Below, piece by piece: positions 1 to 64,000 of a stretch of 64,000 bases of DNA (its first letter is position 1; every line of letters begins with the position of its first letter). Under the pieces are notes generated by a model that saw only the letters and a program-made list of their open reading frames with translations, was not told where the DNA came from and ran no database searches. Source of the stretch: Candidatus Zixiibacteriota bacterium (GTDB taxonomy: Bacteria > Zixibacteria > MSB-5A5 > GN15 > FEB-12); contig JAGNLV010000006.1 in NCBI GenBank assembly GCA_017999435.1, positions 62,001-126,000 on the forward strand. Direction: 5' to 3'. A program made the position numbers and the translations under genes.

Positions 1-1592
1 AGCTCCTGGCCGCCCATCACGAGCTTGATGGAGCGGGTGCTGACGACACTGGTGACGCCGGCGAAGGCCTCCGTCCCGCCGTGGGCCGCAATGGCCTTGC
101 CCAGGATCTCCATCCCCTTGGCGATGTTCGCATCGTTGACGACCAGTTCCTCCTGGTCGGCCTGCTGCGGCGCCGGAATCGATATGTCGACCGCCTCGAT
201 CGGACCCCAGCCGAGCGAATCGAGCGGCAGGTCGAACTTCTCCTTGTCGCCGACGACCAGGATGACCATGGAGTCCGGGTGGAGACTGCGTTTCGCGGCC
301 GCCACGACATCGTCCTTGGTGGTCTGCTCCACGCGGGTTTTCTCGCGCTGGAGGAAGTCCTCGGGCAGGCCGTAGAAGTCGTAGCTCATGATCCGGCCGA
401 TCACCTCGCGGCGGGAATCGAAGTTGAACACGAACGAGTTCAGGTATCCGTCCTTGCCCTTCTTCATTTCCATGTCGGTCGGCGGCACCGTCTGCATCGA
501 GCGGATCTGCTCGATCATGGCCCGGCAGGCTTTGACGGTGTTCCCCGGATCGGTCGAGGCCAGCGCGAAGAAGTACCCGGGATAGGCGGCGTTCGACACG
601 TAGCGCCCGCCGGCCGAGTAGGCCAGACCCAGGCGGGTCCGGACTTCATCGGTGAGCCGGCTTCCGAATCCCAGCCCGAGGATCGAATTCATCACGATCT
701 TGTCGGCATAGTCGGGGTCTTTCAGCATGCCGCCGAGATGTCCCATGCGGATGTACGACTGCTTGGCGCCTTTCTTTTCGGCGTAGTACACCTGTTTGCG
801 CCACTGGTAGTCGACCACCGGGGGCGGCGGCACTGCCGCGGTCCCTTTCTTCCAATCGCCGAACAGCTTCTTGACCCGGGCGAGGACCTTGTTCTTGTCG
901 AAGTCGCCGTAGATCGCCATCTGGATGTTCTCGGGACGCACATAGCGGTCGTGGAAAGCGACCAGGTCGTCGCGCGTGACCTTGTCGAGCGTGGCGTACT
1001 CCATAGTGCGGGCGTAGGGCGACTCGGCCCCGTAGATCAGCTTGCGGAACTCGCGGAGCGCGATCTCGGAAACCTCGTCGTTGCGGCGCGCGATGTTGGT
1101 TCGCGCCTGCACCATGGCCAGGTCGATCTTGTCCTGGTCGAACCGGGGGTAGCGGAGAACTTCGGCCAGCACAAGGAGGCCGGTGTCGGCGTAGTCGCTC
1201 AGCACGTTGACGAACGCGCCGCCCTCGACGTCCCCGAAATTGGTCTCGACCATGCCGCCGATTCCCTCGAGCAGCTCGTCAATCTGATCGCCGGTCCAGG
1301 TGCGCGTGCCGCCCGTCCGCATGACGGTGCCGGTGATTTCGGCCAGTCCGGCCTGATCGCCTGGCTCGAGGTAGGAGCCGGCGGCGAGGCGTACGTTGAC
1401 GTTGAACAGCGGCAGCGACTTGTCCGTCAGCAGGTAGAGCCGCAGGCCGTTGTCGAGCTGGATCTTCTCGACTTTCGGAATCTCCAGCGGATTGAGCGGC
1501 GGGAAGGTGATGCTCTCGACGTCCTGGGCGGCCGCCGGCAACGCGAGCGCCGCCAGCCACCACAGGCACAGGAGGGTCGTCCATTTCTTCAT
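1..1592 (-). CDS. M16 (insulinase/pitrilysin) family protein, probable non-catalytic partner; 3' end outside window
   Basis: Reads leftward from ATG at 1592 and leaves the window without a stop; 530 residues are visible. The start MKKWTTLLCLWWLAALALP is a signal peptide, so the protein is exported. The body has the M16 fold pattern: VEKIQLDNGLRLYLLTD, then a TGTVMRTGGT segment where active members carry HxxEH. No HxxEH is present. The second-half motifs (LTDEVRTRLGLAYSAGG) are intact. In M16 heterodimers the partner without zinc ligands supplies this R/Y motif. After the second M16 domain (about residue 480) an extra segment begins (AKGMEILGKAIAAHGG), which looks like the start of a LolA/outer-membrane sorting-like extension but is cut off. 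It lies 14 nt downstream of the zinc-binding M16 gene, so they probably form one operon and one complex. Confidence 0.88.
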   Translation of the reverse strand, partial: MKKWTTLLCLWWLAALALPAAAQDVESITFPPLNPLEIPKVEKIQLDNGLRLYLLTDKSLPLFNVNVRLAAGSYLEPGDQAGLAEITGTVMRTGGTRTWTGDQIDELLEGIGGMVETNFGDVEGGAFVNVLSDYADTGLLVLAEVLRYPRFDQDKIDLAMVQARTNIARRNDEVSEIALREFRKLIYGAESPYARTMEYATLDKVTRDDLVAFHDRYVRPENIQMAIYGDFDKNKVLARVKKLFGDWKKGTAAVPPPPVVDYQWRKQVYYAEKKGAKQSYIRMGHLGGMLKDPDYADKIVMNSILGLGFGSRLTDEVRTRLGLAYSAGGRYVSNAAYPGYFFALASTDPGNTVKACRAMIEQIRSMQTVPPTDMEMKKGKDGYLNSFVFNFDSRREVIGRIMSYDFYGLPEDFLQREKTRVEQTTKDDVVAAAKRSLHPDSMVILVVGDKEKFDLPLDSLGWGPIEAVDISIPAPQQADQEELVVNDANIAKGMEILGKAIAAHGGTEAFAGVTSVVSTRSIKLVMGGQE

Positions 1593-1606
1593 GACACACT
1601 GCTCCC

Positions 1607-3112
1607 CTAACTCTGAACCGTGTTCAGGCAGACGACGGTCCGGTTGTTCTTGGTGAAGTACTTCTTGGCCACGCGCTGGATGTCCTCGGGGGTAACGCCG
1701 TTGATCCGGCCGAGCTCCTTGAACAGGGCGCGCCAGTCGCCCCAGTCATTCTGGGCGGAGGCCAGCTGCGAGGCCATGCCGAGGTTCGAGGTCAGGCCGT
1801 TGATGAAGTCGGCTTTGGCGCGGGCCTTGATCTCGGCCACGTCCTCCGCGGGGAGCAGCTCGTTCTGCAGCCGCTCGACCTCCACGTACACCTCGCTCTC
1901 GCACTCCTCGTTGGAGTGGTCGGCGGCCGGGATGACGCCGACCAGGGCCAGCGTCGGGTATTTCGAGGCGGGATAGCCGGCAAAGGCAAACACCTCGGCG
2001 GCGATCTTCTTCTCCTTCACAAGGTTCGTGTACAGGAGCGACGTGCGGCCCTGGCCGAGGTAGTCCATGAGCGCCTGCACCGCCGGCCAATCGGGGTGGG
2101 TGTACTCCGGCACGTGCCATGCCGCGGCGAAGAACGGCTGAGCCGGATCCTCAAGGATCACCCGCCGCTCGCCCTGCTGCTCGGGTTCCACCGTGGCGAC
2201 CGGCTCCGGATTCGGCTTGGCCGGCATGCCGCCCCAGTACTGCTCGGCCAGCCGGAAGACCTCGTCCGGGTACACGTCGCCGCAAATGGCGATGATCATG
2301 TTGGACGGGACGTAGTACTTCTCAAAGAAGGCCTTGGCCGCGTCACGCGTGTAGTTCTTGATGTCCGACATGTGTCCCACGATCGAGATGCCGTAGGGGT
2401 GGGCCGTGAAAGCGGTCGATTTCAGGACGTCGATCGCCCGGCCGATCGGGTTGTTCTCGAGCGTCTGGCGGCGTTCCTCGGCGATCACCTCGCGTTCGCG
2501 GTACATCTCGCGGAGCACGGGCTGGTTGAACCGGGCCGACTCCATCGCCATCCACAGCTCGAGCTTGTTCGAGGGCAGGCTCATGATGTAGCTGGTCTGG
2601 TCCATGCCGGTCCCGGCATTGAGGTTGACCGCCCCGTGGCGCTCGAGGATGTTGTCGAATTCGTTGGGCACGACGACCCGGTTGGCCGCCTCGATGGCCT
2701 CGTCAAAGGCCTTCTGGAGAGCCGCCAGGCGGGTCGAATCCGCCTGCGCGCCCTTTTTCCGCTCGGCGCGGAGCTCGTAGAAAATCGAATCCTCCACCTT
2801 CATCAACTGCAGTTCCGTGTCGATGTCCTGGGTGCCGACCTGGCGCGTGCCTTTGAAGGCCATGTGCTCGAACATGTGCGCCAGTCCGGTGTACTCCTTC
2901 GGGTCGTCCACGCCGCCGACATCGACGTACGTGACGAAGGACGCGACCGGCGCCTCGTGACGCTCCATGACGATGATTTTCAGGCCGTTGGCGAGGGTGT
3001 GTTCCGACACCGTCTTCTCGATCTTCTGAAAATCGAAGGCGAAGACCAACGGCGCGGAGACGAGGGCGAGGCAGGCGATCGCCGTGCCCGCTCGCAGGAT
3101 CATGCGTCTCAT
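1607..3112 (-). CDS. M16 family zinc metallopeptidase, catalytic subunit
   Basis: Predicted 501-aa exported protease. The zinc motif HMFEH (HxxEH) lies near residue 80 in LAHMFEHMAFKGT, followed by the downstream acidic ligand region (REREVIAEERR). The C-terminal half carries the second M16 domain with LGQGRTSLLYTNLVKEK. An N-terminal signal peptide (RAGTAIACLALVSAPLVFA) places it outside the cytoplasm. I chose ATG 3112 because GGAGG sits 5 nt upstream; in-frame ATGs at 3124 and 3139 lack such a site. It is the promoter-proximal gene of the pair with the degenerate M16 gene ending at 1592. A combined role in degrading peptides in the periplasm is inference. Confidence 0.93.
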   Translation of the reverse strand: MRRMILRAGTAIACLALVSAPLVFAFDFQKIEKTVSEHTLANGLKIIVMERHEAPVASFVTYVDVGGVDDPKEYTGLAHMFEHMAFKGTRQVGTQDIDTELQLMKVEDSIFYELRAERKKGAQADSTRLAALQKAFDEAIEAANRVVVPNEFDNILERHGAVNLNAGTGMDQTSYIMSLPSNKLELWMAMESARFNQPVLREMYREREVIAEERRQTLENNPIGRAIDVLKSTAFTAHPYGISIVGHMSDIKNYTRDAAKAFFEKYYVPSNMIIAICGDVYPDEVFRLAEQYWGGMPAKPNPEPVATVEPEQQGERRVILEDPAQPFFAAAWHVPEYTHPDWPAVQALMDYLGQGRTSLLYTNLVKEKKIAAEVFAFAGYPASKYPTLALVGVIPAADHSNEECESEVYVEVERLQNELLPAEDVAEIKARAKADFINGLTSNLGMASQLASAQNDWGDWRALFKELGRINGVTPEDIQRVAKKYFTKNNRTVVCLNTVQS

Positions 3113-3248
3113 CAGTACCTCCATATAGTTATGTCGCATTCCGGCAAAAGTCAGACTAATGTAGGGAACGGGGGAGAAGCTGTCAAGCGGCAGGCTGGCG
3201 GCGGCGGGGGGGGCGTCCCGGCGAGCCGCGGACGGGGCGGGCGCCGGA

Positions 3249-3282
3249 CAAAAGAAAGGCGGCAGGCCGAAAGCCTGCCGCC
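3249..3282 (-). terminator. Intrinsic terminator after glgP
   Basis: Perfect 10-bp stem GGCGGCAGGC / GCCTGCCGCC with a 5-nt loop (3258-3282). Read on the minus strand it is followed by TTTCTTTTG (3249-3257). It sits 26 bp past the glgP stop. Confidence 0.8.
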
Positions 3283-3307
3283 GCCATCTGCCGCCGCACT
3301 CGGCACC

Positions 3308-5866
3308 CTACCACCAACTGATGAGGCGGGGTTTGAAGACGTGGGGGAGTGCGTCGTTGCGGGGGATGATCCGCGCCTTGATCCCGAACCGGCCCGACTC
3401 CGTGCACTCGACCTCAGCGGCGAACGTGTACGTGCCGCCGCCGTCGACCGGCTTGACCAGCTTGGCCGGCACCGAGCGGTAGTTCACGAGCTGCTCCTGA
3501 GAGTTCAGCCGCCCGGCGACCAGTTCGACAGACACGTCGTCGGGCGTGATCGCCCCCAGGAAAACGTCGGCTTCGATCGGGAGTTTCTGGCCCACGTAGA
3601 CGGTGGCGCCGACGTCGGGAATGCGGACGTCGTTGATCGCCAGCGTTCCCCAGCCGGCCCGCATCCGGTCGAGCCAGGCGGTCAGGCTCCGGGTCTTCGC
3701 GAAGTTGTTGTCGCGGAGCTGGCGGGCAGAGTGGATGGCGCGGACGTAGAATTCGTCGGTGTAATTGCGCAGCATCCCCTGGGCCGCGAACTCCTCGCCG
3801 GCCATCTGCACGGCCGCCTTCATCTTCTGGATCCACTTCTCCGGCAGGCCGACGCCGTTCCGGTTGTGGAAGAGCGGCACCACCTCGCGCTCGAGCACGT
3901 CGTAGAGCATTTCGGCTTCGAGGCGGTCCTGAATCTCGACGTTTTCGTACTCCTCGCCGTTGCCGATTTTGAAGCCGCGCTCGTCGCTGTACCCCTCGGC
4001 CCACCAGCCGTCGAGCACCGACACGTGGAGCGCCCCGTTGAGGGCGGCCTTCATGCCCGAAGTGCCCGAGGCTTCCTGCGGCCGGCGCGGGTTGTTCAGC
4101 CAGACGTCCGCTCCCTGCACCATGTAGCGGGCGACGTTGATGTCGTAGTCCTCGAGGAAAATGATGCGGTTGCGGAAGCGCTCCTCGCTGATGACGCCGA
4201 CGATGTACTTGATGATTTCCTTGCCGGGGTTGTCCAGCGGGTGCGCCTTCCCGGAAAAGATCAGCTGCACCGGGCGCTTTTCATCGTTGACCAGGCGTTC
4301 CAGGCGGGCGAGGTCGGCGAAGATGAGGCTGCCGCGCTTGTAGGTCGAAAACCGCCGGGCAAAGCAGATGGTGAGGGCCTGGGGATCGAGCAACTGCTCG
4401 GCGCGCTGGATATACAGCTGCGAGGCGCCCCGGCGCTGCAGCTGCTGTTTGAGGCGCTTGCGGGCGAAAAAGATGAGTCGCTCGCGCCGCCGGTTGTGGG
4501 TGCGCCAGAGCTCCATGTCGGGAATCTTCTGCACCCGCTTCCACACCTCCGGCGCCCCCGGCCGCTCGCGGTAGCGGGGGCCGAGGTACGATTCGTAGAG
4601 CTCGTCCATGTCGTGGGAAATCCACGACTGCGTGTGCACGCCGTTGGTGATCGCCTTGATCGGAACTTCCTCAATCGGCAGGCCGGGCCAAATGTTGTGC
4701 CACATCTCGCGCGACACCCGGCCGTGCAGTTTCGACACGCCGTTGGCGAAGGCGGACGTCTTGAGCGCGGCCACCGTCATGCCGAACGGTTCCGATTCAT
4801 CCTCCGGCATCACCCGGCCGAGGGTGAGAAAATCCTTCCACGGCACGCCGAGCGAAGCCAGGAAGTCGCCGAGGTAGCGGTGCACGAGGACGGGGTCGAA
4901 CTGCTCGTTGCCGGCCGGCACCGGGGTATGGGTCGTGAACACCGTCGTCGCCCACACATACTGGAGCGCCTCGTTGTAGCTTAGCCCCTGCTCCTGCATG
5001 AGAATCCGCAGCCGTTCGAGGGCGAGAAACCAGGAGTGCCCCTCGTTCATGTGGAAGATGGCGGGCTCGATCCCCAGCGCCCGCAGGGCCCGGACCCCGC
5101 CGATTCCCAGAAGGATTTCCTGGCGGATGCGCATGTCCTTGTCGCCCCCGTAGAGGACCGATGTGATCTCCCGGTTCTTGGTCGAATTCTCCGGGATATT
5201 GGTGTCGAGCGCGTACATCGGGATGAGGCCGACGGTTGTCTTCCAGACCTGGACGTGCACCGGGGCGCCGGCCATCTGCACGGTGATCCGGAGCGGCTGG
5301 CCGTTGGCGTCCTTGACCAGCTCCACCGGCATGTGGTACCAGTCGTTCTCCTCGTAGCGCTCCTGCTGCCAGCCGTCGGACGACAGGAACTGGCGGAAGT
5401 AGCCGTAGCGGTAGAGGAGCGCCACCGCGGTCATGGGGAGGCCGATGTCGGAGGCCGATTTCAGCGTGTCCCCCGAGAGCACCCCGAGGCCGCCGGAGTA
5501 CACGGGCAGACTCGTATCCAGGCCGTACTCGAGGGAGAAGTAGGCGATGCGCTCCCCCTCGTACTGGCCGTACTTGTAGTGGAACCACTTTTTGGCCTTC
5601 AGGTAGTCCTGGTACTTGTCGTACACGCGGTGGAGGGCGGCGACGAAAGCGTCGTCATCGGCGGCGCGCTGGAGGGCGTCCTGGGGCAGACGCGACAGCA
5701 TCTCCACCGGGTTCTGGTAGCACTGCTCCCACATCTCGGCGTCCAGCCGGATGAACAGCTTCACCAGGTCCCAGCTCCAGGCGTACCACAGATTCTGCGC
5801 CAATTCCTGCAGGGGCAGGAGGCGCTCCGGCAACTTCGGGAGGACAAAGAATTGACGTACTCGCAT
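3308..5866 (-). CDS. glgP: Alpha-glucan (glycogen/maltodextrin) phosphorylase
   Basis: An 852-aa GT35-family phosphorylase of the TIGR02094 type. It releases glucose-1-phosphate from alpha-1,4-glucans with pyridoxal phosphate. The N-terminal about 110 residues (LPERLLPLQELAQNLWYAW) match the DUF3417 domain typical of this subfamily. The catalytic core has FSLEYGLD and HMNEGHSWF, and the PLP-lysine segment is EASGTSGMKAALNG. The last 130 residues form a beta-rich tail. ATG 5866 is preferred because GGAGAG lies just upstream (MRVRQFFVLPKLPE); longer in-frame starts to 6043 extend into low-complexity sequence. It is divergent from 6-phosphofructokinase at 6130, consistent with feeding glucose units into glycolysis. 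Glycogen synthase is 40 kb away in the same window. Confidence 0.95.
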   Translation of the reverse strand: MRVRQFFVLPKLPERLLPLQELAQNLWYAWSWDLVKLFIRLDAEMWEQCYQNPVEMLSRLPQDALQRAADDDAFVAALHRVYDKYQDYLKAKKWFHYKYGQYEGERIAYFSLEYGLDTSLPVYSGGLGVLSGDTLKSASDIGLPMTAVALLYRYGYFRQFLSSDGWQQERYEENDWYHMPVELVKDANGQPLRITVQMAGAPVHVQVWKTTVGLIPMYALDTNIPENSTKNREITSVLYGGDKDMRIRQEILLGIGGVRALRALGIEPAIFHMNEGHSWFLALERLRILMQEQGLSYNEALQYVWATTVFTTHTPVPAGNEQFDPVLVHRYLGDFLASLGVPWKDFLTLGRVMPEDESEPFGMTVAALKTSAFANGVSKLHGRVSREMWHNIWPGLPIEEVPIKAITNGVHTQSWISHDMDELYESYLGPRYRERPGAPEVWKRVQKIPDMELWRTHNRRRERLIFFARKRLKQQLQRRGASQLYIQRAEQLLDPQALTICFARRFSTYKRGSLIFADLARLERLVNDEKRPVQLIFSGKAHPLDNPGKEIIKYIVGVISEERFRNRIIFLEDYDINVARYMVQGADVWLNNPRRPQEASGTSGMKAALNGALHVSVLDGWWAEGYSDERGFKIGNGEEYENVEIQDRLEAEMLYDVLEREVVPLFHNRNGVGLPEKWIQKMKAAVQMAGEEFAAQGMLRNYTDEFYVRAIHSARQLRDNNFAKTRSLTAWLDRMRAGWGTLAINDVRIPDVGATVYVGQKLPIEADVFLGAITPDDVSVELVAGRLNSQEQLVNYRSVPAKLVKPVDGGGTYTFAAEVECTESGRFGIKARIIPRNDALPHVFKPRLISWW

Positions 5867-6129
5867 CGCTCTCCTACGCTTCCGCGGGTCGGACGGTCCC
5901 GGGGCTAGATAATTGTTCGGCAGCGGCGAATGCAACCATAAACTTCCCGGCTCCCGGACCGCGCGGGGTCCTCTGGCCGGGTTGTCGGTCCTCCTCATGT
6001 GATCGGCTCGTCGGGCGGTTTGGTTCACTCCCCGCCGCGACAATCCCCGGCCGGTCCCTCAAGCTCTCGGCCGGCCGGGCCGACAAATATTTAGGTTGTT
6101 TTTAACCCCCTCCCGGCCTTGTTTACAGC

Positions 6130-7284
6130 ATGGCAAAATCGGTGAAACGAATCGGTGTGCTAACCGGCGGGGGCGACTGCCCCGGCCTCAACGCGGTCAT
6201 TCGGGCGATCGTCAAGACCGCCGATAACGAGTATGACTGGAACGTGATCGGGTTCCTCGACGGCTACGAGGGACTCATCGACAACCGGTACCGGGAGCTG
6301 GCCGGCAGCGACGTCTCCGGGATCCTAACCCTCGGCGGCACCATCCTCGGAACCTCCAACCAGGCCGACCCCTTCCACTACCCGGTCCTCCAGGACGAGG
6401 GGTTCATCTACCTGGACCGGTCGAGCCAGGCGATCCGGAATTTTGAGAAACTGGGGCTCGACACCCTGGTGGCGATCGGCGGCGACGGCACCATGGCCGC
6501 TTCCGCCCGCATGATGGAGAAGGGCCTTCCCGTCGTGGGCGTCCCCAAGACCATCGACAACGACCTCTGGGGCACCGACGTCACCTTCGGCTTCGATTCC
6601 GCCATGGCCACTGCAACCGAAGCGGTCGACCGGATCCACACGACCGCCCAATCCCACCACCGGGTGATGATCATCGAGGTGATGGGGCGGTACGCGGGGT
6701 GGCTGGCCCTCGGCTCCGGCATCGCCGGCGGAGGCGACATCATTCTCCTGCCTGAATTCCCCTACGATATCGACAGCGTCTGCGGCGCCATCAAGGCCCG
6801 GAACGCGGCCGGCAAGCGGTTCTCGATCGTGGTGGTGGGGGAGGGGGCGAAGCCTCACGGCGGGGACCTGGTGGTCGAGCGGCGCATCGAGACCTCGCCT
6901 GACAAGATCCGTCTGGGCGGGATCTCGCGCCAGGTCGCCGCCCAGATCGAGGGGCTCACCAACATCGAGTGCCGCGTGACCATCCTCGGCCACCTGCTCC
7001 GGGGCGGGTCGCCGACGCCGCGCGACCGGCTGCTCGCCACCCGCTTCGGCTCGGAGGCGGTCCACCTCATCGCCCGCGGCGAGACCGGGCGGATGGTCGC
7101 CATGCGCAGCGGCGACATCGGCGCCGTGCCGATTGTCGACGTCGCCGGACGCCTGCGCGTCGTAACCCCCGACCACCCCTGGGTCCGGGCCGCCCGCTCG
7201 TTGGGCATCTCGCTCGGCATTCCCCCCGACGCCCGCCCGGAAGACTTCTTCGCCGCGCCCAAGCAGAAGGCCGGAAAACTGTAG
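6130..7284 (+). CDS. pfkA: 6-phosphofructokinase, group III (ATP-type signature)
   Basis: A 384-aa phosphofructokinase. GGGDCPGLNAVIR is the nucleotide-binding start and GGDGTMAAS carries Gly at the position that separates ATP from PPi enzymes (PPi enzymes have Asp). PKTIDNDLWGTD is the catalytic loop, with Lys where E. coli PfkA has Gly. RDRLLATRFG near the end is typical of the long group III enzymes, such as those of actinomycetes. Gly+Lys therefore points to an ATP-dependent, group III enzyme, but phosphoryl-donor preference cannot be settled from sequence. No strong ribosome-binding site precedes ATG 6130. The gene is divergent from glgP and followed 31 bp later by a beta-CASP protein. 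Confidence 0.93.
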   Translation: MAKSVKRIGVLTGGGDCPGLNAVIRAIVKTADNEYDWNVIGFLDGYEGLIDNRYRELAGSDVSGILTLGGTILGTSNQADPFHYPVLQDEGFIYLDRSSQAIRNFEKLGLDTLVAIGGDGTMAASARMMEKGLPVVGVPKTIDNDLWGTDVTFGFDSAMATATEAVDRIHTTAQSHHRVMIIEVMGRYAGWLALGSGIAGGGDIILLPEFPYDIDSVCGAIKARNAAGKRFSIVVVGEGAKPHGGDLVVERRIETSPDKIRLGGISRQVAAQIEGLTNIECRVTILGHLLRGGSPTPRDRLLATRFGSEAVHLIARGETGRMVAMRSGDIGAVPIVDVAGRLRVVTPDHPWVRAARSLGISLGIPPDARPEDFFAAPKQKAGKL

Positions 7285-7315
7285 CGGACACCACCGAGGG
7301 AAGGCAGGCATTGTC

Positions 7316-8701
7316 TTGATCACGCTCTCCTTTCACGGCGCCGCCGGCACCGTGACCGGTTCCAAGTATCTGGTGACTGTCAACGACGCCCAGGTGCTCA
7401 TCGACTGCGGCATGTTTCAGGGCCCGCGCGACCTGCGGCTGAAGAACTGGGAGATGCCCCCCTTCGACCCCAAAGCCCTCGAGGCGGTCATCGTCACCCA
7501 CGCCCACATCGACCACATCGGCTACCTCCCGCGGCTCGGGCGCATGGGATTCCACAAGGCGATCTTCGCCACGCCGCCCACCGTCGAACTGGCCCGCCTT
7601 GCGCTCAAGGACGCCGCCTACCTCCAGGAGGAAGACGCGGCTTACCGCAATAAGAAGAAACTGACGCGTTACGAGAAGGCCCTGCCGCTGTTCGACGAAG
7701 ACGACGTGGCGCGGATCGACGAACAGTATGTGGACGAGCGGTTCGGGAAGTGGGTGGTGGCGGCCGAGGGTATCCGCTTCCGCTACCACATTGTCGGGCA
7801 CATCCTCGGCGCGGCCTGTGTCGAGGTGGCGGCCGACGACGGCGGACGCGCGGTGTCCATCCTGTTTTCCGGCGACGTTGGGCGGTACGGCAACCCGCTC
7901 ACTCGCAATCCGGGCGAGCCGCCCGTGACCGACTACCTCGTCTGCGAATCGACTTACGGCGGGCGGATTCACGAACCCGAGGATCCCTATTTCGAGTTCG
8001 CCAACCTGATCAACGAGGTGGTGGAGCGGCGCTCCATCCTGCTCGTCCCCGCCTTCGCCATCGGCCGCACCCAGCAGATCGTCTACCTGGTGAACGACCT
8101 CATCACCCACGGCCGCGTGCCGCCGATCGACATCCACATCGACTCCCCCATGGCCGTCACCGCCACCGAGCTCTACGTCAAGTACGCCGACTACCACGCG
8201 ATCGACCTCCGGCGCCTGGCGGGGGAGGACTGCGTGCTCCACGGCCCCCGCGTTTTTCTCCACCGCGAGCGAGCCGATTCCAAGGAGTTGAACAAGCTGC
8301 GCGGCCCGGCCATCATCCTCTCCGCCAGCGGCATGCTCACCGGCGGGCGCATTCTCCACCACCTCATCCAGCGCCTCCCCGATCCCAAGAACATCGTCGC
8401 CCTCGTCGGCTACATGGCCGAGGGGACGCTGGGGCGGCGGCTTGAGGAGGGCGCGGCCAGCGTGTATATTCACAAGCAGCCGGTGGAGGTGCGGGCGAAG
8501 GTGGTCAAACTGCACAGCCTCTCCGCGCACGCCGACTACCACGAGATGCTGCACTGGCTGGAGCCGGTCAGCCGCCGGCCGCGGACTGTCTTTTGCACCC
8601 ACGGCGAGGAGTCGCAGTTGGCGGCGATGGCCGGGCACCTGAGAGACGAACGGGGTTGGGAGTGCCGCATCCCCAGGCTCCACGAAAGCGTTGAACTGTA
8701 A
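7316..8701 (+). CDS. Beta-CASP metallo-beta-lactamase-fold protein (CPSF/RNase-like)
   Basis: A 461-aa metallo-beta-lactamase fold with a beta-CASP insert. THAHIDHIG is the HxHxDH motif near residue 60 and GHILGAACVEV the next His motif. FSGDVGRYG carries the Asp ligand and YGGRIHEP follows. The beta-CASP region holds VPAFAIGRTQQIVYL, SPMA and SASGMLTGGRILHHL. The C-terminus has HSLSAHADYHEM and CTHGE. This is the bacterial family related to CPSF-73 and RNase J, cytoplasmic RNA nucleases; the substrate here is unknown. The start is TTG 7316 with GGCAGG upstream; no ATG gives a full first strand (ITLSFHGAAGTVTGSKY). Confidence 0.9.
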   Translation: MITLSFHGAAGTVTGSKYLVTVNDAQVLIDCGMFQGPRDLRLKNWEMPPFDPKALEAVIVTHAHIDHIGYLPRLGRMGFHKAIFATPPTVELARLALKDAAYLQEEDAAYRNKKKLTRYEKALPLFDEDDVARIDEQYVDERFGKWVVAAEGIRFRYHIVGHILGAACVEVAADDGGRAVSILFSGDVGRYGNPLTRNPGEPPVTDYLVCESTYGGRIHEPEDPYFEFANLINEVVERRSILLVPAFAIGRTQQIVYLVNDLITHGRVPPIDIHIDSPMAVTATELYVKYADYHAIDLRRLAGEDCVLHGPRVFLHRERADSKELNKLRGPAIILSASGMLTGGRILHHLIQRLPDPKNIVALVGYMAEGTLGRRLEEGAASVYIHKQPVEVRAKVVKLHSLSAHADYHEMLHWLEPVSRRPRTVFCTHGEESQLAAMAGHLRDERGWECRIPRLHESVEL

Positions 8702-8720
8702 CGGCAGGAGAGGATCGACC

Positions 8721-9641
8721 ATGGCCAGAAAGCCGCATGCCCACGACAAGGCCCCGCGGCCGCGTCTCACCAAGACCGAGATGACCCGACGTCTGAAACG
8801 GACGCCTGCGTACCGCCTCGCATACAAGGATCTCGATTTCCTGAGCACCGAGGACTGCCGCCCCATCCGGCTCGAACTCGAACTGCTCAAGCCGGAGCTG
8901 CTCCTGCGACAGAACAACATCGTCTCCACCATCGTCGTCTTCGGGAGCACGCGCATTCACGATCCGGCGGAGGCCCGGCGGGCGGTGGTCCGGCTGGAAC
9001 GGCTGGTCCGGCGCGCGCCGCACGACCCTCAACTCCGCCGCCGCCTGCGCATCGCCCGTTCGGTCGAGGCCAAGTCGCACTACTATGAAGCGGCCCGCGA
9101 ATTCGGCCGCATCGTCTCGGAGGAGAGCCAGGGGAATACCGAGAATCCCTACGTCATCGTCACCGGCGGCGGCCCCGGGATCATGGAGGCGGCCAACCGG
9201 GGCGCGCACGATGTCGAGGCCAAGAGCATCGGCCTCAACATCACCCTGGCCACCGAGCAGGAGCCCAATCCGTATATCACGCCGGAGCTGTGCATGCAGT
9301 TCCACTATTTCGCGGTCCGCAAGATGCACTTCATGCTCCGCGCCCGCGCCCTCGTCGCCTTTCCCGGCGGCTACGGCACGCTCGACGAGCTCTTCGAAGC
9401 CCTCACGCTGGTCCAGACGGGTGTGATGAAACCGCTGCCGATCATCCTGTTCGGTGAGGACTACTGGCGGGGCCTGATCAATTTCGACTACCTCGTTGAC
9501 CAGGGGGTCATCGACCAGGATGATCTCAACCTCTTCGTGTTTGCCGACACCGCCCGCGACGCCTGGGAGTACATCAAGTACTTCTACGCCGAGGAAAACA
9601 ACAACCACGGCATCCGCGACCGCCGCCGTCCGCGGCCGTGA
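8721..9641 (+). CDS. LOG-family (TIGR00730-like) Rossmann-fold protein
   Basis: A 306-aa protein. VTGGGPGIMEAANRGA and FPGGYGTLDELFEALT are the two hallmarks of the LOG/lysine-decarboxylase-like family, whose characterised members cleave nucleoside 5'-monophosphates (cytokinin phosphoribohydrolase activity). This is the longer bacterial form, with a basic 80-residue N-terminus (RLTKTEMTRRLKRTPAYR). ATG 8721 has AGGAGAGG about 8 nt upstream; an in-frame ATG 30 nt earlier overlaps the previous gene and has no such site. It follows the beta-CASP gene by 19 bp, so co-transcription is likely. The substrate is not predictable. Confidence 0.9.
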   Translation: MARKPHAHDKAPRPRLTKTEMTRRLKRTPAYRLAYKDLDFLSTEDCRPIRLELELLKPELLLRQNNIVSTIVVFGSTRIHDPAEARRAVVRLERLVRRAPHDPQLRRRLRIARSVEAKSHYYEAAREFGRIVSEESQGNTENPYVIVTGGGPGIMEAANRGAHDVEAKSIGLNITLATEQEPNPYITPELCMQFHYFAVRKMHFMLRARALVAFPGGYGTLDELFEALTLVQTGVMKPLPIILFGEDYWRGLINFDYLVDQGVIDQDDLNLFVFADTARDAWEYIKYFYAEENNNHGIRDRRRPRP

Positions 9642-9695
9642 CATCCGGCCGGGAGCCGCAGCGGCCGTCCGCCGACAGCCCGCCGACCGACCGCT

Positions 9696-10484
9696 CTACG
9701 AGCGCAGCAGTCCCCGTTCCCGCAGGAAAGCCTCCAGGTGCGGCCGCCGCACCTGCGGATCCTCGCTCGCCAGCCGCCGGGCAGTGTGTTCCGACCAGGT
9801 GTAGCGGCCGGAGAATCCCGGGTAGCGCTCCGGTTCGACCGGTCGCGCCCGCAGGTAGCCGAGGCGGTCGAGCGTGTCGTCGTACTCCGCCACGGCGAGG
9901 TCGAAGTCCCGGTCCGAATACTCCTCCCGAAACAGCACGGCCGCCAACGGGAGCCGGGGTTTGACTTTCGGCGGCTCGGCCGGTTCCCCCAGCGACATGC
10001 CCATGACCGGGTAGACCAGGCGGGGCAGGCCGAGCAGATCGCAGACGTCGGCCGGGTGGTTGCGGACGCCGCCCACCATCACGCCGCCGAATCCCATCGC
10101 CTGCGCCGCCAGGAGCGCCCGCCCCGCCGCCAGCGCGGCGTCCCCCGTGGCCACCAGGAGCAGCTCCAGGTCGCCCCCGTGAAACGGATACCCGCGCGCC
10201 TCGTTCAGACGGCTCAGGCGGTGGAGATCGGCGCAGAAAACGAGGAAGAGGGGGCAGGCCGCGACGTGCGCCTGGTTGCCCGCCAGTTCCGCCAGCCGCG
10301 CTTTCCTGCCCCGGTCGCGCACAGCGACAATCGAGTAGGCCTGCAGGTTCGACGACGTCGGCGAACGCTGCGCCGTGGCGGCAATCAACCGCTCCTGCTC
10401 CTCCGAAATCTCCCGGCCCGTAAATTTGCGGCAGGAGCCGTGGGAATTGAGAAAGGCCAGCAGTTCTTCTTCCATGCGATCCAT
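9696..10484 (-). CDS. Nitroreductase family (NfsA-like) FMN oxidoreductase
   Basis: A 262-aa flavin oxidoreductase. SCRKFTGREISEEQ is the N-terminal FMN-phosphate site and AQRSPTSSNLQAYSIV the second. ATGDAALAAGRALLAAQAMGFG and GGVRNHP follow, and the tail SDRDFDLAVAEYDDTL is typical of NfsA/FRP-type NAD(P)H-dependent nitro/flavin reductases. Two ATGs compete: 10484, only 2 nt from a strong AAAGGAGG, and 10475, 11 nt from it; either is possible. The natural substrate is not predictable. It is transcribed toward the convergent LOG gene, 54 bp away. Confidence 0.88.
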   Translation of the reverse strand: MDRMEEELLAFLNSHGSCRKFTGREISEEQERLIAATAQRSPTSSNLQAYSIVAVRDRGRKARLAELAGNQAHVAACPLFLVFCADLHRLSRLNEARGYPFHGGDLELLLVATGDAALAAGRALLAAQAMGFGGVMVGGVRNHPADVCDLLGLPRLVYPVMGMSLGEPAEPPKVKPRLPLAAVLFREEYSDRDFDLAVAEYDDTLDRLGYLRARPVEPERYPGFSGRYTWSEHTARRLASEDPQVRRPHLEAFLRERGLLRS

Positions 10485-10500
10485 AGCCTCCTTTGAACAA

Positions 10501-10528
10501 GGGGCGGGAAAGCTGCCTTTCCCGCCCC
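10501..10528 (-). terminator. Intrinsic terminator between met-zincin and nitroreductase genes
   Basis: Perfect 12-bp stem GGGGCGGGAAAG / CTTTCCCGCCCC with a 4-nt loop. On the minus strand it follows the met-zincin stop by 39 bp and runs into TTGTTC, so the nitroreductase probably has its own promoter or is expressed by readthrough. Confidence 0.7.
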
Positions 10529-10567
10529 GCATAAACGCACGGAGGATGCCACGGCCGGGGGCCGCGA

Positions 10568-13252
10568 CTACATTTTCGAATATTGGCGCATGGCGCCCTT
10601 GGCGGCGTCGATCTGGCGGACCACTTCTTTGCAGTGGGCCAGCGACATGCCGTCGAGCTTGCCGGACGCCGCCGCCCTGGCCGCAGCCGTCCCGATCAGG
10701 TCGAGGTCGTTGGCCGCCAGCGTCCGCGCATCCGAGGGAAACGCCGCCGCATCGCTCAGGTAGATCTGGATCAGGCGCTGCAGGTGCAGCAACTGGAGCT
10801 GCCGCCGGAAGCTGTTGATCGTCTGGGCCTGCGCCAGCTCGCTCCAGATCGAACCGCGCACGTCGCTGAACATGTCGTACATCGTGTAGCGGTCGGCCGC
10901 CGGGGCCACGCGGGCGAGGTTGTTGCGGAGGCGCCCGAGGGTAAGCGGGTCATAGAGCCGGCTGAGGACGGCGTTCTGCATGCCCAACCAGATCTCGTGG
11001 AGCGGATAGTCGATCTGCTGGGTCGTCCAGATGCTCCCGCTGAAGTCGGACTCCCGTTCCGGCTGGAGCTTGTTCACCAGGTCGGCCGGGAGGGTGAAAG
11101 CATCGGCGGCGAAGATGTTGTCCTGAAGGAATTTCATCGCACGCCGCTGTTCGGCCGCCGGTACCGGTGTGAACGGCGTCACCCCCGCCGTGTCGCCGAC
11201 GTGGTAGCGGTTGTGGTGAATGCCGCCGACATAGCGGCAGATGTACCCGGCCGCCTCGCTGTAGGCACGCCAGCCGGTCTGGAACGCCCGAAGCACCGTC
11301 TGGTACCCCTCGCCGCTGCGCTCGAACTCCTTCACCGTGTGATGCCAGAGCTGCTTGGTCAGGGCCAGTTTGTGCTCGCAGAACGCCACGTTGTCGTCGC
11401 CGTGGTCGAATGTGAGGCACTGAGGGTCGATCCCCTTGGTGCTGGTGCCGAACGCGTCCTCGTCGGTCCCGTAGGCCAGGAGCGGGTCGGCGGCGCGGCC
11501 GGCGATCGCCGCGAGCTTGTCCTTCTCCTCCAGCGGCGAGGCCACCGGGCCAAAATCAGCGTAGCCGTATTCGATTACCCAGTAGTCGTAGGGACCGGGG
11601 ACGGAGGCGTAGAATTCCCCCTGAGGCTGGCCGACCGCGCCGATATTCGGTGGTGTGTAGTCCATGATGCTCCCGGTGGTTCCGTGCACGGTCGTAAAAC
11701 TGCGGTCGCCGAGCTGGGCGAGCGAGTAGACGGTCGAGCCTTTGTAGTTGTGCCGGAGGCCGAGCGTGTGCCCCACCTCATGCGCCACCAGTTCTACCAG
11801 GTAGGCATGGACATACTCGCGGGTGAGCGAATCTTTCTCGGCCAGGCTCCCGGCGCCCGACAGCAGGTAGGTCAGGCCGACGGCCGCCTCTTTGGCCGAT
11901 TCCCGGTCGTAGTCGCACCCGTAGCCGTACGCGTCGTTGTATTTCCGCCACTCTTCCAGCGGGTCGGGCGATTCCGGGAATCTCCCGTCGAACGACACCG
12001 GCTTGATGAAGTACTCCATGTTGTTGAACATGTAGCGGATGAAGTCGGCGGAGACGCGGATGTCGGCGTCGTAAATCTGCCCGGTGAAGGGATTGGCGCG
12101 GCTTGGGCCGACCGCGTAGCCGGCCCCCGGCATGACCATCCAGCGCACCGTGTTGTAACGCACGTCCGCCGGATCCCAGTCCGCCGTGTCGGGCATCTGT
12201 TTGGCCACCACCGCGTTGCGGAACCCGATCCGCTCGTAGGCCTTGTTCCAGAACTCGATCCCCTCGGCCACCGCGTCCCGGTACTCGACCGGCCAGGTGT
12301 TCTCCACCCAGAACACGATCGGCTCGACCGGCTCCGATATCCTCGCCTCCGGGTTCTTCTTCTTCAGGTTCCAGCGATTGATGTAGCGGACGTAGGGACT
12401 GTAAGTGTCCATGCGTGTGTAGTCCATGTACATCGTCTGGAAATACCCCACCCGGTCATCGGCCAGGCGCGGTACGTAGTCGGTCTCGGGCAGCGTCGAG
12501 AGCGAGTAGTGGATCGTGTGGAACATGCTGTAGGGGTTCTGCATCGTCTCGCCGTTCATCGGCTTGTTCGAACCGTAGTGGAGCCGGACGTCGATCTCCG
12601 TATTCTGCGGGAATGACTTGACCTGCGTAAAATAGCTGTTCTTCTGGTCGAACCGGAGGCCCATCTGGGCCGCCTGGCCGAGGAAGTAGCTGAGGTTCTG
12701 GGCGTCCTGAACGAACAAATCGGCCGGATCCACCAGAATCGTCCCCGAGTCGTTCGGGAGCGACTTGACCGTGGTCGAGGCCCACAGCCCGTCGGAGATG
12801 CCATGCTGGACCGCGCGATACGACGGCGATGCGGTGTCGGCCTGCAGGCGGAGATTCTTCTCCATCATCTGTACCGTCTTGCCGACCTTGGCGAAATAGA
12901 ACGGGAACGACTCGCCCATGGAGCCGTTGTCGAAAAACGCCCCTTCGGCGGCCGACCGGGTCTGCCCGAGAAGGTAGATCGGGCCGAACTGGCTCGGCTT
13001 GATCGCCATGAGCCAGGTGTCGTCGGTGGTGTCCTTGTAGAACGTGAACAGCCCCTCAACCGCCACCTTGTTCTTGGTCAATTCGGCGAAGGGCTTCTCC
13101 GCCTTGCCGCCGTCCGGCCGGGGGGCCGCGTCGGCTTTCGGGGCCTCCTTGGCGCCGAACGTACGCACCCGCCGTCCGGCCTGGGCATCGGTCACCGCAC
13201 CCGCCAACAGCGACAGGCACAAGGCGGCGACGCCGATCAGTCTTGCGCGCAT
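10568..13252 (-). CDS. Secreted zinc metalloprotease, DUF5117/DUF4953 met-zincin family
   Basis: An 894-aa exported protein. A signal peptide (RLIGVAALCLSLLAGAVTDAQA) is followed by a long N-terminal DUF5117-like domain and then the protease domain. VAHEVGHTLGLRHN is the extended met-zincin zinc site (HExxHxxGxxHN), and a downstream Met-turn candidate is GSIMDYTPPN. The remaining 300 residues are helical (DUF4953-like). These proteins are common in Bacteroidota and relatives, and their substrates are unknown. ATG 13252 was chosen because GAGGAG lies 6 nt upstream; an earlier in-frame ATG at 13303 would spoil the signal peptide. A palindrome (13332-13345) lies 80 nt upstream of the start. Confidence 0.92.
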   Translation of the reverse strand: MRARLIGVAALCLSLLAGAVTDAQAGRRVRTFGAKEAPKADAAPRPDGGKAEKPFAELTKNKVAVEGLFTFYKDTTDDTWLMAIKPSQFGPIYLLGQTRSAAEGAFFDNGSMGESFPFYFAKVGKTVQMMEKNLRLQADTASPSYRAVQHGISDGLWASTTVKSLPNDSGTILVDPADLFVQDAQNLSYFLGQAAQMGLRFDQKNSYFTQVKSFPQNTEIDVRLHYGSNKPMNGETMQNPYSMFHTIHYSLSTLPETDYVPRLADDRVGYFQTMYMDYTRMDTYSPYVRYINRWNLKKKNPEARISEPVEPIVFWVENTWPVEYRDAVAEGIEFWNKAYERIGFRNAVVAKQMPDTADWDPADVRYNTVRWMVMPGAGYAVGPSRANPFTGQIYDADIRVSADFIRYMFNNMEYFIKPVSFDGRFPESPDPLEEWRKYNDAYGYGCDYDRESAKEAAVGLTYLLSGAGSLAEKDSLTREYVHAYLVELVAHEVGHTLGLRHNYKGSTVYSLAQLGDRSFTTVHGTTGSIMDYTPPNIGAVGQPQGEFYASVPGPYDYWVIEYGYADFGPVASPLEEKDKLAAIAGRAADPLLAYGTDEDAFGTSTKGIDPQCLTFDHGDDNVAFCEHKLALTKQLWHHTVKEFERSGEGYQTVLRAFQTGWRAYSEAAGYICRYVGGIHHNRYHVGDTAGVTPFTPVPAAEQRRAMKFLQDNIFAADAFTLPADLVNKLQPERESDFSGSIWTTQQIDYPLHEIWLGMQNAVLSRLYDPLTLGRLRNNLARVAPAADRYTMYDMFSDVRGSIWSELAQAQTINSFRRQLQLLHLQRLIQIYLSDAAAFPSDARTLAANDLDLIGTAAARAAASGKLDGMSLAHCKEVVRQIDAAKGAMRQYSKM

Positions 13253-13331
13253 GACAACTCCTCGGAATGTGAAAAGGAATATGTGTGAGACGATCGTTTG
13301 CATCCGGTCAAATGGCCGTATCCGCTTGCAT

Positions 13332-13345
13332 TATTAGCACTAATA
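13332..13345. promoter_or_regulatory. Palindrome upstream of met-zincin gene, possible operator
   Basis: TATTAG-CA-CTAATA, an AT-rich perfect inverted repeat with a 2-nt centre in GC-rich surroundings, 80 nt upstream of the met-zincin start. The regulator is unknown. Confidence 0.35.
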
Positions 13346-14016
13346 CGGGGCCGACGCCGGATATGTTCCCGCCCCCCGGCCGTTTTTGCCCGGCCTAATT
13401 TCCTCCCGCAACCGGGGTCGCCGACCCGGGCCGAATCTCGCCGGCCGCCTTCGCACGCCCGCACCCTGACAGCCGGTGGCGCCCGCGACCACGCGTATGA
13501 TTCCGTGGAATCTCACAGGGTCGGAACCTCAGCGGCCGGGGCTCATGCACTATTAACCGCGAATCCCACGGTGGGTGCGGACAAGGGACCGGGCAACGGC
13601 TTTCCGCATCGCTTTGCGTTGGGCCGGAACGAACCCACGCCGATCAGGCCGGTGACGAGCGCGATCTTTAACGAGCCGGACCAGATGATGCGTACGCCTG
13701 TAAGCAATTAACAGTCGGCGCGTTAGTGTCGGGTCGAGGGGAACGCTCCTGATGACGCGGGTAACCCGGTTTCGGCCGAGATGAATCTCTATCGCTTCCA
13801 CGCCGGCAATTCCGTGCAGACGGAGAAGCTACAGCTCACGAGGCGGAGAGCTCTTCCCCGACACCGTGGACTCGGGGCAGGCCGGCACGGTGTGCCGAAC
13901 ATCTCTGGTTGTCCCTCCGCGCCGCCAGGCCGGGTCTTTCGGAATCCGGCCGCCCACTGATTGCGAAGCTGGCTCGGCGGCCGCTGAATTTGTCCGCGCC
14001 ACTTGGGTTATCCGGC
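13346..14016. other. Intergenic stretch without a supportable gene
   Basis: About 670 bp between the met-zincin promoter region and the ars promoter. The only sizeable reading frame on the minus strand (82 aa, 13553-13801) is Arg-rich, has no recognisable domain and no ribosome-binding site, so I do not call it. It may be decayed sequence. No tRNA or clear repeat was seen. Confidence 0.5.
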
Positions 14017-14059
14017 TTGACGGCGCGGATTGGCACCCTCATATTCGCATAAGCGGATA
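14017..14059 (+). promoter_or_regulatory. ars promoter with overlapping ArsR-type operator
   Basis: A -35 TTGACG (14017-14022), a 17-nt spacer and a -10 CATATT (14040-14045). An imperfect palindrome TATTCGC-ATAA-GCGGATA (14042-14059, 6 of 7 pairs) covers the -10 element. That is where ArsR/SmtB repressors usually bind, and arsR is in the operon. Confidence 0.55.
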
Positions 14060-14103
14060 CAAGGATGATACCGTCCTGGCTCGAAAGTGAGGAGCAACTG
14101 CGC

Positions 14104-15174
14104 GTGGCGAAGCACGAACCTAAGCGACTCTCATTTCTGGACCGCTATCTCACGCTCTGGATATTCCTCGGCATGGCGGCCGGGGTCGGGCTCGGTTATC
14201 TGGTCCCCTCGGTCGAGGGATTCATCAACCGGTTCCAGGTTGGCACGACCAACATTCCCATAGCGCTCGGCCTGATACTGATGATGTACCCGCCGCTGGC
14301 CAAGGTGAAGTATGAGGAGCTGGGCGATGTGTTTCGCAACGTTCGGGTTCTCAGCCTCTCGCTGGTGCAGAACTGGGTGATCGGACCGGTGCTCATGTTT
14401 CTCCTTGCGGTGGTCCTCCTGCGCGGCTACCCGGAGTACATGACCGGCCTCATAATGATCGGCCTCGCCCGGTGCATCGCCATGGTCATCGTCTGGAACG
14501 AACTGGCCAAAGGCGACACCGAATACGCCGCCGGTCTGGTCGCATTCAACTCGATCTTCCAGGTGCTGTTCTATTCGGTCTACGCCTGGATCTTCATCAC
14601 GGTTCTGCCGCCGCTGTTCGGCCTCAAGGGGTCGCTGGTCGACGTGCGCATGGGCCAGATCGCGGAATCGGTCTTCATTTACCTCGGCATTCCCTTCCTG
14701 GCCGGCATGCTGACCCGCCTTCTTGTCCTCAAGACCAAAGGGCGAGCCTGGTACGAACAGAAGTTCATACCCAAGATCAGCCCCGTGACGCTCATCGCCC
14801 TTTTGTTCACGATCGTGGTGATGTTCAGCCTGAAGGGGGATCTCATCGTCCGGATTCCGCTTGACGTCGTGCGCATAGCGGTGCCGCTGCTGATCTATTT
14901 CGTCGTCATGTTTCTGGTCAGCTTTTGGCTGGGCCGCCGGATCGGCGCGGACTATTCCAAGACGGCCACCCTGTCATTTACGGCGGCGTCGAACAACTTT
15001 GAACTGGCGATCGCAGTCGCCGTGGCGGTCTTCGGCATCAATTCCGGGGTCGCCTTTGCCGCGGTGATCGGACCGCTGGTCGAGGTGCCGGTGCTCATCT
15101 CGCTGGTCGGTCTCGCGCTCCATTTCCGACGACGGTACTTTGACGAGAAGACCGCCGGGGCGGAGGCGCCGTGA
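14104..15174 (+). CDS. acr3: Arsenite efflux permease, ACR3 family
   Basis: A 356-aa inner-membrane protein with about ten hydrophobic segments. It exports arsenite, the product of Ars[19 protein letters not shown] is the family's N-terminal signature, and [19 protein letters not shown] contains the essential Cys of ACR3 transporters. The tail [20 protein letters not shown] is also characteristic. I prefer GTG 14104 (GAGGAG 9 nt upstream) over ATG 14065, which would lie only 5 bp past the operator palindrome. Its stop overlaps arsR by 4 bp, so the three ars genes are translationally coupled. Confidence 0.95.
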
Positions 15175-15512
15175 TCAAGCACCACGAGCTGTTCAAGGGG
15201 CTCGGCGACCCCACCCGGCTGCGCATCGTCGCTCTCCTGCTGGTGCGGGAGCTGTGCGTGTGCGATCTCATGGCGGTGCTGCGATTGCCGCAGTCTACCG
15301 TATCCCGGCATATGATCCGCCTGAAGGGCGCCGGTTTGGTTCAGGATCGCCGGGAAGGGAAGTGGGTGCACTACCGCCTCAAATCGAACCCGATCGTCAG
15401 CGACCTGCGCCGGTTTCTAAAAAGCCACGTGACCGACGCCGAACAATTCAGGAAAGACGCCGCCGGTTTGGCGCGGTACAGCCGGACCAAGCGCGGTGCA
15501 CCGGCACAATGA
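15171..15512 (+). CDS. arsR: ArsR-family transcriptional repressor
   Basis: A 113-aa winged-helix metalloregulator that senses As(III)/Sb(III) and represses its own operon. [16 protein letters not shown] begins the HTH region and [19 protein letters not shown] is the recognition helix. ELCVCDLM is the classic alpha-3 metal site with two cysteines, as in E. coli ArsR. The start is GTG 15171, overlapping the acr3 stop (GTGA), with GGAGG upstream; the stop overlaps arsC (ATGA). ArsR sits in the middle of the operon rather than first. The likely operator is the palindrome at 14042-14059. Confidence 0.95.
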
Positions 15513-15949
15513 GCGGGAAGATGCGCATCTTGGTCCTCTGCACGGGGAACTCCTGCCGGTCTCAGATTGCCGAGGGACTCTTCCGCCATTACGGCGGCGG
15601 GCAAGTCGGGGTCTATTCGGCCGGACTGGAGCCCAAGGGGGTGAATCCGCGAGCCGTCCAGGTTATGCGCGAGATCGGCATCGACATCGCGGGCCACACG
15701 TCCGACCACCTGTCGCAGTATCTGGAACGGTCGTTCGATTTCGTCATCACGGTGTGCGACAACGCGGCCACCAACTGCCCCGTCTTCCCCGGCGCCGCGA
15801 CAAAGTTGCACTGGCCGTTTGCCGACCCGGCGAACGCGACCGGCTCGGAGGAAGAGATCACCGCATCCTTCCGCAGCGTTCGGGACCACATCGAACTGAC
15901 CGTGAAGAGATGGCTTAGCGAGGCGCTGGGCAGAGGTGAGGGCGCTTGA
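15509..15949 (+). CDS. arsC: Arsenate reductase, thioredoxin-coupled (LMW-PTP fold)
   Basis: A 146-aa arsenate reductase of the low-molecular-weight phosphatase fold, converting As(V) to As(III) for export by ACR3. CTGNSCRSQ is the P-loop with the nucleophilic Cys. VCDNAATNCP supplies the two further cysteines of the thioredoxin-type disulfide relay (like Cys82 and Cys89 of S. aureus ArsC). FADPANATGSEEE is the Asp general-acid region. ATG 15509 overlaps the arsR stop; a second ATG at 15521 would give the same domain. It is the last gene of the operon. Confidence 0.95.
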   Translation: MSGKMRILVLCTGNSCRSQIAEGLFRHYGGGQVGVYSAGLEPKGVNPRAVQVMREIGIDIAGHTSDHLSQYLERSFDFVITVCDNAATNCPVFPGAATKLHWPFADPANATGSEEEITASFRSVRDHIELTVKRWLSEALGRGEGA

Positions 15950-16047
15950 CGGACTCGCGAGCCCGCTCGCGACAGCGGTGAGGGTTGAGCCGGGCACCGC
16001 CCCGGCGGATTCCGCGTGTGGATCTGTGCGGCGTCTGGTGATGACGC

Positions 16048-16069
16048 TCAGAGCTATCCTCTGATTTTT
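16048..16069 (+). terminator. Probable terminator of the ars operon
   Basis: Six-bp stem TCAGAG / CTCTGA with a 5-nt loop, followed directly by TTTTT. The stem is short but the U-tract is good; it lies 98 bp after arsC. Confidence 0.55.
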
Positions 16070-16151
16070 CCCCACTCAACCGCCTTGACCGTCGCGCCGT
16101 CCCGACCGAACAAGGGAGGCCGCCAAGGTGCGGGAGTGGGCAGCGAGTACA

Positions 16152-16225
16152 TACCGGGGGGCAGGATCGAACTGCCGACCTCCTGATCCACAGTCAGGCG
16201 CTCTAACCAGCTGAGCTACCCCGGC
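16152..16225 (-). tRNA. tRNA-His (GTG), lacking encoded G-1
   Basis: A full cloverleaf of 74 nt on the minus strand. The acceptor is GCCGGGG / CCCCGGT, the D-arm GCTC...GAGC, the anticodon stem CCTGA/TCAGG with loop CTGTGGA (anticodon GTG), and the T-arm GGCAG-TTCGATC-CTGCC. No CCA is encoded. Position -1 is T rather than G, the discriminator is A73, and the first pair is G1:U72. Most bacterial tRNA-His genes encode G-1 opposite C73. The same combination (no G-1, U72, A73) is known in a subgroup of Alphaproteobacteria with a divergent HisRS. Confidence 0.95.
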
Positions 16226-16280
16226 ATGGGCGCCGACAAGGTAGCGCTTTTTGACCCGATGTCAAGGAAATTGGAGTCCC

Positions 16281-16340
16281 GCGATCGTTCCCCCCGCGGG
16301 CGCTCGCCCCGCAATCGTTCGTCGCGCGGGCGCTCGTGCC
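16281..16340. repeat. Two imperfect 30-bp tandem repeats
   Basis: Units 16281-16310 and 16311-16340 share GCxATCGTTC and the core GCGGGCGCTCG, with a partial third copy after them. A perfect GGCCGCCG/CGGCGGCC palindrome follows (16351-16366). This is noncoding sequence between tRNA-His and the mini-protein gene. Confidence 0.6.
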
Positions 16341-16399
16341 GCGGGCGCCCGGCCGCCGCGGCGGCCCCGCAGGCGCGCACCGCAATTGTCGGACCCGCT

Positions 16400-16654
16400 T
16401 CAGGCCAGCAGGTGGGCCAGGCCGGCCAAAATCACAACTACCGCCGCCACCGGCAAGAGGATACCGACAAGCCCGCCGATCGTGCCGAAGACGACTCCGA
16501 ACAGGCCGACCACCAGGCCGAGAGCCGCGCCGAGGATCCCCGCGATCAGGCCGAACAGCCCGCCAATCAGGCCGAGCAACAGCCCGATCCCGCCGAGCCC
16601 AAGCAATCCCATCAGGAAGATGACTCCGATTACCGCCACAAACGCCTTGATCAC
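16400..16654 (-). CDS. Small glycine-rich membrane protein, unknown function
   Basis: An 84-aa protein made almost entirely of hydrophobic segments with regularly spaced glycines (LLGLGGIGLLLGLIGGLFG, then GILGAALGLVVGLFG). This is glycine-zipper-like packing of two to three membrane helices, probably in the inner membrane. The start is GTG 16654, with a strong GAGGAGG about 9 nt upstream, which supports it being a real gene despite its size. It has no recognised family. It is monocistronic between tRNA-His and the EVE-domain gene, all on the minus strand. Confidence 0.7.
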   Translation of the reverse strand: MIKAFVAVIGVIFLMGLLGLGGIGLLLGLIGGLFGLIAGILGAALGLVVGLFGVVFGTIGGLVGILLPVAAVVVILAGLAHLLA

Positions 16655-16783
16655 GTCTCGTTCCTCCTCATCCTTCGGACCAGCCAGCCACTCTTCACTA
16701 CGTTATCCGGCCGTCGAGGTTGCATCCGCACGGAGCCGCCGGCGCTGCCGTCAACGAGGATTACGCCCGAGCGGCCGGACTAT

Positions 16784-17266
16784 TCACCCGGGATCCATGT
16801 TCCGGGCGATTCTCCGTACAATCTCCCACTCCGATCTCGACACCGGCTGGACCGACAGGCGGGAGCCGCGGCGAGCAACCTCCATGCCTTCAAGCCCGGG
16901 CGTCGTTTTCAACTTCGCCAGCGGGATGAGCTGCCGAAACTTCTCCACGAACCGCACATCGACCATGTACCAGACCGGGCGCGCCGGAGTCGATTTGGGA
17001 TCAAATTGCTCGCCATTGGCCTCCCAGGCCGTGTGATCGGGATAACCGGCCCGCACCACCTCAGCGATCCCCGCGATTCCGGGGGTGGCCGTGCCGCTGT
17101 GATAGAAGAGAACTCCGTCACCGGCTTTCACGCGGTCGCGGAGGAGATTTCGGGCCTGGTAGTTGCGGGCACCGTCCCAGGGAGCGATCCCCTGCGGTGC
17201 GGCGCGAAGGTCATCGATGGAGAAGCGGTTCGGTTCCGATTTCATCAGCCAGTATCGGCGGGGCAT
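16784..17266 (-). CDS. EVE-domain protein (thymocyte nuclear protein 1-like)
   Basis: A 160-aa single-domain protein. YWLMKSEPNRFSIDDL opens the EVE fold, WDGARNYQARNLLRD contains the conserved W-x-G-V/A-R-N-Y segment, and VLFYHSG, IAGIAEVV and WYMVDVRFV follow. EVE is a PUA-like fold thought to bind modified bases. Bacterial members of this size are housekeeping proteins of unknown exact role. ATG 17266 begins the conserved first strand and has AAGGA upstream; the frame stays open upstream past 18000, but that part is antisense to pcm and not coding. Divergent from pcm. Confidence 0.9.
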   Translation of the reverse strand: MPRRYWLMKSEPNRFSIDDLRAAPQGIAPWDGARNYQARNLLRDRVKAGDGVLFYHSGTATPGIAGIAEVVRAGYPDHTAWEANGEQFDPKSTPARPVWYMVDVRFVEKFRQLIPLAKLKTTPGLEGMEVARRGSRLSVQPVSRSEWEIVRRIARNMDPG

Positions 17267-17380
17267 CTTTTTGCGTCCTTTCTCTGTTGAGCGTCCACCG
17301 CCATCCAGTATATTGCAGCCGCCTCGGGCCGGCAAGTCGGTCGGCCCTGGCGGCGGCTTGCGCCTTCGGAGAGTGACGCA

Positions 17381-18040
17381 ATGGCGGATCGAACCAAGGA
17401 AGAGAAGTACGCGCTGCTGCGCAGCCGGATGGTCGATGAGCAGCTGGTGCGGCGCGGTATCAGCGATCCCGGGGTGCTGGCCGCCATGCGGGCGGTGCCG
17501 CGGCACCTGTTCATTCCCGAGAAGTACCGGGCCGACGCCTACCGCGACAGCCCCGTGCCGATCGGCTCCGGGCAGACTATCTCGCAGCCCTACATCGTGG
17601 CCTCGATGACCGAGGAACTGGCGCTCGACCACGCAAGCACGGTGCTTGAAATAGGGACCGGCTGCGGCTACCAGACCGCTGTCCTGGCCGAGATCGCCGG
17701 CCGCGTCTATTCGATCGAGCGGTTGCCCGATCTCCACGAGCTGGCCTGCGCCACCCTCGGTCTGCTCCGCTACGACCGCGTGAACCTGCGTCTCGGCGAT
17801 GGTTACCGGGGCTGGGCGGAGGAGGCGCCGTTTGACGGCATCATCGTCACCGCGGCCGCTCCGCGGATCCCGGAGCGGTTGACGGGTCAGTTGTCGGTCG
17901 GGGGGCGGCTCATTCTGCCGGTCGGATCCGAATTCGGCCGGCAGGAGCTGGTCCTCATCGAGAGGACGGCCACCGGCTTGGTGGAGAAAGTCCTCTACGA
18001 AGTGAGATTTGTACCGATGCAGGGGGATAGCCAGGCCTAG
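17381..18040 (+). CDS. pcm: Protein-L-isoaspartate O-methyltransferase
   Basis: A 219-aa SAM-dependent methyltransferase that repairs isoaspartyl residues in aged proteins in the cytoplasm. RHLFIPEKYRADAYRDSPVP and GSGQTISQPYIVASMTE are the family-specific substrate motifs. VLEIGTGCGYQTAVLAEIAG is SAM motif I, and FDGIIVTAAAPRIPERL and GGRLILPVG follow. The length is normal for the family. ATG 17381 gives the expected N-terminus. It stands alone, divergent from the EVE gene and followed by a 388-bp gap before the pilin genes. Confidence 0.96.
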   Translation: MADRTKEEKYALLRSRMVDEQLVRRGISDPGVLAAMRAVPRHLFIPEKYRADAYRDSPVPIGSGQTISQPYIVASMTEELALDHASTVLEIGTGCGYQTAVLAEIAGRVYSIERLPDLHELACATLGLLRYDRVNLRLGDGYRGWAEEAPFDGIIVTAAAPRIPERLTGQLSVGGRLILPVGSEFGRQELVLIERTATGLVEKVLYEVRFVPMQGDSQA

Positions 18041-18428
18041 CGGCGGTCCCGCCCCCCTGGGATCTTCCGAAGTCCTGCCGCTGCTTTTCGTCCACACCGA
18101 CCCTTCAAGCTAAGCCTCCTTTGAGAACGTCCCCTTGAGCCCCATGGGCCTCGATCGCGACTGGGCCGGAATGCTCCCACGATCGCCCGGCTTCTCGGCC
18201 ACGGGCTTCCTGATCTCCTGCGCTCCCGGGGGATGGGCTGAGCTCCGGCAGAGTATTGGGAACCTCCCCCATCTTGGCCGGGCGCGGGGCGGCCGGGGCG
18301 ATAAATCGCCCGGCGGTTCGTATTGTCCGCCAATAGGTTGCAGCCCGACGAGCAGTCCCGGGAACGGGTCGGAGCGTTTGGCAGCCGTTTTGCGGTGGTC
18401 CAGGGAAAAGACAAAGGAGTCTGCGGCT
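18041..18428. other. Intergenic region before pilin operon
   Basis: No gene is supported here. Two hairpins lie close together: GGGCGA-TAAA-TCGCCC (about 18297-18312) and GGCGG...CCGCC (about 18313-18332), without a T-tract. They could be leader structures of the pilin operon. No known riboswitch consensus was recognised. Confidence 0.4.
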
Positions 18429-18827
18429 ATGAGAATGAAATACATTCAGAAACAGAGCGGCCTGTCGCTGCTGGAAGTTCTCATCGGCATGATCGTGCTG
18501 GCGATGGGTCTGCTGGGTCTCGCCCCGATGCTGGTCATGTCGATTGAGGGGAACGTGATGTCCCGGGACAACACCGTGGCCGCCAACCTGGCCAAGCAGC
18601 AGGTGGAACAGTACGAAGGGATGAACTCGCTCCCGGCGATTCCGTTTACGCTGCAGGAGACGGGCCTCGCCGGCGGGCGGTACACCCGCTCGACCTATAT
18701 CCGCGGGCACGCCACCGACGCCTCCATCCCCACGGGGGTCTACCAGATCGACGTGACGATCGCGTGGACAGACAACCAGAACGTGCCGCGCACCACGCAG
18801 TACTCCACGTTTATTCTCGAACCATGA
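18429..18827 (+). CDS. Type IV pilin-like protein, PilV-type
   Basis: A 132-aa prepilin. A short basic leader ends in G before the class III cleavage site G|LSLLEVLIGM (conserved Glu at +5), followed by a single hydrophobic helix and a small globular domain. This is the PilV/FimT-like minor pilin layout. AAAGGAG lies 9 nt before ATG 18429. It is first in a four-gene operon of pilin-like proteins (to 21855), implying export and assembly by a type IV pilus or type II secretion machine encoded elsewhere. No prepilin peptidase is in the window. Confidence 0.88.
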   Translation: MRMKYIQKQSGLSLLEVLIGMIVLAMGLLGLAPMLVMSIEGNVMSRDNTVAANLAKQQVEQYEGMNSLPAIPFTLQETGLAGGRYTRSTYIRGHATDASIPTGVYQIDVTIAWTDNQNVPRTTQYSTFILEP

Positions 18828-18846
18828 CGGGGAAGGACGGAAGGCA

Positions 18847-19410
18847 ATGTATAGACCACTTCGACACAGCGCGGGCTACACGATCATGGAACTGCTCGTG
18901 GCCCTGGTGCTCACGGGCATTGTGGCGGCGGCCGGTTTCAGCTTCTACGTCTCCATGCACAACTCGGCGCTGACGCAGGAGGACATCTCCAACATGCAGC
19001 ATACGTCGCGGTCGAGCCTGCAGGAGATCGCCAAGACGCTGCGCATGGCCGGGTACAAGCTGGCCGGGCACGCGGCCTACCGGATCAGCGGCGACAGCCT
19101 GTACGTCTTCTTCAGCGACACCCAGCCGGTGGACACGGTGCTGTACTACCTGCAGGAGAACACCGCGCTCGGGGTCAACGCGCCGAACGGGTGGAAGCCG
19201 ATGTTCCTGATGAAGAAGGTGAACAATCAGCCCGCCGCAGTCTTCTCCGATGTCGTGCGCTCGATTACCTACACCGTCATCGACTCGGCCAACGTCCAGG
19301 TCTCGATCGAGGCGCAGACGGCGAAGTCCGACGAGTCGTGGGACGAGGACAGCGGCTACCGGTCGTTCACGGCGACCGAGCGGGTGACGATCCAAAACCT
19401 CGAACTCTAG
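18847..19410 (+). CDS. Prepilin-type protein, PilW-like
   Basis: A 187-aa protein with the prepilin site AG|YTIMELLVALVLTGIV and Glu at +5. The rest is a beta-rich domain (SLYVFFSDTQPVDTVLYYL, then ATERVTIQNLEL). In position and pattern it resembles PilW/PilJ minor pilins that prime pilus assembly and stabilise PilX. It starts 19 nt after the PilV-like gene and ends 10 nt before the next, so it belongs to one operon. Confidence 0.87.
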   Translation: MYRPLRHSAGYTIMELLVALVLTGIVAAAGFSFYVSMHNSALTQEDISNMQHTSRSSLQEIAKTLRMAGYKLAGHAAYRISGDSLYVFFSDTQPVDTVLYYLQENTALGVNAPNGWKPMFLMKKVNNQPAAVFSDVVRSITYTVIDSANVQVSIEAQTAKSDESWDEDSGYRSFTATERVTIQNLEL

Positions 19411-19420
19411 CGAGGATGTC

Positions 19421-20593
19421 ATGATGAAAGCGAAGTTACAGACGATACGAGGGAGCGCCCTGCTCATTGCTCTCCTGCTGACAGGGATGCTCTCGCTGAT
19501 CGCCATCATGGCGATCGAGAGCTCCAACACGGATATCGAACTGTCGTACAGCCAGTCCCACCTCGACGCCGCGTTCTACAACGCGGAGGCGGGGGCGAAA
19601 CGGGCTTTCGTGGCCCTCAACGATAACGACGACTGGCGGTCCGGGTACGCCGATTTCGGCTTCGGGCAGGGGACGTTCTCGGTGAACCTGTTTGACTCCC
19701 TGACCACGCCCAGCCTTGCCGACACCGTGGTCATTCGCTCGCGCGGCGACGTGCGGGAGGCGCAGGCCGAGGTCGAGATGTGGACTGTGCCGGTGTACAT
19801 CAACCCGTTCGTCTGGGCGATGTTCGCCGATTCCGCAATCACTATGGATCAGACGACCTGCACCGATTCCTACAACTCCGACTCGGGCGCGTACGCGGCG
19901 ACCGTGCTGCAGGACGAGGGGAGCATCGGCACCAACGGGCGCATTTCGACTTCCAAGACGGTCACGATCGGGGGGGATGCCAAGACCGCGGTCGGCGGCA
20001 GCATTACCCTCGGTGCCGGGAGCCAGGTGCTGGGCGACACCTCGACGACGCAGGATTCGGTCAACATCGACATCATCCCGCAGTCGGAATACGACTGGGC
20101 GCGCACCAACAGCCTGGCCCCGCTGGGTCTCTCCGGGACCGGCTGGAGCTACAACAACGGCACCCGCAAACTGACCATGGGGTCGTACTCCAGCGTCGTT
20201 CTCCAGAGCGGCGTCTACTACTTCTCGGAGATCGTGATGGGGCAAGGGTCGACCATCAGCCTTGCGCCGGGAGCCCAGGTCAGAATCTACATGAGCGGCA
20301 ACATCGACTTCAACCAAAACGGGCGCGTGAACGCGAGCGGCGCCCCGCAGAACCTCCAGATTTACTCGCAGGGCAACCTCTTCCAGCTCGACCAGGGGAA
20401 CATCTTCTGCGGTACGTTTTTCGGCCCCAACGCGCACATCCAGTACGACCAGACGACGCAGGTTTACGGCGCCCTGGTGGGCAACAGCATCAAGCTCGAT
20501 AAGGGCGCCTGTTTCCACTACGACCGCAACCTCGCCAAGATCCGCCACGGCACGACCGGCGAGATGATCCAGGTGGCGTGGAAGGAGCTCTGA
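19421..20593 (+). CDS. PilX-like protein with DUF7305-type beta C-terminus (paralogue 1)
   Basis: A 390-aa protein. GSALLIALLLTGMLSLIAI is the PilX N-terminal helix, lacking a classic prepilin Glu+5 site. NTDIELSYSQ and AAFYNAEAGAKRAFVALN follow (the A-x-Y-x-A-E-A-G motif of PilX). The second half is repetitive beta structure (SGVYYFSEIVMGQGSTISL, IYMSGNIDFNQNGRVN), consistent with a right-handed beta-helix as in DUF7305 proteins. About 45% of residues by eye match the following gene, so the two are tandem duplicates. It probably sits in the inner membrane or pilus tip. Confidence 0.85.
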   Translation: MMKAKLQTIRGSALLIALLLTGMLSLIAIMAIESSNTDIELSYSQSHLDAAFYNAEAGAKRAFVALNDNDDWRSGYADFGFGQGTFSVNLFDSLTTPSLADTVVIRSRGDVREAQAEVEMWTVPVYINPFVWAMFADSAITMDQTTCTDSYNSDSGAYAATVLQDEGSIGTNGRISTSKTVTIGGDAKTAVGGSITLGAGSQVLGDTSTTQDSVNIDIIPQSEYDWARTNSLAPLGLSGTGWSYNNGTRKLTMGSYSSVVLQSGVYYFSEIVMGQGSTISLAPGAQVRIYMSGNIDFNQNGRVNASGAPQNLQIYSQGNLFQLDQGNIFCGTFFGPNAHIQYDQTTQVYGALVGNSIKLDKGACFHYDRNLAKIRHGTTGEMIQVAWKEL

Positions 20594-20638
20594 CGGTGCC
20601 TTCCGTCCGCCGGACCGAGACACAGAACACGGTGGGTC

Positions 20639-20664
20639 GGGGCGGCCATGACAGCGGCCGCCCC
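20639..20664 (+). promoter_or_regulatory. Hairpin between the two PilX-like genes
   Basis: Perfect 9-bp stem GGGGCGGCC / GGCCGCCCC with an 8-nt loop in the 104-bp gap between paralogues and no T-tract. It may protect the upstream mRNA or partially terminate, setting a lower dose of the second paralogue. Confidence 0.5.
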
Positions 20665-20697
20665 GCCTTCACCTTTCAATCTGGGGAGTACGTACCG

Positions 20698-21855
20698 ATG
20701 GACAAACCTTTCACCACTGAACGGGGGAGCGCCCTGCTGATCGCCCTGCTGCTGACAGGGATGCTCACACTGGTGGCCTTCATCGCCATGGACAACTCCA
20801 ATACCGATATAGCCCTGTCCTACAACGTGATGAACAGCGACCGCGCTTTCTATGCCGCCGAGGCCGGGGTCAAGCGGTCGCTCGTCGCGCTCAACGCGGA
20901 TCCCTCCTGGAACGAAGGCTTCGCCGACGTCCCGATCGGCGCCGGCAGTTTCAGCGTGGCGGTCGAGGACAGCTCGGTCACTCCGGCCCTGGCCGACACC
21001 ATTATCGTGACTTCGACCGGCCTGGTCCGCGATGCCCAATCGACGATCGAGATGACGCTTGTGCCGGTCCGGTTCAATCCGTTCCTCAAAGCCCTTTTCG
21101 GCGACAACTCGGTGGACATCAAGAACAGCATGGAATCCGATTCGTACAACTCCGATTCCGGCGCCTACGCCGGCACGCGGACGTGGCACGACGGGGATGT
21201 CGGCTCGAACGGAACGATCACGATCGCGAACGGGGCGATTGTCGGCGGCGGCGTGGCGACCTCGCAGCCCGGCGGGCTGAGCATCAACGCCGGCGCGACC
21301 GTCTACGACGACACGACCAGCACGGCCCCGCGGCAGGAGGTGCCCGACGTGCCGCAGACGGAATTTGACTGGGCCGCCGCCCACAACCAGAATCTCAGCG
21401 GTATTTCCGGGAGCTTCACCTACAACCCCTCGACGAAAGCCTTCGAGACGTCCGGCAGTGTGACCCTGAGCAGCGGCGTGTACTATTTCAGCAGTATCAT
21501 CCTGAAAAACAGCGCCTCGATGGAGGTCGCACCGGGGGCGACAGTCATGATCTACGTGACGGGGGACATCGAGATGAAAAACTCGGCGGCGATGAACACT
21601 GCCGGTGCTCCCAAAGACCTGCAGATCTACTCGCAGGGGGACATCGTGCTCAAGAACAGCGGCGACATCCATGCCGTGTTCTATTCCGCGGGCGGCGAGG
21701 CCGACCTTCGTAATTCGGGCCAGTTCTTCGGGGCGGTGGTCGCGCGCGACATCGTCGTCCACAACAGCGCCAAGTTCCACTACGACCGCTCGCTGGGCGA
21801 AATCGAGAAGAATTGGGACGCCCACATGAAAGTCGTCGCCTGGCGCGAACTCTAG
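20698..21855 (+). CDS. PilX-like protein with DUF7305-type beta C-terminus (paralogue 2)
   Basis: A 385-aa tandem paralogue of the preceding gene. It has the same N-terminal GSALLIALLLTGMLTLVAF helix and the same DRAFYAAEAGVKRSLVALN motif. The central ESDSYNSDSGAYAGT echoes TDSYNSDSGAYAAT in its neighbour. The beta part is similar (SGVYYFSSIILKNSASMEV, IYVTGDIEMKNSAAMN). ATG 20698 has GGGGAG about 9 nt upstream; an upstream in-frame start would run through the intergenic hairpin and is rejected. It is last in the operon, followed by a strong terminator. Confidence 0.86.
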   Translation: MDKPFTTERGSALLIALLLTGMLTLVAFIAMDNSNTDIALSYNVMNSDRAFYAAEAGVKRSLVALNADPSWNEGFADVPIGAGSFSVAVEDSSVTPALADTIIVTSTGLVRDAQSTIEMTLVPVRFNPFLKALFGDNSVDIKNSMESDSYNSDSGAYAGTRTWHDGDVGSNGTITIANGAIVGGGVATSQPGGLSINAGATVYDDTTSTAPRQEVPDVPQTEFDWAAAHNQNLSGISGSFTYNPSTKAFETSGSVTLSSGVYYFSSIILKNSASMEVAPGATVMIYVTGDIEMKNSAAMNTAGAPKDLQIYSQGDIVLKNSGDIHAVFYSAGGEADLRNSGQFFGAVVARDIVVHNSAKFHYDRSLGEIEKNWDAHMKVVAWREL

Positions 21856-21884
21856 CGCCCGCGGCCCAGGTCCGCGCGAACTAC

Positions 21885-21923
21885 AGCGGCTGCCGTTCGA
21901 TGGCGACGGCAGCCGCTTTCTTT
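21885..21923 (+). terminator. Strong terminator of the pilin operon
   Basis: Perfect 12-bp stem AGCGGCTGCCGT / ACGGCAGCCGCT (21885-21896, 21906-21917) with a 9-nt loop, followed by TTCTTT. It separates the operon from the convergent S9 peptidase. Confidence 0.88.
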
Positions 21924-21945
21924 GATCGTCCGGCCCGCCTCCGGG

Positions 21946-24426
21946 CTACTCGGCGCCGGACATGCTCTTGACCGCGCCGGGCTCCGCCAGCCGCCGGTTC
22001 TTCACGTAGGTGTCCAGCCATTGCGTCATCTCCCACAGCACGTGGAGGACCGATTCCCGCGCCTGGTAGCCGTGGCTTTCGTGCGGGAGCATCACGAGGC
22101 GGACTGTCGCCCCCTGCCCTTTCAGAGCGGCGTAGAACCGCTCGCTCTGCATGGGGTACGTGCCGGGGTTGTTGTCGGCCTCGCCGTGAATCAGTAGCAG
22201 CGGTTCGTTGATCCGGTCGGCTTGCATGAAGGGGGACATCGTGAAATATGTCTGCGGGGCCTCCCAGAAGGTGCGCTCCTCCGACTGGAACCCGAAGGGG
22301 GTGAGGGTGCGGTTGTAGGCGCCGCTGCGGGCGATCCCGGCGGCGAACAGGTCGGAGTGGGCGAGCAGGTTGGCGGTCATGAACGCGCCGTAGGAATGCC
22401 CGCCGACAGCGATGCGGTCGCGGTCGGCCACGCCCCGGCGGACCATCTCGTCGACCGCCGCCCGGGCGCTCGCCACCAACTGCTCCACGTACGTGTCGTT
22501 CGGCTCCGCATCTCCCTCCCCGACAATCGGCATCGAGGGATCGTCGAGAACGGCGTATCCGAGCGCCAGCCAGAGCAGGGGAGACGACCAGGAGGCGCGG
22601 ACAAAGCGGTAGGGGGAGTCGGTCACCTGGCCCGCGGCGCCCGCCGACTTGAACTCCTCCGGGTAGGCCCACATGAGCATCGGCAGCGGGCCGTCCCGCT
22701 TCGGGTCATACCGCGGCGGCAGATAGAGCTTGCCGCTGAGCTGCACGCCGTCAGCCCGCGTATAGGTGACCAGCTCCTTCTTGACGTCTCTCAACTGCGG
22801 GGTCGGGTGGGGGAAGAACGTGATCTGCATGAGATCGTCGTGGCGAAGATCGCGGCGGAAATAGTTCGGCGGCTGGTCAACCGATTCCCGGCGGGTGAGC
22901 ACCAGGCGGCGGTCGATATCGAGGAAATCCACCGGCTCTTCATAGTACGGGGCCGCGGAACGAAACAGACGGGTGGTCTCCTTCGTGTCCACATTGAAGG
23001 CATCGAGGAAGGGCTGGTTGCCCTCCGGCGAGGCGCCGGCCCCGGTGCGAAAGATCACCGTCCCGGTGTCGGCCGTCGCCAGGACATACGTGCCGCGCCC
23101 GCTCCGGTCCAGCATCGGTGCGCCCGGGTCCTGGTAACGGTCCTCCCACGACCGGTCGACGATCAGCTCGGCGCGGGCCTCCGGCCGGCCGGGACGGAGG
23201 CGCCAGGTCCGGACGGTGCGGGTCGGCCACCAGGTCTCGTTCACCAACGCCAAGCTGTCATTGCCCCACTGGACACCGGAGTAACGGAAACCCAGCGTCA
23301 ACAGCGCCGCCGGCTCGCCGGTGAACGGGGCCGGAAGCAGAAAGAGGCGGTCGCGCTCGTCGGTGACGACGGCGGCATCCCCCCCGTCGAGCGCCTCCAC
23401 CCAAAAGAGCGCCGCGTCGGCATCCGCGCGCCAGTCGACGTCGCGTGGGCCGGTCGGGGCCGAGCCGAACGTGATCGGCACCCGGTCGGCCAGCGGGAGG
23501 TCGGCGACCCGGTAGACGGTCGCGCCGGCGCGGTCCCACACCTCGATCGTGCGCGGGAAACGCTCGGCGGGCACCGTGTACGAGTAGGGGCGATGAATCG
23601 TCTCCGCCAGAATGTAGCGGCCGTCGGGCGAAGGAGACGTGTTTACGAGGACTCCGGTCCGACCGACCGGCGTCACCGCGCCATCGACGGTCACGAGCGC
23701 CGTCTGGGCGGCCCCGTAGTAGTCGAACAATTGCTCGTCGCAGGGGTTGGCCAGAAGGTCCTGGTAAGTGCGGGCGGGAGCTTTCGCCCCGAGATTCTCC
23801 TGGACGTTCGGGCCCTCAGGAACGCGCGGTTTGACGGGCGGCTCTCCCCGATCGTCGGGGAGGAACCGAACAAGCAGCGTCCGGCTGTCCGAGAACCATG
23901 TGAACGGGCTGCCGAACACGGCGTTCAGGGGCCGCTCCGAAAGCCGCCGGGCGGTGCGTGCAGCCAGGTCGAGCAGCCACAACTCAATCCGATCCTCGAT
24001 CGTACAGGCAAAAGCGACCCGTGACCCGTCCGGAGACCACTCTATGTCGGTGATGCGGACGGGAGAGGGCAGACCCGTGATGGGATACTCGGTCCGATCA
24101 TCGAGCGTCCGCAGCTTCATGCTGCTGTAATACCCGCCGCGGCTGGGGCCGTTGGTGCGGGGGTTGATGCGCTCGCCGGCAAGCCGGAGTTCCGGTTGGG
24201 CCACCTCCTCGAGAGGCGGGAGGGCGGGGTACTCCAGGAGGAGAAGGTTCTGTCTGTCGGGGCCGAGCGACAGCCGCGGCGTCCGGGGTGCGTCGACGAT
24301 GTCGACAATCGCCTGCGGCGGCGTCTGGTAGGTGATGTTCTCCTGGGCCGCCGGCCCCGTCGCCGGGCCGAGCAGGGCCAGAAGAAGGAAGAGCGCGCAA
24401 GCGGTTCGCAGCGGGCGAGACATCAT
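21946..24426 (-). CDS. Secreted S9 family (prolyl oligopeptidase-like) peptidase
   Basis: An 826-aa serine peptidase. A signal peptide (TACALFLLLALLGPATGPAAQ) is followed by a long beta-propeller-like domain and a C-terminal alpha/beta-hydrolase. GGHSYGAFMTANLL contains the nucleophile Ser (GxSxG), HGEADNNPGT the Asp and LPHESHGYQARES the His. This spacing matches the glutamyl endopeptidase/S9D-like group that processes peptides outside the cytoplasm. Two adjacent ATGs start the gene; 24426 has AGGAG 7 nt upstream. It is convergent with the pilin operon and divergent from the glutaminyl cyclase pair. Confidence 0.93.
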   Translation of the reverse strand: MMSRPLRTACALFLLLALLGPATGPAAQENITYQTPPQAIVDIVDAPRTPRLSLGPDRQNLLLLEYPALPPLEEVAQPELRLAGERINPRTNGPSRGGYYSSMKLRTLDDRTEYPITGLPSPVRITDIEWSPDGSRVAFACTIEDRIELWLLDLAARTARRLSERPLNAVFGSPFTWFSDSRTLLVRFLPDDRGEPPVKPRVPEGPNVQENLGAKAPARTYQDLLANPCDEQLFDYYGAAQTALVTVDGAVTPVGRTGVLVNTSPSPDGRYILAETIHRPYSYTVPAERFPRTIEVWDRAGATVYRVADLPLADRVPITFGSAPTGPRDVDWRADADAALFWVEALDGGDAAVVTDERDRLFLLPAPFTGEPAALLTLGFRYSGVQWGNDSLALVNETWWPTRTVRTWRLRPGRPEARAELIVDRSWEDRYQDPGAPMLDRSGRGTYVLATADTGTVIFRTGAGASPEGNQPFLDAFNVDTKETTRLFRSAAPYYEEPVDFLDIDRRLVLTRRESVDQPPNYFRRDLRHDDLMQITFFPHPTPQLRDVKKELVTYTRADGVQLSGKLYLPPRYDPKRDGPLPMLMWAYPEEFKSAGAAGQVTDSPYRFVRASWSSPLLWLALGYAVLDDPSMPIVGEGDAEPNDTYVEQLVASARAAVDEMVRRGVADRDRIAVGGHSYGAFMTANLLAHSDLFAAGIARSGAYNRTLTPFGFQSEERTFWEAPQTYFTMSPFMQADRINEPLLLIHGEADNNPGTYPMQSERFYAALKGQGATVRLVMLPHESHGYQARESVLHVLWEMTQWLDTYVKNRRLAEPGAVKSMSGAE

Positions 24427-24558
24427 GGCGAGACTCCTGTAGAAAAGAGCACACATGTTGCTGGTCACGCCGGGAGTATAACACGGCCGGCGGCCGGGCA
24501 CAAGACCGTCGGAATTGTCGTTGCGTCTTGAGGCCGCGCCCGGTAGTTTGGCCAGCGG

Positions 24559-25383
24559 ATGATGCGAACTGCGTGCTACATGAGCCGCGCCGGGTGCGCG
24601 CTGGCCGCGCTTAGCGTGGGCGCGGCCCTCTCCGCCGGCTGCTCGAAATCGACCGATGCCGAACCGCCGCCGGCCCCCGACTCCACGCGCACTTACACGT
24701 ACACGGTGATCGACAGCTTCCCCCACGACTCGACCGCGTACACCCAGGGCCTCGCTTTCGGTCCCGAGGGTTACCTGTACGAGGGGACCGGTTTGTACGG
24801 CGGCTCGTCGCTGCGCCGGGTCGAACTGACGACCGGCCGGGTCGATACGATGATCGGCCTCGCCGCGCTCTATTTCGGCGAGGGGATTGCCCTGCTGGGG
24901 AATCGCATCGTCCAACTCACCTGGAGAGAAAACTCGGCGTTCGTGTGGAACCGCGCATCGTTCGCGCGGGAAGGTCAGTTCAGCTATGCGGGCGAGGGCT
25001 GGGGGCTGACCTTCGACGGCAGCCGGTTTATTATGAGCAACGGCGGCTCGGCTCTCCAGTTTCGTGACACGGCCACGTTCGAGATCCGGCGGAGCGCCCA
25101 GGTTCGCGACGACGACGGGCCGGTTGACCGCCTCAACGAACTGGAGTATATCGACGGCGAGGTCTGGGCCAACATCTGGCTTACCGATTGGATCGCCCGG
25201 ATTGACCCGGACGACGGCCGGGTGACGGGCTACGTCGACCTGACCGGGCTGCTCTCGCGAACTGCCCACCCGACGGCGGAGGTCCTCAACGGCATTGCCT
25301 GGGATTCGGCCGGGGCGCGGCTCTTCGTCACCGGCAAATACTGGCCCTGGCTCTACCAGATCGAAGTGCGGGAGGCGCCGTGA
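24559..25383 (+). CDS. Glutaminyl-peptide cyclotransferase-like lipoprotein (copy 1)
   Basis: A 274-aa five-bladed beta-propeller of the plant/bacterial glutamine cyclotransferase family (PF05096), which forms N-terminal pyroglutamate. The lipobox ALSAGC suggests an anchored, extracytoplasmic enzyme. FPHDSTAYTQGLAFGPEGYLYEGTG is split here as FPHDSTAYTQGLAF and GYLYEGTGLYG, the diagnostic motifs; GWGLTFDG, LNELEYIDGEVWANIW and VLNGIAWD follow. ATG 24559 was taken; an in-frame ATG at 24580 is also plausible. Its stop overlaps the start of a paralogue by 4 bp, so they are co-translated. Confidence 0.92.
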   Translation: MMRTACYMSRAGCALAALSVGAALSAGCSKSTDAEPPPAPDSTRTYTYTVIDSFPHDSTAYTQGLAFGPEGYLYEGTGLYGGSSLRRVELTTGRVDTMIGLAALYFGEGIALLGNRIVQLTWRENSAFVWNRASFAREGQFSYAGEGWGLTFDGSRFIMSNGGSALQFRDTATFEIRRSAQVRDDDGPVDRLNELEYIDGEVWANIWLTDWIARIDPDDGRVTGYVDLTGLLSRTAHPTAEVLNGIAWDSAGARLFVTGKYWPWLYQIEVREAP

Positions 25384-26189
25384 CGGCCGGGCCCGGCAGG
25401 CCGCTGCGCGGCGCGGTCATCGCCGCCTTGCTGGCGGTGCTGCCGGCCGCCTGCGGATCGTCGCAGAAGCAGCCGGCGCCGCCGGCGAAGATCGCCGCCT
25501 ACCGGGTGAAAGTGATCCGCACGTATCCGCACGACAGTCTCGCTTTCACGCAGGGCCTGGCCTACGAAGGAGGCTACTTGTACGAGGGGACCGGGAAACC
25601 CGGCGCGTCGAGCGTGCGCCGGGTCCGGCTCGAGACCGGTGCGGTGCTGCAGCGCCGCGATCTGCCGGCGCCCCATTTCGGCGAGGGAATCGCTCTGGTC
25701 GGAGACCGCCTGGTTCAGCTCACCTGGACCTCCCGCACCGGATTCGTGTACGACCGGGCGACGCTCGCGCCTCTGTCCGAGTTCAGGTATCTCACCGAAG
25801 GCTGGGGGCTCACGTACGACGGGATCCGTCTGATCATGAGCGACGGCAGCGCGACGCTGCAGCTTCTGGATCCGCAGACGTACGAGTATTGCAGTTTCCT
25901 GGCCGTGCGGGCCGACGGCGAACCGGTCGAGCGGCTCAACGAGCTGGAGTATGTCGACGGCGAGATTTTCGCCAACGTGTGGCCCGGCGACCGCATCGCC
26001 CGTATCAGCGCCGCCACCGGACAGGTCACCGGCTGGATCGACGCCTCCGGGCTGCTCGCGCCCGAGGACTACGGCGACAGCACCGATGTCCTCAACGGTA
26101 TCGCCTGGGATGCCGAGCACCGTCGTCTGTTCCTCACCGGCAAGTGCTGGCCCAAGCTGTTCGAAGTAGAACTGGAACCCGTGGAATGA
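25380..26189 (+). CDS. Glutaminyl-peptide cyclotransferase-like lipoprotein (copy 2)
   Basis: A 269-aa tandem paralogue of the upstream gene, starting at GTG 25380 within its stop (GTGA). The lipobox AVLPAAC predicts a lipoprotein. The family motifs are all kept: YPHDSLAFTQGLAY, YLYEGTGKPG, GEGIALVGDRLVQLTW, GWGLTYDGIRLIMSDG, LNELEYVDGEIFANVWPGD and VLNGIAWDAEHRRLFLTGK. Both copies look catalytically competent. Why two are kept side by side is unknown; different substrates or subcellular partners are possible. Confidence 0.92.
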   Translation: MTAGPGRPLRGAVIAALLAVLPAACGSSQKQPAPPAKIAAYRVKVIRTYPHDSLAFTQGLAYEGGYLYEGTGKPGASSVRRVRLETGAVLQRRDLPAPHFGEGIALVGDRLVQLTWTSRTGFVYDRATLAPLSEFRYLTEGWGLTYDGIRLIMSDGSATLQLLDPQTYEYCSFLAVRADGEPVERLNELEYVDGEIFANVWPGDRIARISAATGQVTGWIDASGLLAPEDYGDSTDVLNGIAWDAEHRRLFLTGKCWPKLFEVELEPVE

Positions 26190-26207
26190 CTGCAAGGAGT
26201 GTGAGCT

Positions 26208-26765
26208 GTGCGCGCCGGTAAGTCGATCGCGACGCTGCGGCTGGAACTGATCCCGGCCACGCCCTCGTTGCTGGCGGCCGATGTCGCCCGTTCGGCCCGA
26301 TTGGCGGAGGAACTGGGGGCGGTCGTGCCGCCCGACTGGCCGCCTTCCGAACTGGCCGAGGTGCTCCCGCGCCTGCTGTCGGCTCTGGAGCGCCGTCCGG
26401 ACCTGCGCGGCTGGTGGGCCTACTACTGGGTGGCTTCAGGCGAGGGACGCGGACCGCGCACCCTGATCGGCAGCGGCGGATTCCACGGCCGGCCCGATGC
26501 CGAAGGGTGCATCGAAATCGGCTACGGCGTGTTGCCGGACTTCCAGGGCCGCGGATACGCGACTGAGGCGGTGGCTGCCCTGGTCGCCTGGGCGCTGCGC
26601 CATCGCACGGTTACGATGGTCTTCGCCAACACCGGAGCGGACAACCAGCCGTCCATCCGTCTCCTGGAGCGGCTCGGATTCCTCCGCGCAGGCATCGGGG
26701 CCGAGCCCTGGACAGTCCGTTTCGAGGTTGACCGGCGGCGCTTTCGCCGCCCCATGCCCCGGTAG
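26208..26765 (+). CDS. GNAT family N-acetyltransferase (RimJ/RimL-like)
   Basis: A 185-aa acetyl-CoA-dependent acyltransferase. LIGSGGFHGRPDAEGCIEIG and YGVLPDFQGRGYATEAVAAL hold the acetyl-CoA pyrophosphate loop (Q/R-x-x-G-x-G/A). NTGADNQPSIRLLERLGF is the C-terminal motif of the RimJ/RimL group (Acetyltransf_3). GTG 26208 has AAGGAG 8 nt upstream. It follows the cyclase pair by 18 bp and may share its transcript. Substrate unknown; it is probably a protein or small-molecule amine in the cytoplasm. Confidence 0.88.
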   Translation: MRAGKSIATLRLELIPATPSLLAADVARSARLAEELGAVVPPDWPPSELAEVLPRLLSALERRPDLRGWWAYYWVASGEGRGPRTLIGSGGFHGRPDAEGCIEIGYGVLPDFQGRGYATEAVAALVAWALRHRTVTMVFANTGADNQPSIRLLERLGFLRAGIGAEPWTVRFEVDRRRFRRPMPR

Positions 26766-26772
26766 CCTCCTG

Positions 26773-27189
26773 CTAATCCGGTTTTCCGCCTTGCGCCGAA
26801 AAATCCCGCCGGCTCATCCCCGCCGCGCGCACGAATCCCAGACGCTCATAAGACGGCTGGACTGACGGATCGCACATCAGGTCGATCATATACAGCCCCG
26901 ACAGCCGCTTAAGCAGTCGCCGGACCAACTCGCTTCCGATGCCCTGTCCCCGGTACTCGGGGAGAACCTCCAAAAGCGGAATGTAGGCGGAGAGGACGCG
27001 GTCGGTGAGAGCGTTGATGAAGCCGACGACGCGGCCGGCGGATGGATCGATCGCGAGCACGACACAGTCGCTCCGCCGGAGGATGCGCCGGTGCATCTCC
27101 GGCGACGGAGGATTCGGCCAGCCGGCGAAAAAGCCGGTCAGACGGTCGGGCGCGAGACCGGCCGCCGAATCCACATACTCGATCACCAT
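26773..27189 (-). CDS. GNAT family N-acetyltransferase
   Basis: A 138-aa minimal GNAT domain. VVGFINALTDRVLSAYIPLL is the central strand pair. EVLPEYRGQGIGSELVRRLL is the acetyl-CoA-binding loop and PSYERLGFVRAAGM the end motif. GGGGAGG lies 6 nt before ATG 27189, overlapping the stop of the membrane-protein gene upstream, so the two are co-translated on the minus strand. It is convergent with the other GNAT gene, 7 bp apart. The family is known; the substrate is not predictable. Confidence 0.87.
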   Translation of the reverse strand: MVIEYVDSAAGLAPDRLTGFFAGWPNPPSPEMHRRILRRSDCVVLAIDPSAGRVVGFINALTDRVLSAYIPLLEVLPEYRGQGIGSELVRRLLKRLSGLYMIDLMCDPSVQPSYERLGFVRAAGMSRRDFSAQGGKPD

Positions 27190-27192
27190 GGA

Positions 27193-27723
27193 TCACCTCC
27201 CCTTGGCAAAGCTTAGAATGATCCCCAAAACGAACGACCAGAGCGCCGCCAGGCCGATCTGGTACTCGGTCGGCAACGAAAAGGTCAGCGTGTGAGCCGG
27301 GATCCAGAACCACAGGAGCGTCCACCACGCGGTGGTTAGCCCGGTCATGTCCCAGCGGCGGAGGATGAGATTGTCCTCGAGCCGGTGGAAGAACATCATC
27401 TGCGGCCCGAAAAGGAGGTTGGTGAGCACGGAGACGGCGAACGCCCAGCCGAGCCCGGCGCCGCACGCCGCGGGCAGAAAATGATGGTCCAGCAGGGCCG
27501 CCGTAAATCCCTTCATCCCCGTGAACCCGTACTTGATGACAATGCCGAGCACTGCCCAGGCCGGGACTTTGGCGAGCGTTTCCCACCACGTTCCGGGGAG
27601 GGCGGGGCGGCCTCTCCGGATGCTGACCGAGACGATTTCACCAAGCGTGCCCAGCAGGGCAAACTGCAGGGCGGCCGAGAGCAGCGGGCGGGCCGTGACC
27701 CAGGCGACGTACGAATCCATCAT
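27193..27723 (-). CDS. Four-helix membrane protein, possibly Mpv17/PMP22-like
   Basis: A 176-aa integral membrane protein with about four hydrophobic segments. No certain family. The pattern around AWWTLLWFWIPAHTLTFSLP, then a W about 14 residues later, recalls the C-terminal signature of the Mpv17/PMP22 family (W...WP.Q..NF..VP...R...W..YLS), and TNLLFGPQMMFFHRLED fits the preceding helix. I treat that as a suggestion only. TTTGGAG precedes ATG 27723. It is transcribed with the GNAT gene 3 bp downstream. Confidence 0.65.
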   Translation of the reverse strand: MMDSYVAWVTARPLLSAALQFALLGTLGEIVSVSIRRGRPALPGTWWETLAKVPAWAVLGIVIKYGFTGMKGFTAALLDHHFLPAACGAGLGWAFAVSVLTNLLFGPQMMFFHRLEDNLILRRWDMTGLTTAWWTLLWFWIPAHTLTFSLPTEYQIGLAALWSFVLGIILSFAKGR

Positions 27724-27832
27724 CGCTCCAAAGGCGGTAGGTTGATGTCGACGACAGCATATCGGCCGCAGGCGGTGAGTTCAAGAAAAAACAGGAGAGA
27801 TTAAACAGACACCGGGCGACTGCCGTCATTGA

Positions 27833-27861
27833 TTGACAGCACAGGCATGGCGCGCTATTGT
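27833..27861 (+). promoter_or_regulatory. Sigma70-type promoter for the large secreted protein
   Basis: TTGACA (27833-27838), a 17-nt spacer and TATTGT (27856-27861), 32 bp before the start codon. Confidence 0.65.
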
Positions 27862-27893
27862 CAGGCATCAAATTCAATCGAGGAGGAACGAGG

Positions 27894-30800
27894 ATGACCA
27901 GGTCTGGTATTGTGACAGCGTGGGCGCTGGCCACAGCCTTTCTCTGGACTGCAGGCCAGGCCCGAGATCAAAAACCGGACGCCGGTGAGGGGCGGCAGAA
28001 CCGGGCGCTGTATGTTGCACCGTACGCCGCAGACACTGTGATTGATCCGCTGATCAACTGGCCGACGTACTATGGCCAGCAGAACACGGGACTGGTGCGC
28101 GCGACATTCGGGGATAATGGCTCCTTTGGGTGGTCCTTCCTGCGGCGTACGATGGGGATTCCCGGTTGGCCCGAGGCAGGTTTCGAAGTACCGGTGAGCA
28201 GCGGGGTCGATTACCTCTTCGGAGGCGCCGTCTGGATCGGCGGGGTGGTGGGGAGCGACACGCTGGTGTCCACAGGATCTGAAGGTTGGGTTAACGTGCG
28301 GGAGTTCTTCCCCGATGATCTCGCGGGCGCAGTCGATGAGCTGTTCGGTCCGGCGGACTTTGCGATGCGGGCTGAATTCACCGATACCAGCGTCGCCCGC
28401 GTTTCCGTGACGGATGAGTTTGACTCCCGCCTGCACCTGCCGCTGGATGTCCGGATCACCAACCGCAGCCATGCCTGGCGCACGTCGCCGGCCGATGCGG
28501 CTGTCGTCTATGACCTGGTAGTGACCAACATCGGCGTCGAGGCGGTTCACGACGGTTATATCGGGTTCTACTTCGACTCGGATGTCTGCGGTGACTGTGA
28601 CGCCAACTCAGGTTTCGCGGATGATCTCTCCGGGTCTCTGCGCGAACAGGGAATTGGCTACGTCATTGACAACGACGGGGACTCATTGCCGGGTGAGACG
28701 CCCCGGGCGTTTTGTTTCAAGCTGCTGCACTCGTCCGTGCCGCTGCCCGACACGAGCTTCAACTGGTGGGCCTCAAGCGCAATCGCCGAACTGGATTTCG
28801 GTCCGCGGATGAAGGACCGGCCGGGCGACCCGTACCGGGATTTCGGAACCGGCGGGACAGGCACCGCCGTCGGGGATGCCAACCGGTACTACCTGATGCG
28901 CCATCAGGAGTGGGACTACGACCAAGTATGGTGTCACTCCATTGGTCCGGATGATACCCTCTGGTGGCAGCCGCCGCTGTCCCTGGCCTACGACCTGGCG
29001 GACGGCTTTGACGCCCGATTCCTGATGTCGTTCGGGCCGTTCGATCTGGCGCCGGGCCAGAGCGAGCGGTTCATCATCGCCACCTTCACGACCGATTCGA
29101 TCCACACGCTCCCTGGGAATGCCGCCAACTTGCCGGGGGACCCGGCAGCCTATCTGGCGAACCTGGACTTCACCAGCATGATCCGCAACGCCAACGTGGC
29201 CGATTCACTGGCCGCGATCCTTGTTGACCCGCTGCAGCCGCCGGCCGGCTTGCAGGTGAGAGCGACCAGCGGGAACGACGTTACCATCGGTTGGGATGGC
29301 TCCTGCCTGCCCGAGGTGACCGGCCATGTCGTTTACCTGTCAGTGGTTGACCCCGCCTCTCTTCCCTATCCCGGGGTTGCCCCGCCCTGGCTGGAAATGA
29401 CCGAATTGGAGATCGAGGCCACGCCCGGGCCGGAGCAGTCCGCTTGGACGCTCCCGAACCTTGCGACTGATCGTTTCTATCTCGCCTCGGTTTCCTACCG
29501 GAGTGCCTCCGGGACCGGTGAACCCGCCCATCCGATCACGGTCTGGGCCGGCGAGCGCGCCGAGGCGCCGGAATTTGTCGGCAGCGAGTACGTGTTCGTC
29601 GCGCCGGGCGACAACATCCCGCTGAGCTGGACGACACTTTCTTCGATGGCGGTTGATCACTTCAATCTCTACCGATTTTCTACGCCGCAGGATGCAGAGA
29701 ACGCGTACCATGCGTTCTACGACCGTGGGTTCGCAGCGTCTGCGATCGCGCCGGCGGATTCGTTCGACGTGAACGGGCGGCGGTACTACTACTATGCCAT
29801 GTCGCCGTATCAAGTACTTCCCGGCGCGGCGACATTATTTGTGGACGAACCGGTTGCGGAGAGCACGACCTACATCGTCGCGGCAGTCGATCCGGCCGGA
29901 TTCGAGTCGCACTTCTCGGAGCCGGTCGAAGCGGTGCACGTGCCGCCGCGCGATAAAGATATCCTCGTGCTCACCCACGGTTCGCTCGCGGGCGTGCAAT
30001 TTCAGAGCCTCAGCAGGGTGGTCGAGTTCTATGACTCACTGCTGACCGGCTACGATTACGACCTATACGACTGGGGCGACTCCAACCGCATCTACATCGA
30101 AACCGACTGGCACCTGCTGATGGAGTATAATCTGGTGGTCATCGATGACGATCTGCGGGACGGCATCTTCCGCCCGGTCTGGGAGGACACCACGCAGGCG
30201 TTCACCCGGTACCTCCTTTCTGGGGGGCGTCTGGCGTATTTCGGTTCAGGGGGCAGCATGGCCGGGGTGGATGCCATTACAGGCGCGCCCTCGACGCGAA
30301 ACCTGACCCATTCGTTGGTGAGACGGTTTTTCGGAGCGGAGTCCGGCCGAATCGTCCCGGCCATCTACCTGGCCGCCCTCTACCATTTTCCGCCAAGCTA
30401 TGCGGACACGATATTCGGATTCCAGCGGGCCGATCCGGCGGCGCTGGAGTACCCCGCGCTGACCTATGATCTCGCGAGCGGGCGCATCAACCCTGGCGCC
30501 CTGCAGCTCTGGCCAACTAATGCGCCGCTCTCGGTCTCGACTTTCGCGCCGACCGCCGCCGGGGAGGTCACCCACTTGTTCGGAGCCGATGCCGCCATCA
30601 ATTCGACCATGGCCGGAGAACCCGTGGGTATCCGGCGACAGGTCGGCCCGGCCGAAACGTACCTGTTTGGATTCCACCTGTGGTACCTGGAATTGCCGGG
30701 CGCGCGGGCGCTCATCGACGGGATGTTCGACCGGGCGGTGCTGGCGCGGTTTGATCCGGATACCGTTCTGATGGTATCGGCCTGGAGCCTTGAGCCGGAG

Positions 30801-31289
30801 ACGCTGACTGTCCATGTGGGCAACCTTCCGTCCGGCCTGTCGGTGTACGACATCGAGTCGGGATCGGTCCGGCTGTCGGAGACGGTGGTCCCTCTGTCAA
30901 CGGAGTATACGTCCGGTGTGCCGGGGTTTGTGGGTGACGTGCTCGCGGTCAGGGTCTCCGCCGCAGACCTGCTGTCGCTCTACGGACAGGTCTACGGGTA
31001 TTTCCGAATTCCGATCAAAGTCTCCGGATCCTTCGCCGGCGGCGATCCGTTCGCCGTGTACGCGGGGCTCGTGCTGCTCGGCAAGCTGGTCGGAGACTAC
31101 GACTGGAACGGCAAGGTGAATATCGCCGACATCACCATGGGGGTCGATCGCCTCTTCCGCGGTGCTTATCCGGAGTTGGCGCCCGAGGACATGGATGTCT
31201 CCGGCGACTGCCGGTTCGGCGTAGCGGATCTGGCGGTACTGATTTCGTACGTGTTCCGCGACGGTCCGCCGCTCATGCGGTGTCCCTGA
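27894..31289 (+). CDS. Large secreted protein with Fn3-like modules and dockerin-like C-terminus
   Basis: A 1131-aa exported protein of unknown function. A signal peptide (IVTAWALATAFLWTAGQA) is followed by about 430 residues of beta-rich sequence. Two fibronectin-III-like modules come next (starting near PLQPPAGLQVRATSGNDVTI and EAPEFVGSEYVFVAPGDNIP), then a roughly 350-residue domain beginning DKDILVLTHGSLAG. The last 65 residues hold two dockerin type I-like Ca loops: GDYDWNGKVNIADITMGVD and DVSGDCRFGVADLAVLISYV, ending in FRDGPP. Such tails are common on exported proteins of Zixibacteria-like genomes and may mediate cell-surface sorting or complex formation. GAGGAGG precedes ATG 27894. 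Confidence 0.88.
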   Translation: MTRSGIVTAWALATAFLWTAGQARDQKPDAGEGRQNRALYVAPYAADTVIDPLINWPTYYGQQNTGLVRATFGDNGSFGWSFLRRTMGIPGWPEAGFEVPVSSGVDYLFGGAVWIGGVVGSDTLVSTGSEGWVNVREFFPDDLAGAVDELFGPADFAMRAEFTDTSVARVSVTDEFDSRLHLPLDVRITNRSHAWRTSPADAAVVYDLVVTNIGVEAVHDGYIGFYFDSDVCGDCDANSGFADDLSGSLREQGIGYVIDNDGDSLPGETPRAFCFKLLHSSVPLPDTSFNWWASSAIAELDFGPRMKDRPGDPYRDFGTGGTGTAVGDANRYYLMRHQEWDYDQVWCHSIGPDDTLWWQPPLSLAYDLADGFDARFLMSFGPFDLAPGQSERFIIATFTTDSIHTLPGNAANLPGDPAAYLANLDFTSMIRNANVADSLAAILVDPLQPPAGLQVRATSGNDVTIGWDGSCLPEVTGHVVYLSVVDPASLPYPGVAPPWLEMTELEIEATPGPEQSAWTLPNLATDRFYLASVSYRSASGTGEPAHPITVWAGERAEAPEFVGSEYVFVAPGDNIPLSWTTLSSMAVDHFNLYRFSTPQDAENAYHAFYDRGFAASAIAPADSFDVNGRRYYYYAMSPYQVLPGAATLFVDEPVAESTTYIVAAVDPAGFESHFSEPVEAVHVPPRDKDILVLTHGSLAGVQFQSLSRVVEFYDSLLTGYDYDLYDWGDSNRIYIETDWHLLMEYNLVVIDDDLRDGIFRPVWEDTTQAFTRYLLSGGRLAYFGSGGSMAGVDAITGAPSTRNLTHSLVRRFFGAESGRIVPAIYLAALYHFPPSYADTIFGFQRADPAALEYPALTYDLASGRINPGALQLWPTNAPLSVSTFAPTAAGEVTHLFGADAAINSTMAGEPVGIRRQVGPAETYLFGFHLWYLELPGARALIDGMFDRAVLARFDPDTVLMVSAWSLEPETLTVHVGNLPSGLSVYDIESGSVRLSETVVPLSTEYTSGVPGFVGDVLAVRVSAADLLSLYGQVYGYFRIPIKVSGSFAGGDPFAVYAGLVLLGKLVGDYDWNGKVNIADITMGVDRLFRGAYPELAPEDMDVSGDCRFGVADLAVLISYVFRDGPPLMRCP

Positions 31290-31479
31290 CCGGGGCCCGG
31301 TGCGCGGGAGCCGGACACAGGTTCCGGGGGCGCCGAAAGGAGGTTCTTTTTCTTGTTGTCAAGAGGGAGTCCGGAGGATACATTGTCGTCAGGAATGGCG
31401 CCGCTGCCGAAGCGGTGGCTGTCGAACCGGCGCTGTGCCGGTCCGAGGTTTCAACCGTCTCTCCTTTCAGGGAGGTCGC
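31290..31479 (+). other. Leader region before the small peptide gene
   Basis: No gene is called. AAAGGAGG at 31336-31343 precedes TTG codons at 31353 and 31356, opening an alternative 81-codon frame (31353-31598) without recognisable content. It may be a spurious site or an upstream leader ORF. Confidence 0.3.
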
Positions 31480-31584
31480 ATGCTCTATATCATCGATCCG
31501 ATCGGCAAGAAGCCGAGCCCGTGCGGGCGCCTGAGCATCTACCCGGTGTGCCCGCCGGTGGTGATCTGCAAAGTGTACAAGTGA
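31480..31584 (+). CDS. Possible 34-aa cysteine-containing peptide
   Basis: A short frame, ATG 31480 to TGA 31584, with GGGAGG 5 nt upstream, the best ribosome-binding site in the gap. The peptide begins MLYIIDPIGKKPSPCG and ends YPVCPPVVICKVYK. It is Pro-rich with three Cys (positions 15, 24, 30), basic and has no signal peptide. It could be a peptide precursor, a small regulator or chance. No modification enzymes are next to it. The downstream neighbour, dnaE2, is convergent. Confidence 0.4.
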   Translation: MLYIIDPIGKKPSPCGRLSIYPVCPPVVICKVYK

Positions 31585-31674
31585 TCGGCGCTTGCTGATC
31601 GAGTTCGTGAGGTTTGTGTGACACGGCGCTCCGTCGCGATGGCGGGCGCCGTGGCTCTGTTTGGGGGGGCGGGC

Positions 31675-34600
31675 TTAGCGGAAATCGCGCGAGCGGAACG
31701 TGACATCCCCCGGGGCCGCCTCGAGCGGCGCGAACTGCCTCCCGATCACGTTGATCACTCCGTCCTGGCGTTCAAGAATCCCTTGCACGATCAGCGCCTG
31801 GTGGTGGACAATGGTGCGGCGGTGGCGGGCCAGCATGCTCGGCATGACGACGACGTTGATGAACCCGGTTTCGTCCTCCATGGTGAGGAAGAGAAAACCC
31901 TTGGCGGTCACCGGGCGCTGGCGGATGACGACCACGCCGGCGACCGCGACCCGGCTTTTGTCGCGGCGATGGCGCAGGTCGGCGGCGGCGAGGATTTTGC
32001 ATGCGGCCAGCTGGTCTCGGATCAGCGCCATCGGGTGCGGCCCGGTGGAAAGATCCATGCCCTTGAAATCGGCAACAATCTGCTCTCCTATGTGCATGGG
32101 GCGCAATGTCGTATGGCCTGTTTCCTCAACTGCTAAGTCAAGCTCTCCCGCGCGCCGCGAAAGGCCGAGCACAATCCAGAGCGCCTGCCGCCGGTGATAC
32201 CCGAAACAATCGAACGCCCCGACCCGCGCCAACTGCGCCAGCGGCTGCGGGCCGAGACGGCTGCGGCGCACGAAATCTTTGAGCGAAGTGAACGGTCCCC
32301 GGGCCTGTTCGCTTTCGATCGTCGCCCGCGCGGTTTCGCCGATGTGCCGCACGGTCCGCAGGCCCAGCCGCACGGCGTCGCCTTCGACCGTGCTGTCGAA
32401 CCGGCTGCGGGACACGTCGACCGGGAGGATCATAACGCCGCGGCGCCGGGCCTCGTAGACGATGCTCGACGGCGCGTAGAAGCCCATCGGCTGGGCGTTG
32501 AGCAGCGAGCAGTAAAATTCCTGGGGGTAATACACTTTCAGATACGCGGAGACGTACACGAGCAGGGCGAAGGAGGCGGCGTGCGACTCGGCAAAGCCGA
32601 AATCGGCGAAGGCGGCCAGTTGGTCGAAAATCCGCCGGGCGGCGTCGTGGGGAATGCCGTGCCGCTGCATCCCGTCGATGAGCCGCTCCGCCAGCGCCGC
32701 CATCCGCTCGCGCGAGCGCTTGTGCCCCATCGCGCGGCGAAGTTCGTCCGCCTGGCTGGCCGTGAACCCGGCCGCCGCTACCGCGACCTTCATCCCCTGC
32801 TCCTGAAAAAGCGGCACCCCGAGAGTGCGCCGGAGAATCGGCTCAAGGCACGGGTGCGGATAGGTGACCGGCTCCTCGCCGTTGCGGCGGCGCAGGTAGG
32901 GGTGGACCATGTCCCCCTGGATCGGGCCGGGACGGATGAGCGCCACTTCGATCACGAGATCGTAAAAACAGCGCGGCCGGTGGCGGGGAAGGGCGTTCAT
33001 CTGCGCGCGCGACTCGACCTGGAACACGCCGAGCGTCTCCGCCCGGCAGAGGAGGTCGAAAACTTTCGGATCATCGTAGGAGAGCCGGGCCGGGTCGATC
33101 GTGACGCCGCGGTGCTCTTTCACCAGCTTGAGCGCGAGGTCGATCAGGGTGAGCATGCCCAGCCCGAGCAGGTCGATCTTGACCAGCCCGGCCGCACCGA
33201 CGTCGTCCTTGTCCCACTGGATCACGCTCCGGTCGGGCATCGTCGCATTCTCGATCGGCACCACCTGCGAGAGGGGCTTGCGGGTGATGATCATGCCGCC
33301 GACATGAATCCCGAGGTGGCGGGGGAAACGGTGAATCTGACGGCAGAGGTCCAGCAGCAGGCGGACGCGGCGGTCGCCAAGATTGAGCGCCGCCTCGCGC
33401 AGCCGCTCCGCGACATCCTCCGGCGAGGCCCAGTGGTCGAGCAGTTTGGACAGGCGGGTGACCTCGTCCGGAGAAAACCCGAGCGTCTTGCCGATATCGC
33501 GCACCGCCGACCGTCCCCGATAGCTGATCACCTCGCATACCATCGCCGCGTGCGTCCGCCCGTACTTGGCATACACGTACTGGATGACCTCCTCGCGGCG
33601 GTTGTTGGCGATGTCGATGTCGATGTCGGGCGGCTCGCGGCGTTCCTCGGAAATGAAGCGCTCGAACAGCAGGTCGAGCTTGATCGGATCGACCGCCGTG
33701 ATCCCGAGGCAGTAGCAGACCGCCGAGTTGGCGGCCGAGCCCCGCCCTTGGCAGAGAATGGCGCGCTCGGCGCAGAAACGGGCGATATCCCAGACGATGA
33801 GGAAGTAGCCGGCCAGCTTGAGCCGGTCGATGATGCGCAGCTCGTGTCTAAGCTGGCGGACATGCGGCTCCGCCATCTCCGGGTAGCGCCGCCGCGCCCC
33901 GGCCCAGGTCAGTTCCTCCAGGTAGCTCTGCTCGGTGTGCCCCGCCGGAACCGGGAAATCGGGCAGCGAGGTTTCGAGCTGCTCGAGCGAGAACCAGCAG
34001 CGCTCGGCGATCGCGAGGGTGTGGGCCGCCGCCTCGGGGTAGCGGGCGAACCGGCGCGCCATCACCGCCGGCGGCTGGAGGCACCGCTCCGCATTCGGGT
34101 AGAGCAGCTCGCCGGCCTCGTCGAGCGTGGTGTGGTGGCGGATACAGGTAAGCACGTCCTGCAGCCGGCGGCCGTCGGGGGCGGCGTAGTGGACATCGTT
34201 GGCGGCGACCGCGGGAAGGCCGAGCCGCCGTCCCAGCCGCACCAGCGCGGCGCAGAGGTGCTCGTGCACCGGCAGGTTGTGATGGCGAAGCTCGACATAC
34301 ACGTGGTCGCGCCCGTACAGGTCGCGGTAGTCGGCGAGCAGCCGTTCCGCCTCCGAGTGCTCCTCCCGCAAGAGACACGCCGCGAGGTCATCGTGGACGA
34401 GCGCGATGAGACCGTCGGCGTGCCGCTCCAGCAGAGCGCGCGACACCCGTGCCTCCCCCTTGGGGCTCTCCAACTGGGCGGTGGAGAGCAGCTCGGAGAG
34501 GTTGGCGTAGCCGGCGCCGTCTTTGACCAGCAGCACCAGCCGGTGCCCGGTGTCCAAAAGCGCGGCCGCCCCGAAAATCGGACGGAGCCCCGCCCGGCGC

Positions 34601-34770
34601 GCCTGCTGGTCAAAACGGACAATACCGTACAGACCGTTGGTGTCGGTGATCGCCAGCGCGGGATAGCCGAGTTCGACCGCCCGGTCGACCAGCGCCTCCG
34701 GGTCGCTGGCGCCGTCGAGGAACGAAAAGTTCGAGTGGCAGTGGAGTTCGATGTAGGGAACGGAGGTCAT
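31675..34770 (-). CDS. dnaE2: Error-prone DNA polymerase III alpha subunit, DnaE2/ImuC
   Basis: A 1031-aa translesion polymerase. It has the N-terminal PHP domain (ELHCHSNFSFLDGASDPEAL), the polymerase palm with PDIDIDIANNRREEVIQYVY (catalytic Asp triad), fingers, then helix-hairpin-helix and OB-fold parts (KSRVAVAGVVVIRQRPVTAK). The length and the short C-terminus are typical of DnaE2 rather than replicative DnaE1 (about 1150-1200 aa). It acts with ImuA and ImuB in SOS mutagenesis at lesions. It is the last gene of the imuA-imuB-dnaE2 operon, now separated from imuB by a 706-bp RAYT insertion, so its dose may depend on readthrough. Confidence 0.96.
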   Translation of the reverse strand: MTSVPYIELHCHSNFSFLDGASDPEALVDRAVELGYPALAITDTNGLYGIVRFDQQARRAGLRPIFGAAALLDTGHRLVLLVKDGAGYANLSELLSTAQLESPKGEARVSRALLERHADGLIALVHDDLAACLLREEHSEAERLLADYRDLYGRDHVYVELRHHNLPVHEHLCAALVRLGRRLGLPAVAANDVHYAAPDGRRLQDVLTCIRHHTTLDEAGELLYPNAERCLQPPAVMARRFARYPEAAAHTLAIAERCWFSLEQLETSLPDFPVPAGHTEQSYLEELTWAGARRRYPEMAEPHVRQLRHELRIIDRLKLAGYFLIVWDIARFCAERAILCQGRGSAANSAVCYCLGITAVDPIKLDLLFERFISEERREPPDIDIDIANNRREEVIQYVYAKYGRTHAAMVCEVISYRGRSAVRDIGKTLGFSPDEVTRLSKLLDHWASPEDVAERLREAALNLGDRRVRLLLDLCRQIHRFPRHLGIHVGGMIITRKPLSQVVPIENATMPDRSVIQWDKDDVGAAGLVKIDLLGLGMLTLIDLALKLVKEHRGVTIDPARLSYDDPKVFDLLCRAETLGVFQVESRAQMNALPRHRPRCFYDLVIEVALIRPGPIQGDMVHPYLRRRNGEEPVTYPHPCLEPILRRTLGVPLFQEQGMKVAVAAAGFTASQADELRRAMGHKRSRERMAALAERLIDGMQRHGIPHDAARRIFDQLAAFADFGFAESHAASFALLVYVSAYLKVYYPQEFYCSLLNAQPMGFYAPSSIVYEARRRGVMILPVDVSRSRFDSTVEGDAVRLGLRTVRHIGETARATIESEQARGPFTSLKDFVRRSRLGPQPLAQLARVGAFDCFGYHRRQALWIVLGLSRRAGELDLAVEETGHTTLRPMHIGEQIVADFKGMDLSTGPHPMALIRDQLAACKILAAADLRHRRDKSRVAVAGVVVIRQRPVTAKGFLFLTMEDETGFINVVVMPSMLARHRRTIVHHQALIVQGILERQDGVINVIGRQFAPLEAAPGDVTFRSRDFR

Positions 34771-34781
34771 GGATCTTCTCG

Positions 34782-34854
34782 GTCAGGCCCCTTGTGGTCC
34801 TGACATTCTTGCCATCGATGAGGACGACCCCGTCAGGACCATAAAGGTCCTGAC
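34782..34854. repeat. REP-like palindrome pair, dnaE2-proximal side of RAYT
   Basis: Two hairpins: 34782-34804 (GTCAGGCCC / GGTCCTGAC, one mismatch) and 34832-34854 (GTCAGGACC-ATAAA-GGTCCTGAC, perfect 9 bp). They are 27 bp apart. The same pair in the same order recurs at 35388-35460. Next to it GACCTACAAGAAAAATC is the inverted counterpart of GATTTCTTGTAGGTC beside the other pair. Confidence 0.9.
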
Positions 34855-34867
34855 CTACAAGAAAAAT

Positions 34868-35371
34868 CTACTCACCGAAGTCTCCCTCAAGGTTATCCGG
34901 TTTTACATTTCCCCAACCCTCGTCATAAAATCCTCGCTCGGCGAACCATGCCAGGGAGGAGTGCCGGTAGTCGAAAGGGTTGCCTACGAGGCCGTGTTTG
35001 ACCGGGTTATAATGGATATAGTCTACATGGCGTTGCAGATCTGCCGGACTGCGGATGACATGATCCCAGTAGCGATGCTGCCACAAGCGGCCCTGGCGCA
35101 CATGATGTCGAGCCCGATAGAGTGTGGAGAAATTCTGTTTCATGCGATGGATGATTACATCGGGCTGAGTATTCCGCGGTTGCAGAATAGCATGCCAGTG
35201 CTCGGGTTGAATTACCCACGCCAGTATTCGGTATTTCAGGACCATGCGGGTTCTCCTGATAGCGGACAGCAGCAAATCCGCGCAGTCGAGGAGAATGGGC
35301 TGCCGGTTGTATGTAACGCAGGTGATGAAATATGTCCGGCCAGGTTCGAAGAAACGACGCAGTTTCGACAT
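34868..35371 (-). CDS. REP-associated tyrosine transposase (RAYT, Y1 family)
   Basis: A 167-aa single-domain Y1 nuclease of the IS200/REP-associated group. RRFFEPGRTYFITCVTYNRQ is the first strand. VIQPEHWHAILQP contains the HxH metal site (WVIQPEHWHAI), and LWQHRYWDHVIRSPADLQRH and VDYIHYNPVKHGLV contain the nucleophilic Tyr (YIHYNPVKHG). It lies between imuB and dnaE2 in the same orientation and is framed by two copies of a REP-like palindrome pair. RAYTs cut and join single-stranded DNA at their cognate REPs. It looks intact, so the whole unit may still be active. Confidence 0.94.
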   Translation of the reverse strand: MSKLRRFFEPGRTYFITCVTYNRQPILLDCADLLLSAIRRTRMVLKYRILAWVIQPEHWHAILQPRNTQPDVIIHRMKQNFSTLYRARHHVRQGRLWQHRYWDHVIRSPADLQRHVDYIHYNPVKHGLVGNPFDYRHSSLAWFAERGFYDEGWGNVKPDNLEGDFGE

Positions 35372-35387
35372 AGGTGATTTCTTGTAG

Positions 35388-35460
35388 GTCAGGACCCTTG
35401 TGGTCCTGACATTCCTCCTATCCTCGATAATTCACCCGTCAGGACCATAAAGGCCCTGAC
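35388..35460. repeat. REP-like palindrome pair, imuB-proximal side of RAYT
   Basis: Two hairpins: 35388-35410 (GTCAGGACC-CTTGT-GGTCCTGAC, perfect 9 bp) and 35438-35460 (GTCAGGACC-ATAAA-GGCCCTGAC, one mismatch). The order, loops and about 27-bp spacing match 34782-34854, so the two pairs are about 75-bp direct copies. Confidence 0.9.
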
Positions 35461-35476
35461 CTGCCATTTCTCCCCA

Positions 35477-37000
35477 TCAATCAAACACCCCCTGCACAAA
35501 CCACCGCGCCCGGCTTCGGTCGAAAAAAACGAGGTACTGCCGGTGCTCCTCCGTCTGTAGCTCGTAGTACAAGCGGTCAAAACCGGTCTGCCACCAGTCG
35601 CCCGACAGTTTCCACGGCCCCCGCCGTCCGGTGACCCGATGCTTCCCCGAACCATCGCGCAACCAACCATCCGCCGGATGCACCTCGGCCGGCTGGGGCG
35701 GCTGCAACAGCCGGAGTCCGGCGATCCGGCGCAGGCTGTACGGGGGAAGGCGATCGAGGGGTGCGGCGCCGGCGGACAACGAAGAGGCGGAGGGGCGTTT
35801 GGCCGGCGACGGCGTCACGGGGGAGAGGCGGAACGCCCGCTCCGGCAGGTGCGACGGCAGCAGGCGCGCCGTGCACAGGCGATTCCCGCTCAGCGTGCGC
35901 CGGATTGTCGCGGCCGTCTCCGCATCGATCTCGCCCCGCGCGCCCGGCTGCGCGAACGCGGTCTGCTCCGCGGCCGCCGCGGCGGGGTGCGGAATGCGGA
36001 GGGTGATGTCGCGCACCGCGGCGGCCGGCGACATCCGTTCGAGCGCCAGGCGCACCTGGCGCAGGAAGCGGGCGGCGGCGGCCGACGGTTGTTCGACCGC
36101 CGCGGTGAAAACCTGCTCGGTGCGGTCATCAAGGTGCAGGCAGACCTGGATCTCGCGAACCGCGCACCCGGCGCAGCCTGGCTGCGCAAGCAGGTGCTTG
36201 AGCAGTGCTTCGATGTGGGCAAGGATCGTCGCCGCGTCGCGCACGGGAGAATCAAGTCCCGCCGTTGCGCACCAATCCGCGGCCGGGCGGTCGGGAGTGA
36301 ACGGTTCCGGATCATCCCCGCGCGCCCGGCGGGCCAGCACTGCACCCTCGGCGCCGAACCGCTCCACCACCTCGTTGGCCGGCAGCGCCGCCGCCTGCCC
36401 GACCGTGGCGATTCCCAGATCCGACAGCGTCTCAGCGGTGTCGTCCGACAGCGCCAGGTGTTCAACCTGGAGCTGCTGCAGCCAGGCACTCTCGCTCCCG
36501 CTCGGAACGATCACCCAGCCGCCGGGCGCGGCCTGGCGGGCGGCGGTCAACGCGACAAACTTGTTGGCGGCGAACCCGATCGCCACCGGGTAACCGAAAG
36601 GCTGCAGGACCGCCTGGATCCGGCGGGCCAGCCCCGGTTCATCGCCGTACAATTTCCCCAGGCGCGCCGACTCCAGAAAAATCACACCGCCGGTCTCGAT
36701 CTCGATTTCCGGCCCGACTCCGGCGAGCGCGCCGCCGATCTCCCGGAGAACCGCCGTTTCGCGGCCGCACTCGCGCACCCCGATGACCAGCCCGGGGCAG
36801 AGAGAATTCGCCCGGGCAACCGTCATCCCGGCCGCCACGTCGTATTGGGCGGCGCGCGCGTTGCAGATAGTCACAGTCGCCGTCTCCCCCTCCGCGGTCG
36901 TCAGCACAAGCGGGTGCGCCCGCACTTCAGGATGGAGCCTGCTGTACAACACGAGCGGAAAATCGGGCAGATGGATGCATGCCAGCCGCCGCTCATTCAT
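35477..37000 (-). CDS. imuB: ImuB, catalytically degenerate Y-family polymerase
   Basis: A 507-aa mutasome hub. The Y-family fold is recognisable (FPLVLYSRLHPEVRAHPLVL, LGIATVGQAAALPANEVVERF), but the catalytic acids are missing. The first motif reads IHLPDF instead of D-x-D-x-F, and the S-x-D-E motif is replaced by ETGGVIF. This inactivity is the rule for ImuB, which bridges the beta clamp, ImuA and DnaE2. The C-terminal LRLLQPPQPAEV and GPWKLSGDWWQTGFDRLYYE are typical ImuB tail motifs. ATG 37000 overlaps the end of imuA by 8 bp, so the two are translationally coupled. Confidence 0.93.
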   Translation of the reverse strand: MNERRLACIHLPDFPLVLYSRLHPEVRAHPLVLTTAEGETATVTICNARAAQYDVAAGMTVARANSLCPGLVIGVRECGRETAVLREIGGALAGVGPEIEIETGGVIFLESARLGKLYGDEPGLARRIQAVLQPFGYPVAIGFAANKFVALTAARQAAPGGWVIVPSGSESAWLQQLQVEHLALSDDTAETLSDLGIATVGQAAALPANEVVERFGAEGAVLARRARGDDPEPFTPDRPAADWCATAGLDSPVRDAATILAHIEALLKHLLAQPGCAGCAVREIQVCLHLDDRTEQVFTAAVEQPSAAAARFLRQVRLALERMSPAAAVRDITLRIPHPAAAAAEQTAFAQPGARGEIDAETAATIRRTLSGNRLCTARLLPSHLPERAFRLSPVTPSPAKRPSASSLSAGAAPLDRLPPYSLRRIAGLRLLQPPQPAEVHPADGWLRDGSGKHRVTGRRGPWKLSGDWWQTGFDRLYYELQTEEHRQYLVFFDRSRARWFVQGVFD

Positions 37001-37658
37001 CGAAACACACCTCCACGCTTTCTCCCTCTTTGCAGATGCGGCTCCGGGCGACCGTGAGGCGCACCCCGCGGCCGGCCCGCGCGACCGCCAGGCGAAGCGA
37101 CGCCATGCTCGGCGGAATAACCCCGGAGTTGTTTTCGGTCAACAGCAGGACCAGCCCCCGGGAACGGCTGACTTTCAGACGCAGCCGGTGCAGCATGAGC
37201 CCCGGGAGCGGTTCCTTTTGACCGACCAGGTCGAGCACGATCCACGAGGCGATACGGGATTGCAGGAGCAGTTCGGCGACACGGAGAGCGGTCGGTCCAT
37301 TGGCCGGAGCGACCGTCAGAAGCCGCTCCAGATCCACCCCGCAGGCCGCCGCCGCCGCAGGGAAAAACGACCGGCTCAGATCAATATACACCGCCCGCCC
37401 GCTCCGGCTCAAAGAGGCCAGCAGAGTCAGCAGCAATGTCGTTTTCCCCGAGGACGGCCCGCCGGTGATCTCAATCAACTGGCCGCAGGGAATCCCCTCA
37501 TGAGGAAAAAGAGCATCGAGCGCCGGCAACCCGGTCCGGAACGCCAGATCCAGGCGCTCCGAAGCCAGCCCGACCGCCTCCGGCCACTTTCGTTGAATCA
37601 GCCGCTTGAGCGCGGCCAGATCTTGCGGGATGTCACCAGGAGCTATCATACGGTTCAT
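36993..37658 (-). CDS. imuA: ImuA, RecA-like SOS mutagenesis protein
   Basis: A 221-aa RecA/SulA-like ATPase-fold protein. FRTGLPALDALFPHEGIPCG leads into the Walker A loop ITGGPSSGKTTLLLTLLASL, followed by AVYIDLSRSFFPAAAAACGV. It is the first gene of the imuA-imuB-dnaE2 mutasome. ImuA assists the other two in lesion bypass. Two starts are possible, ATG 37658 and ATG 37649; neither has a strong ribosome-binding site. A SOS-type promoter and LexA box lie 66-113 bp upstream. Confidence 0.9.
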   Translation of the reverse strand: MNRMIAPGDIPQDLAALKRLIQRKWPEAVGLASERLDLAFRTGLPALDALFPHEGIPCGQLIEITGGPSSGKTTLLLTLLASLSRSGRAVYIDLSRSFFPAAAAACGVDLERLLTVAPANGPTALRVAELLLQSRIASWIVLDLVGQKEPLPGLMLHRLRLKVSRSRGLVLLLTENNSGVIPPSMASLRLAVARAGRGVRLTVARSRICKEGESVEVCFDE

Positions 37659-37723
37659 GCTACCACGAGAGACACAACAGCCGCCGGGCGCCGGGGCGGC
37701 CTGACGGCAGGTTAATCGGCTGA

Positions 37724-37743
37724 TACTGTTCATTTGTGCAGTA
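37724..37743 (-). promoter_or_regulatory. LexA-binding SOS box
   Basis: TACTGTTCATTTGTGCAGTA (plus strand), with the CTG-N10-CAG geometry and TACTG/CAGTA flanks of the E. coli SOS box. It starts immediately downstream of the -10 element of the mutasome promoter. Confidence 0.85.
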
Positions 37744-37771
37744 TGTATACGAAAATTCCCTGAATTGTCAA
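37744..37771 (-). promoter_or_regulatory. Promoter of the imuA-imuB-dnaE2 operon
   Basis: On the minus strand: TTGACA (37766-37771), a 16-nt spacer and TATACA (37744-37749), directly abutting the LexA box, so bound LexA would cover the transcription start. Confidence 0.8.
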
Positions 37772-37922
37772 GGGGCGGCCAATGAATATGTGACACCGGA
37801 ATGCGGGTTCTCCGGAAGGCCGGGAAGAAACGGTTCGCCGGGGGGTATTTCCAGCAAGAACACAGACGATGGTTCCCCCGGATCGGCCGGATTCGGGTTA
37901 ACCCAGGGCAAGGAGTACTCGT

Positions 37923-39596
37923 ATGAGCAGCAAGCATTTACTGGCGGCAATGACGGTTGCGTTCCTGATGCCGGTTCTAGCGGCGGCCTCGGCCGAAGAC
38001 AATTCCACGGTTATCGACTCGCGGATCGACCGGGTCACCGTATACCCGGATCGGGCGGGCGTGGTGCGGCTCAGCACACTGAACCTCCCGGCGGGGGAAC
38101 ACTCAATCCTGTTTGAAGGCCTGCCGATCGGAATCGACCCCGCGTCGTTTCGCTCAAGCGCCCGGGGTCCCAGGGGAACGATGGTGTTGGGATTGACCCA
38201 TGAGACGGTTGCGCACCTCGATGCTCCCCAGGCCAGGGCCGCGGAACTGGAAAGGCAGATACAGACGCTGGAGCGGGAGACGCGCCAGGCGCTGCAGGTG
38301 CGCCTCGAAGTGTTAAACCGGCAGCGCGACCTGCTGGCGGCGCTGGCCAAAGAGCACGGGGAAGAGCCGGATCGCAACGGGGGCGTGGGACGCCTCGATA
38401 TGGCCAACTGGGCGGCCGCCTACGAGTTTTTGTCGCGCCACCTCGTGCAGGTGGGCGACTCCGTGCGCCTGGTCACGATCGCCCTTGAAGACGCCGACCG
38501 GCAGCTCGCCCTGCTTCGCGAACAGCTCGACAAACTGCGCGCCGATCAGGGGCGCGAGACCCGTACGGTCCGCGTGGATCTGGCGCTGGCGCAGGCCGGC
38601 ACGGTAGAGATCGAACTGCAGTACACGGTCGCGGGCGCAGGGTGGCGGCCAATCTACGACGCCCGCCTCCGTACCGCCGCCGACAGCGTCGAACTCGCCT
38701 GTTTCGGCGAGGTGATCCAGCGGACGGGCGAGGATTGGGAAAACGTGGCGCTCACCCTCTCCACCGCGATCCCCTCGCAGGGGATGGAGCCGGCCGCTTT
38801 CCGGCCGTTCTTCCTGAGCGTGCTGAGCGACGCCTACGAAGCGAAGAGACAGCGTAACACGGCGCTCGAGGCACCCGCGCCGGCCATGATGGACATGGCG
38901 GCGATGGGGAAGGCGGAGCAGGAACTCGCGGAGGCGGTCAATGCCGCGGCCATCATCAACGCCGGAGGACTTGCGACCACCTTCACAGCGGCCCGGCGCG
39001 AGGATGTCCCGTGTGACGGTCGCGGCGTCCGGGCTCCCATCGCCCAGTGGACCTTCGGCGGCACACTCGCCCTCATCAGCCGCCCGCGCTTTGCCGACGG
39101 CGCGTACCGCCGCGTGACCATGACCAACACCTCCGACGCTCCTTTCCTGCCTGGACGGGTGGCGGTTTTCGCCGGGTCGGATTTCCTCGGATCGACGGCG
39201 TTCACGAAATTCATCGCCGCGGGGGAGACCTTCGACCTCCCGTTCGGGCGCGATAACGACGTCACGGTCGAGCGGAAAATCGTCCGCCACGAGGTCGGCG
39301 ACGGTTCCACCTGGCTGGGAATCGGCGGCAACCGGCGGCGGGTGAGCGAAACGGTCGCGATCACCATCAAGAACAACGGCCGCCGCGCGCGGACAATCAC
39401 GATCGAGGAACCGCTGCCGGTCAGCCAGGACGACCGAATCGAGGTCAGCTTGAAGGATTTCAGCCGGAAACCGGACGATCAGGATGAATCAGGCCGGGCG
39501 ATCTGGACGGTGACCGTCAATCCCGGGGCGGAGGACCGGCTGACCTACCGGTACGAGATTGTCCACCCCGCCGACGTGATCATCAGCGGAATCTAG
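37923..39596 (+). CDS. DUF4139 (MuiA-like) exported protein
   Basis: A 557-aa protein. After a signal peptide (LLAAMTVAFLMPVLAAASA) comes a DUF4140-like N-terminal domain (RIDRVTVYPDRAGVVRLS, GEHSILFEGLP). A coiled coil of about 120 residues follows (ELERQIQTLERETRQALQVR), then the DUF4139 beta domain (YTVAGAGWRPIYDARLRT, TGEDWENVALTLSTAIP). Ending in DRLTYRYEIVHP is typical. The family includes MuiA 'mucoidy inhibitor' proteins, whose function is unknown. AAGGAG lies 8 nt before ATG 37923. It is divergent from the mutasome and ends in a clear terminator. Confidence 0.9.
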   Translation: MSSKHLLAAMTVAFLMPVLAAASAEDNSTVIDSRIDRVTVYPDRAGVVRLSTLNLPAGEHSILFEGLPIGIDPASFRSSARGPRGTMVLGLTHETVAHLDAPQARAAELERQIQTLERETRQALQVRLEVLNRQRDLLAALAKEHGEEPDRNGGVGRLDMANWAAAYEFLSRHLVQVGDSVRLVTIALEDADRQLALLREQLDKLRADQGRETRTVRVDLALAQAGTVEIELQYTVAGAGWRPIYDARLRTAADSVELACFGEVIQRTGEDWENVALTLSTAIPSQGMEPAAFRPFFLSVLSDAYEAKRQRNTALEAPAPAMMDMAAMGKAEQELAEAVNAAAIINAGGLATTFTAARREDVPCDGRGVRAPIAQWTFGGTLALISRPRFADGAYRRVTMTNTSDAPFLPGRVAVFAGSDFLGSTAFTKFIAAGETFDLPFGRDNDVTVERKIVRHEVGDGSTWLGIGGNRRRVSETVAITIKNNGRRARTITIEEPLPVSQDDRIEVSLKDFSRKPDDQDESGRAIWTVTVNPGAEDRLTYRYEIVHPADVIISGI

Positions 39597-39628
39597 CCTT
39601 CGGCCCTCCCCAGGCGCGCTCGCGACAA

Positions 39629-39660
39629 CCGCCGCCGGGACTCCCCCCGGCGGCGGCTTT
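39629..39660 (+). terminator. Terminator after the DUF4139 gene
   Basis: Perfect 11-bp stem CCGCCGCCGGG / CCCGGCGGCGG (39629-39639, 39646-39656) with a 6-nt loop, followed by CTTT. Confidence 0.75.
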
Positions 39661-39685
39661 CCTGTGACAGAGAAATGACGGAAGG

Positions 39686-39703
39686 CCTTGACCCAGGTCA
39701 AGG
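39686..39703 (+). promoter_or_regulatory. FNR/HcpR-like operator palindrome
   Basis: CCTTGACC-CA-GGTCAAGG, 8-bp perfect arms, containing TTGAC-N4-GTCAA, the half-site spacing of CRP/FNR-family operators. It lies 57 bp before the polyferredoxin start. Confidence 0.55.
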
Positions 39704-39760
39704 AGTCTTCGCCCGCCGCCGGCGATCCTGGTACAGCATGATGGAGAGAGATTAACGACG

Positions 39761-40849
39761 ATGCCGGACACGATGGAACAGCCAAGCGCGAGACAGACCG
39801 CCCCGCCGAAACCCGCCCGGCGCCCCCGCTATGTCCGGCGCGACCGGAGCGACAACATCCAGAAGTGGCGCTTCGCCGCCCAACTCTTCTCGACCGCGGT
39901 CAGCCTGTGGATCGGCGTGCAATTCTACCTTTGGACGAAGAAGCTCGAGGGCGCGGCCTTGTGGTCGTGGGTGCCCCGCCCGCCGGGCGTCGAGGGCTGG
40001 CTGCCGATCGGCGCCATCGTCTCCCTCCGCTACTGGATCGAAAGCCACGTGTTCAATTATGTCCACCCCGCCGGTCTCGTCATCTTCCTGTTCATCCTTG
40101 GTTCCTCGTGGCTTTTCAAGAAGGCGTTCTGTTCGTGGGTTTGTCCGGTCGGGTTCATCTCGGAAATGCTGGGCGATTTCTCGAAACGATTCCTGCGTCT
40201 GAGAATCCGCCCCTGGAAAGTGCTCGACTGGCCGCTCCGGATGATCAAGTACCTCCTCCTCGGTTTCTTCGTCTGGGCGATCCTCATCCAGATGACCCCG
40301 GCGTCGATCGAGGCGTTCGTCTACTCGAACTACAACCAGGTCGCCGATATTCTCATGCTCCGCTTCTTCACCGACATCTCCCGCTTCGCCCTCGCCGTGA
40401 CCGGCGCCCTGGTTTTGCTGTCGCTGGTCGTGCGCGGCTTCTGGTGCCGCTACCTGTGTCCCTACGGCGCTCTTCTCGGCCTGATCGGATTGATCTCGCC
40501 CACCCGCATCCGGCGGAACGAGACGACCTGTATCGACTGCGCCCGCTGCGCCAAGGCCTGCCCGGCCTTCATCAAGGTTGACAAGGTAAAATACGTGGTC
40601 TCCGATGAGTGCGTGGGCTGCATGGCCTGCGTCGACAGCTGCCCGGTGAAGGATGCCCTGACAGTGCACATGTTCACGAAAAAACGGCCCGTCAACAAGC
40701 GCTACTGGGCGCTTGCCCTGGTCGTCTTGTTCTGGGTCGGGCTGGCCGGGTTCAAGCTGTTCGGACCCTGGGAAAACAACATCAGCGACGCCCAGTACCG
40801 CGAGCACCTGCCGCGCCTCGAGCGGGGAGAATACGTCCACCCGCGTTAG
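39761..40849 (+). CDS. Membrane-bound 4Fe-4S polyferredoxin (NapH/YccM/NosR C-terminal type)
   Basis: A 362-aa inner-membrane electron carrier with about five helices. CSWVCPVG and CRYLCPYG are the two C-x3-C-P motifs on membrane loops. CIDCARCAKACP and CVGCMACVDSCP bind two 4Fe-4S clusters in the cytoplasmic domain. The architecture matches NapH/CcoG-like quinol-linked proteins, but the electron acceptor is unknown because no oxidoreductase lies beside it. ATG 39761 has GAGAG upstream. A FNR/HcpR-like palindrome in front suggests redox or nitric-oxide control. Confidence 0.9.
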   Translation: MPDTMEQPSARQTAPPKPARRPRYVRRDRSDNIQKWRFAAQLFSTAVSLWIGVQFYLWTKKLEGAALWSWVPRPPGVEGWLPIGAIVSLRYWIESHVFNYVHPAGLVIFLFILGSSWLFKKAFCSWVCPVGFISEMLGDFSKRFLRLRIRPWKVLDWPLRMIKYLLLGFFVWAILIQMTPASIEAFVYSNYNQVADILMLRFFTDISRFALAVTGALVLLSLVVRGFWCRYLCPYGALLGLIGLISPTRIRRNETTCIDCARCAKACPAFIKVDKVKYVVSDECVGCMACVDSCPVKDALTVHMFTKKRPVNKRYWALALVVLFWVGLAGFKLFGPWENNISDAQYREHLPRLERGEYVHPR

Positions 40850-40895
40850 GCCGACACGCTTGCGGGGCGGGGACAATCACCGTATCATCCCTCCC

Positions 40896-41657
40896 ATGAA
40901 TGAGTCATTCCCGTCTGTTTTTGAGGTCTATGCCCACGAGTACGACCTCATCACCAACGCGGCCCAGCGCGAGCCGCACCACGCCGCCGAAGTGGCGGCG
41001 ATGATCGCCCGGTTCGCGCCGGCCTCGGTTCTGGATGCCGGCTGCGCCACCGGTCTCACGACCCTCCTGTTTGCCCGGCAGGGGGTGGCTGCGGTTGGTC
41101 TTGACCGCTCTCCCCGGATCCTCGCCGTAGCCCGGCAGACCCGCTGTCCGGAGGGACTGCCGATCTCGTACCGCCGGGGTACTTTCGAGGATCTGCCGAA
41201 ATCGCTGCGCAACCGCTTTGATCTGGTCGTGTGTTTGGCCAACGCCATCGCAGGAGTCGGCACCGTCGCCCGCTTGAACCTGGCCCTGCGGAACTTTTCC
41301 GCCGCCCTCCGGCCCGGCGGTCACCTCGTGCTCCAGATGCTCAACTTCGCGGTGGTCAAGGAAAACACGCTCCTGCCGGTGAAGGCCACCCACAACGACG
41401 GCCTCGTCTACGAGCGCTTCTCGGAACGGCGGGGCAAGACGCTGGCGATCTACGTCACCCGCGCCGACTTCAGCCGGACGCCCCCGACGTTCGAGGTGTT
41501 CCGCCACAGTTTCGGCAGTTTCACGCCCGAGCAGGTGACGGGCAGCATCGCCAGGGCCGGGTTTACGGACCTCGCCCGGTTCGGCGATCTGCTGTTCACC
41601 CGGCGTTTCTCGCGCCGCTCCCGGGACCTCGTCATTGCCGCCCGGAGGCCGGCGTAG
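40896..41657 (+). CDS. Class I SAM-dependent methyltransferase
   Basis: A 253-aa methyltransferase. FAPASVLDAGCATGLTTLLF is SAM motif I, GLDRSPRILAVARQ motif II, and FDLVVCLANAIAG and LRPGGHLVLQMLNF are motifs IV-V. The C-terminus contains a substrate lobe. No substrate can be assigned. ATG 40896 was used; the frame is open upstream only because it overlaps the end of the polyferredoxin gene. It lies 46 bp downstream of that gene and 44 bp upstream of the PrsW-like gene, possibly one transcript. Confidence 0.88.
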   Translation: MNESFPSVFEVYAHEYDLITNAAQREPHHAAEVAAMIARFAPASVLDAGCATGLTTLLFARQGVAAVGLDRSPRILAVARQTRCPEGLPISYRRGTFEDLPKSLRNRFDLVVCLANAIAGVGTVARLNLALRNFSAALRPGGHLVLQMLNFAVVKENTLLPVKATHNDGLVYERFSERRGKTLAIYVTRADFSRTPPTFEVFRHSFGSFTPEQVTGSIARAGFTDLARFGDLLFTRRFSRRSRDLVIAARRPA

Positions 41658-41701
41658 CTTTTTATTGACGCCCGGCTGCGGTTTGCTATCTTGGCCCGAT
41701 C

Positions 41702-43165
41702 ATGAAGAACCTCTGGTGGACCCTCGCCGCAGTTCTCCTCGGCGCCGGGGCGGCAAGCGCCCAGCGGGCCGTTGCTCCCCGGCCGTCGCTCGAGGCTTTC
41801 CGCCCGGTCGGAGAATACCGCCTGTGGACATTCATCCAGAAGGACACGGTCCTCGGTACGATCGCCTCGACCGTCGAGCGTACGGTCGAGATCGGCGGCC
41901 TCCGCGGCTACGCCTTGAGGGAGGATTTCCTCCTTGATTTCACCAAGAGGAGCGGGGAGAACCGTTTCGCCGCCGCCGGCGAGCACTTCGTCGGCGCTGA
42001 CGGCGCTTACCTCGGCGATGATCTCAAGCTGAATGTGAACGGCCAGGAGGGGCGGATCAACGTGAAGCGCAAGGGGGACGTGATCCGGGGGCTGGTCGGG
42101 CAGGGCCGGCAGCGCCGCGAAGCCACGGTCACGGTGCCGTCCGGAATGTTCGCGATCGACAACTACATGGCCGACCAGTTCGAGATCTATTTCGCCCTGC
42201 GCGGCCTGACGGCCGGGGAGACTATCGACGATTCCATCTTTGTCCCCCGCGACCTGCTGGCGGCGCCGCTGCGTGGGAGAGTGACGAATTTTTCGTGGGT
42301 GCAGCTCTACAAAGGGGTGTTTGACTCGGTCTTCACGGTGCAGCTCGACCAGCCGGTCCCGGTGGAGCTGTACATCAACCGCGAGCTCCACCTGCGGAAG
42401 CTGAACTACCGCGCCCAGGACATGCGCGTCTACCTCGACGTTGTCCGGGAGCAGGCGGAGCTGGTCAAGCCCCGGCTCACGCTCGGCGCGCTCGCGCGGA
42501 TGATTCCCAAGTATCTGGTGTTCGCGCTCATCGGCCTGGTGGGGCTGGTGCTCTACGCGGGGTCGGCGGTTCGCCGCCTCACCCTCTGGCTGGGCGCGCT
42601 GACCGGCGCGGTCGGCTTCGCCCTGGTCGCGCTTGTGCAGCTGCCGCTCCAGGACTATCTCTTTGAAGCGCTCTACCGGCCGCGGGTGGCGGCCGGGTCG
42701 ACCGCGCTGCCTTGGGCGCTCCTCGTCGTCCTTCCGGCCGGACTGATTCAGGAGGGGCTGAAGCTGCTGGGCGTGGTCGCGGTGGGGCAATGGCGGCGAA
42801 TCCCGGCTCATTACGGCATGGCGACAGGAGCGGCTGTTGCCGCCGGACTGGGGATTATCGAAGCCTGCTATCTGGACACGGTCATCATCGATCCCCAGTT
42901 GTTCACGTGGCCGTTCCTCCAGCGCGTCCTCATCATATTGTTCCACGCCACGACCGGCGCCCTCATCGGGCAGGCCTACTTCGCGTCGAAGCGGCTCCTG
43001 TGGGGCGTGCTCGGCCTGGCCGTAGCGCTCAACATGATCCTCCGGGCCATGCCGATCCTGGTCCAGGCGCGCCTGATGGATGCCGGGCTGGTCAACATCA
43101 CCACCGGATTCCTCGTCGTGCTCCTCATGCTGGGGGCAGTCGTGTGGCAGCGGCGCGCCGCCTGA
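41702..43165 (+). CDS. Exported domain fused to PrsW/YhfC-like intramembrane protease
   Basis: A 487-aa two-part protein. Residues 1-20 are a signal peptide and 25-250 a beta-rich extracytoplasmic domain without a recognised family. About residue 265 to the end is a membrane domain of seven or so helices. It carries the glutamic-type PrsW pattern: LIQEGLKLLGVV (E-x-x-K), GLGIIEACY, and RVLIILFHATTGALIGQAY with a His in the third motif. PrsW enzymes cleave anti-sigma factors within the membrane; YhfC is a close alternative. The covalent exported sensor-like domain is unusual. Protease function is inferred from motifs. Confidence 0.75.
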   Translation: MKNLWWTLAAVLLGAGAASAQRAVAPRPSLEAFRPVGEYRLWTFIQKDTVLGTIASTVERTVEIGGLRGYALREDFLLDFTKRSGENRFAAAGEHFVGADGAYLGDDLKLNVNGQEGRINVKRKGDVIRGLVGQGRQRREATVTVPSGMFAIDNYMADQFEIYFALRGLTAGETIDDSIFVPRDLLAAPLRGRVTNFSWVQLYKGVFDSVFTVQLDQPVPVELYINRELHLRKLNYRAQDMRVYLDVVREQAELVKPRLTLGALARMIPKYLVFALIGLVGLVLYAGSAVRRLTLWLGALTGAVGFALVALVQLPLQDYLFEALYRPRVAAGSTALPWALLVVLPAGLIQEGLKLLGVVAVGQWRRIPAHYGMATGAAVAAGLGIIEACYLDTVIIDPQLFTWPFLQRVLIILFHATTGALIGQAYFASKRLLWGVLGLAVALNMILRAMPILVQARLMDAGLVNITTGFLVVLLMLGAVVWQRRAA

Positions 43166-43182
43166 CATCGCCGGAGAGAGAG

Positions 43183-43215
43183 AAAAAAGGCGGGTTGCCC
43201 GAAAGCCGCCCGCCT
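43183..43215 (-). terminator. Terminator of the HesB-like gene
   Basis: AGGCGGG / CCCGCCT stem (43188-43194, 43209-43215); read on the minus strand it is followed by TTTTTT (43183-43188). It may also stop the convergent PrsW-like transcript. Confidence 0.65.
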
Positions 43216-43243
43216 CGTGATTTCTGTCTGAAGATCGGCCGTG

Positions 43244-43579
43244 TCAGCCGCAGGAAGAACATCCCCCCGAACTCTCACCGCAGTTGGCGCTGCCGACGCG
43301 GAGCATAAACCCCTGCCGTCCCGGCCCCTCGTTGATGTAGTCTATGTGAATGTCTCCGTAATTCCTGATAAAGTTGTTCAGGCCGGGATCAATATAGGCG
43401 GTCACGCCGTTCGATTCGAGCTTATCCAATCCATCCGTTGACTCATCCAGAGCCAGTCCCAAATTGGGACCGCTTCAGCCGACGCCGGCGAAGGTGACGA
43501 TGAGGCTTTTGCCTTTGGCATGGTCGGAATCAAGAACCTTGCGCAGTTCCGTTCCGGCGGCATCTGAGACCTCGAACAT
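43244..43579 (-). CDS. HesB/IscA-like protein, probable selenoprotein (in-frame UGA at codon 35)
   Basis: Reading ATG 43579 to TGA 43244 gives 111 residues if the TGA at 43475-43477 (codon 35) is read through. Before it: MFEVSDAAGTELRKVLDS and SLIVTFAGVG; after it: SGPNLGLALDES, GVTAYIDPGLN and a Cys-rich end (NCGESSGGCSSCG). The two halves are one continuous IscA/HesB domain. The UGA falls where E. coli IscA has Cys35. HesB-like selenoproteins with G-x-G-U-x-G-P are a known family. Fe-S assembly or redox roles fit. GTGAGG lies 9 nt upstream of the start. The alternative, a nonsense mutation, is less likely since the downstream part is intact and keeps its terminator. Sec machinery is not in this window. 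Confidence 0.85.
43440..43458 (-). promoter_or_regulatory. Weak candidate bacterial SECIS hairpin
   Basis: Downstream of the UGA, GACT / AGTC closes an 11-nt loop beginning GG, 21 nt after the UGA. This fits general bacterial SECIS spacing and a G at the loop start, but the stem is only 4 bp. A tighter hairpin (GTCCCA/TGGGAC) sits closer to the UGA, with a 3-nt loop. Confidence 0.35.
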
Positions 43580-43843
43580 GCTGTACGTCCTCACTTTCGT
43601 TGTCGCAATCACCTGTTAGATCAAAATCAATCTACAATGATTCACACAAATAGCCACATCAAATAACATCCACCGCGCGGTCCGGTTCCCGCAGCGGTAA
43701 TGTCGATTTCCCGGTATAAGTTACTGAGATAGCAAAACTTCACAAATTTCGCTTGATTCCTGTCCCCCCGCCTCCCATCTTTGCCGGAGTGACTGCCCTG
43801 CCCGATGGGGCCGGGCCCTGCGGAACCGTGAAAGGCACAGGCA

Positions 43844-45115
43844 ATGATAGAACATATCTGCATTTTTGAGGACGGGCATTTTCGGGACTTCTATCCGCTC
43901 ACGCTGACCCGTCCGGTCTGCCTCATGCGGGCCGGCATCTTCCCGCAGTACGAGCGGATCCGCCGCCGGCTGGAGGCTCAGGCCGTGTCGCTGCTGTGCC
44001 GCGACCAGATTGCCCCGCTGGTGGCCGAACAGACGCCCAGACATCCCGTGAACATCATCAAGCGCGGCGACAGCGACCTGCTGTTCGTCAACGGTGGCAT
44101 CCGCGATTTCGGCGACCTGCCGACCATGCTGGCCGATGACCGCCATACCCGCGCGTTTGAATCGGAGGGCCGGGTGGCGGCCGTGCTCCTGAAAGCGGAT
44201 ACGCTCAGGGCGCTCCCGCCGGTGGCCGCCCACGACGACTACATCCGCTTCCTGCTCGCCGAGAACGAGAACATCCCGCGCCACACGACCACTGCGACCC
44301 TCTACCGCGGCGCGTGGGAGTTCGTCGAGGACATCGAGACGGCCGTGACGGCCGACTTCCGCGCGCTCGAACCCGAATTCAGCGCGCCGCAGCAGGTGCG
44401 AGTCCACGACGGCGCCTACTTCGTCAACGAGAACGACGTTTTTCTCGGCGATGGCGTGCGGGTGCTGCCGGGGGCGGTGATCGACGCCTCGAAGGGGCCG
44501 GTATATATCGGCGCCAACAGCGCCGTGGAGCCCCACGCCGCGGTCGCCGGGCCATGCTATATCGGACCGAACTCGACCGTGCTGGCCGGAAAAATCACCG
44601 CCTCCTCGATCGGCCACACCTGCCGGGTCGGGGGCGAGGTGGAGGAGTCGGTTTTCCAGGCCTATGTGAACAAGTACCACGCCGGTTTTATCGGCCACAG
44701 CTATGTCGGGCAGTGGGTGAATTTCGGGGCGCTGACCACCAACTCGGACCTGAAGAACAACTACTCGACCATCCGCGTCACGGTCAACGGAACCTCGGTC
44801 GATACCGGCGCGATCAAGGTGGGGTCGTTCATCGGCGACCACACGAAATTCGGGATCGGGACGCTTTTGACGACGGGAATTGCAGTCGGAGTGTGCTGCA
44901 ATATCTTCGGCGGGACCCTGGTTGCCGATAAAGAGGTAGCGTCGTTCCGCTGGGGATCCGGCGGGGCGTGGTCGCCCCACCGGTTCGACAAAGCGCTGGA
45001 GACGGCGCGGCGGACGACGGAGCGGCGCCACGTCAGCCTCTCCGACCGGGAGGCGGCGCTGCTGCAGGCCATTGCCGACGAGACGCTGGGCGATGCCGGC
45101 GTGCTGCCGCTGTGA
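43844..45115 (+). CDS. GlmU-like sugar nucleotidyltransferase/acyltransferase (TIGR03991-like)
   Basis: A 423-aa protein with the layout of the 'alternative GlmU' family. It has a short divergent N-terminal nucleotidyltransferase-like part (ICIFEDGHFRDFYPLTLTRP) and a C-terminal left-handed beta-helix with hexapeptide turns (VYIGANSAVEPHAAVAGPCY, FIGHSYVGQWVNFGALTTNS). The LbH part contains NSDLKNNYSTIRV, typical of GlmU-type acetyl- or nucleotidyltransferases. A canonical GlmU N-terminus (LAAGxGTRM) is absent, so the reaction is uncertain; UDP-sugar supply is a reasonable inference from the adjacent galT and glgA. Confidence 0.85.
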   Translation: MIEHICIFEDGHFRDFYPLTLTRPVCLMRAGIFPQYERIRRRLEAQAVSLLCRDQIAPLVAEQTPRHPVNIIKRGDSDLLFVNGGIRDFGDLPTMLADDRHTRAFESEGRVAAVLLKADTLRALPPVAAHDDYIRFLLAENENIPRHTTTATLYRGAWEFVEDIETAVTADFRALEPEFSAPQQVRVHDGAYFVNENDVFLGDGVRVLPGAVIDASKGPVYIGANSAVEPHAAVAGPCYIGPNSTVLAGKITASSIGHTCRVGGEVEESVFQAYVNKYHAGFIGHSYVGQWVNFGALTTNSDLKNNYSTIRVTVNGTSVDTGAIKVGSFIGDHTKFGIGTLLTTGIAVGVCCNIFGGTLVADKEVASFRWGSGGAWSPHRFDKALETARRTTERRHVSLSDREAALLQAIADETLGDAGVLPL

Positions 45116-45181
45116 GGACGAGACGGCCGAACGGACAGAGGGGCCGAAGGTAACGGAAGACCACAAAGGGAGTGATGCCGT

Positions 45182-46228
45182 ATGCCCGAATTGCGTAAAG
45201 ACCCGGTGATCGGTCGCTGGGTGATCATTTCGACCGAGCGGGGGAAACGCCCGAGTTCGTTCCAGTCGGTCTCCAAACGGGGACCGGCGCGGCTGTGCCC
45301 GTTCTGCCCCGGGGCGGAGAGCAACACCCCGCGTGAGATTCTTGCCTACCGCGATCCGGGCACCGAGCCGAACAAGCCCGGCTGGTCGCTCCGCATTTTC
45401 CCCAACAAGTACCCCGCCCTCGTCATCGAGGGAAACCTGACCCGCGAGCCGCACGGGGTCTACGACAAGATGCAGGGGATCGGCGCCCACGAGGTGATCG
45501 TCGAGACGGCCGACCACGCCCGCGACATGGACGGGATGAGCGAGAAGGAACTCCGCGACGTGTTCTGGGCCTACCGGGAGCGCATGATCGACCTCGAGCG
45601 CGACCGCCGTTTCCGCTACATCCTCGTGTTTAAGAACCACGGCCAGGCCGCCGGCGCCTCGCTCGAGCACTCCCACAGCCAGCTCATCGCCACCCCGATT
45701 GTCCCCAAGAAAGTCCAGGAGGAGATCGAGGGGAGCCGCCGCTACTACGAATTCAAGGAGCGCTGCGTGTTCTGCGACATCGTCCGCCAGGAAATCATGG
45801 ACCAGGAACGCATCGTGACCGACTTCGACTCGTTCATCACGATGCAGCCGTTCGCGGCCCGCTTCCCCTTTGAAACCTGGCTGCTGCCGAAGACGCACCA
45901 GTCGAGTTACCTGGAGATGAGCGATTCCGACTTCTGGATTCTGGCCCGGACATTCAAGGATATTCTCACCCGTTTGAAAGTGGCGCTCAACGACCCGCCG
46001 TTCAATTTCGTGCTCCACACGCGGCCGATGTCGCCGGAGCACCACACCTACTACCACTGGCATTTCGAGATTATCCCCAAGCTGACCCGGGTGGCCGGGT
46101 TCGAGTGGGGCTCGGGGTTCTACATCAATCCGACCACCCCCGAGCAGGCGGCCGCCTACCTCCGCCAGATCGACGTCACCGCGCCGCCCGCGGCGGCGCC
46201 GTCCGAAATCAGCGAGAAGGAAGTATAG
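45182..46228 (+). CDS. galT: Galactose-1-phosphate uridylyltransferase
   Basis: A 348-aa Leloir pathway enzyme exchanging UMP between UDP-glucose and galactose-1-phosphate. LRKDPVIGRWVIISTERGKR is the N-terminus; CPFCPGAES and CVFCDIVRQE are zinc-site regions. GAHEVIVETADHARDM comes next, and the catalytic triplet region is LEHSHSQLIATPI (H-x-H-x-Q). The C-terminal half is FNFVLHTRPMSPEHHTYYHWH, one residue longer than I can print in one run, so I cite FNFVLHTRP and YYHWHFEIIPKL. No galK or galE is adjacent. It ends 2 nt before glgA, so they are co-transcribed. Confidence 0.94.
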   Translation: MPELRKDPVIGRWVIISTERGKRPSSFQSVSKRGPARLCPFCPGAESNTPREILAYRDPGTEPNKPGWSLRIFPNKYPALVIEGNLTREPHGVYDKMQGIGAHEVIVETADHARDMDGMSEKELRDVFWAYRERMIDLERDRRFRYILVFKNHGQAAGASLEHSHSQLIATPIVPKKVQEEIEGSRRYYEFKERCVFCDIVRQEIMDQERIVTDFDSFITMQPFAARFPFETWLLPKTHQSSYLEMSDSDFWILARTFKDILTRLKVALNDPPFNFVLHTRPMSPEHHTYYHWHFEIIPKLTRVAGFEWGSGFYINPTTPEQAAAYLRQIDVTAPPAAAPSEISEKEV

Positions 46229-46230
46229 AC

Positions 46231-47691
46231 ATGAAGGTCTGTTTGGTGGGACCGGAGATGGTTCCGTTCGCGAAGACGGGAGGACTTGGCGACGTGGTGG
46301 GGGCGCTGCCCAAAGCCCTCGGGCGCCTCGGCCACGACGTCACCGTCTTCATGCCGCTCTACCGCGAGCTCGACTTCGGCGTCCACCGCGTCCACGCGGT
46401 CGACCTCGCTGTGTCCGTTCCCGTGGCCGGGTCCGTGCAAACCGTCTCGCTCCGCGCCGTGCGCCAGAAAAAGCACAACGTCGAAATCTACTTCATCGGC
46501 AACCGCCAGTATTTCGACCGCGACGGGTTCTACGTCGATCCCGCGACCGGCAAGGACCACGCCGACAACGACGAACGCTTCATCTTCTTCAATCGCGCCG
46601 TGCTCGAAGTGCTCAAAGCGCTCAACCTCCGGCCCCACGTGATCAACGTCAATGACTGGCAGACGGCACTCATCCCGGTCTACCTGAGGACCCTCGGCGC
46701 GGCCGACCCGTTTTTCGCCGGCGTCAAGACCGTCCTCACCATTCACAACCTCGCCTACCAGGGGAGCTTCCCCCGGGAGCGGTTTGCCAGGCTGGAGCTG
46801 CCCGGGGCGCTCTTCGCCCCGGCGGCGGGGCCGTTCGAATTCTACGGCCAGGTCAATTTCCTCAAAGCCGGTATCACCTTCGCCGACAAGATCACGACCG
46901 TCTCGAAGCAGTACGCCCGGGAGATCCAGACCGCCGAATTCGGCGCCGGTCTCGAAGGGGTGCTGGCCGGGCGGGCCGCCGACCTCGTGGGCATTCAAAA
47001 CGGCGTCGACTACACCGTCTGGTCCCCCTCGCGCGACAAGAAAATCCACTACACCTATCACCTGGCCAACCTCTCCGGCAAGCGGATGAACAAGGTCGAG
47101 CTGCTCAACCGGGCGGGGTTGCCGATCCGCGACAGCGCGCCGCTCATCGGCATCATCTCGCGCCTGGTCGACCAGAAGGGATTCGATCTCATCGCCGAGG
47201 CGGCCGACCGGATCTTCGCCATGAACCTGCAGATGATTATCCTGGGGACGGGTGAAACCCGCTACCACGATTTTCTCACCCGTTTGCAGGCGGCCTACCG
47301 CGACAAGGTCCGGGCGTACCTCATGTTCGACGACACCCTCGCCCACCAGATCGAGGCCGCGGCCGACATCTTCCTCATGCCCTCGCGGTTCGAGCCGAGC
47401 GGCCTGAACCAGTTGTATTCGCTCAAGTACGGAACGGTCCCGATCGTGCGGCGGGTGGGCGGCCTGGCCGATACGGTGACCGATTACGACCCGGCGACCG
47501 GCGAGGGGACCGGCTTTGTGTTCGACGACTACACCGCCGAGGCGCTCACGGGGGCCATCGCCCGCGCCGTGTTGCTGTTCGAACGCAAGCGCGTCTGGAC
47601 CAAAGTGATGAAACGCGGCATGGCCGAGGATTACTCGTGGCAACACACGGCCGAGGAGTACGCCCGGCTCTATCGAGACCTGGTCTCGTGA
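46231..47691 (+). CDS. glgA: Glycogen (starch) synthase
   Basis: A 486-aa GT5 glycosyltransferase that extends alpha-1,4-glucan from ADP- or UDP-glucose. FAKTGGLGDVVGALPKAL contains the K-T-G-G-L sugar-nucleotide motif. NVNDWQTALIPVYLR, LTIHNLAYQGSFPRE and GIQNGVDYTVWSPSRD are GlgA signatures, and PSRFEPSGLNQLYSLKYGTV is the C-terminal catalytic site. ATG 46231 has AAGGAAG upstream and lies 2 nt after the galT stop. With glgP at the other end of the window it completes a synthesis and degradation pair; glgB and glgC are not in the window. Confidence 0.95.
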   Translation: MKVCLVGPEMVPFAKTGGLGDVVGALPKALGRLGHDVTVFMPLYRELDFGVHRVHAVDLAVSVPVAGSVQTVSLRAVRQKKHNVEIYFIGNRQYFDRDGFYVDPATGKDHADNDERFIFFNRAVLEVLKALNLRPHVINVNDWQTALIPVYLRTLGAADPFFAGVKTVLTIHNLAYQGSFPRERFARLELPGALFAPAAGPFEFYGQVNFLKAGITFADKITTVSKQYAREIQTAEFGAGLEGVLAGRAADLVGIQNGVDYTVWSPSRDKKIHYTYHLANLSGKRMNKVELLNRAGLPIRDSAPLIGIISRLVDQKGFDLIAEAADRIFAMNLQMIILGTGETRYHDFLTRLQAAYRDKVRAYLMFDDTLAHQIEAAADIFLMPSRFEPSGLNQLYSLKYGTVPIVRRVGGLADTVTDYDPATGEGTGFVFDDYTAEALTGAIARAVLLFERKRVWTKVMKRGMAEDYSWQHTAEEYARLYRDLVS

Positions 47692-47800
47692 GACCGGTCC
47701 GGCGCAAGAAGTAATTGCCGCGACGACCCGGGCCGCACCGGGCCGTCTTTCACGACCCGCCCGAGCACAATCTCGGGGCGGGAGCGGAGATGACAGCACC

Positions 47801-49687
47801 ATGCCCGCGCGAGCGCGCGAACGTGCGGAAGCGCTCCTTTGGCTCATTCCGGCCCTGGCGCTCTACGCACTTTTCGTCCTTCGATTGGAATTCGTTCAGG
47901 ACGACGCCTTCATTTCCTTTCGCTACGTCGCCAACTTCCTGAACGGACACGGTCTCGTGTACAATATCGGGGAGCGGGTCGAGGGGTACACGAGCCCCGG
48001 CTGGGTGGTGCTCCTGTCGCTGGCCGGCGCCCTCGGATTCGACTACCCCGCGGTCGCCCGCTTCCTCGGCATCCTCTGCGGCGCCGGGCTCCCGGTTCTC
48101 GCATGGGCGGTGGCGCGTCGGACAGAGCCGCAGCGGGGCCCGCTTGCGGCCGCGATCCCGGCCTATCTGGTGGCGGCCACGGCCTCGCTGGCCTACTGGG
48201 CCGCGGCCGGTTTGGAAACCACGGCTTTCGCGCTGGCCGCCGGCGTGAGCCTGTATGGGTTCCTGGTGCGCCGCGTGCCGCTGCTGGCGGTCGGTCTGGT
48301 GTGGGCGGTCTGGCTGCGCCCGGAGGGCGCCGTGGTCGCCGCCATCCTCATCGCCGTCGAAACCCTCGTCATCAAGCGCTTTCCCCGCATGACCGTGGCC
48401 GCCGGCGCTCTCGCTTTCGTCCTTTCTCTGCCGATGGTCGCGTTTAAATTGGGGTACTACGGCGCCCTTCCGCCGAATTCGTTCTACGCCAAGACCGGCT
48501 GGGATTTCGAGCAGATCCGCGGGGGAGCGGAGTACGCCGGGCAGTTTTTCACTCACTACCCGGTGGCGGCCTTCGGACTGCTAGCCGGGCTGGTCACGTG
48601 GCGGGCCTCCGGGCCGACCGTCCGCGCGATCGGGCTGTTCTCGCTGTTCTATGTCGTGTATGTGATCCTGATCGGGGGGGATGTGCTGAAAGTCCACCGC
48701 TTCTTCCTGCCGATTCTGGGGCCCCTGATGGTGGCAGCCGTGTACGGCGCCGCGGGGGCGGTCGAAATGGTCGCCCGGCGAAGACGGCGGTGGACCGGGG
48801 CGGCCGTAGCGGCGGCGCTCGCGGCCATGGTGCTGACCTGGCTTTTGCCGCGCGCCTACATCGAGAACTACCGCCACCGCGAGCGGATGTTTGTGGCCCG
48901 CATGACGGCCATGGCCGAACAAATGAAGGCCACCGACCCGACCGATTTCTCGGTTGCTCTGTCGACGATCGGCGCGTTCGGCTACACCTTGACCGGCCAC
49001 CGGGTGATCGATATGCTGGGGTTGACCGATTCCGCCGTGGCCCGTCACCCCGAGCCGATACCCGAGGGGATCGAGTCGACCTGGCGGGAGCGCAGTTTTA
49101 ACTGCCGCTACCTGCTATCGCAGGGGCCGGACTACATTCTCTTCTCGACCAACAACAAACCCTCGGCGCCGGCCGAGCTCGTGCTCACGCTGTACCCGCA
49201 GTTCCAGCGCTCCTACCGCGCGGTTGGTTGGCATGTGCCGGGGAGCGGGCTGCAAGTGGCTTTCCGCCGCCAGGAGCCGATTACCGGAGCGCTCAAGCCG
49301 GCCGCTCCGGCGGCCTTTGCGCTCGCCTACAAGCGCGGTCTGGAGCAGCAGTGGAAAGGGGATCTCGTCGGGGCTCTGAACTCTTTCGATCAGGCGCTGG
49401 CGGTTTCGCCGCCGCCGTATTATCTTGATTTGGTGTTCCGCAAAGCCCTTTGCCATCGCGACCTCGGGCAGATGGATGAGGCCCTGCGGCTGCTCCAGTG
49501 GATTGTCGCCCAGGACCCGCGCATGGTCGATGCCCAGCGGGAGCTCTATATGATTGAAACGCTGCGCGGCAACCCGGCGCAGGCGGCGGAGCACCGGGCG
49601 TGGGTGGAGAAAATGACCCCTTGGGAGATGCCGGGGCTGGACTCGGCGGTGGCCGAAGTGGCCCGCTCAGCCCGGCGGACGCCCTGA
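47801..49687 (+). CDS. GT-C type membrane glycosyltransferase with C-terminal TPR
   Basis: A 628-aa inner-membrane protein with about nine to ten helices in the first 380 residues. FVQDDAFISFRYVANFLNG has the DD-motif on the first extracytoplasmic loop, and GLVYNIGERVEGYTSPGW follows. Both are typical of GT-C enzymes near the AftB/terminal arabinofuranosyltransferase group that use polyprenyl-phosphate sugars. Residues about 510-610 form two to three TPRs (AYKRGLEQQWKGDLVGALNS, LDLVFRKALCHRDLGQMDEA). Donor and acceptor are unknown. It is probably on the same strand unit as glgA, 109 bp away. Confidence 0.8.
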   Translation: MPARARERAEALLWLIPALALYALFVLRLEFVQDDAFISFRYVANFLNGHGLVYNIGERVEGYTSPGWVVLLSLAGALGFDYPAVARFLGILCGAGLPVLAWAVARRTEPQRGPLAAAIPAYLVAATASLAYWAAAGLETTAFALAAGVSLYGFLVRRVPLLAVGLVWAVWLRPEGAVVAAILIAVETLVIKRFPRMTVAAGALAFVLSLPMVAFKLGYYGALPPNSFYAKTGWDFEQIRGGAEYAGQFFTHYPVAAFGLLAGLVTWRASGPTVRAIGLFSLFYVVYVILIGGDVLKVHRFFLPILGPLMVAAVYGAAGAVEMVARRRRRWTGAAVAAALAAMVLTWLLPRAYIENYRHRERMFVARMTAMAEQMKATDPTDFSVALSTIGAFGYTLTGHRVIDMLGLTDSAVARHPEPIPEGIESTWRERSFNCRYLLSQGPDYILFSTNNKPSAPAELVLTLYPQFQRSYRAVGWHVPGSGLQVAFRRQEPITGALKPAAPAAFALAYKRGLEQQWKGDLVGALNSFDQALAVSPPPYYLDLVFRKALCHRDLGQMDEALRLLQWIVAQDPRMVDAQRELYMIETLRGNPAQAAEHRAWVEKMTPWEMPGLDSAVAEVARSARRTP

Positions 49688-49809
49688 GGGTGGTTTGTCG
49701 GAAACAGCTTGTGTGTGCGCCGGCCGGTCCGGTGAAGGAAGGGATCCCGGGAATAATCGTGGGGGAACCCCCCGGGCCGGTTCGGCACACAAATTCGCCG
49801 TCAAAGGTA

Positions 49810-49838
49810 TTGACAAGCTTTCGGGGCGAAGTTAATAT
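49810..49838 (+). promoter_or_regulatory. Strong sigma70-type promoter of the tRNA-Gly/tRNA-Cys unit
   Basis: TTGACA (49810-49815), a 17-nt spacer and TAATAT (49833-49838), 18 bp before tRNA-Gly. Confidence 0.85.
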
Positions 49839-49856
49839 TAGATGCTTTGTGAGAAA

Positions 49857-49934
<78 letters not shown>

Positions 49935-49939
49935 TGTCG

Positions 49940-50011
49940 GGCGGCATAGCCAAGTGGTAAGGCGGAGGTCTGCAAAACCTCTATTCCCCGGTTCAAATCC
50001 GGGTGCCGCCT
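49940..50011 (+). tRNA. tRNA-Cys (GCA)
   Basis: A 72-nt cloverleaf: acceptor GGCGGCA / TGCCGCC, D-arm GCC...GGC, anticodon stem GAGGT/ACCTC with loop CTGCAAA (anticodon GCA), and T-arm CCCGG-TTCAAAT-CCGGG. Discriminator U73 is canonical for Cys; no CCA is encoded. A T-run at 50011-50017 may end the transcript. Confidence 0.97.
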
Positions 50012-50107
50012 TTTTTTCGTATCATTTTCAAGCACATAGCGTTAGAAACAAGCTGTCAGCCTCTTGAGATAAGCCTGAGGGCTATAACTTGAGAAGACTG
50101 CGCAAGA

Positions 50108-50163
50108 ATGGCGCAGGCTGCGCCATCGGCTGCGCCATCGTGAATGGCGTACCTGCGCCATCG
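50108..50163. repeat. Cluster of short repeats downstream of tRNA-Cys
   Basis: CTGCGCCATCG occurs at 50118-50128, 50130-50140 and 50153-50163. ATGGCGCAG (50108-50116) is inverted to the first copy, giving a 9-bp hairpin with a 1-nt centre. Nearby AACAGGT-GTAAA-AACCTGT (about 50176-50194) is another small hairpin. Confidence 0.65.
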
Positions 50164-50240
50164 GCCGCGGCGCACAACAGGTGTAAAAACCTGTGCAATT
50201 TTCGTGTAATCGTGTAGTTTTCGCCTGATCCAGAATTTCA

Positions 50241-50480
50241 GTGGTGAACCAGGCGGTGGCCGAGAAACTCGTGCTGGCGGGAAGGATGTACCGCTACCGT
50301 CGCCCGCCCCGGGTGGTGGCGCTCGAGCTGCCCGCCAGTCTGACGCTGAACTTCGGCGCCTGGGGACGGCACGGCAAGGCCGGGGACTTCCTGGTGAAGA
50401 ACCTCCAGAGCAACGAGCTGGACATCCTCCCGCGGGAGACGTTCTTGGAAATGTGCGAACCGGTGCAACGCCGGAGATAG
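50241..50480 (+). CDS. Small protein, unknown (79 aa)
   Basis: A 79-aa basic protein starting at GTG 50241. The second half, GKAGDFLVKNLQSNELDILP then RETFLEMCEPV, follows a pattern seen in small conserved proteins (P-G-D-[FY]-[LI]-V...R-x-x-F-x-x-x-Y/C-E-P-V), so it is likely real. I cannot name the family or function. No clear ribosome-binding site precedes the GTG. It lies in the accessory stretch just past the tRNA pair and is convergent with the zinc-ribbon gene. Confidence 0.55.
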   Translation: MVNQAVAEKLVLAGRMYRYRRPPRVVALELPASLTLNFGAWGRHGKAGDFLVKNLQSNELDILPRETFLEMCEPVQRRR

Positions 50481-50490
50481 AAACGGATGT

Positions 50491-50793
50491 CTATTGATGC
50501 GTTGTGAACGGCCTGGGGTGATTGCCCCAGGCCTTTGTTATGAAGTCCCCGAAGGAGGGGTCCATGAGTTCATAGAGCAGGGAGAGGCGGTTGATGGGGA
50601 CATTGATGTCGCGGAGGCGGCGCCGCCGGCGTCGGCGGCCAGCCGGGGGCATGACCTGGGGCATGGGCACCAGCCCCAAGCCGCAGCGCCGGCAGCGCAC
50701 GATGAGGTGGCCGTCGCGGAGCATCTGCTTGATGTAACTGGCCGCGGGCGTGAAGTCGTGGATGGAGTGGCATTGGGGGCAGCGCAGGATCAT
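50491..50793 (-). CDS. Small zinc-ribbon protein, unknown (100 aa)
   Basis: A 100-aa protein with CPQCHSIHDFTPAASY and VRCRRCGLGLVPMP, i.e. two C-x2-C pairs about 30 residues apart forming a zinc ribbon. An arginine-rich linker (AGRRRRRRRLRD) and a C-terminal helical segment ending in FTTHQ follow. Zinc-ribbon plus basic linker suggests nucleic-acid binding, by inference. ATG 50793 overlaps the stop of the upstream 92-aa gene (ATGA), so the two form one operon. Function unknown. Confidence 0.6.
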   Translation of the reverse strand: MILRCPQCHSIHDFTPAASYIKQMLRDGHLIVRCRRCGLGLVPMPQVMPPAGRRRRRRRLRDINVPINRLSLLYELMDPSFGDFITKAWGNHPRPFTTHQ

Positions 50794-51068
50794 GGCTCCA
50801 GGTCCGAGATGAGACGGGTGTTGTTGCAGGCCAGGCGCATCCCCCCGCCTGGGGTATCAGGATGTTCGGCGATGGCTTCGACGAAAGCGGAAACCGGGCA
50901 GGGCTCGTCAAACTCCACGGCGAAGGTGCGGAAAGCCCCGGTGTGGAAGTCGTCGGAGGTAAAGAGCCGTCCGTTGACGTAGCTGGCGTTGCCGCGGACG
51001 ATGACGGTGTCCCGGTAAACCCAGTGGTAGAGGGCGACGATGGGTCGCCGCAGGATAGCTTTCAGCAT
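50790..51068 (-). CDS. Small protein, unknown (92 aa)
   Basis: A 92-aa protein starting MLKAILRRPIVALYHWVYRD. It contains the segment IVRGNASYVNGRLFTSDDFH and ends in RLACNNTRLISDLEP. No family was recognised. ATG 51068 is preceded by GGGAGA; the open frame continues upstream to 51458 but across divergent promoter sequence, which I do not count. A -10-like TATATT (51113-51118, minus strand) lies 45 bp upstream. It is translationally coupled to the zinc-ribbon gene. Confidence 0.55.
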   Translation of the reverse strand: MLKAILRRPIVALYHWVYRDTVIVRGNASYVNGRLFTSDDFHTGAFRTFAVEFDEPCPVSAFVEAIAEHPDTPGGGMRLACNNTRLISDLEP

Positions 51069-51387
51069 TTTACTCAGTCTCCCGGTGGTGTGCGTGGGGG
51101 CCTGACGCCTGTAATATACACCGATCGACGACCGTTGGCAAGCAGGGATCGGTGAGGAAGGCGCGCAGGTAGGCCCGTTCCCCCATGGCGGCCGTCCGCC
51201 GCCGGCCACCTGCTGAGGGGCGCGTGTCGGGTGACTCATGTGGCCGCCCCGGCCGTGGGGGCGGCCTTCCCGCAAGTGACGAGCCGGCGCGTTTTCCGCA
51301 TGGCGCGGCCGACGGGCGCGCTGTATAATGCCGCGTGTGCGATTACTGCCGGCGGCGCCCGCGGCCGCCAAGATTGGAGAATTGCCC
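51069..51387. other. Divergent control region between the unknown operon and the ferredoxin
   Basis: Contains a minus-strand -10-like TATATT (51113-51118), a perfect hairpin GGCCGCCCC / GGGGCGGCC (51242-51250, 51258-51266) and a plus-strand -10 TATAAT (51324-51329) without a clear -35. No gene is seen. Confidence 0.45.
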
Positions 51388-51576
51388 GTGGCTATGAAAA
51401 TCACCGATGACTGCACCGCCTGCGGGCTGTGCCTGCCGGAATGCCCCACCCAGTCCATTTCGGAAGGAGATATCTACGTCATCGATCCCGGCTCCTGCAA
51501 CGAATGCGCAGATCAGAAAGACGGTCCGCAGTGCGCGGCCATCTGTCCGGTCGAGGACTGCATTGTGAAGGCGTAG
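51388..51576 (+). CDS. 2[4Fe-4S] ferredoxin
   Basis: A 62-aa soluble electron carrier. DDCTACGLCLPECPTQSI binds the first cluster. The second motif CNECADQKDGPQCAAICP has a longer insertion between the second and third Cys, as in the YfhL/Alv-type bacterial ferredoxins. GTG 51388 is preferred with GGAGA 7 nt upstream; ATG 51394 is the alternative. It stands alone; the electron partner is unknown. Confidence 0.9.
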   Translation: MAMKITDDCTACGLCLPECPTQSISEGDIYVIDPGSCNECADQKDGPQCAAICPVEDCIVKA

Positions 51577-51685
51577 CTCGGGACAGAGCCGGAGAAACAG
51601 CCAGGGCGGCGGGGGAGAGGCGGTCGCCGGCGGGCCTACGTCAGTTCTTGGGGTGGCTCCGTCAAACCCGCCGGTCCAAAAAATA

Positions 51686-51752
51686 GAGGGTGCTCCTCTG
51701 TTTGGGTAGAGGGGGCTAGAAAACTACCCAGGGACAGCAGAGAATCACCCTC
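51686..51752. repeat. 67-nt long imperfect hairpin element
   Basis: Three collinear paired segments: GAGGGTG/CACCCTC (7 bp), CTCTG/CAGAG (5 bp) and TGGGTAG/CTACCCA (7 bp), with a 14-nt terminal loop. It lies between the convergent ferredoxin and DUF1573 genes. It could be a miniature repeat element or an extended terminator. Confidence 0.7.
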
Positions 51753-51809
51753 GTTGTCCTATAAATGACACAATCCGTCAGGGATGTCAAGGATTAATAC
51801 GGAAGATTC

Positions 51810-52523
51810 TCAGTACTTTACGATCTTCACGGGGACGGTCAGGACTGTCGGGTCGCTATCGGCCGAAGTGACGGTCACGGTAAAATTCGATTCCAGCGTT
51901 CCGCGGGCAAGTTCCGGTGACGGAACAACTTCCAGCTCAATTGCGCCCCCCTTCTGGGCTTTCGGCGTCACTACGTTAACGGAGAAGTGCTGGTCCAACT
52001 GGTAGACCGCGGCCACTTCGATCCATTCGGAAGCGCGGTTCGGAATCGTGACTTTCCTGGATTTCTGAGGGGGCAGTATCATCACCGAGAGCGGATCCGG
52101 CTTGATCCCGTTGAACCATTGCCCAATAATCGACAGGTAGTAAAGGTCGATAGTCGATTGTCCTTCCCGGTCGGTGGTGATTGTGAGGCTCTTATTCTGG
52201 GGACCATAGAAGTCCCGGGTATTAAACCGCAGGTGGATGTTGGTCGAATCGCCGGGCGCCAGAACGCTGTCGGCGACAAAGGCTGCCGAACAATCGCAGT
52301 GCACATCGACTTTGCGCACGCGCACCGTGTCCGGCGAGCGGTTGATCACGGGGTAGCGGAAACGGACGGTGTAGTCGATGCCGATGTGCCCGAAGTCGAA
52401 AACGGCGGTCGGGAAGTCCAGCCCCTTGCCGGGAGCCGGCGACTGGGTCCCGGTCCAAGCGGCCAACGGAAGCGCCGCCGCGAAAGCGACGGCCGATATC
52501 AGAGCTCTACCCTTCGGCGTCAT
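51810..52523 (-). CDS. DUF1573-family exported protein
   Basis: A 237-aa protein. After a signal peptide (ALISAVAFAAALPLAAWTG) comes an immunoglobulin-like DUF1573 domain: AVFDFGHIGIDYTVRFRYP, VRVRKVDVHCDCSAAFVADS with the conserved C-D-C, and GDSTNIHLRFNTRDFYGPQN. Proteins of this family are widespread in the FCB group and lack an established function. GGAGA lies 4 nt before ATG 52523, which overlaps the end of the cysteine synthase gene by 4 bp, so the two are co-translated. Confidence 0.88.
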   Translation of the reverse strand: MTPKGRALISAVAFAAALPLAAWTGTQSPAPGKGLDFPTAVFDFGHIGIDYTVRFRYPVINRSPDTVRVRKVDVHCDCSAAFVADSVLAPGDSTNIHLRFNTRDFYGPQNKSLTITTDREGQSTIDLYYLSIIGQWFNGIKPDPLSVMILPPQKSRKVTIPNRASEWIEVAAVYQLDQHFSVNVVTPKAQKGGAIELEVVPSPELARGTLESNFTVTVTSADSDPTVLTVPVKIVKY

Positions 52524-53512
52524 GTCTTCTCCGGGATCCCCGCCGGCAGGAAGCCGTGCTGGTGCATCCAACTGTCGTTGTAGCACTTGCTGAGGTAGCG
52601 GATGCCGGCGTCAGCGAAAATACCGACAATAATATCCTCCGGCCGTGCCCTGCGGGCCACTTGCTCAATTGCGACCGCCACCGCGCCCGATGACCCGCCG
52701 CCGGAGATGCCCTCGGTCCGCGCGATCAGCCGCGCCCGCTGGAAAGCGTCGCGGTCGGAAACGGTAATGACCTCGTCGATATATTGCGGATGGAGCGCCT
52801 CGGTGATCACGTCGGAGCCGATCCCTTCAATTTTGTACGCCGCGGGGGTGGTGGTCCGCCCGCTGCGGATATAGGCGGCGAACACCGAACCCTCCGGGTC
52901 GACCGCGATCGCCTTGATCGCCGGATTCTTCTCCTTGAGGAACCGCGCGACGCCGGAAAACGTCCCCCCGGTTCCGATCCCGGCCACGAAGTGGGTCAGC
53001 CGGCCTTCGGTGTCGTCCCAGATCTCCGGACCGGTCAGGCGGTAGTGGGCCTCGACATTCTCCTGGCTGTTGTACTGGTCGAGGTCGAAGTACCCGTGCT
53101 CGCGGGCCAGCCTCCGGGCCACCATGTAGGCTCCCTCCGGGTCGGCGTGATCCTCCGTCTCCCGCGTCACGATCACCTCAGCGCCGAACGACTTGATCAG
53201 GTCAATCTTCTCCTGGCTCGTCTTCACCGGCGTCGTCAGCACGGCCCGCAGTCCGAGCACGGAGCAGACCATCGCCACCGCCGAGCCGGTGTTGCCGGAG
53301 GTATTGTCGATCACGGTGTCGCCCGGTTTCAGCCGGCCGTCCCGCAGCGCCTTGGTGATGATGTAGTAGGCCATGCGGTCTTTCACCGAGCCGGTCGGGT
53401 TGAAGAACTCGAGCTTCACGTACGCCCGCGGTCCGGGATCGGTCATTCCGGTCCGCAGCCGCACCAGCGGGGTGTGGCCCACCAGGTCGAGAATGTGTTC
53501 TACTGTCCTCAT
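52520..53512 (-). CDS. PLP-dependent cysteine synthase/cystathionine beta-synthase family enzyme
   Basis: A 330-aa fold type II PLP enzyme. FFNPTGSVKDRMAYYIITKA carries the PLP-lysine (S-V-K-D-R), DNTSGNTGSAVAMVC the substrate loop and GIGTGGTFSGVARFL the phosphate-binding loop. SGGGSSGAVAVAIEQ is the final loop with the pyridine-N Ser. It most resembles O-acetylserine sulfhydrylase/CBS-type synthases without the CBS regulatory domain. ATG 53512 begins MRTVEHILDLVGHTPLVRL, the correct family start; the longer frame upstream is not supported. It is in an operon with the DUF1573 gene. Confidence 0.92.
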   Translation of the reverse strand: MRTVEHILDLVGHTPLVRLRTGMTDPGPRAYVKLEFFNPTGSVKDRMAYYIITKALRDGRLKPGDTVIDNTSGNTGSAVAMVCSVLGLRAVLTTPVKTSQEKIDLIKSFGAEVIVTRETEDHADPEGAYMVARRLAREHGYFDLDQYNSQENVEAHYRLTGPEIWDDTEGRLTHFVAGIGTGGTFSGVARFLKEKNPAIKAIAVDPEGSVFAAYIRSGRTTTPAAYKIEGIGSDVITEALHPQYIDEVITVSDRDAFQRARLIARTEGISGGGSSGAVAVAIEQVARRARPEDIIVGIFADAGIRYLSKCYNDSWMHQHGFLPAGIPEKT

Positions 53513-53695
53513 ACGCCTCTTGCTTTTACTCGTCAAGCGTAGGCATTTCTTATACAAATTTCAACTATTTTCATCGCCCCCCGGACAAACGCTTTTTCGT
53601 TGACAATCCCGGCCGCGCGCCCTAGTATCGGCCGGAAGCATCGCGTAGACCTAACTGCGGCGCCCCGGCGCCGGCGGGACTGATTTGGAGGTACT

Positions 53696-54268
53696 GTGAG
53701 ATCCCTGGGGATACTTTGCTGCCTGATTCTGGCCGCCGCCTGCGGGCTCGCCGGCTGTTCGAAAGACGATGACATTGTCGAGCTGGAGCGGGAGGTGATG
53801 GCGCAACAGGGACAGACCGACTCCCACCCCGCGGCGGTTTCCGACGTCCCCGTGCTGCCGGCGGCGGCCTCAGCCCCCGATTCGGTCCGCCCCGAACTGA
53901 ACGCCGGCGCGATTCCCGACGAGCCCCCGGACGAGCCTCTCAATGAGACGCCGGTCGAGGCGCAGGATGTCGCACCGGAAACGACCCCGGACCAGCCCCT
54001 GACCCCGGTTGACCTCCCGGTCCCGCCTGCCGGCGACGGTTTCGTCGTCCAGCTCGCGGGGTGCGAAGATCCCGATTACGCCGCCGAGCTGGTCGAGAAG
54101 TTCCGGGAGCGCGGCTACGAGCCCTTTGTGAGCACCGAGACTGTCGGGGGCGAGACCTACCACCGGGTACGGCTGGGGGTCTATCCGACCTACGCCGAGG
54201 CCCGGCAAGTGCAGCAGGAGCTGAGCGACAAGTACTCGTTTGACACCTGGATCGACCGGATCAGGTAA
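53696..54268 (+). CDS. SPOR-domain lipoprotein
   Basis: A 190-aa lipoprotein. The signal ends in lipobox GLAGC (Cys about residue 21), followed by an acidic, Pro-rich linker of about 90 residues. The C-terminal SPOR domain (FVVQLAGCEDPDYAAELVEK, VRLGVYPTYAEARQVQQELS) binds denuded peptidoglycan at division sites in known members. GTG 53696 has GGAGG 5 nt upstream. It is probably co-transcribed with yjbQ 45 bp later. Confidence 0.9.
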   Translation: MRSLGILCCLILAAACGLAGCSKDDDIVELEREVMAQQGQTDSHPAAVSDVPVLPAAASAPDSVRPELNAGAIPDEPPDEPLNETPVEAQDVAPETTPDQPLTPVDLPVPPAGDGFVVQLAGCEDPDYAAELVEKFRERGYEPFVSTETVGGETYHRVRLGVYPTYAEARQVQQELSDKYSFDTWIDRIR

Positions 54269-54313
54269 CCGTCGGGTAGCCGTGTTCCGTGCAGCGCGCG
54301 CCGCATCCACCCC

Positions 54314-54727
54314 ATGAAGCACTACCGCGAATTCCTTGAGTTCAACACCTCCCGCCGACGGGAGTACATCAATATTACGGCAAGCATCGAGCAGGCTCTG
54401 CAGCGCAGCGCCATCCGGGAGGGCTTGATCCTGGTCTCGGCCATGCACATCACCGCGTCGGTTTACATCAACGACGCCGAGCCGGGGCTGATCCAGGATA
54501 TCGACGCCTGGCTGGACAAGCTGGCGCCGCACCGCGACGATTACCGCTACCACCGCACCGGCGAAGACAACGCCGACGCGCATCTGAAGAACCTGTTGCT
54601 GCACCACCAAGTCTTACTGCCGGTCAGCGACGGCCGCATTGACCTCGGGCCGTGGCAACAGGTGTACTACGCCGAATTCGACGGTCGCCGGCGCAAGCGC
54701 GTCATCGTCAAAATCATCGGCGAGTAG
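54314..54727 (+). CDS. yjbQ: YjbQ family protein (UPF0047, secondary thiamine-phosphate synthase enzyme)
   Basis: A 137-aa single-domain protein. [20 protein letters not shown] is the first strand, [19 protein letters not shown] holds the conserved His and N-D-x-E motif, and [12 protein letters not shown] and [13 protein letters not shown] are the remaining signatures. YjbQ homologues have weak thiamine-phosphate synthase activity in vitro, and the physiological role is unclear. Normal length. ATG 54314 begins the family N-terminus ([10 protein letters not shown]). Confidence 0.92.
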
Positions 54728-54844
54728 CCGCCCGCGCGGGGGAGAGGGGCCCGATGCGGTCGCGCGCCCCGACATCAGAGCCGCTCCGTTGAATTCCCCC
54801 GTCCCATCTGCCGATATACCGCTTAGATCGGACCCAGAGCCAAA

Positions 54845-56314
54845 ATGGGGGTTATGTTGTTCCGACCACTCCGGCCCGGCCCGGCCGCTCGGTCTTCCTG
54901 TCGGGCTGCTCTGCCCTGTCTGTTCTCCGTGCCGCAGTTGGCGGCGGCTGCGCGCCTCCGGCTGCAGGCCGGCGATGCTCCCGGCGCTCTCGAGTGCGTC
55001 CGGGCGGTGATGAGACTCGCGCCGCACGATCCCGACGCCCTCGCGGTGGCCGGCGAGGTCGCGGCGGCGGCGGGGCTGGAAGCGGAGGCGGAAGCGCTGC
55101 TGCAGCGGGCGCTGGCCGCCGACCCCATGCTGGGCTCAGCCCACCGCGGCCTCTGCGACCTGTGGGGGCGGGTCCTTGCGCGCCTGGCCCCGGATCTCCG
55201 CCGCAAACGCGACCTGCTCCGCACTCTCCATTGGCTGTCGCGCTATGCCCCGGACTGCGCCGCCGCGCCCCTCCTGCGGGAGAATCTCCGGCTGCGGGAG
55301 GAAGCTCTCGCGGCCGGTCGCAACCGCTGGGTGCATGCCGACACCCGCATTCTCCTGCATCTGCCGCCGCCCGGCGCGCTGCGCTCCCTCATCGAAAACT
55401 GGGCCGAGGTGCTCGCCTACGGCGGGATTCCCGCCCGCCTCCTGCGGCGGGAGGACCCGACCGAACCGGTCTTCGAGCAGTTCCGTCCCGATGTCTTCAT
55501 CACGCTCGCCGAACCGGCTGCGCAGGTCGGTCTCGACCGCGACTACATTGGGCGATATCGCCGCGCCCACGGGCTTCGCGTCGGGCACCTCACGTCGTTC
55601 CGGCACGAATATCCCCCCTGCGATTTCCTGATTGCCCTCGGTTGCCCGGCCGACCTTCCGCGCGCCGACGGAGCCGAGACGCCGCTTCTTGACATGCCGC
55701 CGGCGATCAACCCGTTGCGCCACTATATGAGGCCGCGCGCCGAGGTCTGGGACTACGCCTTCGTGGGCGACAATACGCCCCAGACGGTCGAGCGCGTGAA
55801 AGCCTGCCTCCTGCCGGTCCTCCGCCTGTATTCGGGAGTTCTGGCCGGGCGGGGCTGGGACATCGGTCTGGGCGAGCTCCACCAGGCGGAGGAGGCGGTT
55901 CTGTTCAACTTCGCGCGCGTCTGCCCGAATCTCCCCCTCCCGGGCCCCTCGTGGGAGTCCTTCGCCGCGAACCTGCGCGCCCTCGCGATTCCCGCCTGCG
56001 GGGGGTTTGCCCTGACCGACAACACCGCTTTCGGCGGCGCGTTCTTCGCCCCCGACGAGACCGCGGCGGCCGATTCTCCGGGCCGATTTGTGGAAATGTT
56101 CGATTACTTCCGGAACCATCCGGACCAACGCCTCCCGATCATCCGCGCCGGCATGGAGCGGGTCTATCGGGAACACACCCTCTTCCACCGGATGGACCTG
56201 CTGCTGGCGTTCCTCGGATGCCGCGGCGGATCTTTGCGCCGCGAGCGGCAGCCGGTGCCGCCGTGGGAGGAGTCGGCCACCCGGCCCGTTACCTGGGCCG
56301 ACCGCCTCACTTAG
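54845..56314 (+). CDS. TPR-containing glycosyltransferase-like protein (CgeB-like)
   Basis: A 489-aa protein. Residues about 30-110 are TPR-like (ARLRLQAGDAPGALECVRAV, AEALLQRALAADPMLGSAHR). The C-terminal about 330 residues follow the CgeB/DUF3880 glycosyltransferase pattern: IENWAEVLAYGGIPARLL, VGHLTSFRHEYPPCDFLIAL, the late LALPACGGFALTDN-like segment (here LAIPACGGFALTDNTA) and FDYFRNHPDQRLPIIRAGME. It probably transfers a sugar to a protein or polysaccharide. The N-terminus is uncertain: ATG 54845 lies in sequence unlike a domain start, and GTG 54930 is an alternative. It overlaps the convergent methyltransferase by 8 bp. Confidence 0.7.
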   Translation: MGVMLFRPLRPGPAARSSCRAALPCLFSVPQLAAAARLRLQAGDAPGALECVRAVMRLAPHDPDALAVAGEVAAAAGLEAEAEALLQRALAADPMLGSAHRGLCDLWGRVLARLAPDLRRKRDLLRTLHWLSRYAPDCAAAPLLRENLRLREEALAAGRNRWVHADTRILLHLPPPGALRSLIENWAEVLAYGGIPARLLRREDPTEPVFEQFRPDVFITLAEPAAQVGLDRDYIGRYRRAHGLRVGHLTSFRHEYPPCDFLIALGCPADLPRADGAETPLLDMPPAINPLRHYMRPRAEVWDYAFVGDNTPQTVERVKACLLPVLRLYSGVLAGRGWDIGLGELHQAEEAVLFNFARVCPNLPLPGPSWESFAANLRALAIPACGGFALTDNTAFGGAFFAPDETAAADSPGRFVEMFDYFRNHPDQRLPIIRAGMERVYREHTLFHRMDLLLAFLGCRGGSLRRERQPVPPWEESATRPVTWADRLT

Positions 56315-57056
56315 CGGCGAGGGCAACGAGTCGTCCGGCCGCGATGTCGTACGGCGCGCCCTGGAAGTCGGCGTACGCCTCGGCCGACGCGAATCCCACC
56401 GAGCGCAGGAGGGCGCACAGCTCGGAGGCTCCGTAGATCCGCAGATCGAATTCAAATTCCCGCCGCTCGCTCCCCCGCAGGACGATCCAGCGGTTGTGCA
56501 GGCGCGTGAAGTGATCCACGAACGACCGCTCCTCGATTATGGTGATCCCGTGCGCCTCCTCCCAGTCGCGCCGCCGGAACGCCCGGATCAAGCTTTCCCG
56601 CCCGTGGAGTTCCATAACGAGACGCCCGCCGGGCCGCAGCGAGCTGAAGACGTTCTCCAGCACCCTCCGGTCGTCCTCAGGGTCCTCGAAATATCCGAAC
56701 GAGGTGTACATATTGAGGACTGCCTCGAACGCTCCCTCGCGCCGGAACTCGCGCATGTCACAGCAGACGGTCTCGATATCGAGACTGCGCCCGCGCGCGC
56801 GGGCGGTGAGGGTGGCGAGGAACGCCCGGCTGCGGTCGACGGCGGTGACGGAATAGCCCGCCGCCGCCAGCGGAACGGCAAACCGCCCCGGCCCGGCGCA
56901 CAGGTCCAACACCGGGGCCGGCGACGCCAGCCGCAAAAACGCCGTCAGCTCGCCGACCGATGACGCGGCGCGCTCAAAACGCTCCTCGCCGAACATGAAC
57001 GGCGCCGTCCACTCCCAGAAATCCTCGCGCTCGTACCAGGGTTCTTGTGCGGTCAT
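56307..57056 (-). CDS. Class I SAM-dependent methyltransferase
   Basis: A 249-aa methyltransferase. PAPVLDLCAGPGRFAVPLAA is SAM motif I, VTAVDRSRAFLATL motif II and FEAVLNMYTSFGYFEDPEDD motif IV. SLRPGGRLVMELHGRESL follows, with a C-terminal beta domain (GASELCALLRSVGFASAEAY). The Y-T-S-F-G-Y-F segment is common in small-molecule methyltransferases. Substrate unknown. ATG 57056 begins MTAQEPWYEREDFWEW; its 3' end overlaps the CgeB-like gene by 8 bp on the other strand. Confidence 0.88.
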   Translation of the reverse strand: MTAQEPWYEREDFWEWTAPFMFGEERFERAASSVGELTAFLRLASPAPVLDLCAGPGRFAVPLAAAGYSVTAVDRSRAFLATLTARARGRSLDIETVCCDMREFRREGAFEAVLNMYTSFGYFEDPEDDRRVLENVFSSLRPGGRLVMELHGRESLIRAFRRRDWEEAHGITIIEERSFVDHFTRLHNRWIVLRGSERREFEFDLRIYGASELCALLRSVGFASAEAYADFQGAPYDIAAGRLVALAAK

Positions 57057-57246
57057 AGCTTTCCTCCCGGGCTGTTCCCGTGGCCGTTCGGGCGCCCCAA
57101 CATCTTATCCAAAACGGTGATGTCCCAGGACAGGTTCATGCCTGCCAGGTGGAACAGGGCCGATTCTACGGACCCGCCAGGGCAAACCGCGCCCGCGGAG
57201 CGCGCAATTCGCCCGATCCGCAGGCGCCGGCCGCCGTCAGCTCTCT

Positions 57247-59190
57247 TTACTCCTTGCGCGCCTCCCCGGCCGGTTTCAGGTGCCGGGTGAAAAACTCCAC
57301 CTGCTTGCGGTACTCGGCGATGATATTGACCCGCTTGCTTGCGCCGTGGCCCTCGTCCGGGAAGATGAGCGAGTCCACCACTCCGCCCGACTGCTTCACG
57401 GCTTTGATGATCTGCCGCGCTTCCCCCACCGGCACGCGGGGGTCGTTCTCCCCGTGCACGACCAGAAGGGGTGTCTTGATGAGGTGCGCTTTGTGAATGG
57501 GGGAGATCTCCCGCAGAAACGCCGGATCGCTCAACGGTCCGTACTCCGATTCCCGCAGCGCCCGGCGGTAGGGGGCGGTGTTCTCCAGGAAGGTCTGGAA
57601 ATTGGCGATACCGACTTCATCGACCGCCGCGCCGAACAGGTCCGGGAATTCGGTCACCATGCCGAGCACGACATACCCGCCGTAGGAGGCGCCGCGGATG
57701 CCGATCATTCCCGGCGCGGCGTAGCCGTTGGCGATCAGCCACTCCACGCCCGCGCGGTAGTCCATGAGCGAGTGTTTGCGGTTCCGGTAATTGTCCATGT
57801 TGAGGTAATTGCGCCCGTAACCATCCGAACCGCGCACGTTCGGCGCGAACAACCCGAATCCGTTCAGGAGGAAGTACTGGAGGTTGCGCTCGAAGTAGGG
57901 CCGGTACTGCCCCTCCGGGCCGCCGTGGGCGTTCACGATGAACGGGACCGGCTGACCCTGCTTGTAGTTGGGCGGCAGATAGAGGAAGGCCGGGATCTCG
58001 AGGCTGTCAAAACTCTTGTAGCGCACCAGTTGCGGCTCGCGAAACAACTCGCGGTCGATGCCCGCGTAGATCGAGAACGTCAGCTGCTCGAGCTTCTCCG
58101 ACTGCGGGTTCCAGCGCCACACGTCGGGGGCCCGGGTCGGCGAATTGAACGAGATCAAGCAGTTGCCCTGGCGGTCGAACAGCCCGCCCCCAACGATCCC
58201 CTCCAGCGGCGGGCTTTTCAGCTCCTTGCCGGTAGCCGCCTCGCGCAGCTTCAGCCGCGCGTACCCGTCTTCATTCAGGATCGCCGCCATGAACCGGTAG
58301 TCGCGCGAGAAGCCCAGTCCTTCGACCGCCCACTTCGGATCCAGCCAGCCGTCCGTGACAGACTCCACCTGCGGGCCATCGACCGTCATCCGGGCCAGCC
58401 GCGGCAGACCGTCGGGGTTGTCGTTGCAGATGAGCCAGATCGTCTTGTTGTCCGGCATCAGGGTGGGGGAATCATACATTACGTCGCTGGTGTCGGAGGT
58501 AATCCGGCGGTGCTCGCCGGATGCCAGATCGAGCAGGTAGAGGTCGTCATCCACGTTGGAATTGAACTGGTAGACGATCATCTTCGATCCGTCCTGCGAG
58601 AGGTCGGCCACCCCGTTGTACCCCGGCAGACCGAAAATCTTCCGGTACTCGCCCGTGGCGATGTCCATGCGGTAGATGAAGAAGTCCCGCTTGTTTTCCT
58701 CGTTGGAGCGGAAGAAGATCTCCCGGTCGTCGCGCGACCAGGCCACCGAGCCGTACTGCACCTGGTCGCCGGCGGTCAACTGCTTGACGCGCCCCGTCCG
58801 GGTGTCCATCAGGTAGAGGTTCGACTGCTCCGAGCCTCCGACCGAGGCCCCCACCACCGCCATCGTCCCGGAGTATGACAGGGCGAAGAAGTCGATGCCG
58901 TCTTCAAACGTCGTGAGCTGGTGCGGCCAGCCTTCCCGGGTGAGCCGGTACACCTGGCTGGCGCCCGACATGCTGGACGTGAAGTAGACGTCGCGGCCGT
59001 CCCAGCTGTACGCCGTCGGGCTGCAGCCCCCGATCTGGAGGAAGGTGGCGATATCGGGGATGTAGTCGCCTTGGTTGAGGACGGACACCGGCGGTGTGAC
59101 GGGACCGTCCGACTCCGATTCGGCCGTGCAGGATAGAAGAAGCGTGCTGCCGAGCACCGCCGTGGTCGCAAGTACGAGCAGAAGTCGCAT
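57247..59190 (-). CDS. S9 family serine peptidase, lipoprotein
   Basis: A 647-aa acylaminoacyl-peptidase/DPP-like S9 enzyme. The lipobox LLLSC near residue 20 anchors it to a membrane. The N-terminal beta-propeller repeats resemble TolB (GSVAWSRDDREIFFRSNEEN, NGVADLSQDGSKMIV). The C-terminal hydrolase has GIRGASYGGYVVLGM (Ser), VHGENDPRVPVGEA (Asp) and FPDEGHGASKRVN (His). ATG 59190 has AGGAGA 5 nt upstream. It is the second S9 enzyme of the window, but it differs in domain detail from the one at 21946. It cleaves short peptides outside the cytoplasm. Confidence 0.93.
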   Translation of the reverse strand: MRLLLVLATTAVLGSTLLLSCTAESESDGPVTPPVSVLNQGDYIPDIATFLQIGGCSPTAYSWDGRDVYFTSSMSGASQVYRLTREGWPHQLTTFEDGIDFFALSYSGTMAVVGASVGGSEQSNLYLMDTRTGRVKQLTAGDQVQYGSVAWSRDDREIFFRSNEENKRDFFIYRMDIATGEYRKIFGLPGYNGVADLSQDGSKMIVYQFNSNVDDDLYLLDLASGEHRRITSDTSDVMYDSPTLMPDNKTIWLICNDNPDGLPRLARMTVDGPQVESVTDGWLDPKWAVEGLGFSRDYRFMAAILNEDGYARLKLREAATGKELKSPPLEGIVGGGLFDRQGNCLISFNSPTRAPDVWRWNPQSEKLEQLTFSIYAGIDRELFREPQLVRYKSFDSLEIPAFLYLPPNYKQGQPVPFIVNAHGGPEGQYRPYFERNLQYFLLNGFGLFAPNVRGSDGYGRNYLNMDNYRNRKHSLMDYRAGVEWLIANGYAAPGMIGIRGASYGGYVVLGMVTEFPDLFGAAVDEVGIANFQTFLENTAPYRRALRESEYGPLSDPAFLREISPIHKAHLIKTPLLVVHGENDPRVPVGEARQIIKAVKQSGGVVDSLIFPDEGHGASKRVNIIAEYRKQVEFFTRHLKPAGEARKE

Positions 59191-59318
59191 GCGGTTCTCC
59201 TGACTAGAGTTCGCGGTACGGGTCGTTCTACCAGGTGAGAGGAAAATAGAAACGGAATGTTCACGTGGCAACCCAAAAACGCGGGGAGGGCGGGGAGTGC
59301 AGACCGGGGACAAACAAG

Positions 59319-59350
59319 CGCGGGCCGGGAACGTCCGTTCCCGGCCCGCG
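59319..59350 (-). terminator. Strong terminator downstream of the 2-CW gene
   Basis: Perfect 14-bp stem CGCGGGCCGGGAAC / GTTCCCGGCCCGCG with a 4-nt loop. On the minus strand it is followed by CTTGTTTG, 28 bp after the 2-CW gene. Confidence 0.82.
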
Positions 59351-59378
59351 TATGCTGGTGGGCGGCAAGTTGGAGCGC

Positions 59379-59675
59379 CTATGTGGGCGCCGTGCGGAAG
59401 GCGTAGGTCGCGGCGTCGTCTTCCTCGAACACGACGCGGCGGTAGAAATCACATTCGTGGCAGCGTCCCGTCCCGCACCGTCCCCCGCCCGCGCATCCCT
59501 CTTGGCGGTCGACCAGCCAGCAGATGCGCCCGCCGCCGAGCCCGCCGTTGACGCCGTCGTACTTCATTGCCGCGGCGACGGGGCACTGGCCCAGGAGGCC
59601 CGCCATGAGTCCCCCCGGCTCGCGGCCGCAGTTCTTGAACTCCCAGCAGTTGAGGCGGTGACGTCGTTCCTTCAT
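59379..59675 (-). CDS. Cys-rich 2-CW domain protein
   Basis: A 98-aa protein with nine Cys. LNCWEFKNCGREPGG is the first C-W motif and GRICWLVDRQEGC the second. GRCGTGRCHECDFYRRVV follows, a layout typical of the '2-CW' domain found next to signalling and metal proteins. It has no signal peptide and presumably binds metal. It starts 30 nt after the zinc-ribbon/TPR gene, in the same direction, so it is probably co-transcribed. Confidence 0.85.
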   Translation of the reverse strand: MKERRHRLNCWEFKNCGREPGGLMAGLLGQCPVAAAMKYDGVNGGLGGGRICWLVDRQEGCAGGGRCGTGRCHECDFYRRVVFEEDDAATYAFRTAPT

Positions 59676-59705
59676 GTTCTCAGATTCCGGCTAAGCGGTG
59701 GCTCC

Positions 59706-61814
59706 TCATGGATGTCCGTTGACAACCCGCAGCGCGGCGGCGTAGCGCTGGTCCGCCTGCAACTGGCGCATCTGGTTCTCGCTGGCGGTCTCGGCGAACT
59801 TGGCGTAGCTCCGCCGGACTTCATCAAAATTGCTCTCGGCCATGTGGCAGAGCATGAGGTACTGATAGACAACGGGGTTATTCGGTTCAATCGAGCGGGC
59901 GTCCTTGAAGTGCTTGATTGCCTCCTCGTACATGCCCTGGTTCATGCGCGACCGTCCCAGCCCGATGTAGGCGTGCGGATTGCGCCGGTCGAGCCGAACG
60001 ACGGTCTCGAAATCCACCGCCGCCGCCCGTTCGTCGCCGCGCTGGAGGAAGAGGTCGCCGCGCCCGAGGTACGCGGCCGCCGACTTGTCGTTCACCCGGA
60101 TGGCCGCATTGTACGCCGTGATCGCCCGGCTGTGGTCATTGCCGAAACGGTAAATCTCCGCGGCCCGGAGAAAGGCATCGTGGGCATTCGGCCAGTCTTT
60201 CACGCCCGCGTGCGCCTGGCCAAGCGCGAACCAGGCATCGGCGTGCCCGGGCTCCTGGCCGACCGCCTGGCGCAAATCGGTCACGGCCGCCTGGTAATCC
60301 TGCTCCTGCACGGCCGACAACCCGGAGAGATAGTAGTCCTCCGCAGAATATTCTTCCAGTTTCTGTGCCGTCGATAGCGGCGCCAGCGTCACCTCCAGGG
60401 TTTGCGTCTTGCCCTCGGCCAGCGTGATGGTCCCGGTCGCCGGAGCGTACCCCTCCCGGCTGACCGTGTACGAGTGCGCGCCCGGCGGCAACTGCGGGTA
60501 GACGAGGTTGCCGACCCCGAGGACCTTGCCGTCGACCGTGAGCCGGGCGCCGTCGACATTCGCCGCGAGTTTCAGTCCCGCCGAACCGGCCGCGCCGGTC
60601 GAGGTCTGGGCTTTCGGCTTCGCTTTCGGCGGAGCCGCGGTCTTGCCCGGCGTCTCCCGAGCCGGCGCCGGCTCAGGGACAGTCACGCCCAGGACGGCCG
60701 ATGGAGCCGCCGCCTCGGGCTCCGCCGCCGCTGCTTCTTCGCCGGTCATCGGCTTGAGCGCGATCAGGCTCAGTTCTCCTCCCGCGACCGTCACGTAGTC
60801 CGAAGCGAAAGTCTTCCCGTTGACGAGGACCTCGACCTTGTGGCTGCCCGGAGGCAGAGCCTCGGTCTGGAACATCCCCTGGCCGTTGACGCGGATAGTC
60901 TGGCCGAGCTCCGGAAAGACGACCGACGCGCCCCGGTTGACCGGCAGCTGCATGTCGTCCAGGACGATCCCGGCGACTCGCCCCTCGCGGCCCGGACGGG
61001 ACACGAAGAGCGTGGCGACGAGGAACAGGATGACGACGAAGGCTACGCCGCCACCGACCAGCAGGGGGGTGCGCCCGATCGTCTTGCGGCGCAGTTCGTA
61101 GGTTTTTCCGGCCACGGCGATTTCGTCACCCGCAAAGAGCTGCTGGCTGCCCCGCAGTTGAATCAGGTTGCGGTAGAAATAGGCCACCCCTCGGCCCCGG
61201 CCGGCCATTTTCGGCGAGGGCCCGAGGTTTTCAATCTCCGCCAGCACATCGGCCGGTTTCGGCTTCTCCCGCTCCGGTCGTTTCGGGGGCTCGATCGGCG
61301 CACTGCCCGCAAACAACTGCTCCTTGTCATCCAGCTTCTTCATCAGTTCCTTCTTGTCCTTGTCGCTGAGGAACGCGTCGGCGCGGTAGAGACTGCCGGC
61401 GATCGATTTCACTTCTTCTTCGGTCAACCGCCGGATCTTGCCGGAAGCCGTCAACTGCGGTTCTTCGGGCGGCGGCTGTGAACCGAACGAGGCATCGTCG
61501 TCTTCCGCCGGTTCCGGCACACAGGCCTCGGAGCCGGCGATCGGGGAGAAGTCGGGGTCGATCGTCGAGGCCGGCGGCCCGGCTGCGTCGGCCTCAGCCG
61601 GCGCCGGGGTGGCGGGGCGGTCGGCATCGGCGTCAAAATCGCGGGCGCCTCCGACAAACTCGCGGTCGTCGGACTCTTTCTCGTACACCCGGAATTCGAG
61701 ATCGTCCTCCCGGGCCGTATCGGCGTTCGGAACCTCCAGAGCGTGCCCGCACTCGCGGCACGTGGTGGCCGACTCCGATATGTGTTCGGTTTTACAGGCG
61801 GGGCAGATTCGCAA
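59706..61814 (-). CDS. Zinc-ribbon, transmembrane, PEGA and TPR multidomain protein
   Basis: A 702-aa membrane protein. The N-terminal zinc ribbon (CPACKTEHISESATTCRECG) is followed by an acidic, Pro/Ala-rich linker (to about residue 120) and a cytoplasmic segment (FAGDEIAVAGKTYELRRKT). One transmembrane helix near residue 250 (LLVGGGVAFVVILFLVATLF) and two carboxypeptidase/PEGA-like domains come next (VAGIVLDDMQLPVNRGASVV; LTVDGKVLGVGNLVYPQLPP). About six TPRs form the end (DYYLSGLSAVQEQDYQAAVT onward). A role in signal transduction or scaffolding is inferred; no catalytic domain is present. Confidence 0.87.
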   Translation of the reverse strand: MRICPACKTEHISESATTCRECGHALEVPNADTAREDDLEFRVYEKESDDREFVGGARDFDADADRPATPAPAEADAAGPPASTIDPDFSPIAGSEACVPEPAEDDDASFGSQPPPEEPQLTASGKIRRLTEEEVKSIAGSLYRADAFLSDKDKKELMKKLDDKEQLFAGSAPIEPPKRPEREKPKPADVLAEIENLGPSPKMAGRGRGVAYFYRNLIQLRGSQQLFAGDEIAVAGKTYELRRKTIGRTPLLVGGGVAFVVILFLVATLFVSRPGREGRVAGIVLDDMQLPVNRGASVVFPELGQTIRVNGQGMFQTEALPPGSHKVEVLVNGKTFASDYVTVAGGELSLIALKPMTGEEAAAAEPEAAAPSAVLGVTVPEPAPARETPGKTAAPPKAKPKAQTSTGAAGSAGLKLAANVDGARLTVDGKVLGVGNLVYPQLPPGAHSYTVSREGYAPATGTITLAEGKTQTLEVTLAPLSTAQKLEEYSAEDYYLSGLSAVQEQDYQAAVTDLRQAVGQEPGHADAWFALGQAHAGVKDWPNAHDAFLRAAEIYRFGNDHSRAITAYNAAIRVNDKSAAAYLGRGDLFLQRGDERAAAVDFETVVRLDRRNPHAYIGLGRSRMNQGMYEEAIKHFKDARSIEPNNPVVYQYLMLCHMAESNFDEVRRSYAKFAETASENQMRQLQADQRYAAALRVVNGHP

Positions 61815-61944
61815 GATTTGCTCCAGTGCTTTAGGGACTTCTCGATTTTCTACCTATTTATCGACTTAGCGGAAATAATCCTTTAGATGGCCGGGGGCCG
61901 CTCCGCGTCTGAAAAGAAAGATGAAACCTTTCGCTAAGAATGAC

Positions 61945-61974
61945 TTGACACCCCTTGGGCGGGGGGGTTATACT
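61945..61974 (+). promoter_or_regulatory. Sigma70-type promoter of the 62034 lipoprotein gene
   Basis: TTGACA (61945-61950), an 18-nt spacer rich in G (seven in a row) and TATACT (61969-61974). AGGAGGAGG precedes the start codon. Confidence 0.8.
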
Positions 61975-62033
61975 CCCCAATTAGTTGCGATAACGAATGA
62001 TAGCTCCTGTCACCTAGGAGGAGGATACAGTAC

Positions 62034-63437
62034 ATGACAAGGCGCTCCAACCGGCTGTTGCTGCTGGCCTTAGCAGCCGCCGCGCTCACTTTCTACTTCG
62101 GCTGCAGCCAGCCCGAGGACATTGTAACGCCGGTGACGACCAGCGTACTCACCCTGAACCCGAGCAAACTGCCGAGCCTGCCGAACGGCATGGTCTATGA
62201 GCTGTGGGCGGCCCGGTCCGGCGACACCGTCTCTCTCGGCCGGTTCGGGTATGACCAGACCAACCGCGTTTTCCTAAACGAGAGCGGACAGGTCCGCCCC
62301 GAGGGCGGGTCCTTCCGGGTGGGCGGCGATGTTCTGGCCTACGATTGGATCTTTATGTCGGTCGAGAATGCCGGAGCCGCGGACACCGATCTTAAGGCGC
62401 CGGCCAATTGCCTGCTGCGCGATCGGGCTACCAATCCGCGCGACAACCAGGTGGCGCTCGTGCTCCCCTACAGCGACTCGATCTTTTACTCTACCTGCTA
62501 CTTCTGCCTGTCCACCCCCTCCGACCGGGACCGCGACACGAACAACATGGACGCCGGCCTATGGTTCTGCCAATATCAGCTCGAGCAGGTGAACCGCGAC
62601 GTGCGGATCGGGCTGGACAGCGTGACCTACCAGCAGAAGGTGTATCCGCAGGAGTCCATTGGGGTCGTCATTTACACCGACTACACGATCGACCCGGAGA
62701 ACCCGCTGGAGACGCTGCAGTTGAACTACTCCTTCGACACCCTTGAGATCATTCAGGCGCGGGTCACGATCGACAGCGTGATCATCTCCGATCCGCCCGA
62801 GACGGTCATGGTCGCCAATCCCTATTGGCAGCTGGGGGAGCGCATCGACACCCTCTTCGACAACTTTACCCAGGGCACCGAGGGATTCGGGATGGTCGAC
62901 TACAGCGAGTTCGGCCTGCAGTATCGGGGGTGGGTTATGGCGCAGGCTGTGGAGGCACAGAACGCGAGCGTGGGTACGTTTACGCCGCCGGTCTGGTACC
63001 GCGACAACCTGTTCAATGTCTTCCGCTGGCCCGAGGGGAGCGGTCTGATCAGCACCGGCGCTTTCGGTTCGGTCGAAGACTTCGATTTGGGAAACCCGCA
63101 CTCGGCCAGTACGCGCGTCCCGCCATACCCGGGCGAGGATTTTCTGGTGGATCTCCCCCACGGCGCGGCGGGCCCGCTGAATCTCATCGCCAAAGGGGAA
63201 CTGCGGTACTATCCTGGGGATGTGTTCATCTCGCTGGAGCCATGGAACTACAAGGATACTACCACCAATTTCCCGCTCATCCTCTACACCGGGTTCCTGC
63301 CGTTCGGCGCCAAGGGTGAGCTGTATCCCGACACCACCAGCGACAGCCCCATCCAGTACTTTGTCATGCGGAACCTGACCTCGCCGGACGCGGACATCGG
63401 GATGCCCAAAGTGATCGTGGATATCGACCGATTCTAG
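62034..63437 (+). CDS. Large lipoprotein of unknown function
   Basis: A 467-aa protein. The signal peptide ends in lipobox TFYFGC (Cys about 24). The rest is beta-rich, with recognisable phrases such as NGMVYELWAARSGDTVSLGR near the start (an anti-sigma-K-like or DUF4397-like 'Y-E-L-W' strand), many acidic residues and several aromatic W/Y pairs (PYWQLGERIDTLFDNF). No family can be named with confidence. ATG 62034 has an excellent AGGAGGAGG upstream. It is monocistronic, with its own promoter and terminator. Confidence 0.8.
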   Translation: MTRRSNRLLLLALAAAALTFYFGCSQPEDIVTPVTTSVLTLNPSKLPSLPNGMVYELWAARSGDTVSLGRFGYDQTNRVFLNESGQVRPEGGSFRVGGDVLAYDWIFMSVENAGAADTDLKAPANCLLRDRATNPRDNQVALVLPYSDSIFYSTCYFCLSTPSDRDRDTNNMDAGLWFCQYQLEQVNRDVRIGLDSVTYQQKVYPQESIGVVIYTDYTIDPENPLETLQLNYSFDTLEIIQARVTIDSVIISDPPETVMVANPYWQLGERIDTLFDNFTQGTEGFGMVDYSEFGLQYRGWVMAQAVEAQNASVGTFTPPVWYRDNLFNVFRWPEGSGLISTGAFGSVEDFDLGNPHSASTRVPPYPGEDFLVDLPHGAAGPLNLIAKGELRYYPGDVFISLEPWNYKDTTTNFPLILYTGFLPFGAKGELYPDTTSDSPIQYFVMRNLTSPDADIGMPKVIVDIDRF

Positions 63438-63465
63438 CCGATCGCTTCTCCGAGCAAGACTTGAC

Positions 63466-63498
63466 AGAGGCCGGCGCGCGCCGGCCTCTTTGCTTTTT
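63466..63498 (+). terminator. Strong terminator after the large lipoprotein gene
   Basis: A 24-nt perfect palindrome, AGAGGCCGGCGC then GCGCCGGCCTCT (63466-63489), followed by TTGCTTTTT. Confidence 0.88.
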
Positions 63499-64000
63499 CC
63501 GGCCGCCCGGCGCCAGTCCGGCACATCTCGGAGTGGTCTCGCCACCGCCTACTCAAGTGATTCTGGACGGCGTTGCCCGGCGGGGTCAAGTTACAGCAGG
63601 GCAAGGTCTTACAGCCGACACGATGCTTTGGCTCACAGGGCCCCCCTGGCGCCCGCTCCCACCGCGGCTCATGATCTGCCGCATTATCGCGCCACCGGCA
63701 GCGGCGCCGGGTGCTCTGCCCGCCTCGAACGCGGAAGCCGGGTCCAGACCAGGCGTCGAATGCAGCGACGACATTGAGGAGGACCTCCAGCCATCAGCTC
63801 CTTTGATCGCGCGCGGCAACCGGGATTCTCCTCCGCCGCAGCGGTACCGCCGCCTGTCCGGTGCGCGGCCGCTGCAGTCGCCATGGTTTTCTGAAACGCC
63901 GACTGAGGGCGACCGACGACATGCCCGCTCATGCGCCGGCCGATCACACCGCGGGCAGGCGCGGTGGCGCAGTCGTCGTCCATTAATCCGAATCTAGCTT
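63499..64000. other. No gene recognised up to the window edge
   Basis: About 500 bp. Open frames on both strands are low-complexity (Arg/Pro/Ser-rich), lack ribosome-binding sites and have no family resemblance. A gene may start beyond the edge. Confidence 0.5.

Follow-up and report, generated by a model that had tools for sequence, protein, structure and literature searches.

In the window, by which we mean the whole 64,000-nt stretch of Zixiibacteriota DNA analysed here, we identified a gene for a HesB/IscA-like protein with an in-frame UGA at codon 35 (UGA35), which, judging from the sequence, is almost certainly read as selenocysteine (Sec) by SelB and Sec-tRNA, guided by a hairpin in the coding sequence directly downstream. 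The gene is a divergent branch of an already known kind of HesB-like selenoprotein. Its features are collected in Table 1. With the TGA read as U, the translation of positions 43579-43244 (minus strand) is GSANCGESSGGCSSCG. This is the only internal TGA in the open reading frame, which also uses TGA as its terminal stop. The original prediction had the start, the ribosome-binding site and the downstream terminator intact, and so we found them: an ATG with a GAGG-type site upstream, and a stable hairpin with a T run beyond the gene. A simple terminator scan did not pick up the latter, probably because the loops it permits are 3-8 nt only.

Table 1. Position of the HesB/IscA-like gene and of its sequence elements in the window.
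Feature	Position	Strand	Remarks
HesB/IscA-like gene, predicted selenoprotein	43244..43579	(-)	111 residues, Sec at codon 35
In-frame UGA, codon 35, predicted selenocysteine in GVGUSGP	43475..43477	(-)	Same codon in 82 homologues
Second hairpin GGUCCCA-AUU-UGGGACU, between UGA and SECIS hairpin	43455..43471	(-)	Less conserved
Bacterial SECIS hairpin GGCUC-UGGAU-GAGUC	43440..43454	(-)	Loop starts ~26 nt after UGA
Stretch coding C100 to C110 (C100, C107, C110), C-terminal Cys cluster	43250..43282	(-)	From translation and alignment
Intrinsic terminator hairpin and T run	~43183..43216	(-)	MFE -20 kcal/mol, z -3.4

A single-sequence search of the genome contigs returned no relatives of the HesB-like gene; they were found there with an alignment-based search. 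A search covering 194 genomes (the window's own included) gave matches in 93 of these. After extraction, the window gene and 82 homologues (n = 83) carry TGA at the identical codon, nearly always within the motif G-x-G-U-x-G-P, and its presence there is thus no accident. As proposed, one uninterrupted IscA/HesB-like domain is encoded across the TGA. The nearest named relatives belong to Candidatus Zixibacteria (Zixiibacteriota), with identities of 61% and down. One genome (G008) harbours two Sec-containing copies on separate contigs (L052 and L053). A conventional ORF caller reports at this locus just a 72-residue frame 3′ of UGA35, as one would have it if the UGA were a true stop, be it in a decayed gene or between separate frames of 34 and 72 residues (the latter starting from TTG at 43462). 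We consider this highly improbable: the TGA recurs at the same position in 82 homologues, the conserved domain continues on either side of it, the codons of the hairpin described below are fixed and the full Sec machinery is present in the genome.

The terminal codon was considered as a second Sec codon and rejected, since TAA or TAG stands there in many relatives. Across the family set (n = 94), the terminal stops are a mixture of TGA (38), TAA (29) and TAG (27), so that the final TGA is an ordinary stop.

The original prediction had suggested looking for a SECIS just after the UGA. The hairpin that follows UGA35 (loop UGGAU; MFE -16.2) satisfies, at positions 43454-43440, the published model of the bacterial SECIS, which specifies loop size, distance, energy and a G within the first two positions of the loop (PMC13188914). 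All five stem pairs are intact in 79 of the 83 sequences, where some 7.5% would be expected upon shuffling synonymous codons within each gene. Codon usage at the hairpin is nearly invariant: Leu44 is specified by CTG in 82 of 83 genes (background elsewhere in the same genes, 0.31), Glu46 by GAG in 81 of 83 (background, 0.33) and Ala43 by GCT in 63 of 64 (background, 0.18). As the intact stems and the fixed codons far exceed the levels in synonymous shuffles and in the background, the hairpin is not explained by protein conservation alone. Selection at the nucleotide level is also apparent in the post-UGA folding energy, with a mean z of -1.12 ± 0.10 relative to synonymous shuffles; control windows lie between about 0 and -0.4, and six Cys homologues at 0.09. 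Named relatives from Geobacter, Desulfobulbales, Spirochaetes, Krumholzibacteria, Neomarinimicrobiota and Clostridia share the hairpin sequence. Taken together, these findings are close to decisive for Sec insertion at UGA35. The 83 sequences, with their near-invariant hairpin, constitute a clean data set for the rules of bacterial SECIS elements. The second hairpin, which lies ahead of the SECIS hairpin (Table 1), is perfect in the window and in near relatives and variable elsewhere.

The genome from which the window derives (3.5 Mb, 98.2% complete) encodes Sec, as had been claimed, and all four components that were to be looked for are present. The selA and selB genes directly adjoin in this order, as an operon; a tRNA-Sec with anticodon tca was found; and the selD gene (L106 1501-2424) scores above the curated cut-off and, with its own in-frame TGA (motif GUASK), is itself a selenoprotein gene. 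The Sec-decoding trait that goes with HesB-like selenoproteins is, in other words, extant in this genome. Co-occurrence of SelB and the HesB-like gene across relatives was uninformative, since almost all members of the class have SelB; the HesB-positive genomes that lack a SelB match are mostly fragmented assemblies. If the organism had reassigned UGA to one of the ordinary amino acids, an in-frame TGA would likewise be seen, the one observation that speaks for such a reassignment, but its probability is negligible: TGA serves as the terminal stop here and in 38 of the 94 family members (TAA or TAG in the others), the tRNA-Sec with the tca anticodon is present, and a scan of the window detected a single other TGA with coding-like flanks, which reads as two adjacent genes. 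This TGA, at 27195, was rejected as a further Sec codon, as it is best read as the place where one gene finishes and its neighbour begins.

The best NCBIfam family matches of the protein are the two HesB-like selenoprotein models, NF038090 (IscA_HesB_Se; E-value 2.4e-15, 56.7 bits against a curated cut-off of 85) and TIGR01911 (HesB_rel_seleno; 35.8 bits against 66.35), and it is not filed in either because it scores under both cut-offs. The match with TIGR00049, for the IscA/SufA/ErpA carriers, is also below its cut-off (E-value 9.8e-8; 32.2 bits against 58.8), and no Pfam family matched at the threshold applied. In the 49-sequence subfamily alignment, where C is written for Sec and Cys paralogues make up a few rows, all members match both HesB-like selenoprotein models with E-values of 0.001 or better, and neither the Sec/Cys column nor C107 varies. 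The AlphaFold model (mean pLDDT 84) has E. coli IscA (1r94) as its closest PDB match, followed by SufA and related A-type proteins: the predicted fold is that of IscA. Together with the E-values for NF038090 and TIGR00049, this identifies a HesB/A-type domain. In a profile alignment with A-type proteins of solved structure, the U35 column coincides with the GGCSG Cys, placing the UGA, within U-x-G-P, at the first A-type Cys, the cluster-binding position of IscA that had been proposed for it. The three C-terminal Cys residues noticed earlier within a stretch of 11 residues are equally there (Table 1); in the predicted structure, the tail that carries them is disordered, with pLDDT under 50.

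Lists of selenoproteins have included HesB-like members since 2005-2006 (PMC1088965, PMC1242214, PMC1794560), and these appear with the motif UxGP, under TIGR01911, in a 2026 review (PMC13188914); the assertion that U-x-G-P proteins of this kind exist in other bacteria thus agrees with literature from 2005 onwards. With that family, the window protein shares the A-type/HesB domain, the U-x-G-P motif whose Sec takes the position of the Cys, the bacterial SECIS right after the UGA and the Cys-rich C-terminal end. It differs by its scores below the TIGR01911 and NF038090 cut-offs, and nearly all Zixibacterial sequences branch separately from those of other phyla in a tree of 118 sequences. A literature search for Zixibacteria together with selenoprotein turned up a single paper, on marine Deltaproteobacteria. 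Candidatus Zixibacteria can now be added to the groups with HesB-like selenoproteins, and the gene is widespread and divergent there.

As to function, metal or Fe-S binding, or redox chemistry, may be inferred at U35 and the C-terminal Cys residues by analogy. Our preferred reading, which we hold with a little better than even confidence as a whole, is that of a HesB-like A-type selenoprotein in which Sec35 and the C-terminal Cys residues form the iron or Fe-S site of an accessory protein. In it, UGA35 is almost certainly decoded as Sec via SelB, Sec-tRNA and the adjacent downstream hairpin; Sec35 would replace the cluster-binding Cys35 of IscA and, with C100, C107 and C110, would provide a binding site for iron or an Fe-S cluster. 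Since an ordinary IscA-type protein, in which GGCSG and CGCG are present, is encoded elsewhere in the window's genome, as are SufB/SufD, the selenoprotein would be accessory, acting beside the IscA-type protein and the SUF system. The IscA/ErpA/SufA carriers (E. coli IscA, 1r94; HI1723, 2apn) have the same fold and the same position of the first cluster-binding Cys; the window protein differs from them in having Sec for Cys, the U-x-G-P motif and another C-terminal Cys pattern, and in that its genome has a separate ordinary member.

The HesB-like gene stands alone, with a divergent GlmU-like gene on one side and, on the other, a converging gene whose product, a membrane protein, resembles PrsW on visual inspection. 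The former encodes a nucleotidyltransferase and is followed by galT and a glycogen synthase gene (glgA; 43844-47691 for the three). Relatives of the GlmU-like, galT and glycogen synthase genes occur beside the HesB-like gene in 20, 12 and 9 related loci, respectively, and this partly kept gene order points to vertical inheritance. As far as synteny goes, the conserved neighbours in the related loci include no Fe-S assembly partner.

The absence of Fe-S genes near the HesB-like gene is one of the reasons for giving serious weight, if somewhat short of even, to the alternative of a selenoprotein that does not belong to the Fe-S proteins, and whose Sec/Cys site serves redox chemistry on thiols or peroxides or binds some other metal or metalloid. 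Redox enzymes are common among Sec proteins (PMC13188914), an ordinary A-type protein and SUF are already at hand in the genome, and the subfamily, in the Zixibacterial genomes searched, retains Sec without Cys-only replacement, in keeping with a chemistry that requires selenium. Against it, the Sec site has no CxxU or UxxC pair, and in its domain and in the placement of U35 the protein agrees with cluster-binding A-type proteins. The preferred Fe-S reading, in turn, has to be weighed against the lone position of the gene, the disorder of the C-terminal Cys tail in the model and the HesB-like selenoprotein of Methanococcus maripaludis (MMJJ_08070), reportedly identified by mutagenesis and 75Se labelling, whose disruption mutant still fixed nitrogen (PMC11097638). 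Going by its description, MMJJ_08070 is HesB-like with Sec, as is the window protein, but it is archaeal and has another SECIS type (PMC13188914).

Cys-only forms occur in other phyla (e.g., L145, L149 and L175), and neighbouring Sec and Cys copies were observed at a number of loci (L046, L047-L049, L050, L051, L143, L151, L171 and L185); Acidaminobacter hydrogenoformans is one species with such a pair. In the tree of 118 sequences, which rests on few columns and gives a rough count of pairs, about six well-supported groups are made up of Sec/Cys pairs: G065, genus g29, G155, G153, Acidaminobacter and one Thermodesulfobacteriota/Myxococcota pair. In the Cys copies, the fixed hairpin codons are altered and the hairpin is lost. 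The tree suggests some six separate duplications, in which Sec would have changed to Cys along with the SECIS codons of the Cys copy. One could speculate, although we deem it unlikely, that selenium performs a function at the A-type site of which sulfur is incapable, and that the Sec and Cys copies form a pair with divided roles (e.g., a switch responding to selenium level, or a mixed dimer); the idea arises because a phylum-level branch keeps Sec without Cys-only replacement while Cys copies repeatedly appear only beside a Sec copy. These recurrent adjacent pairs offer a natural comparison for the role of HesB-like selenoproteins. In one genome (G028; L048), the Sec and Cys copies are located ~5 kb apart.
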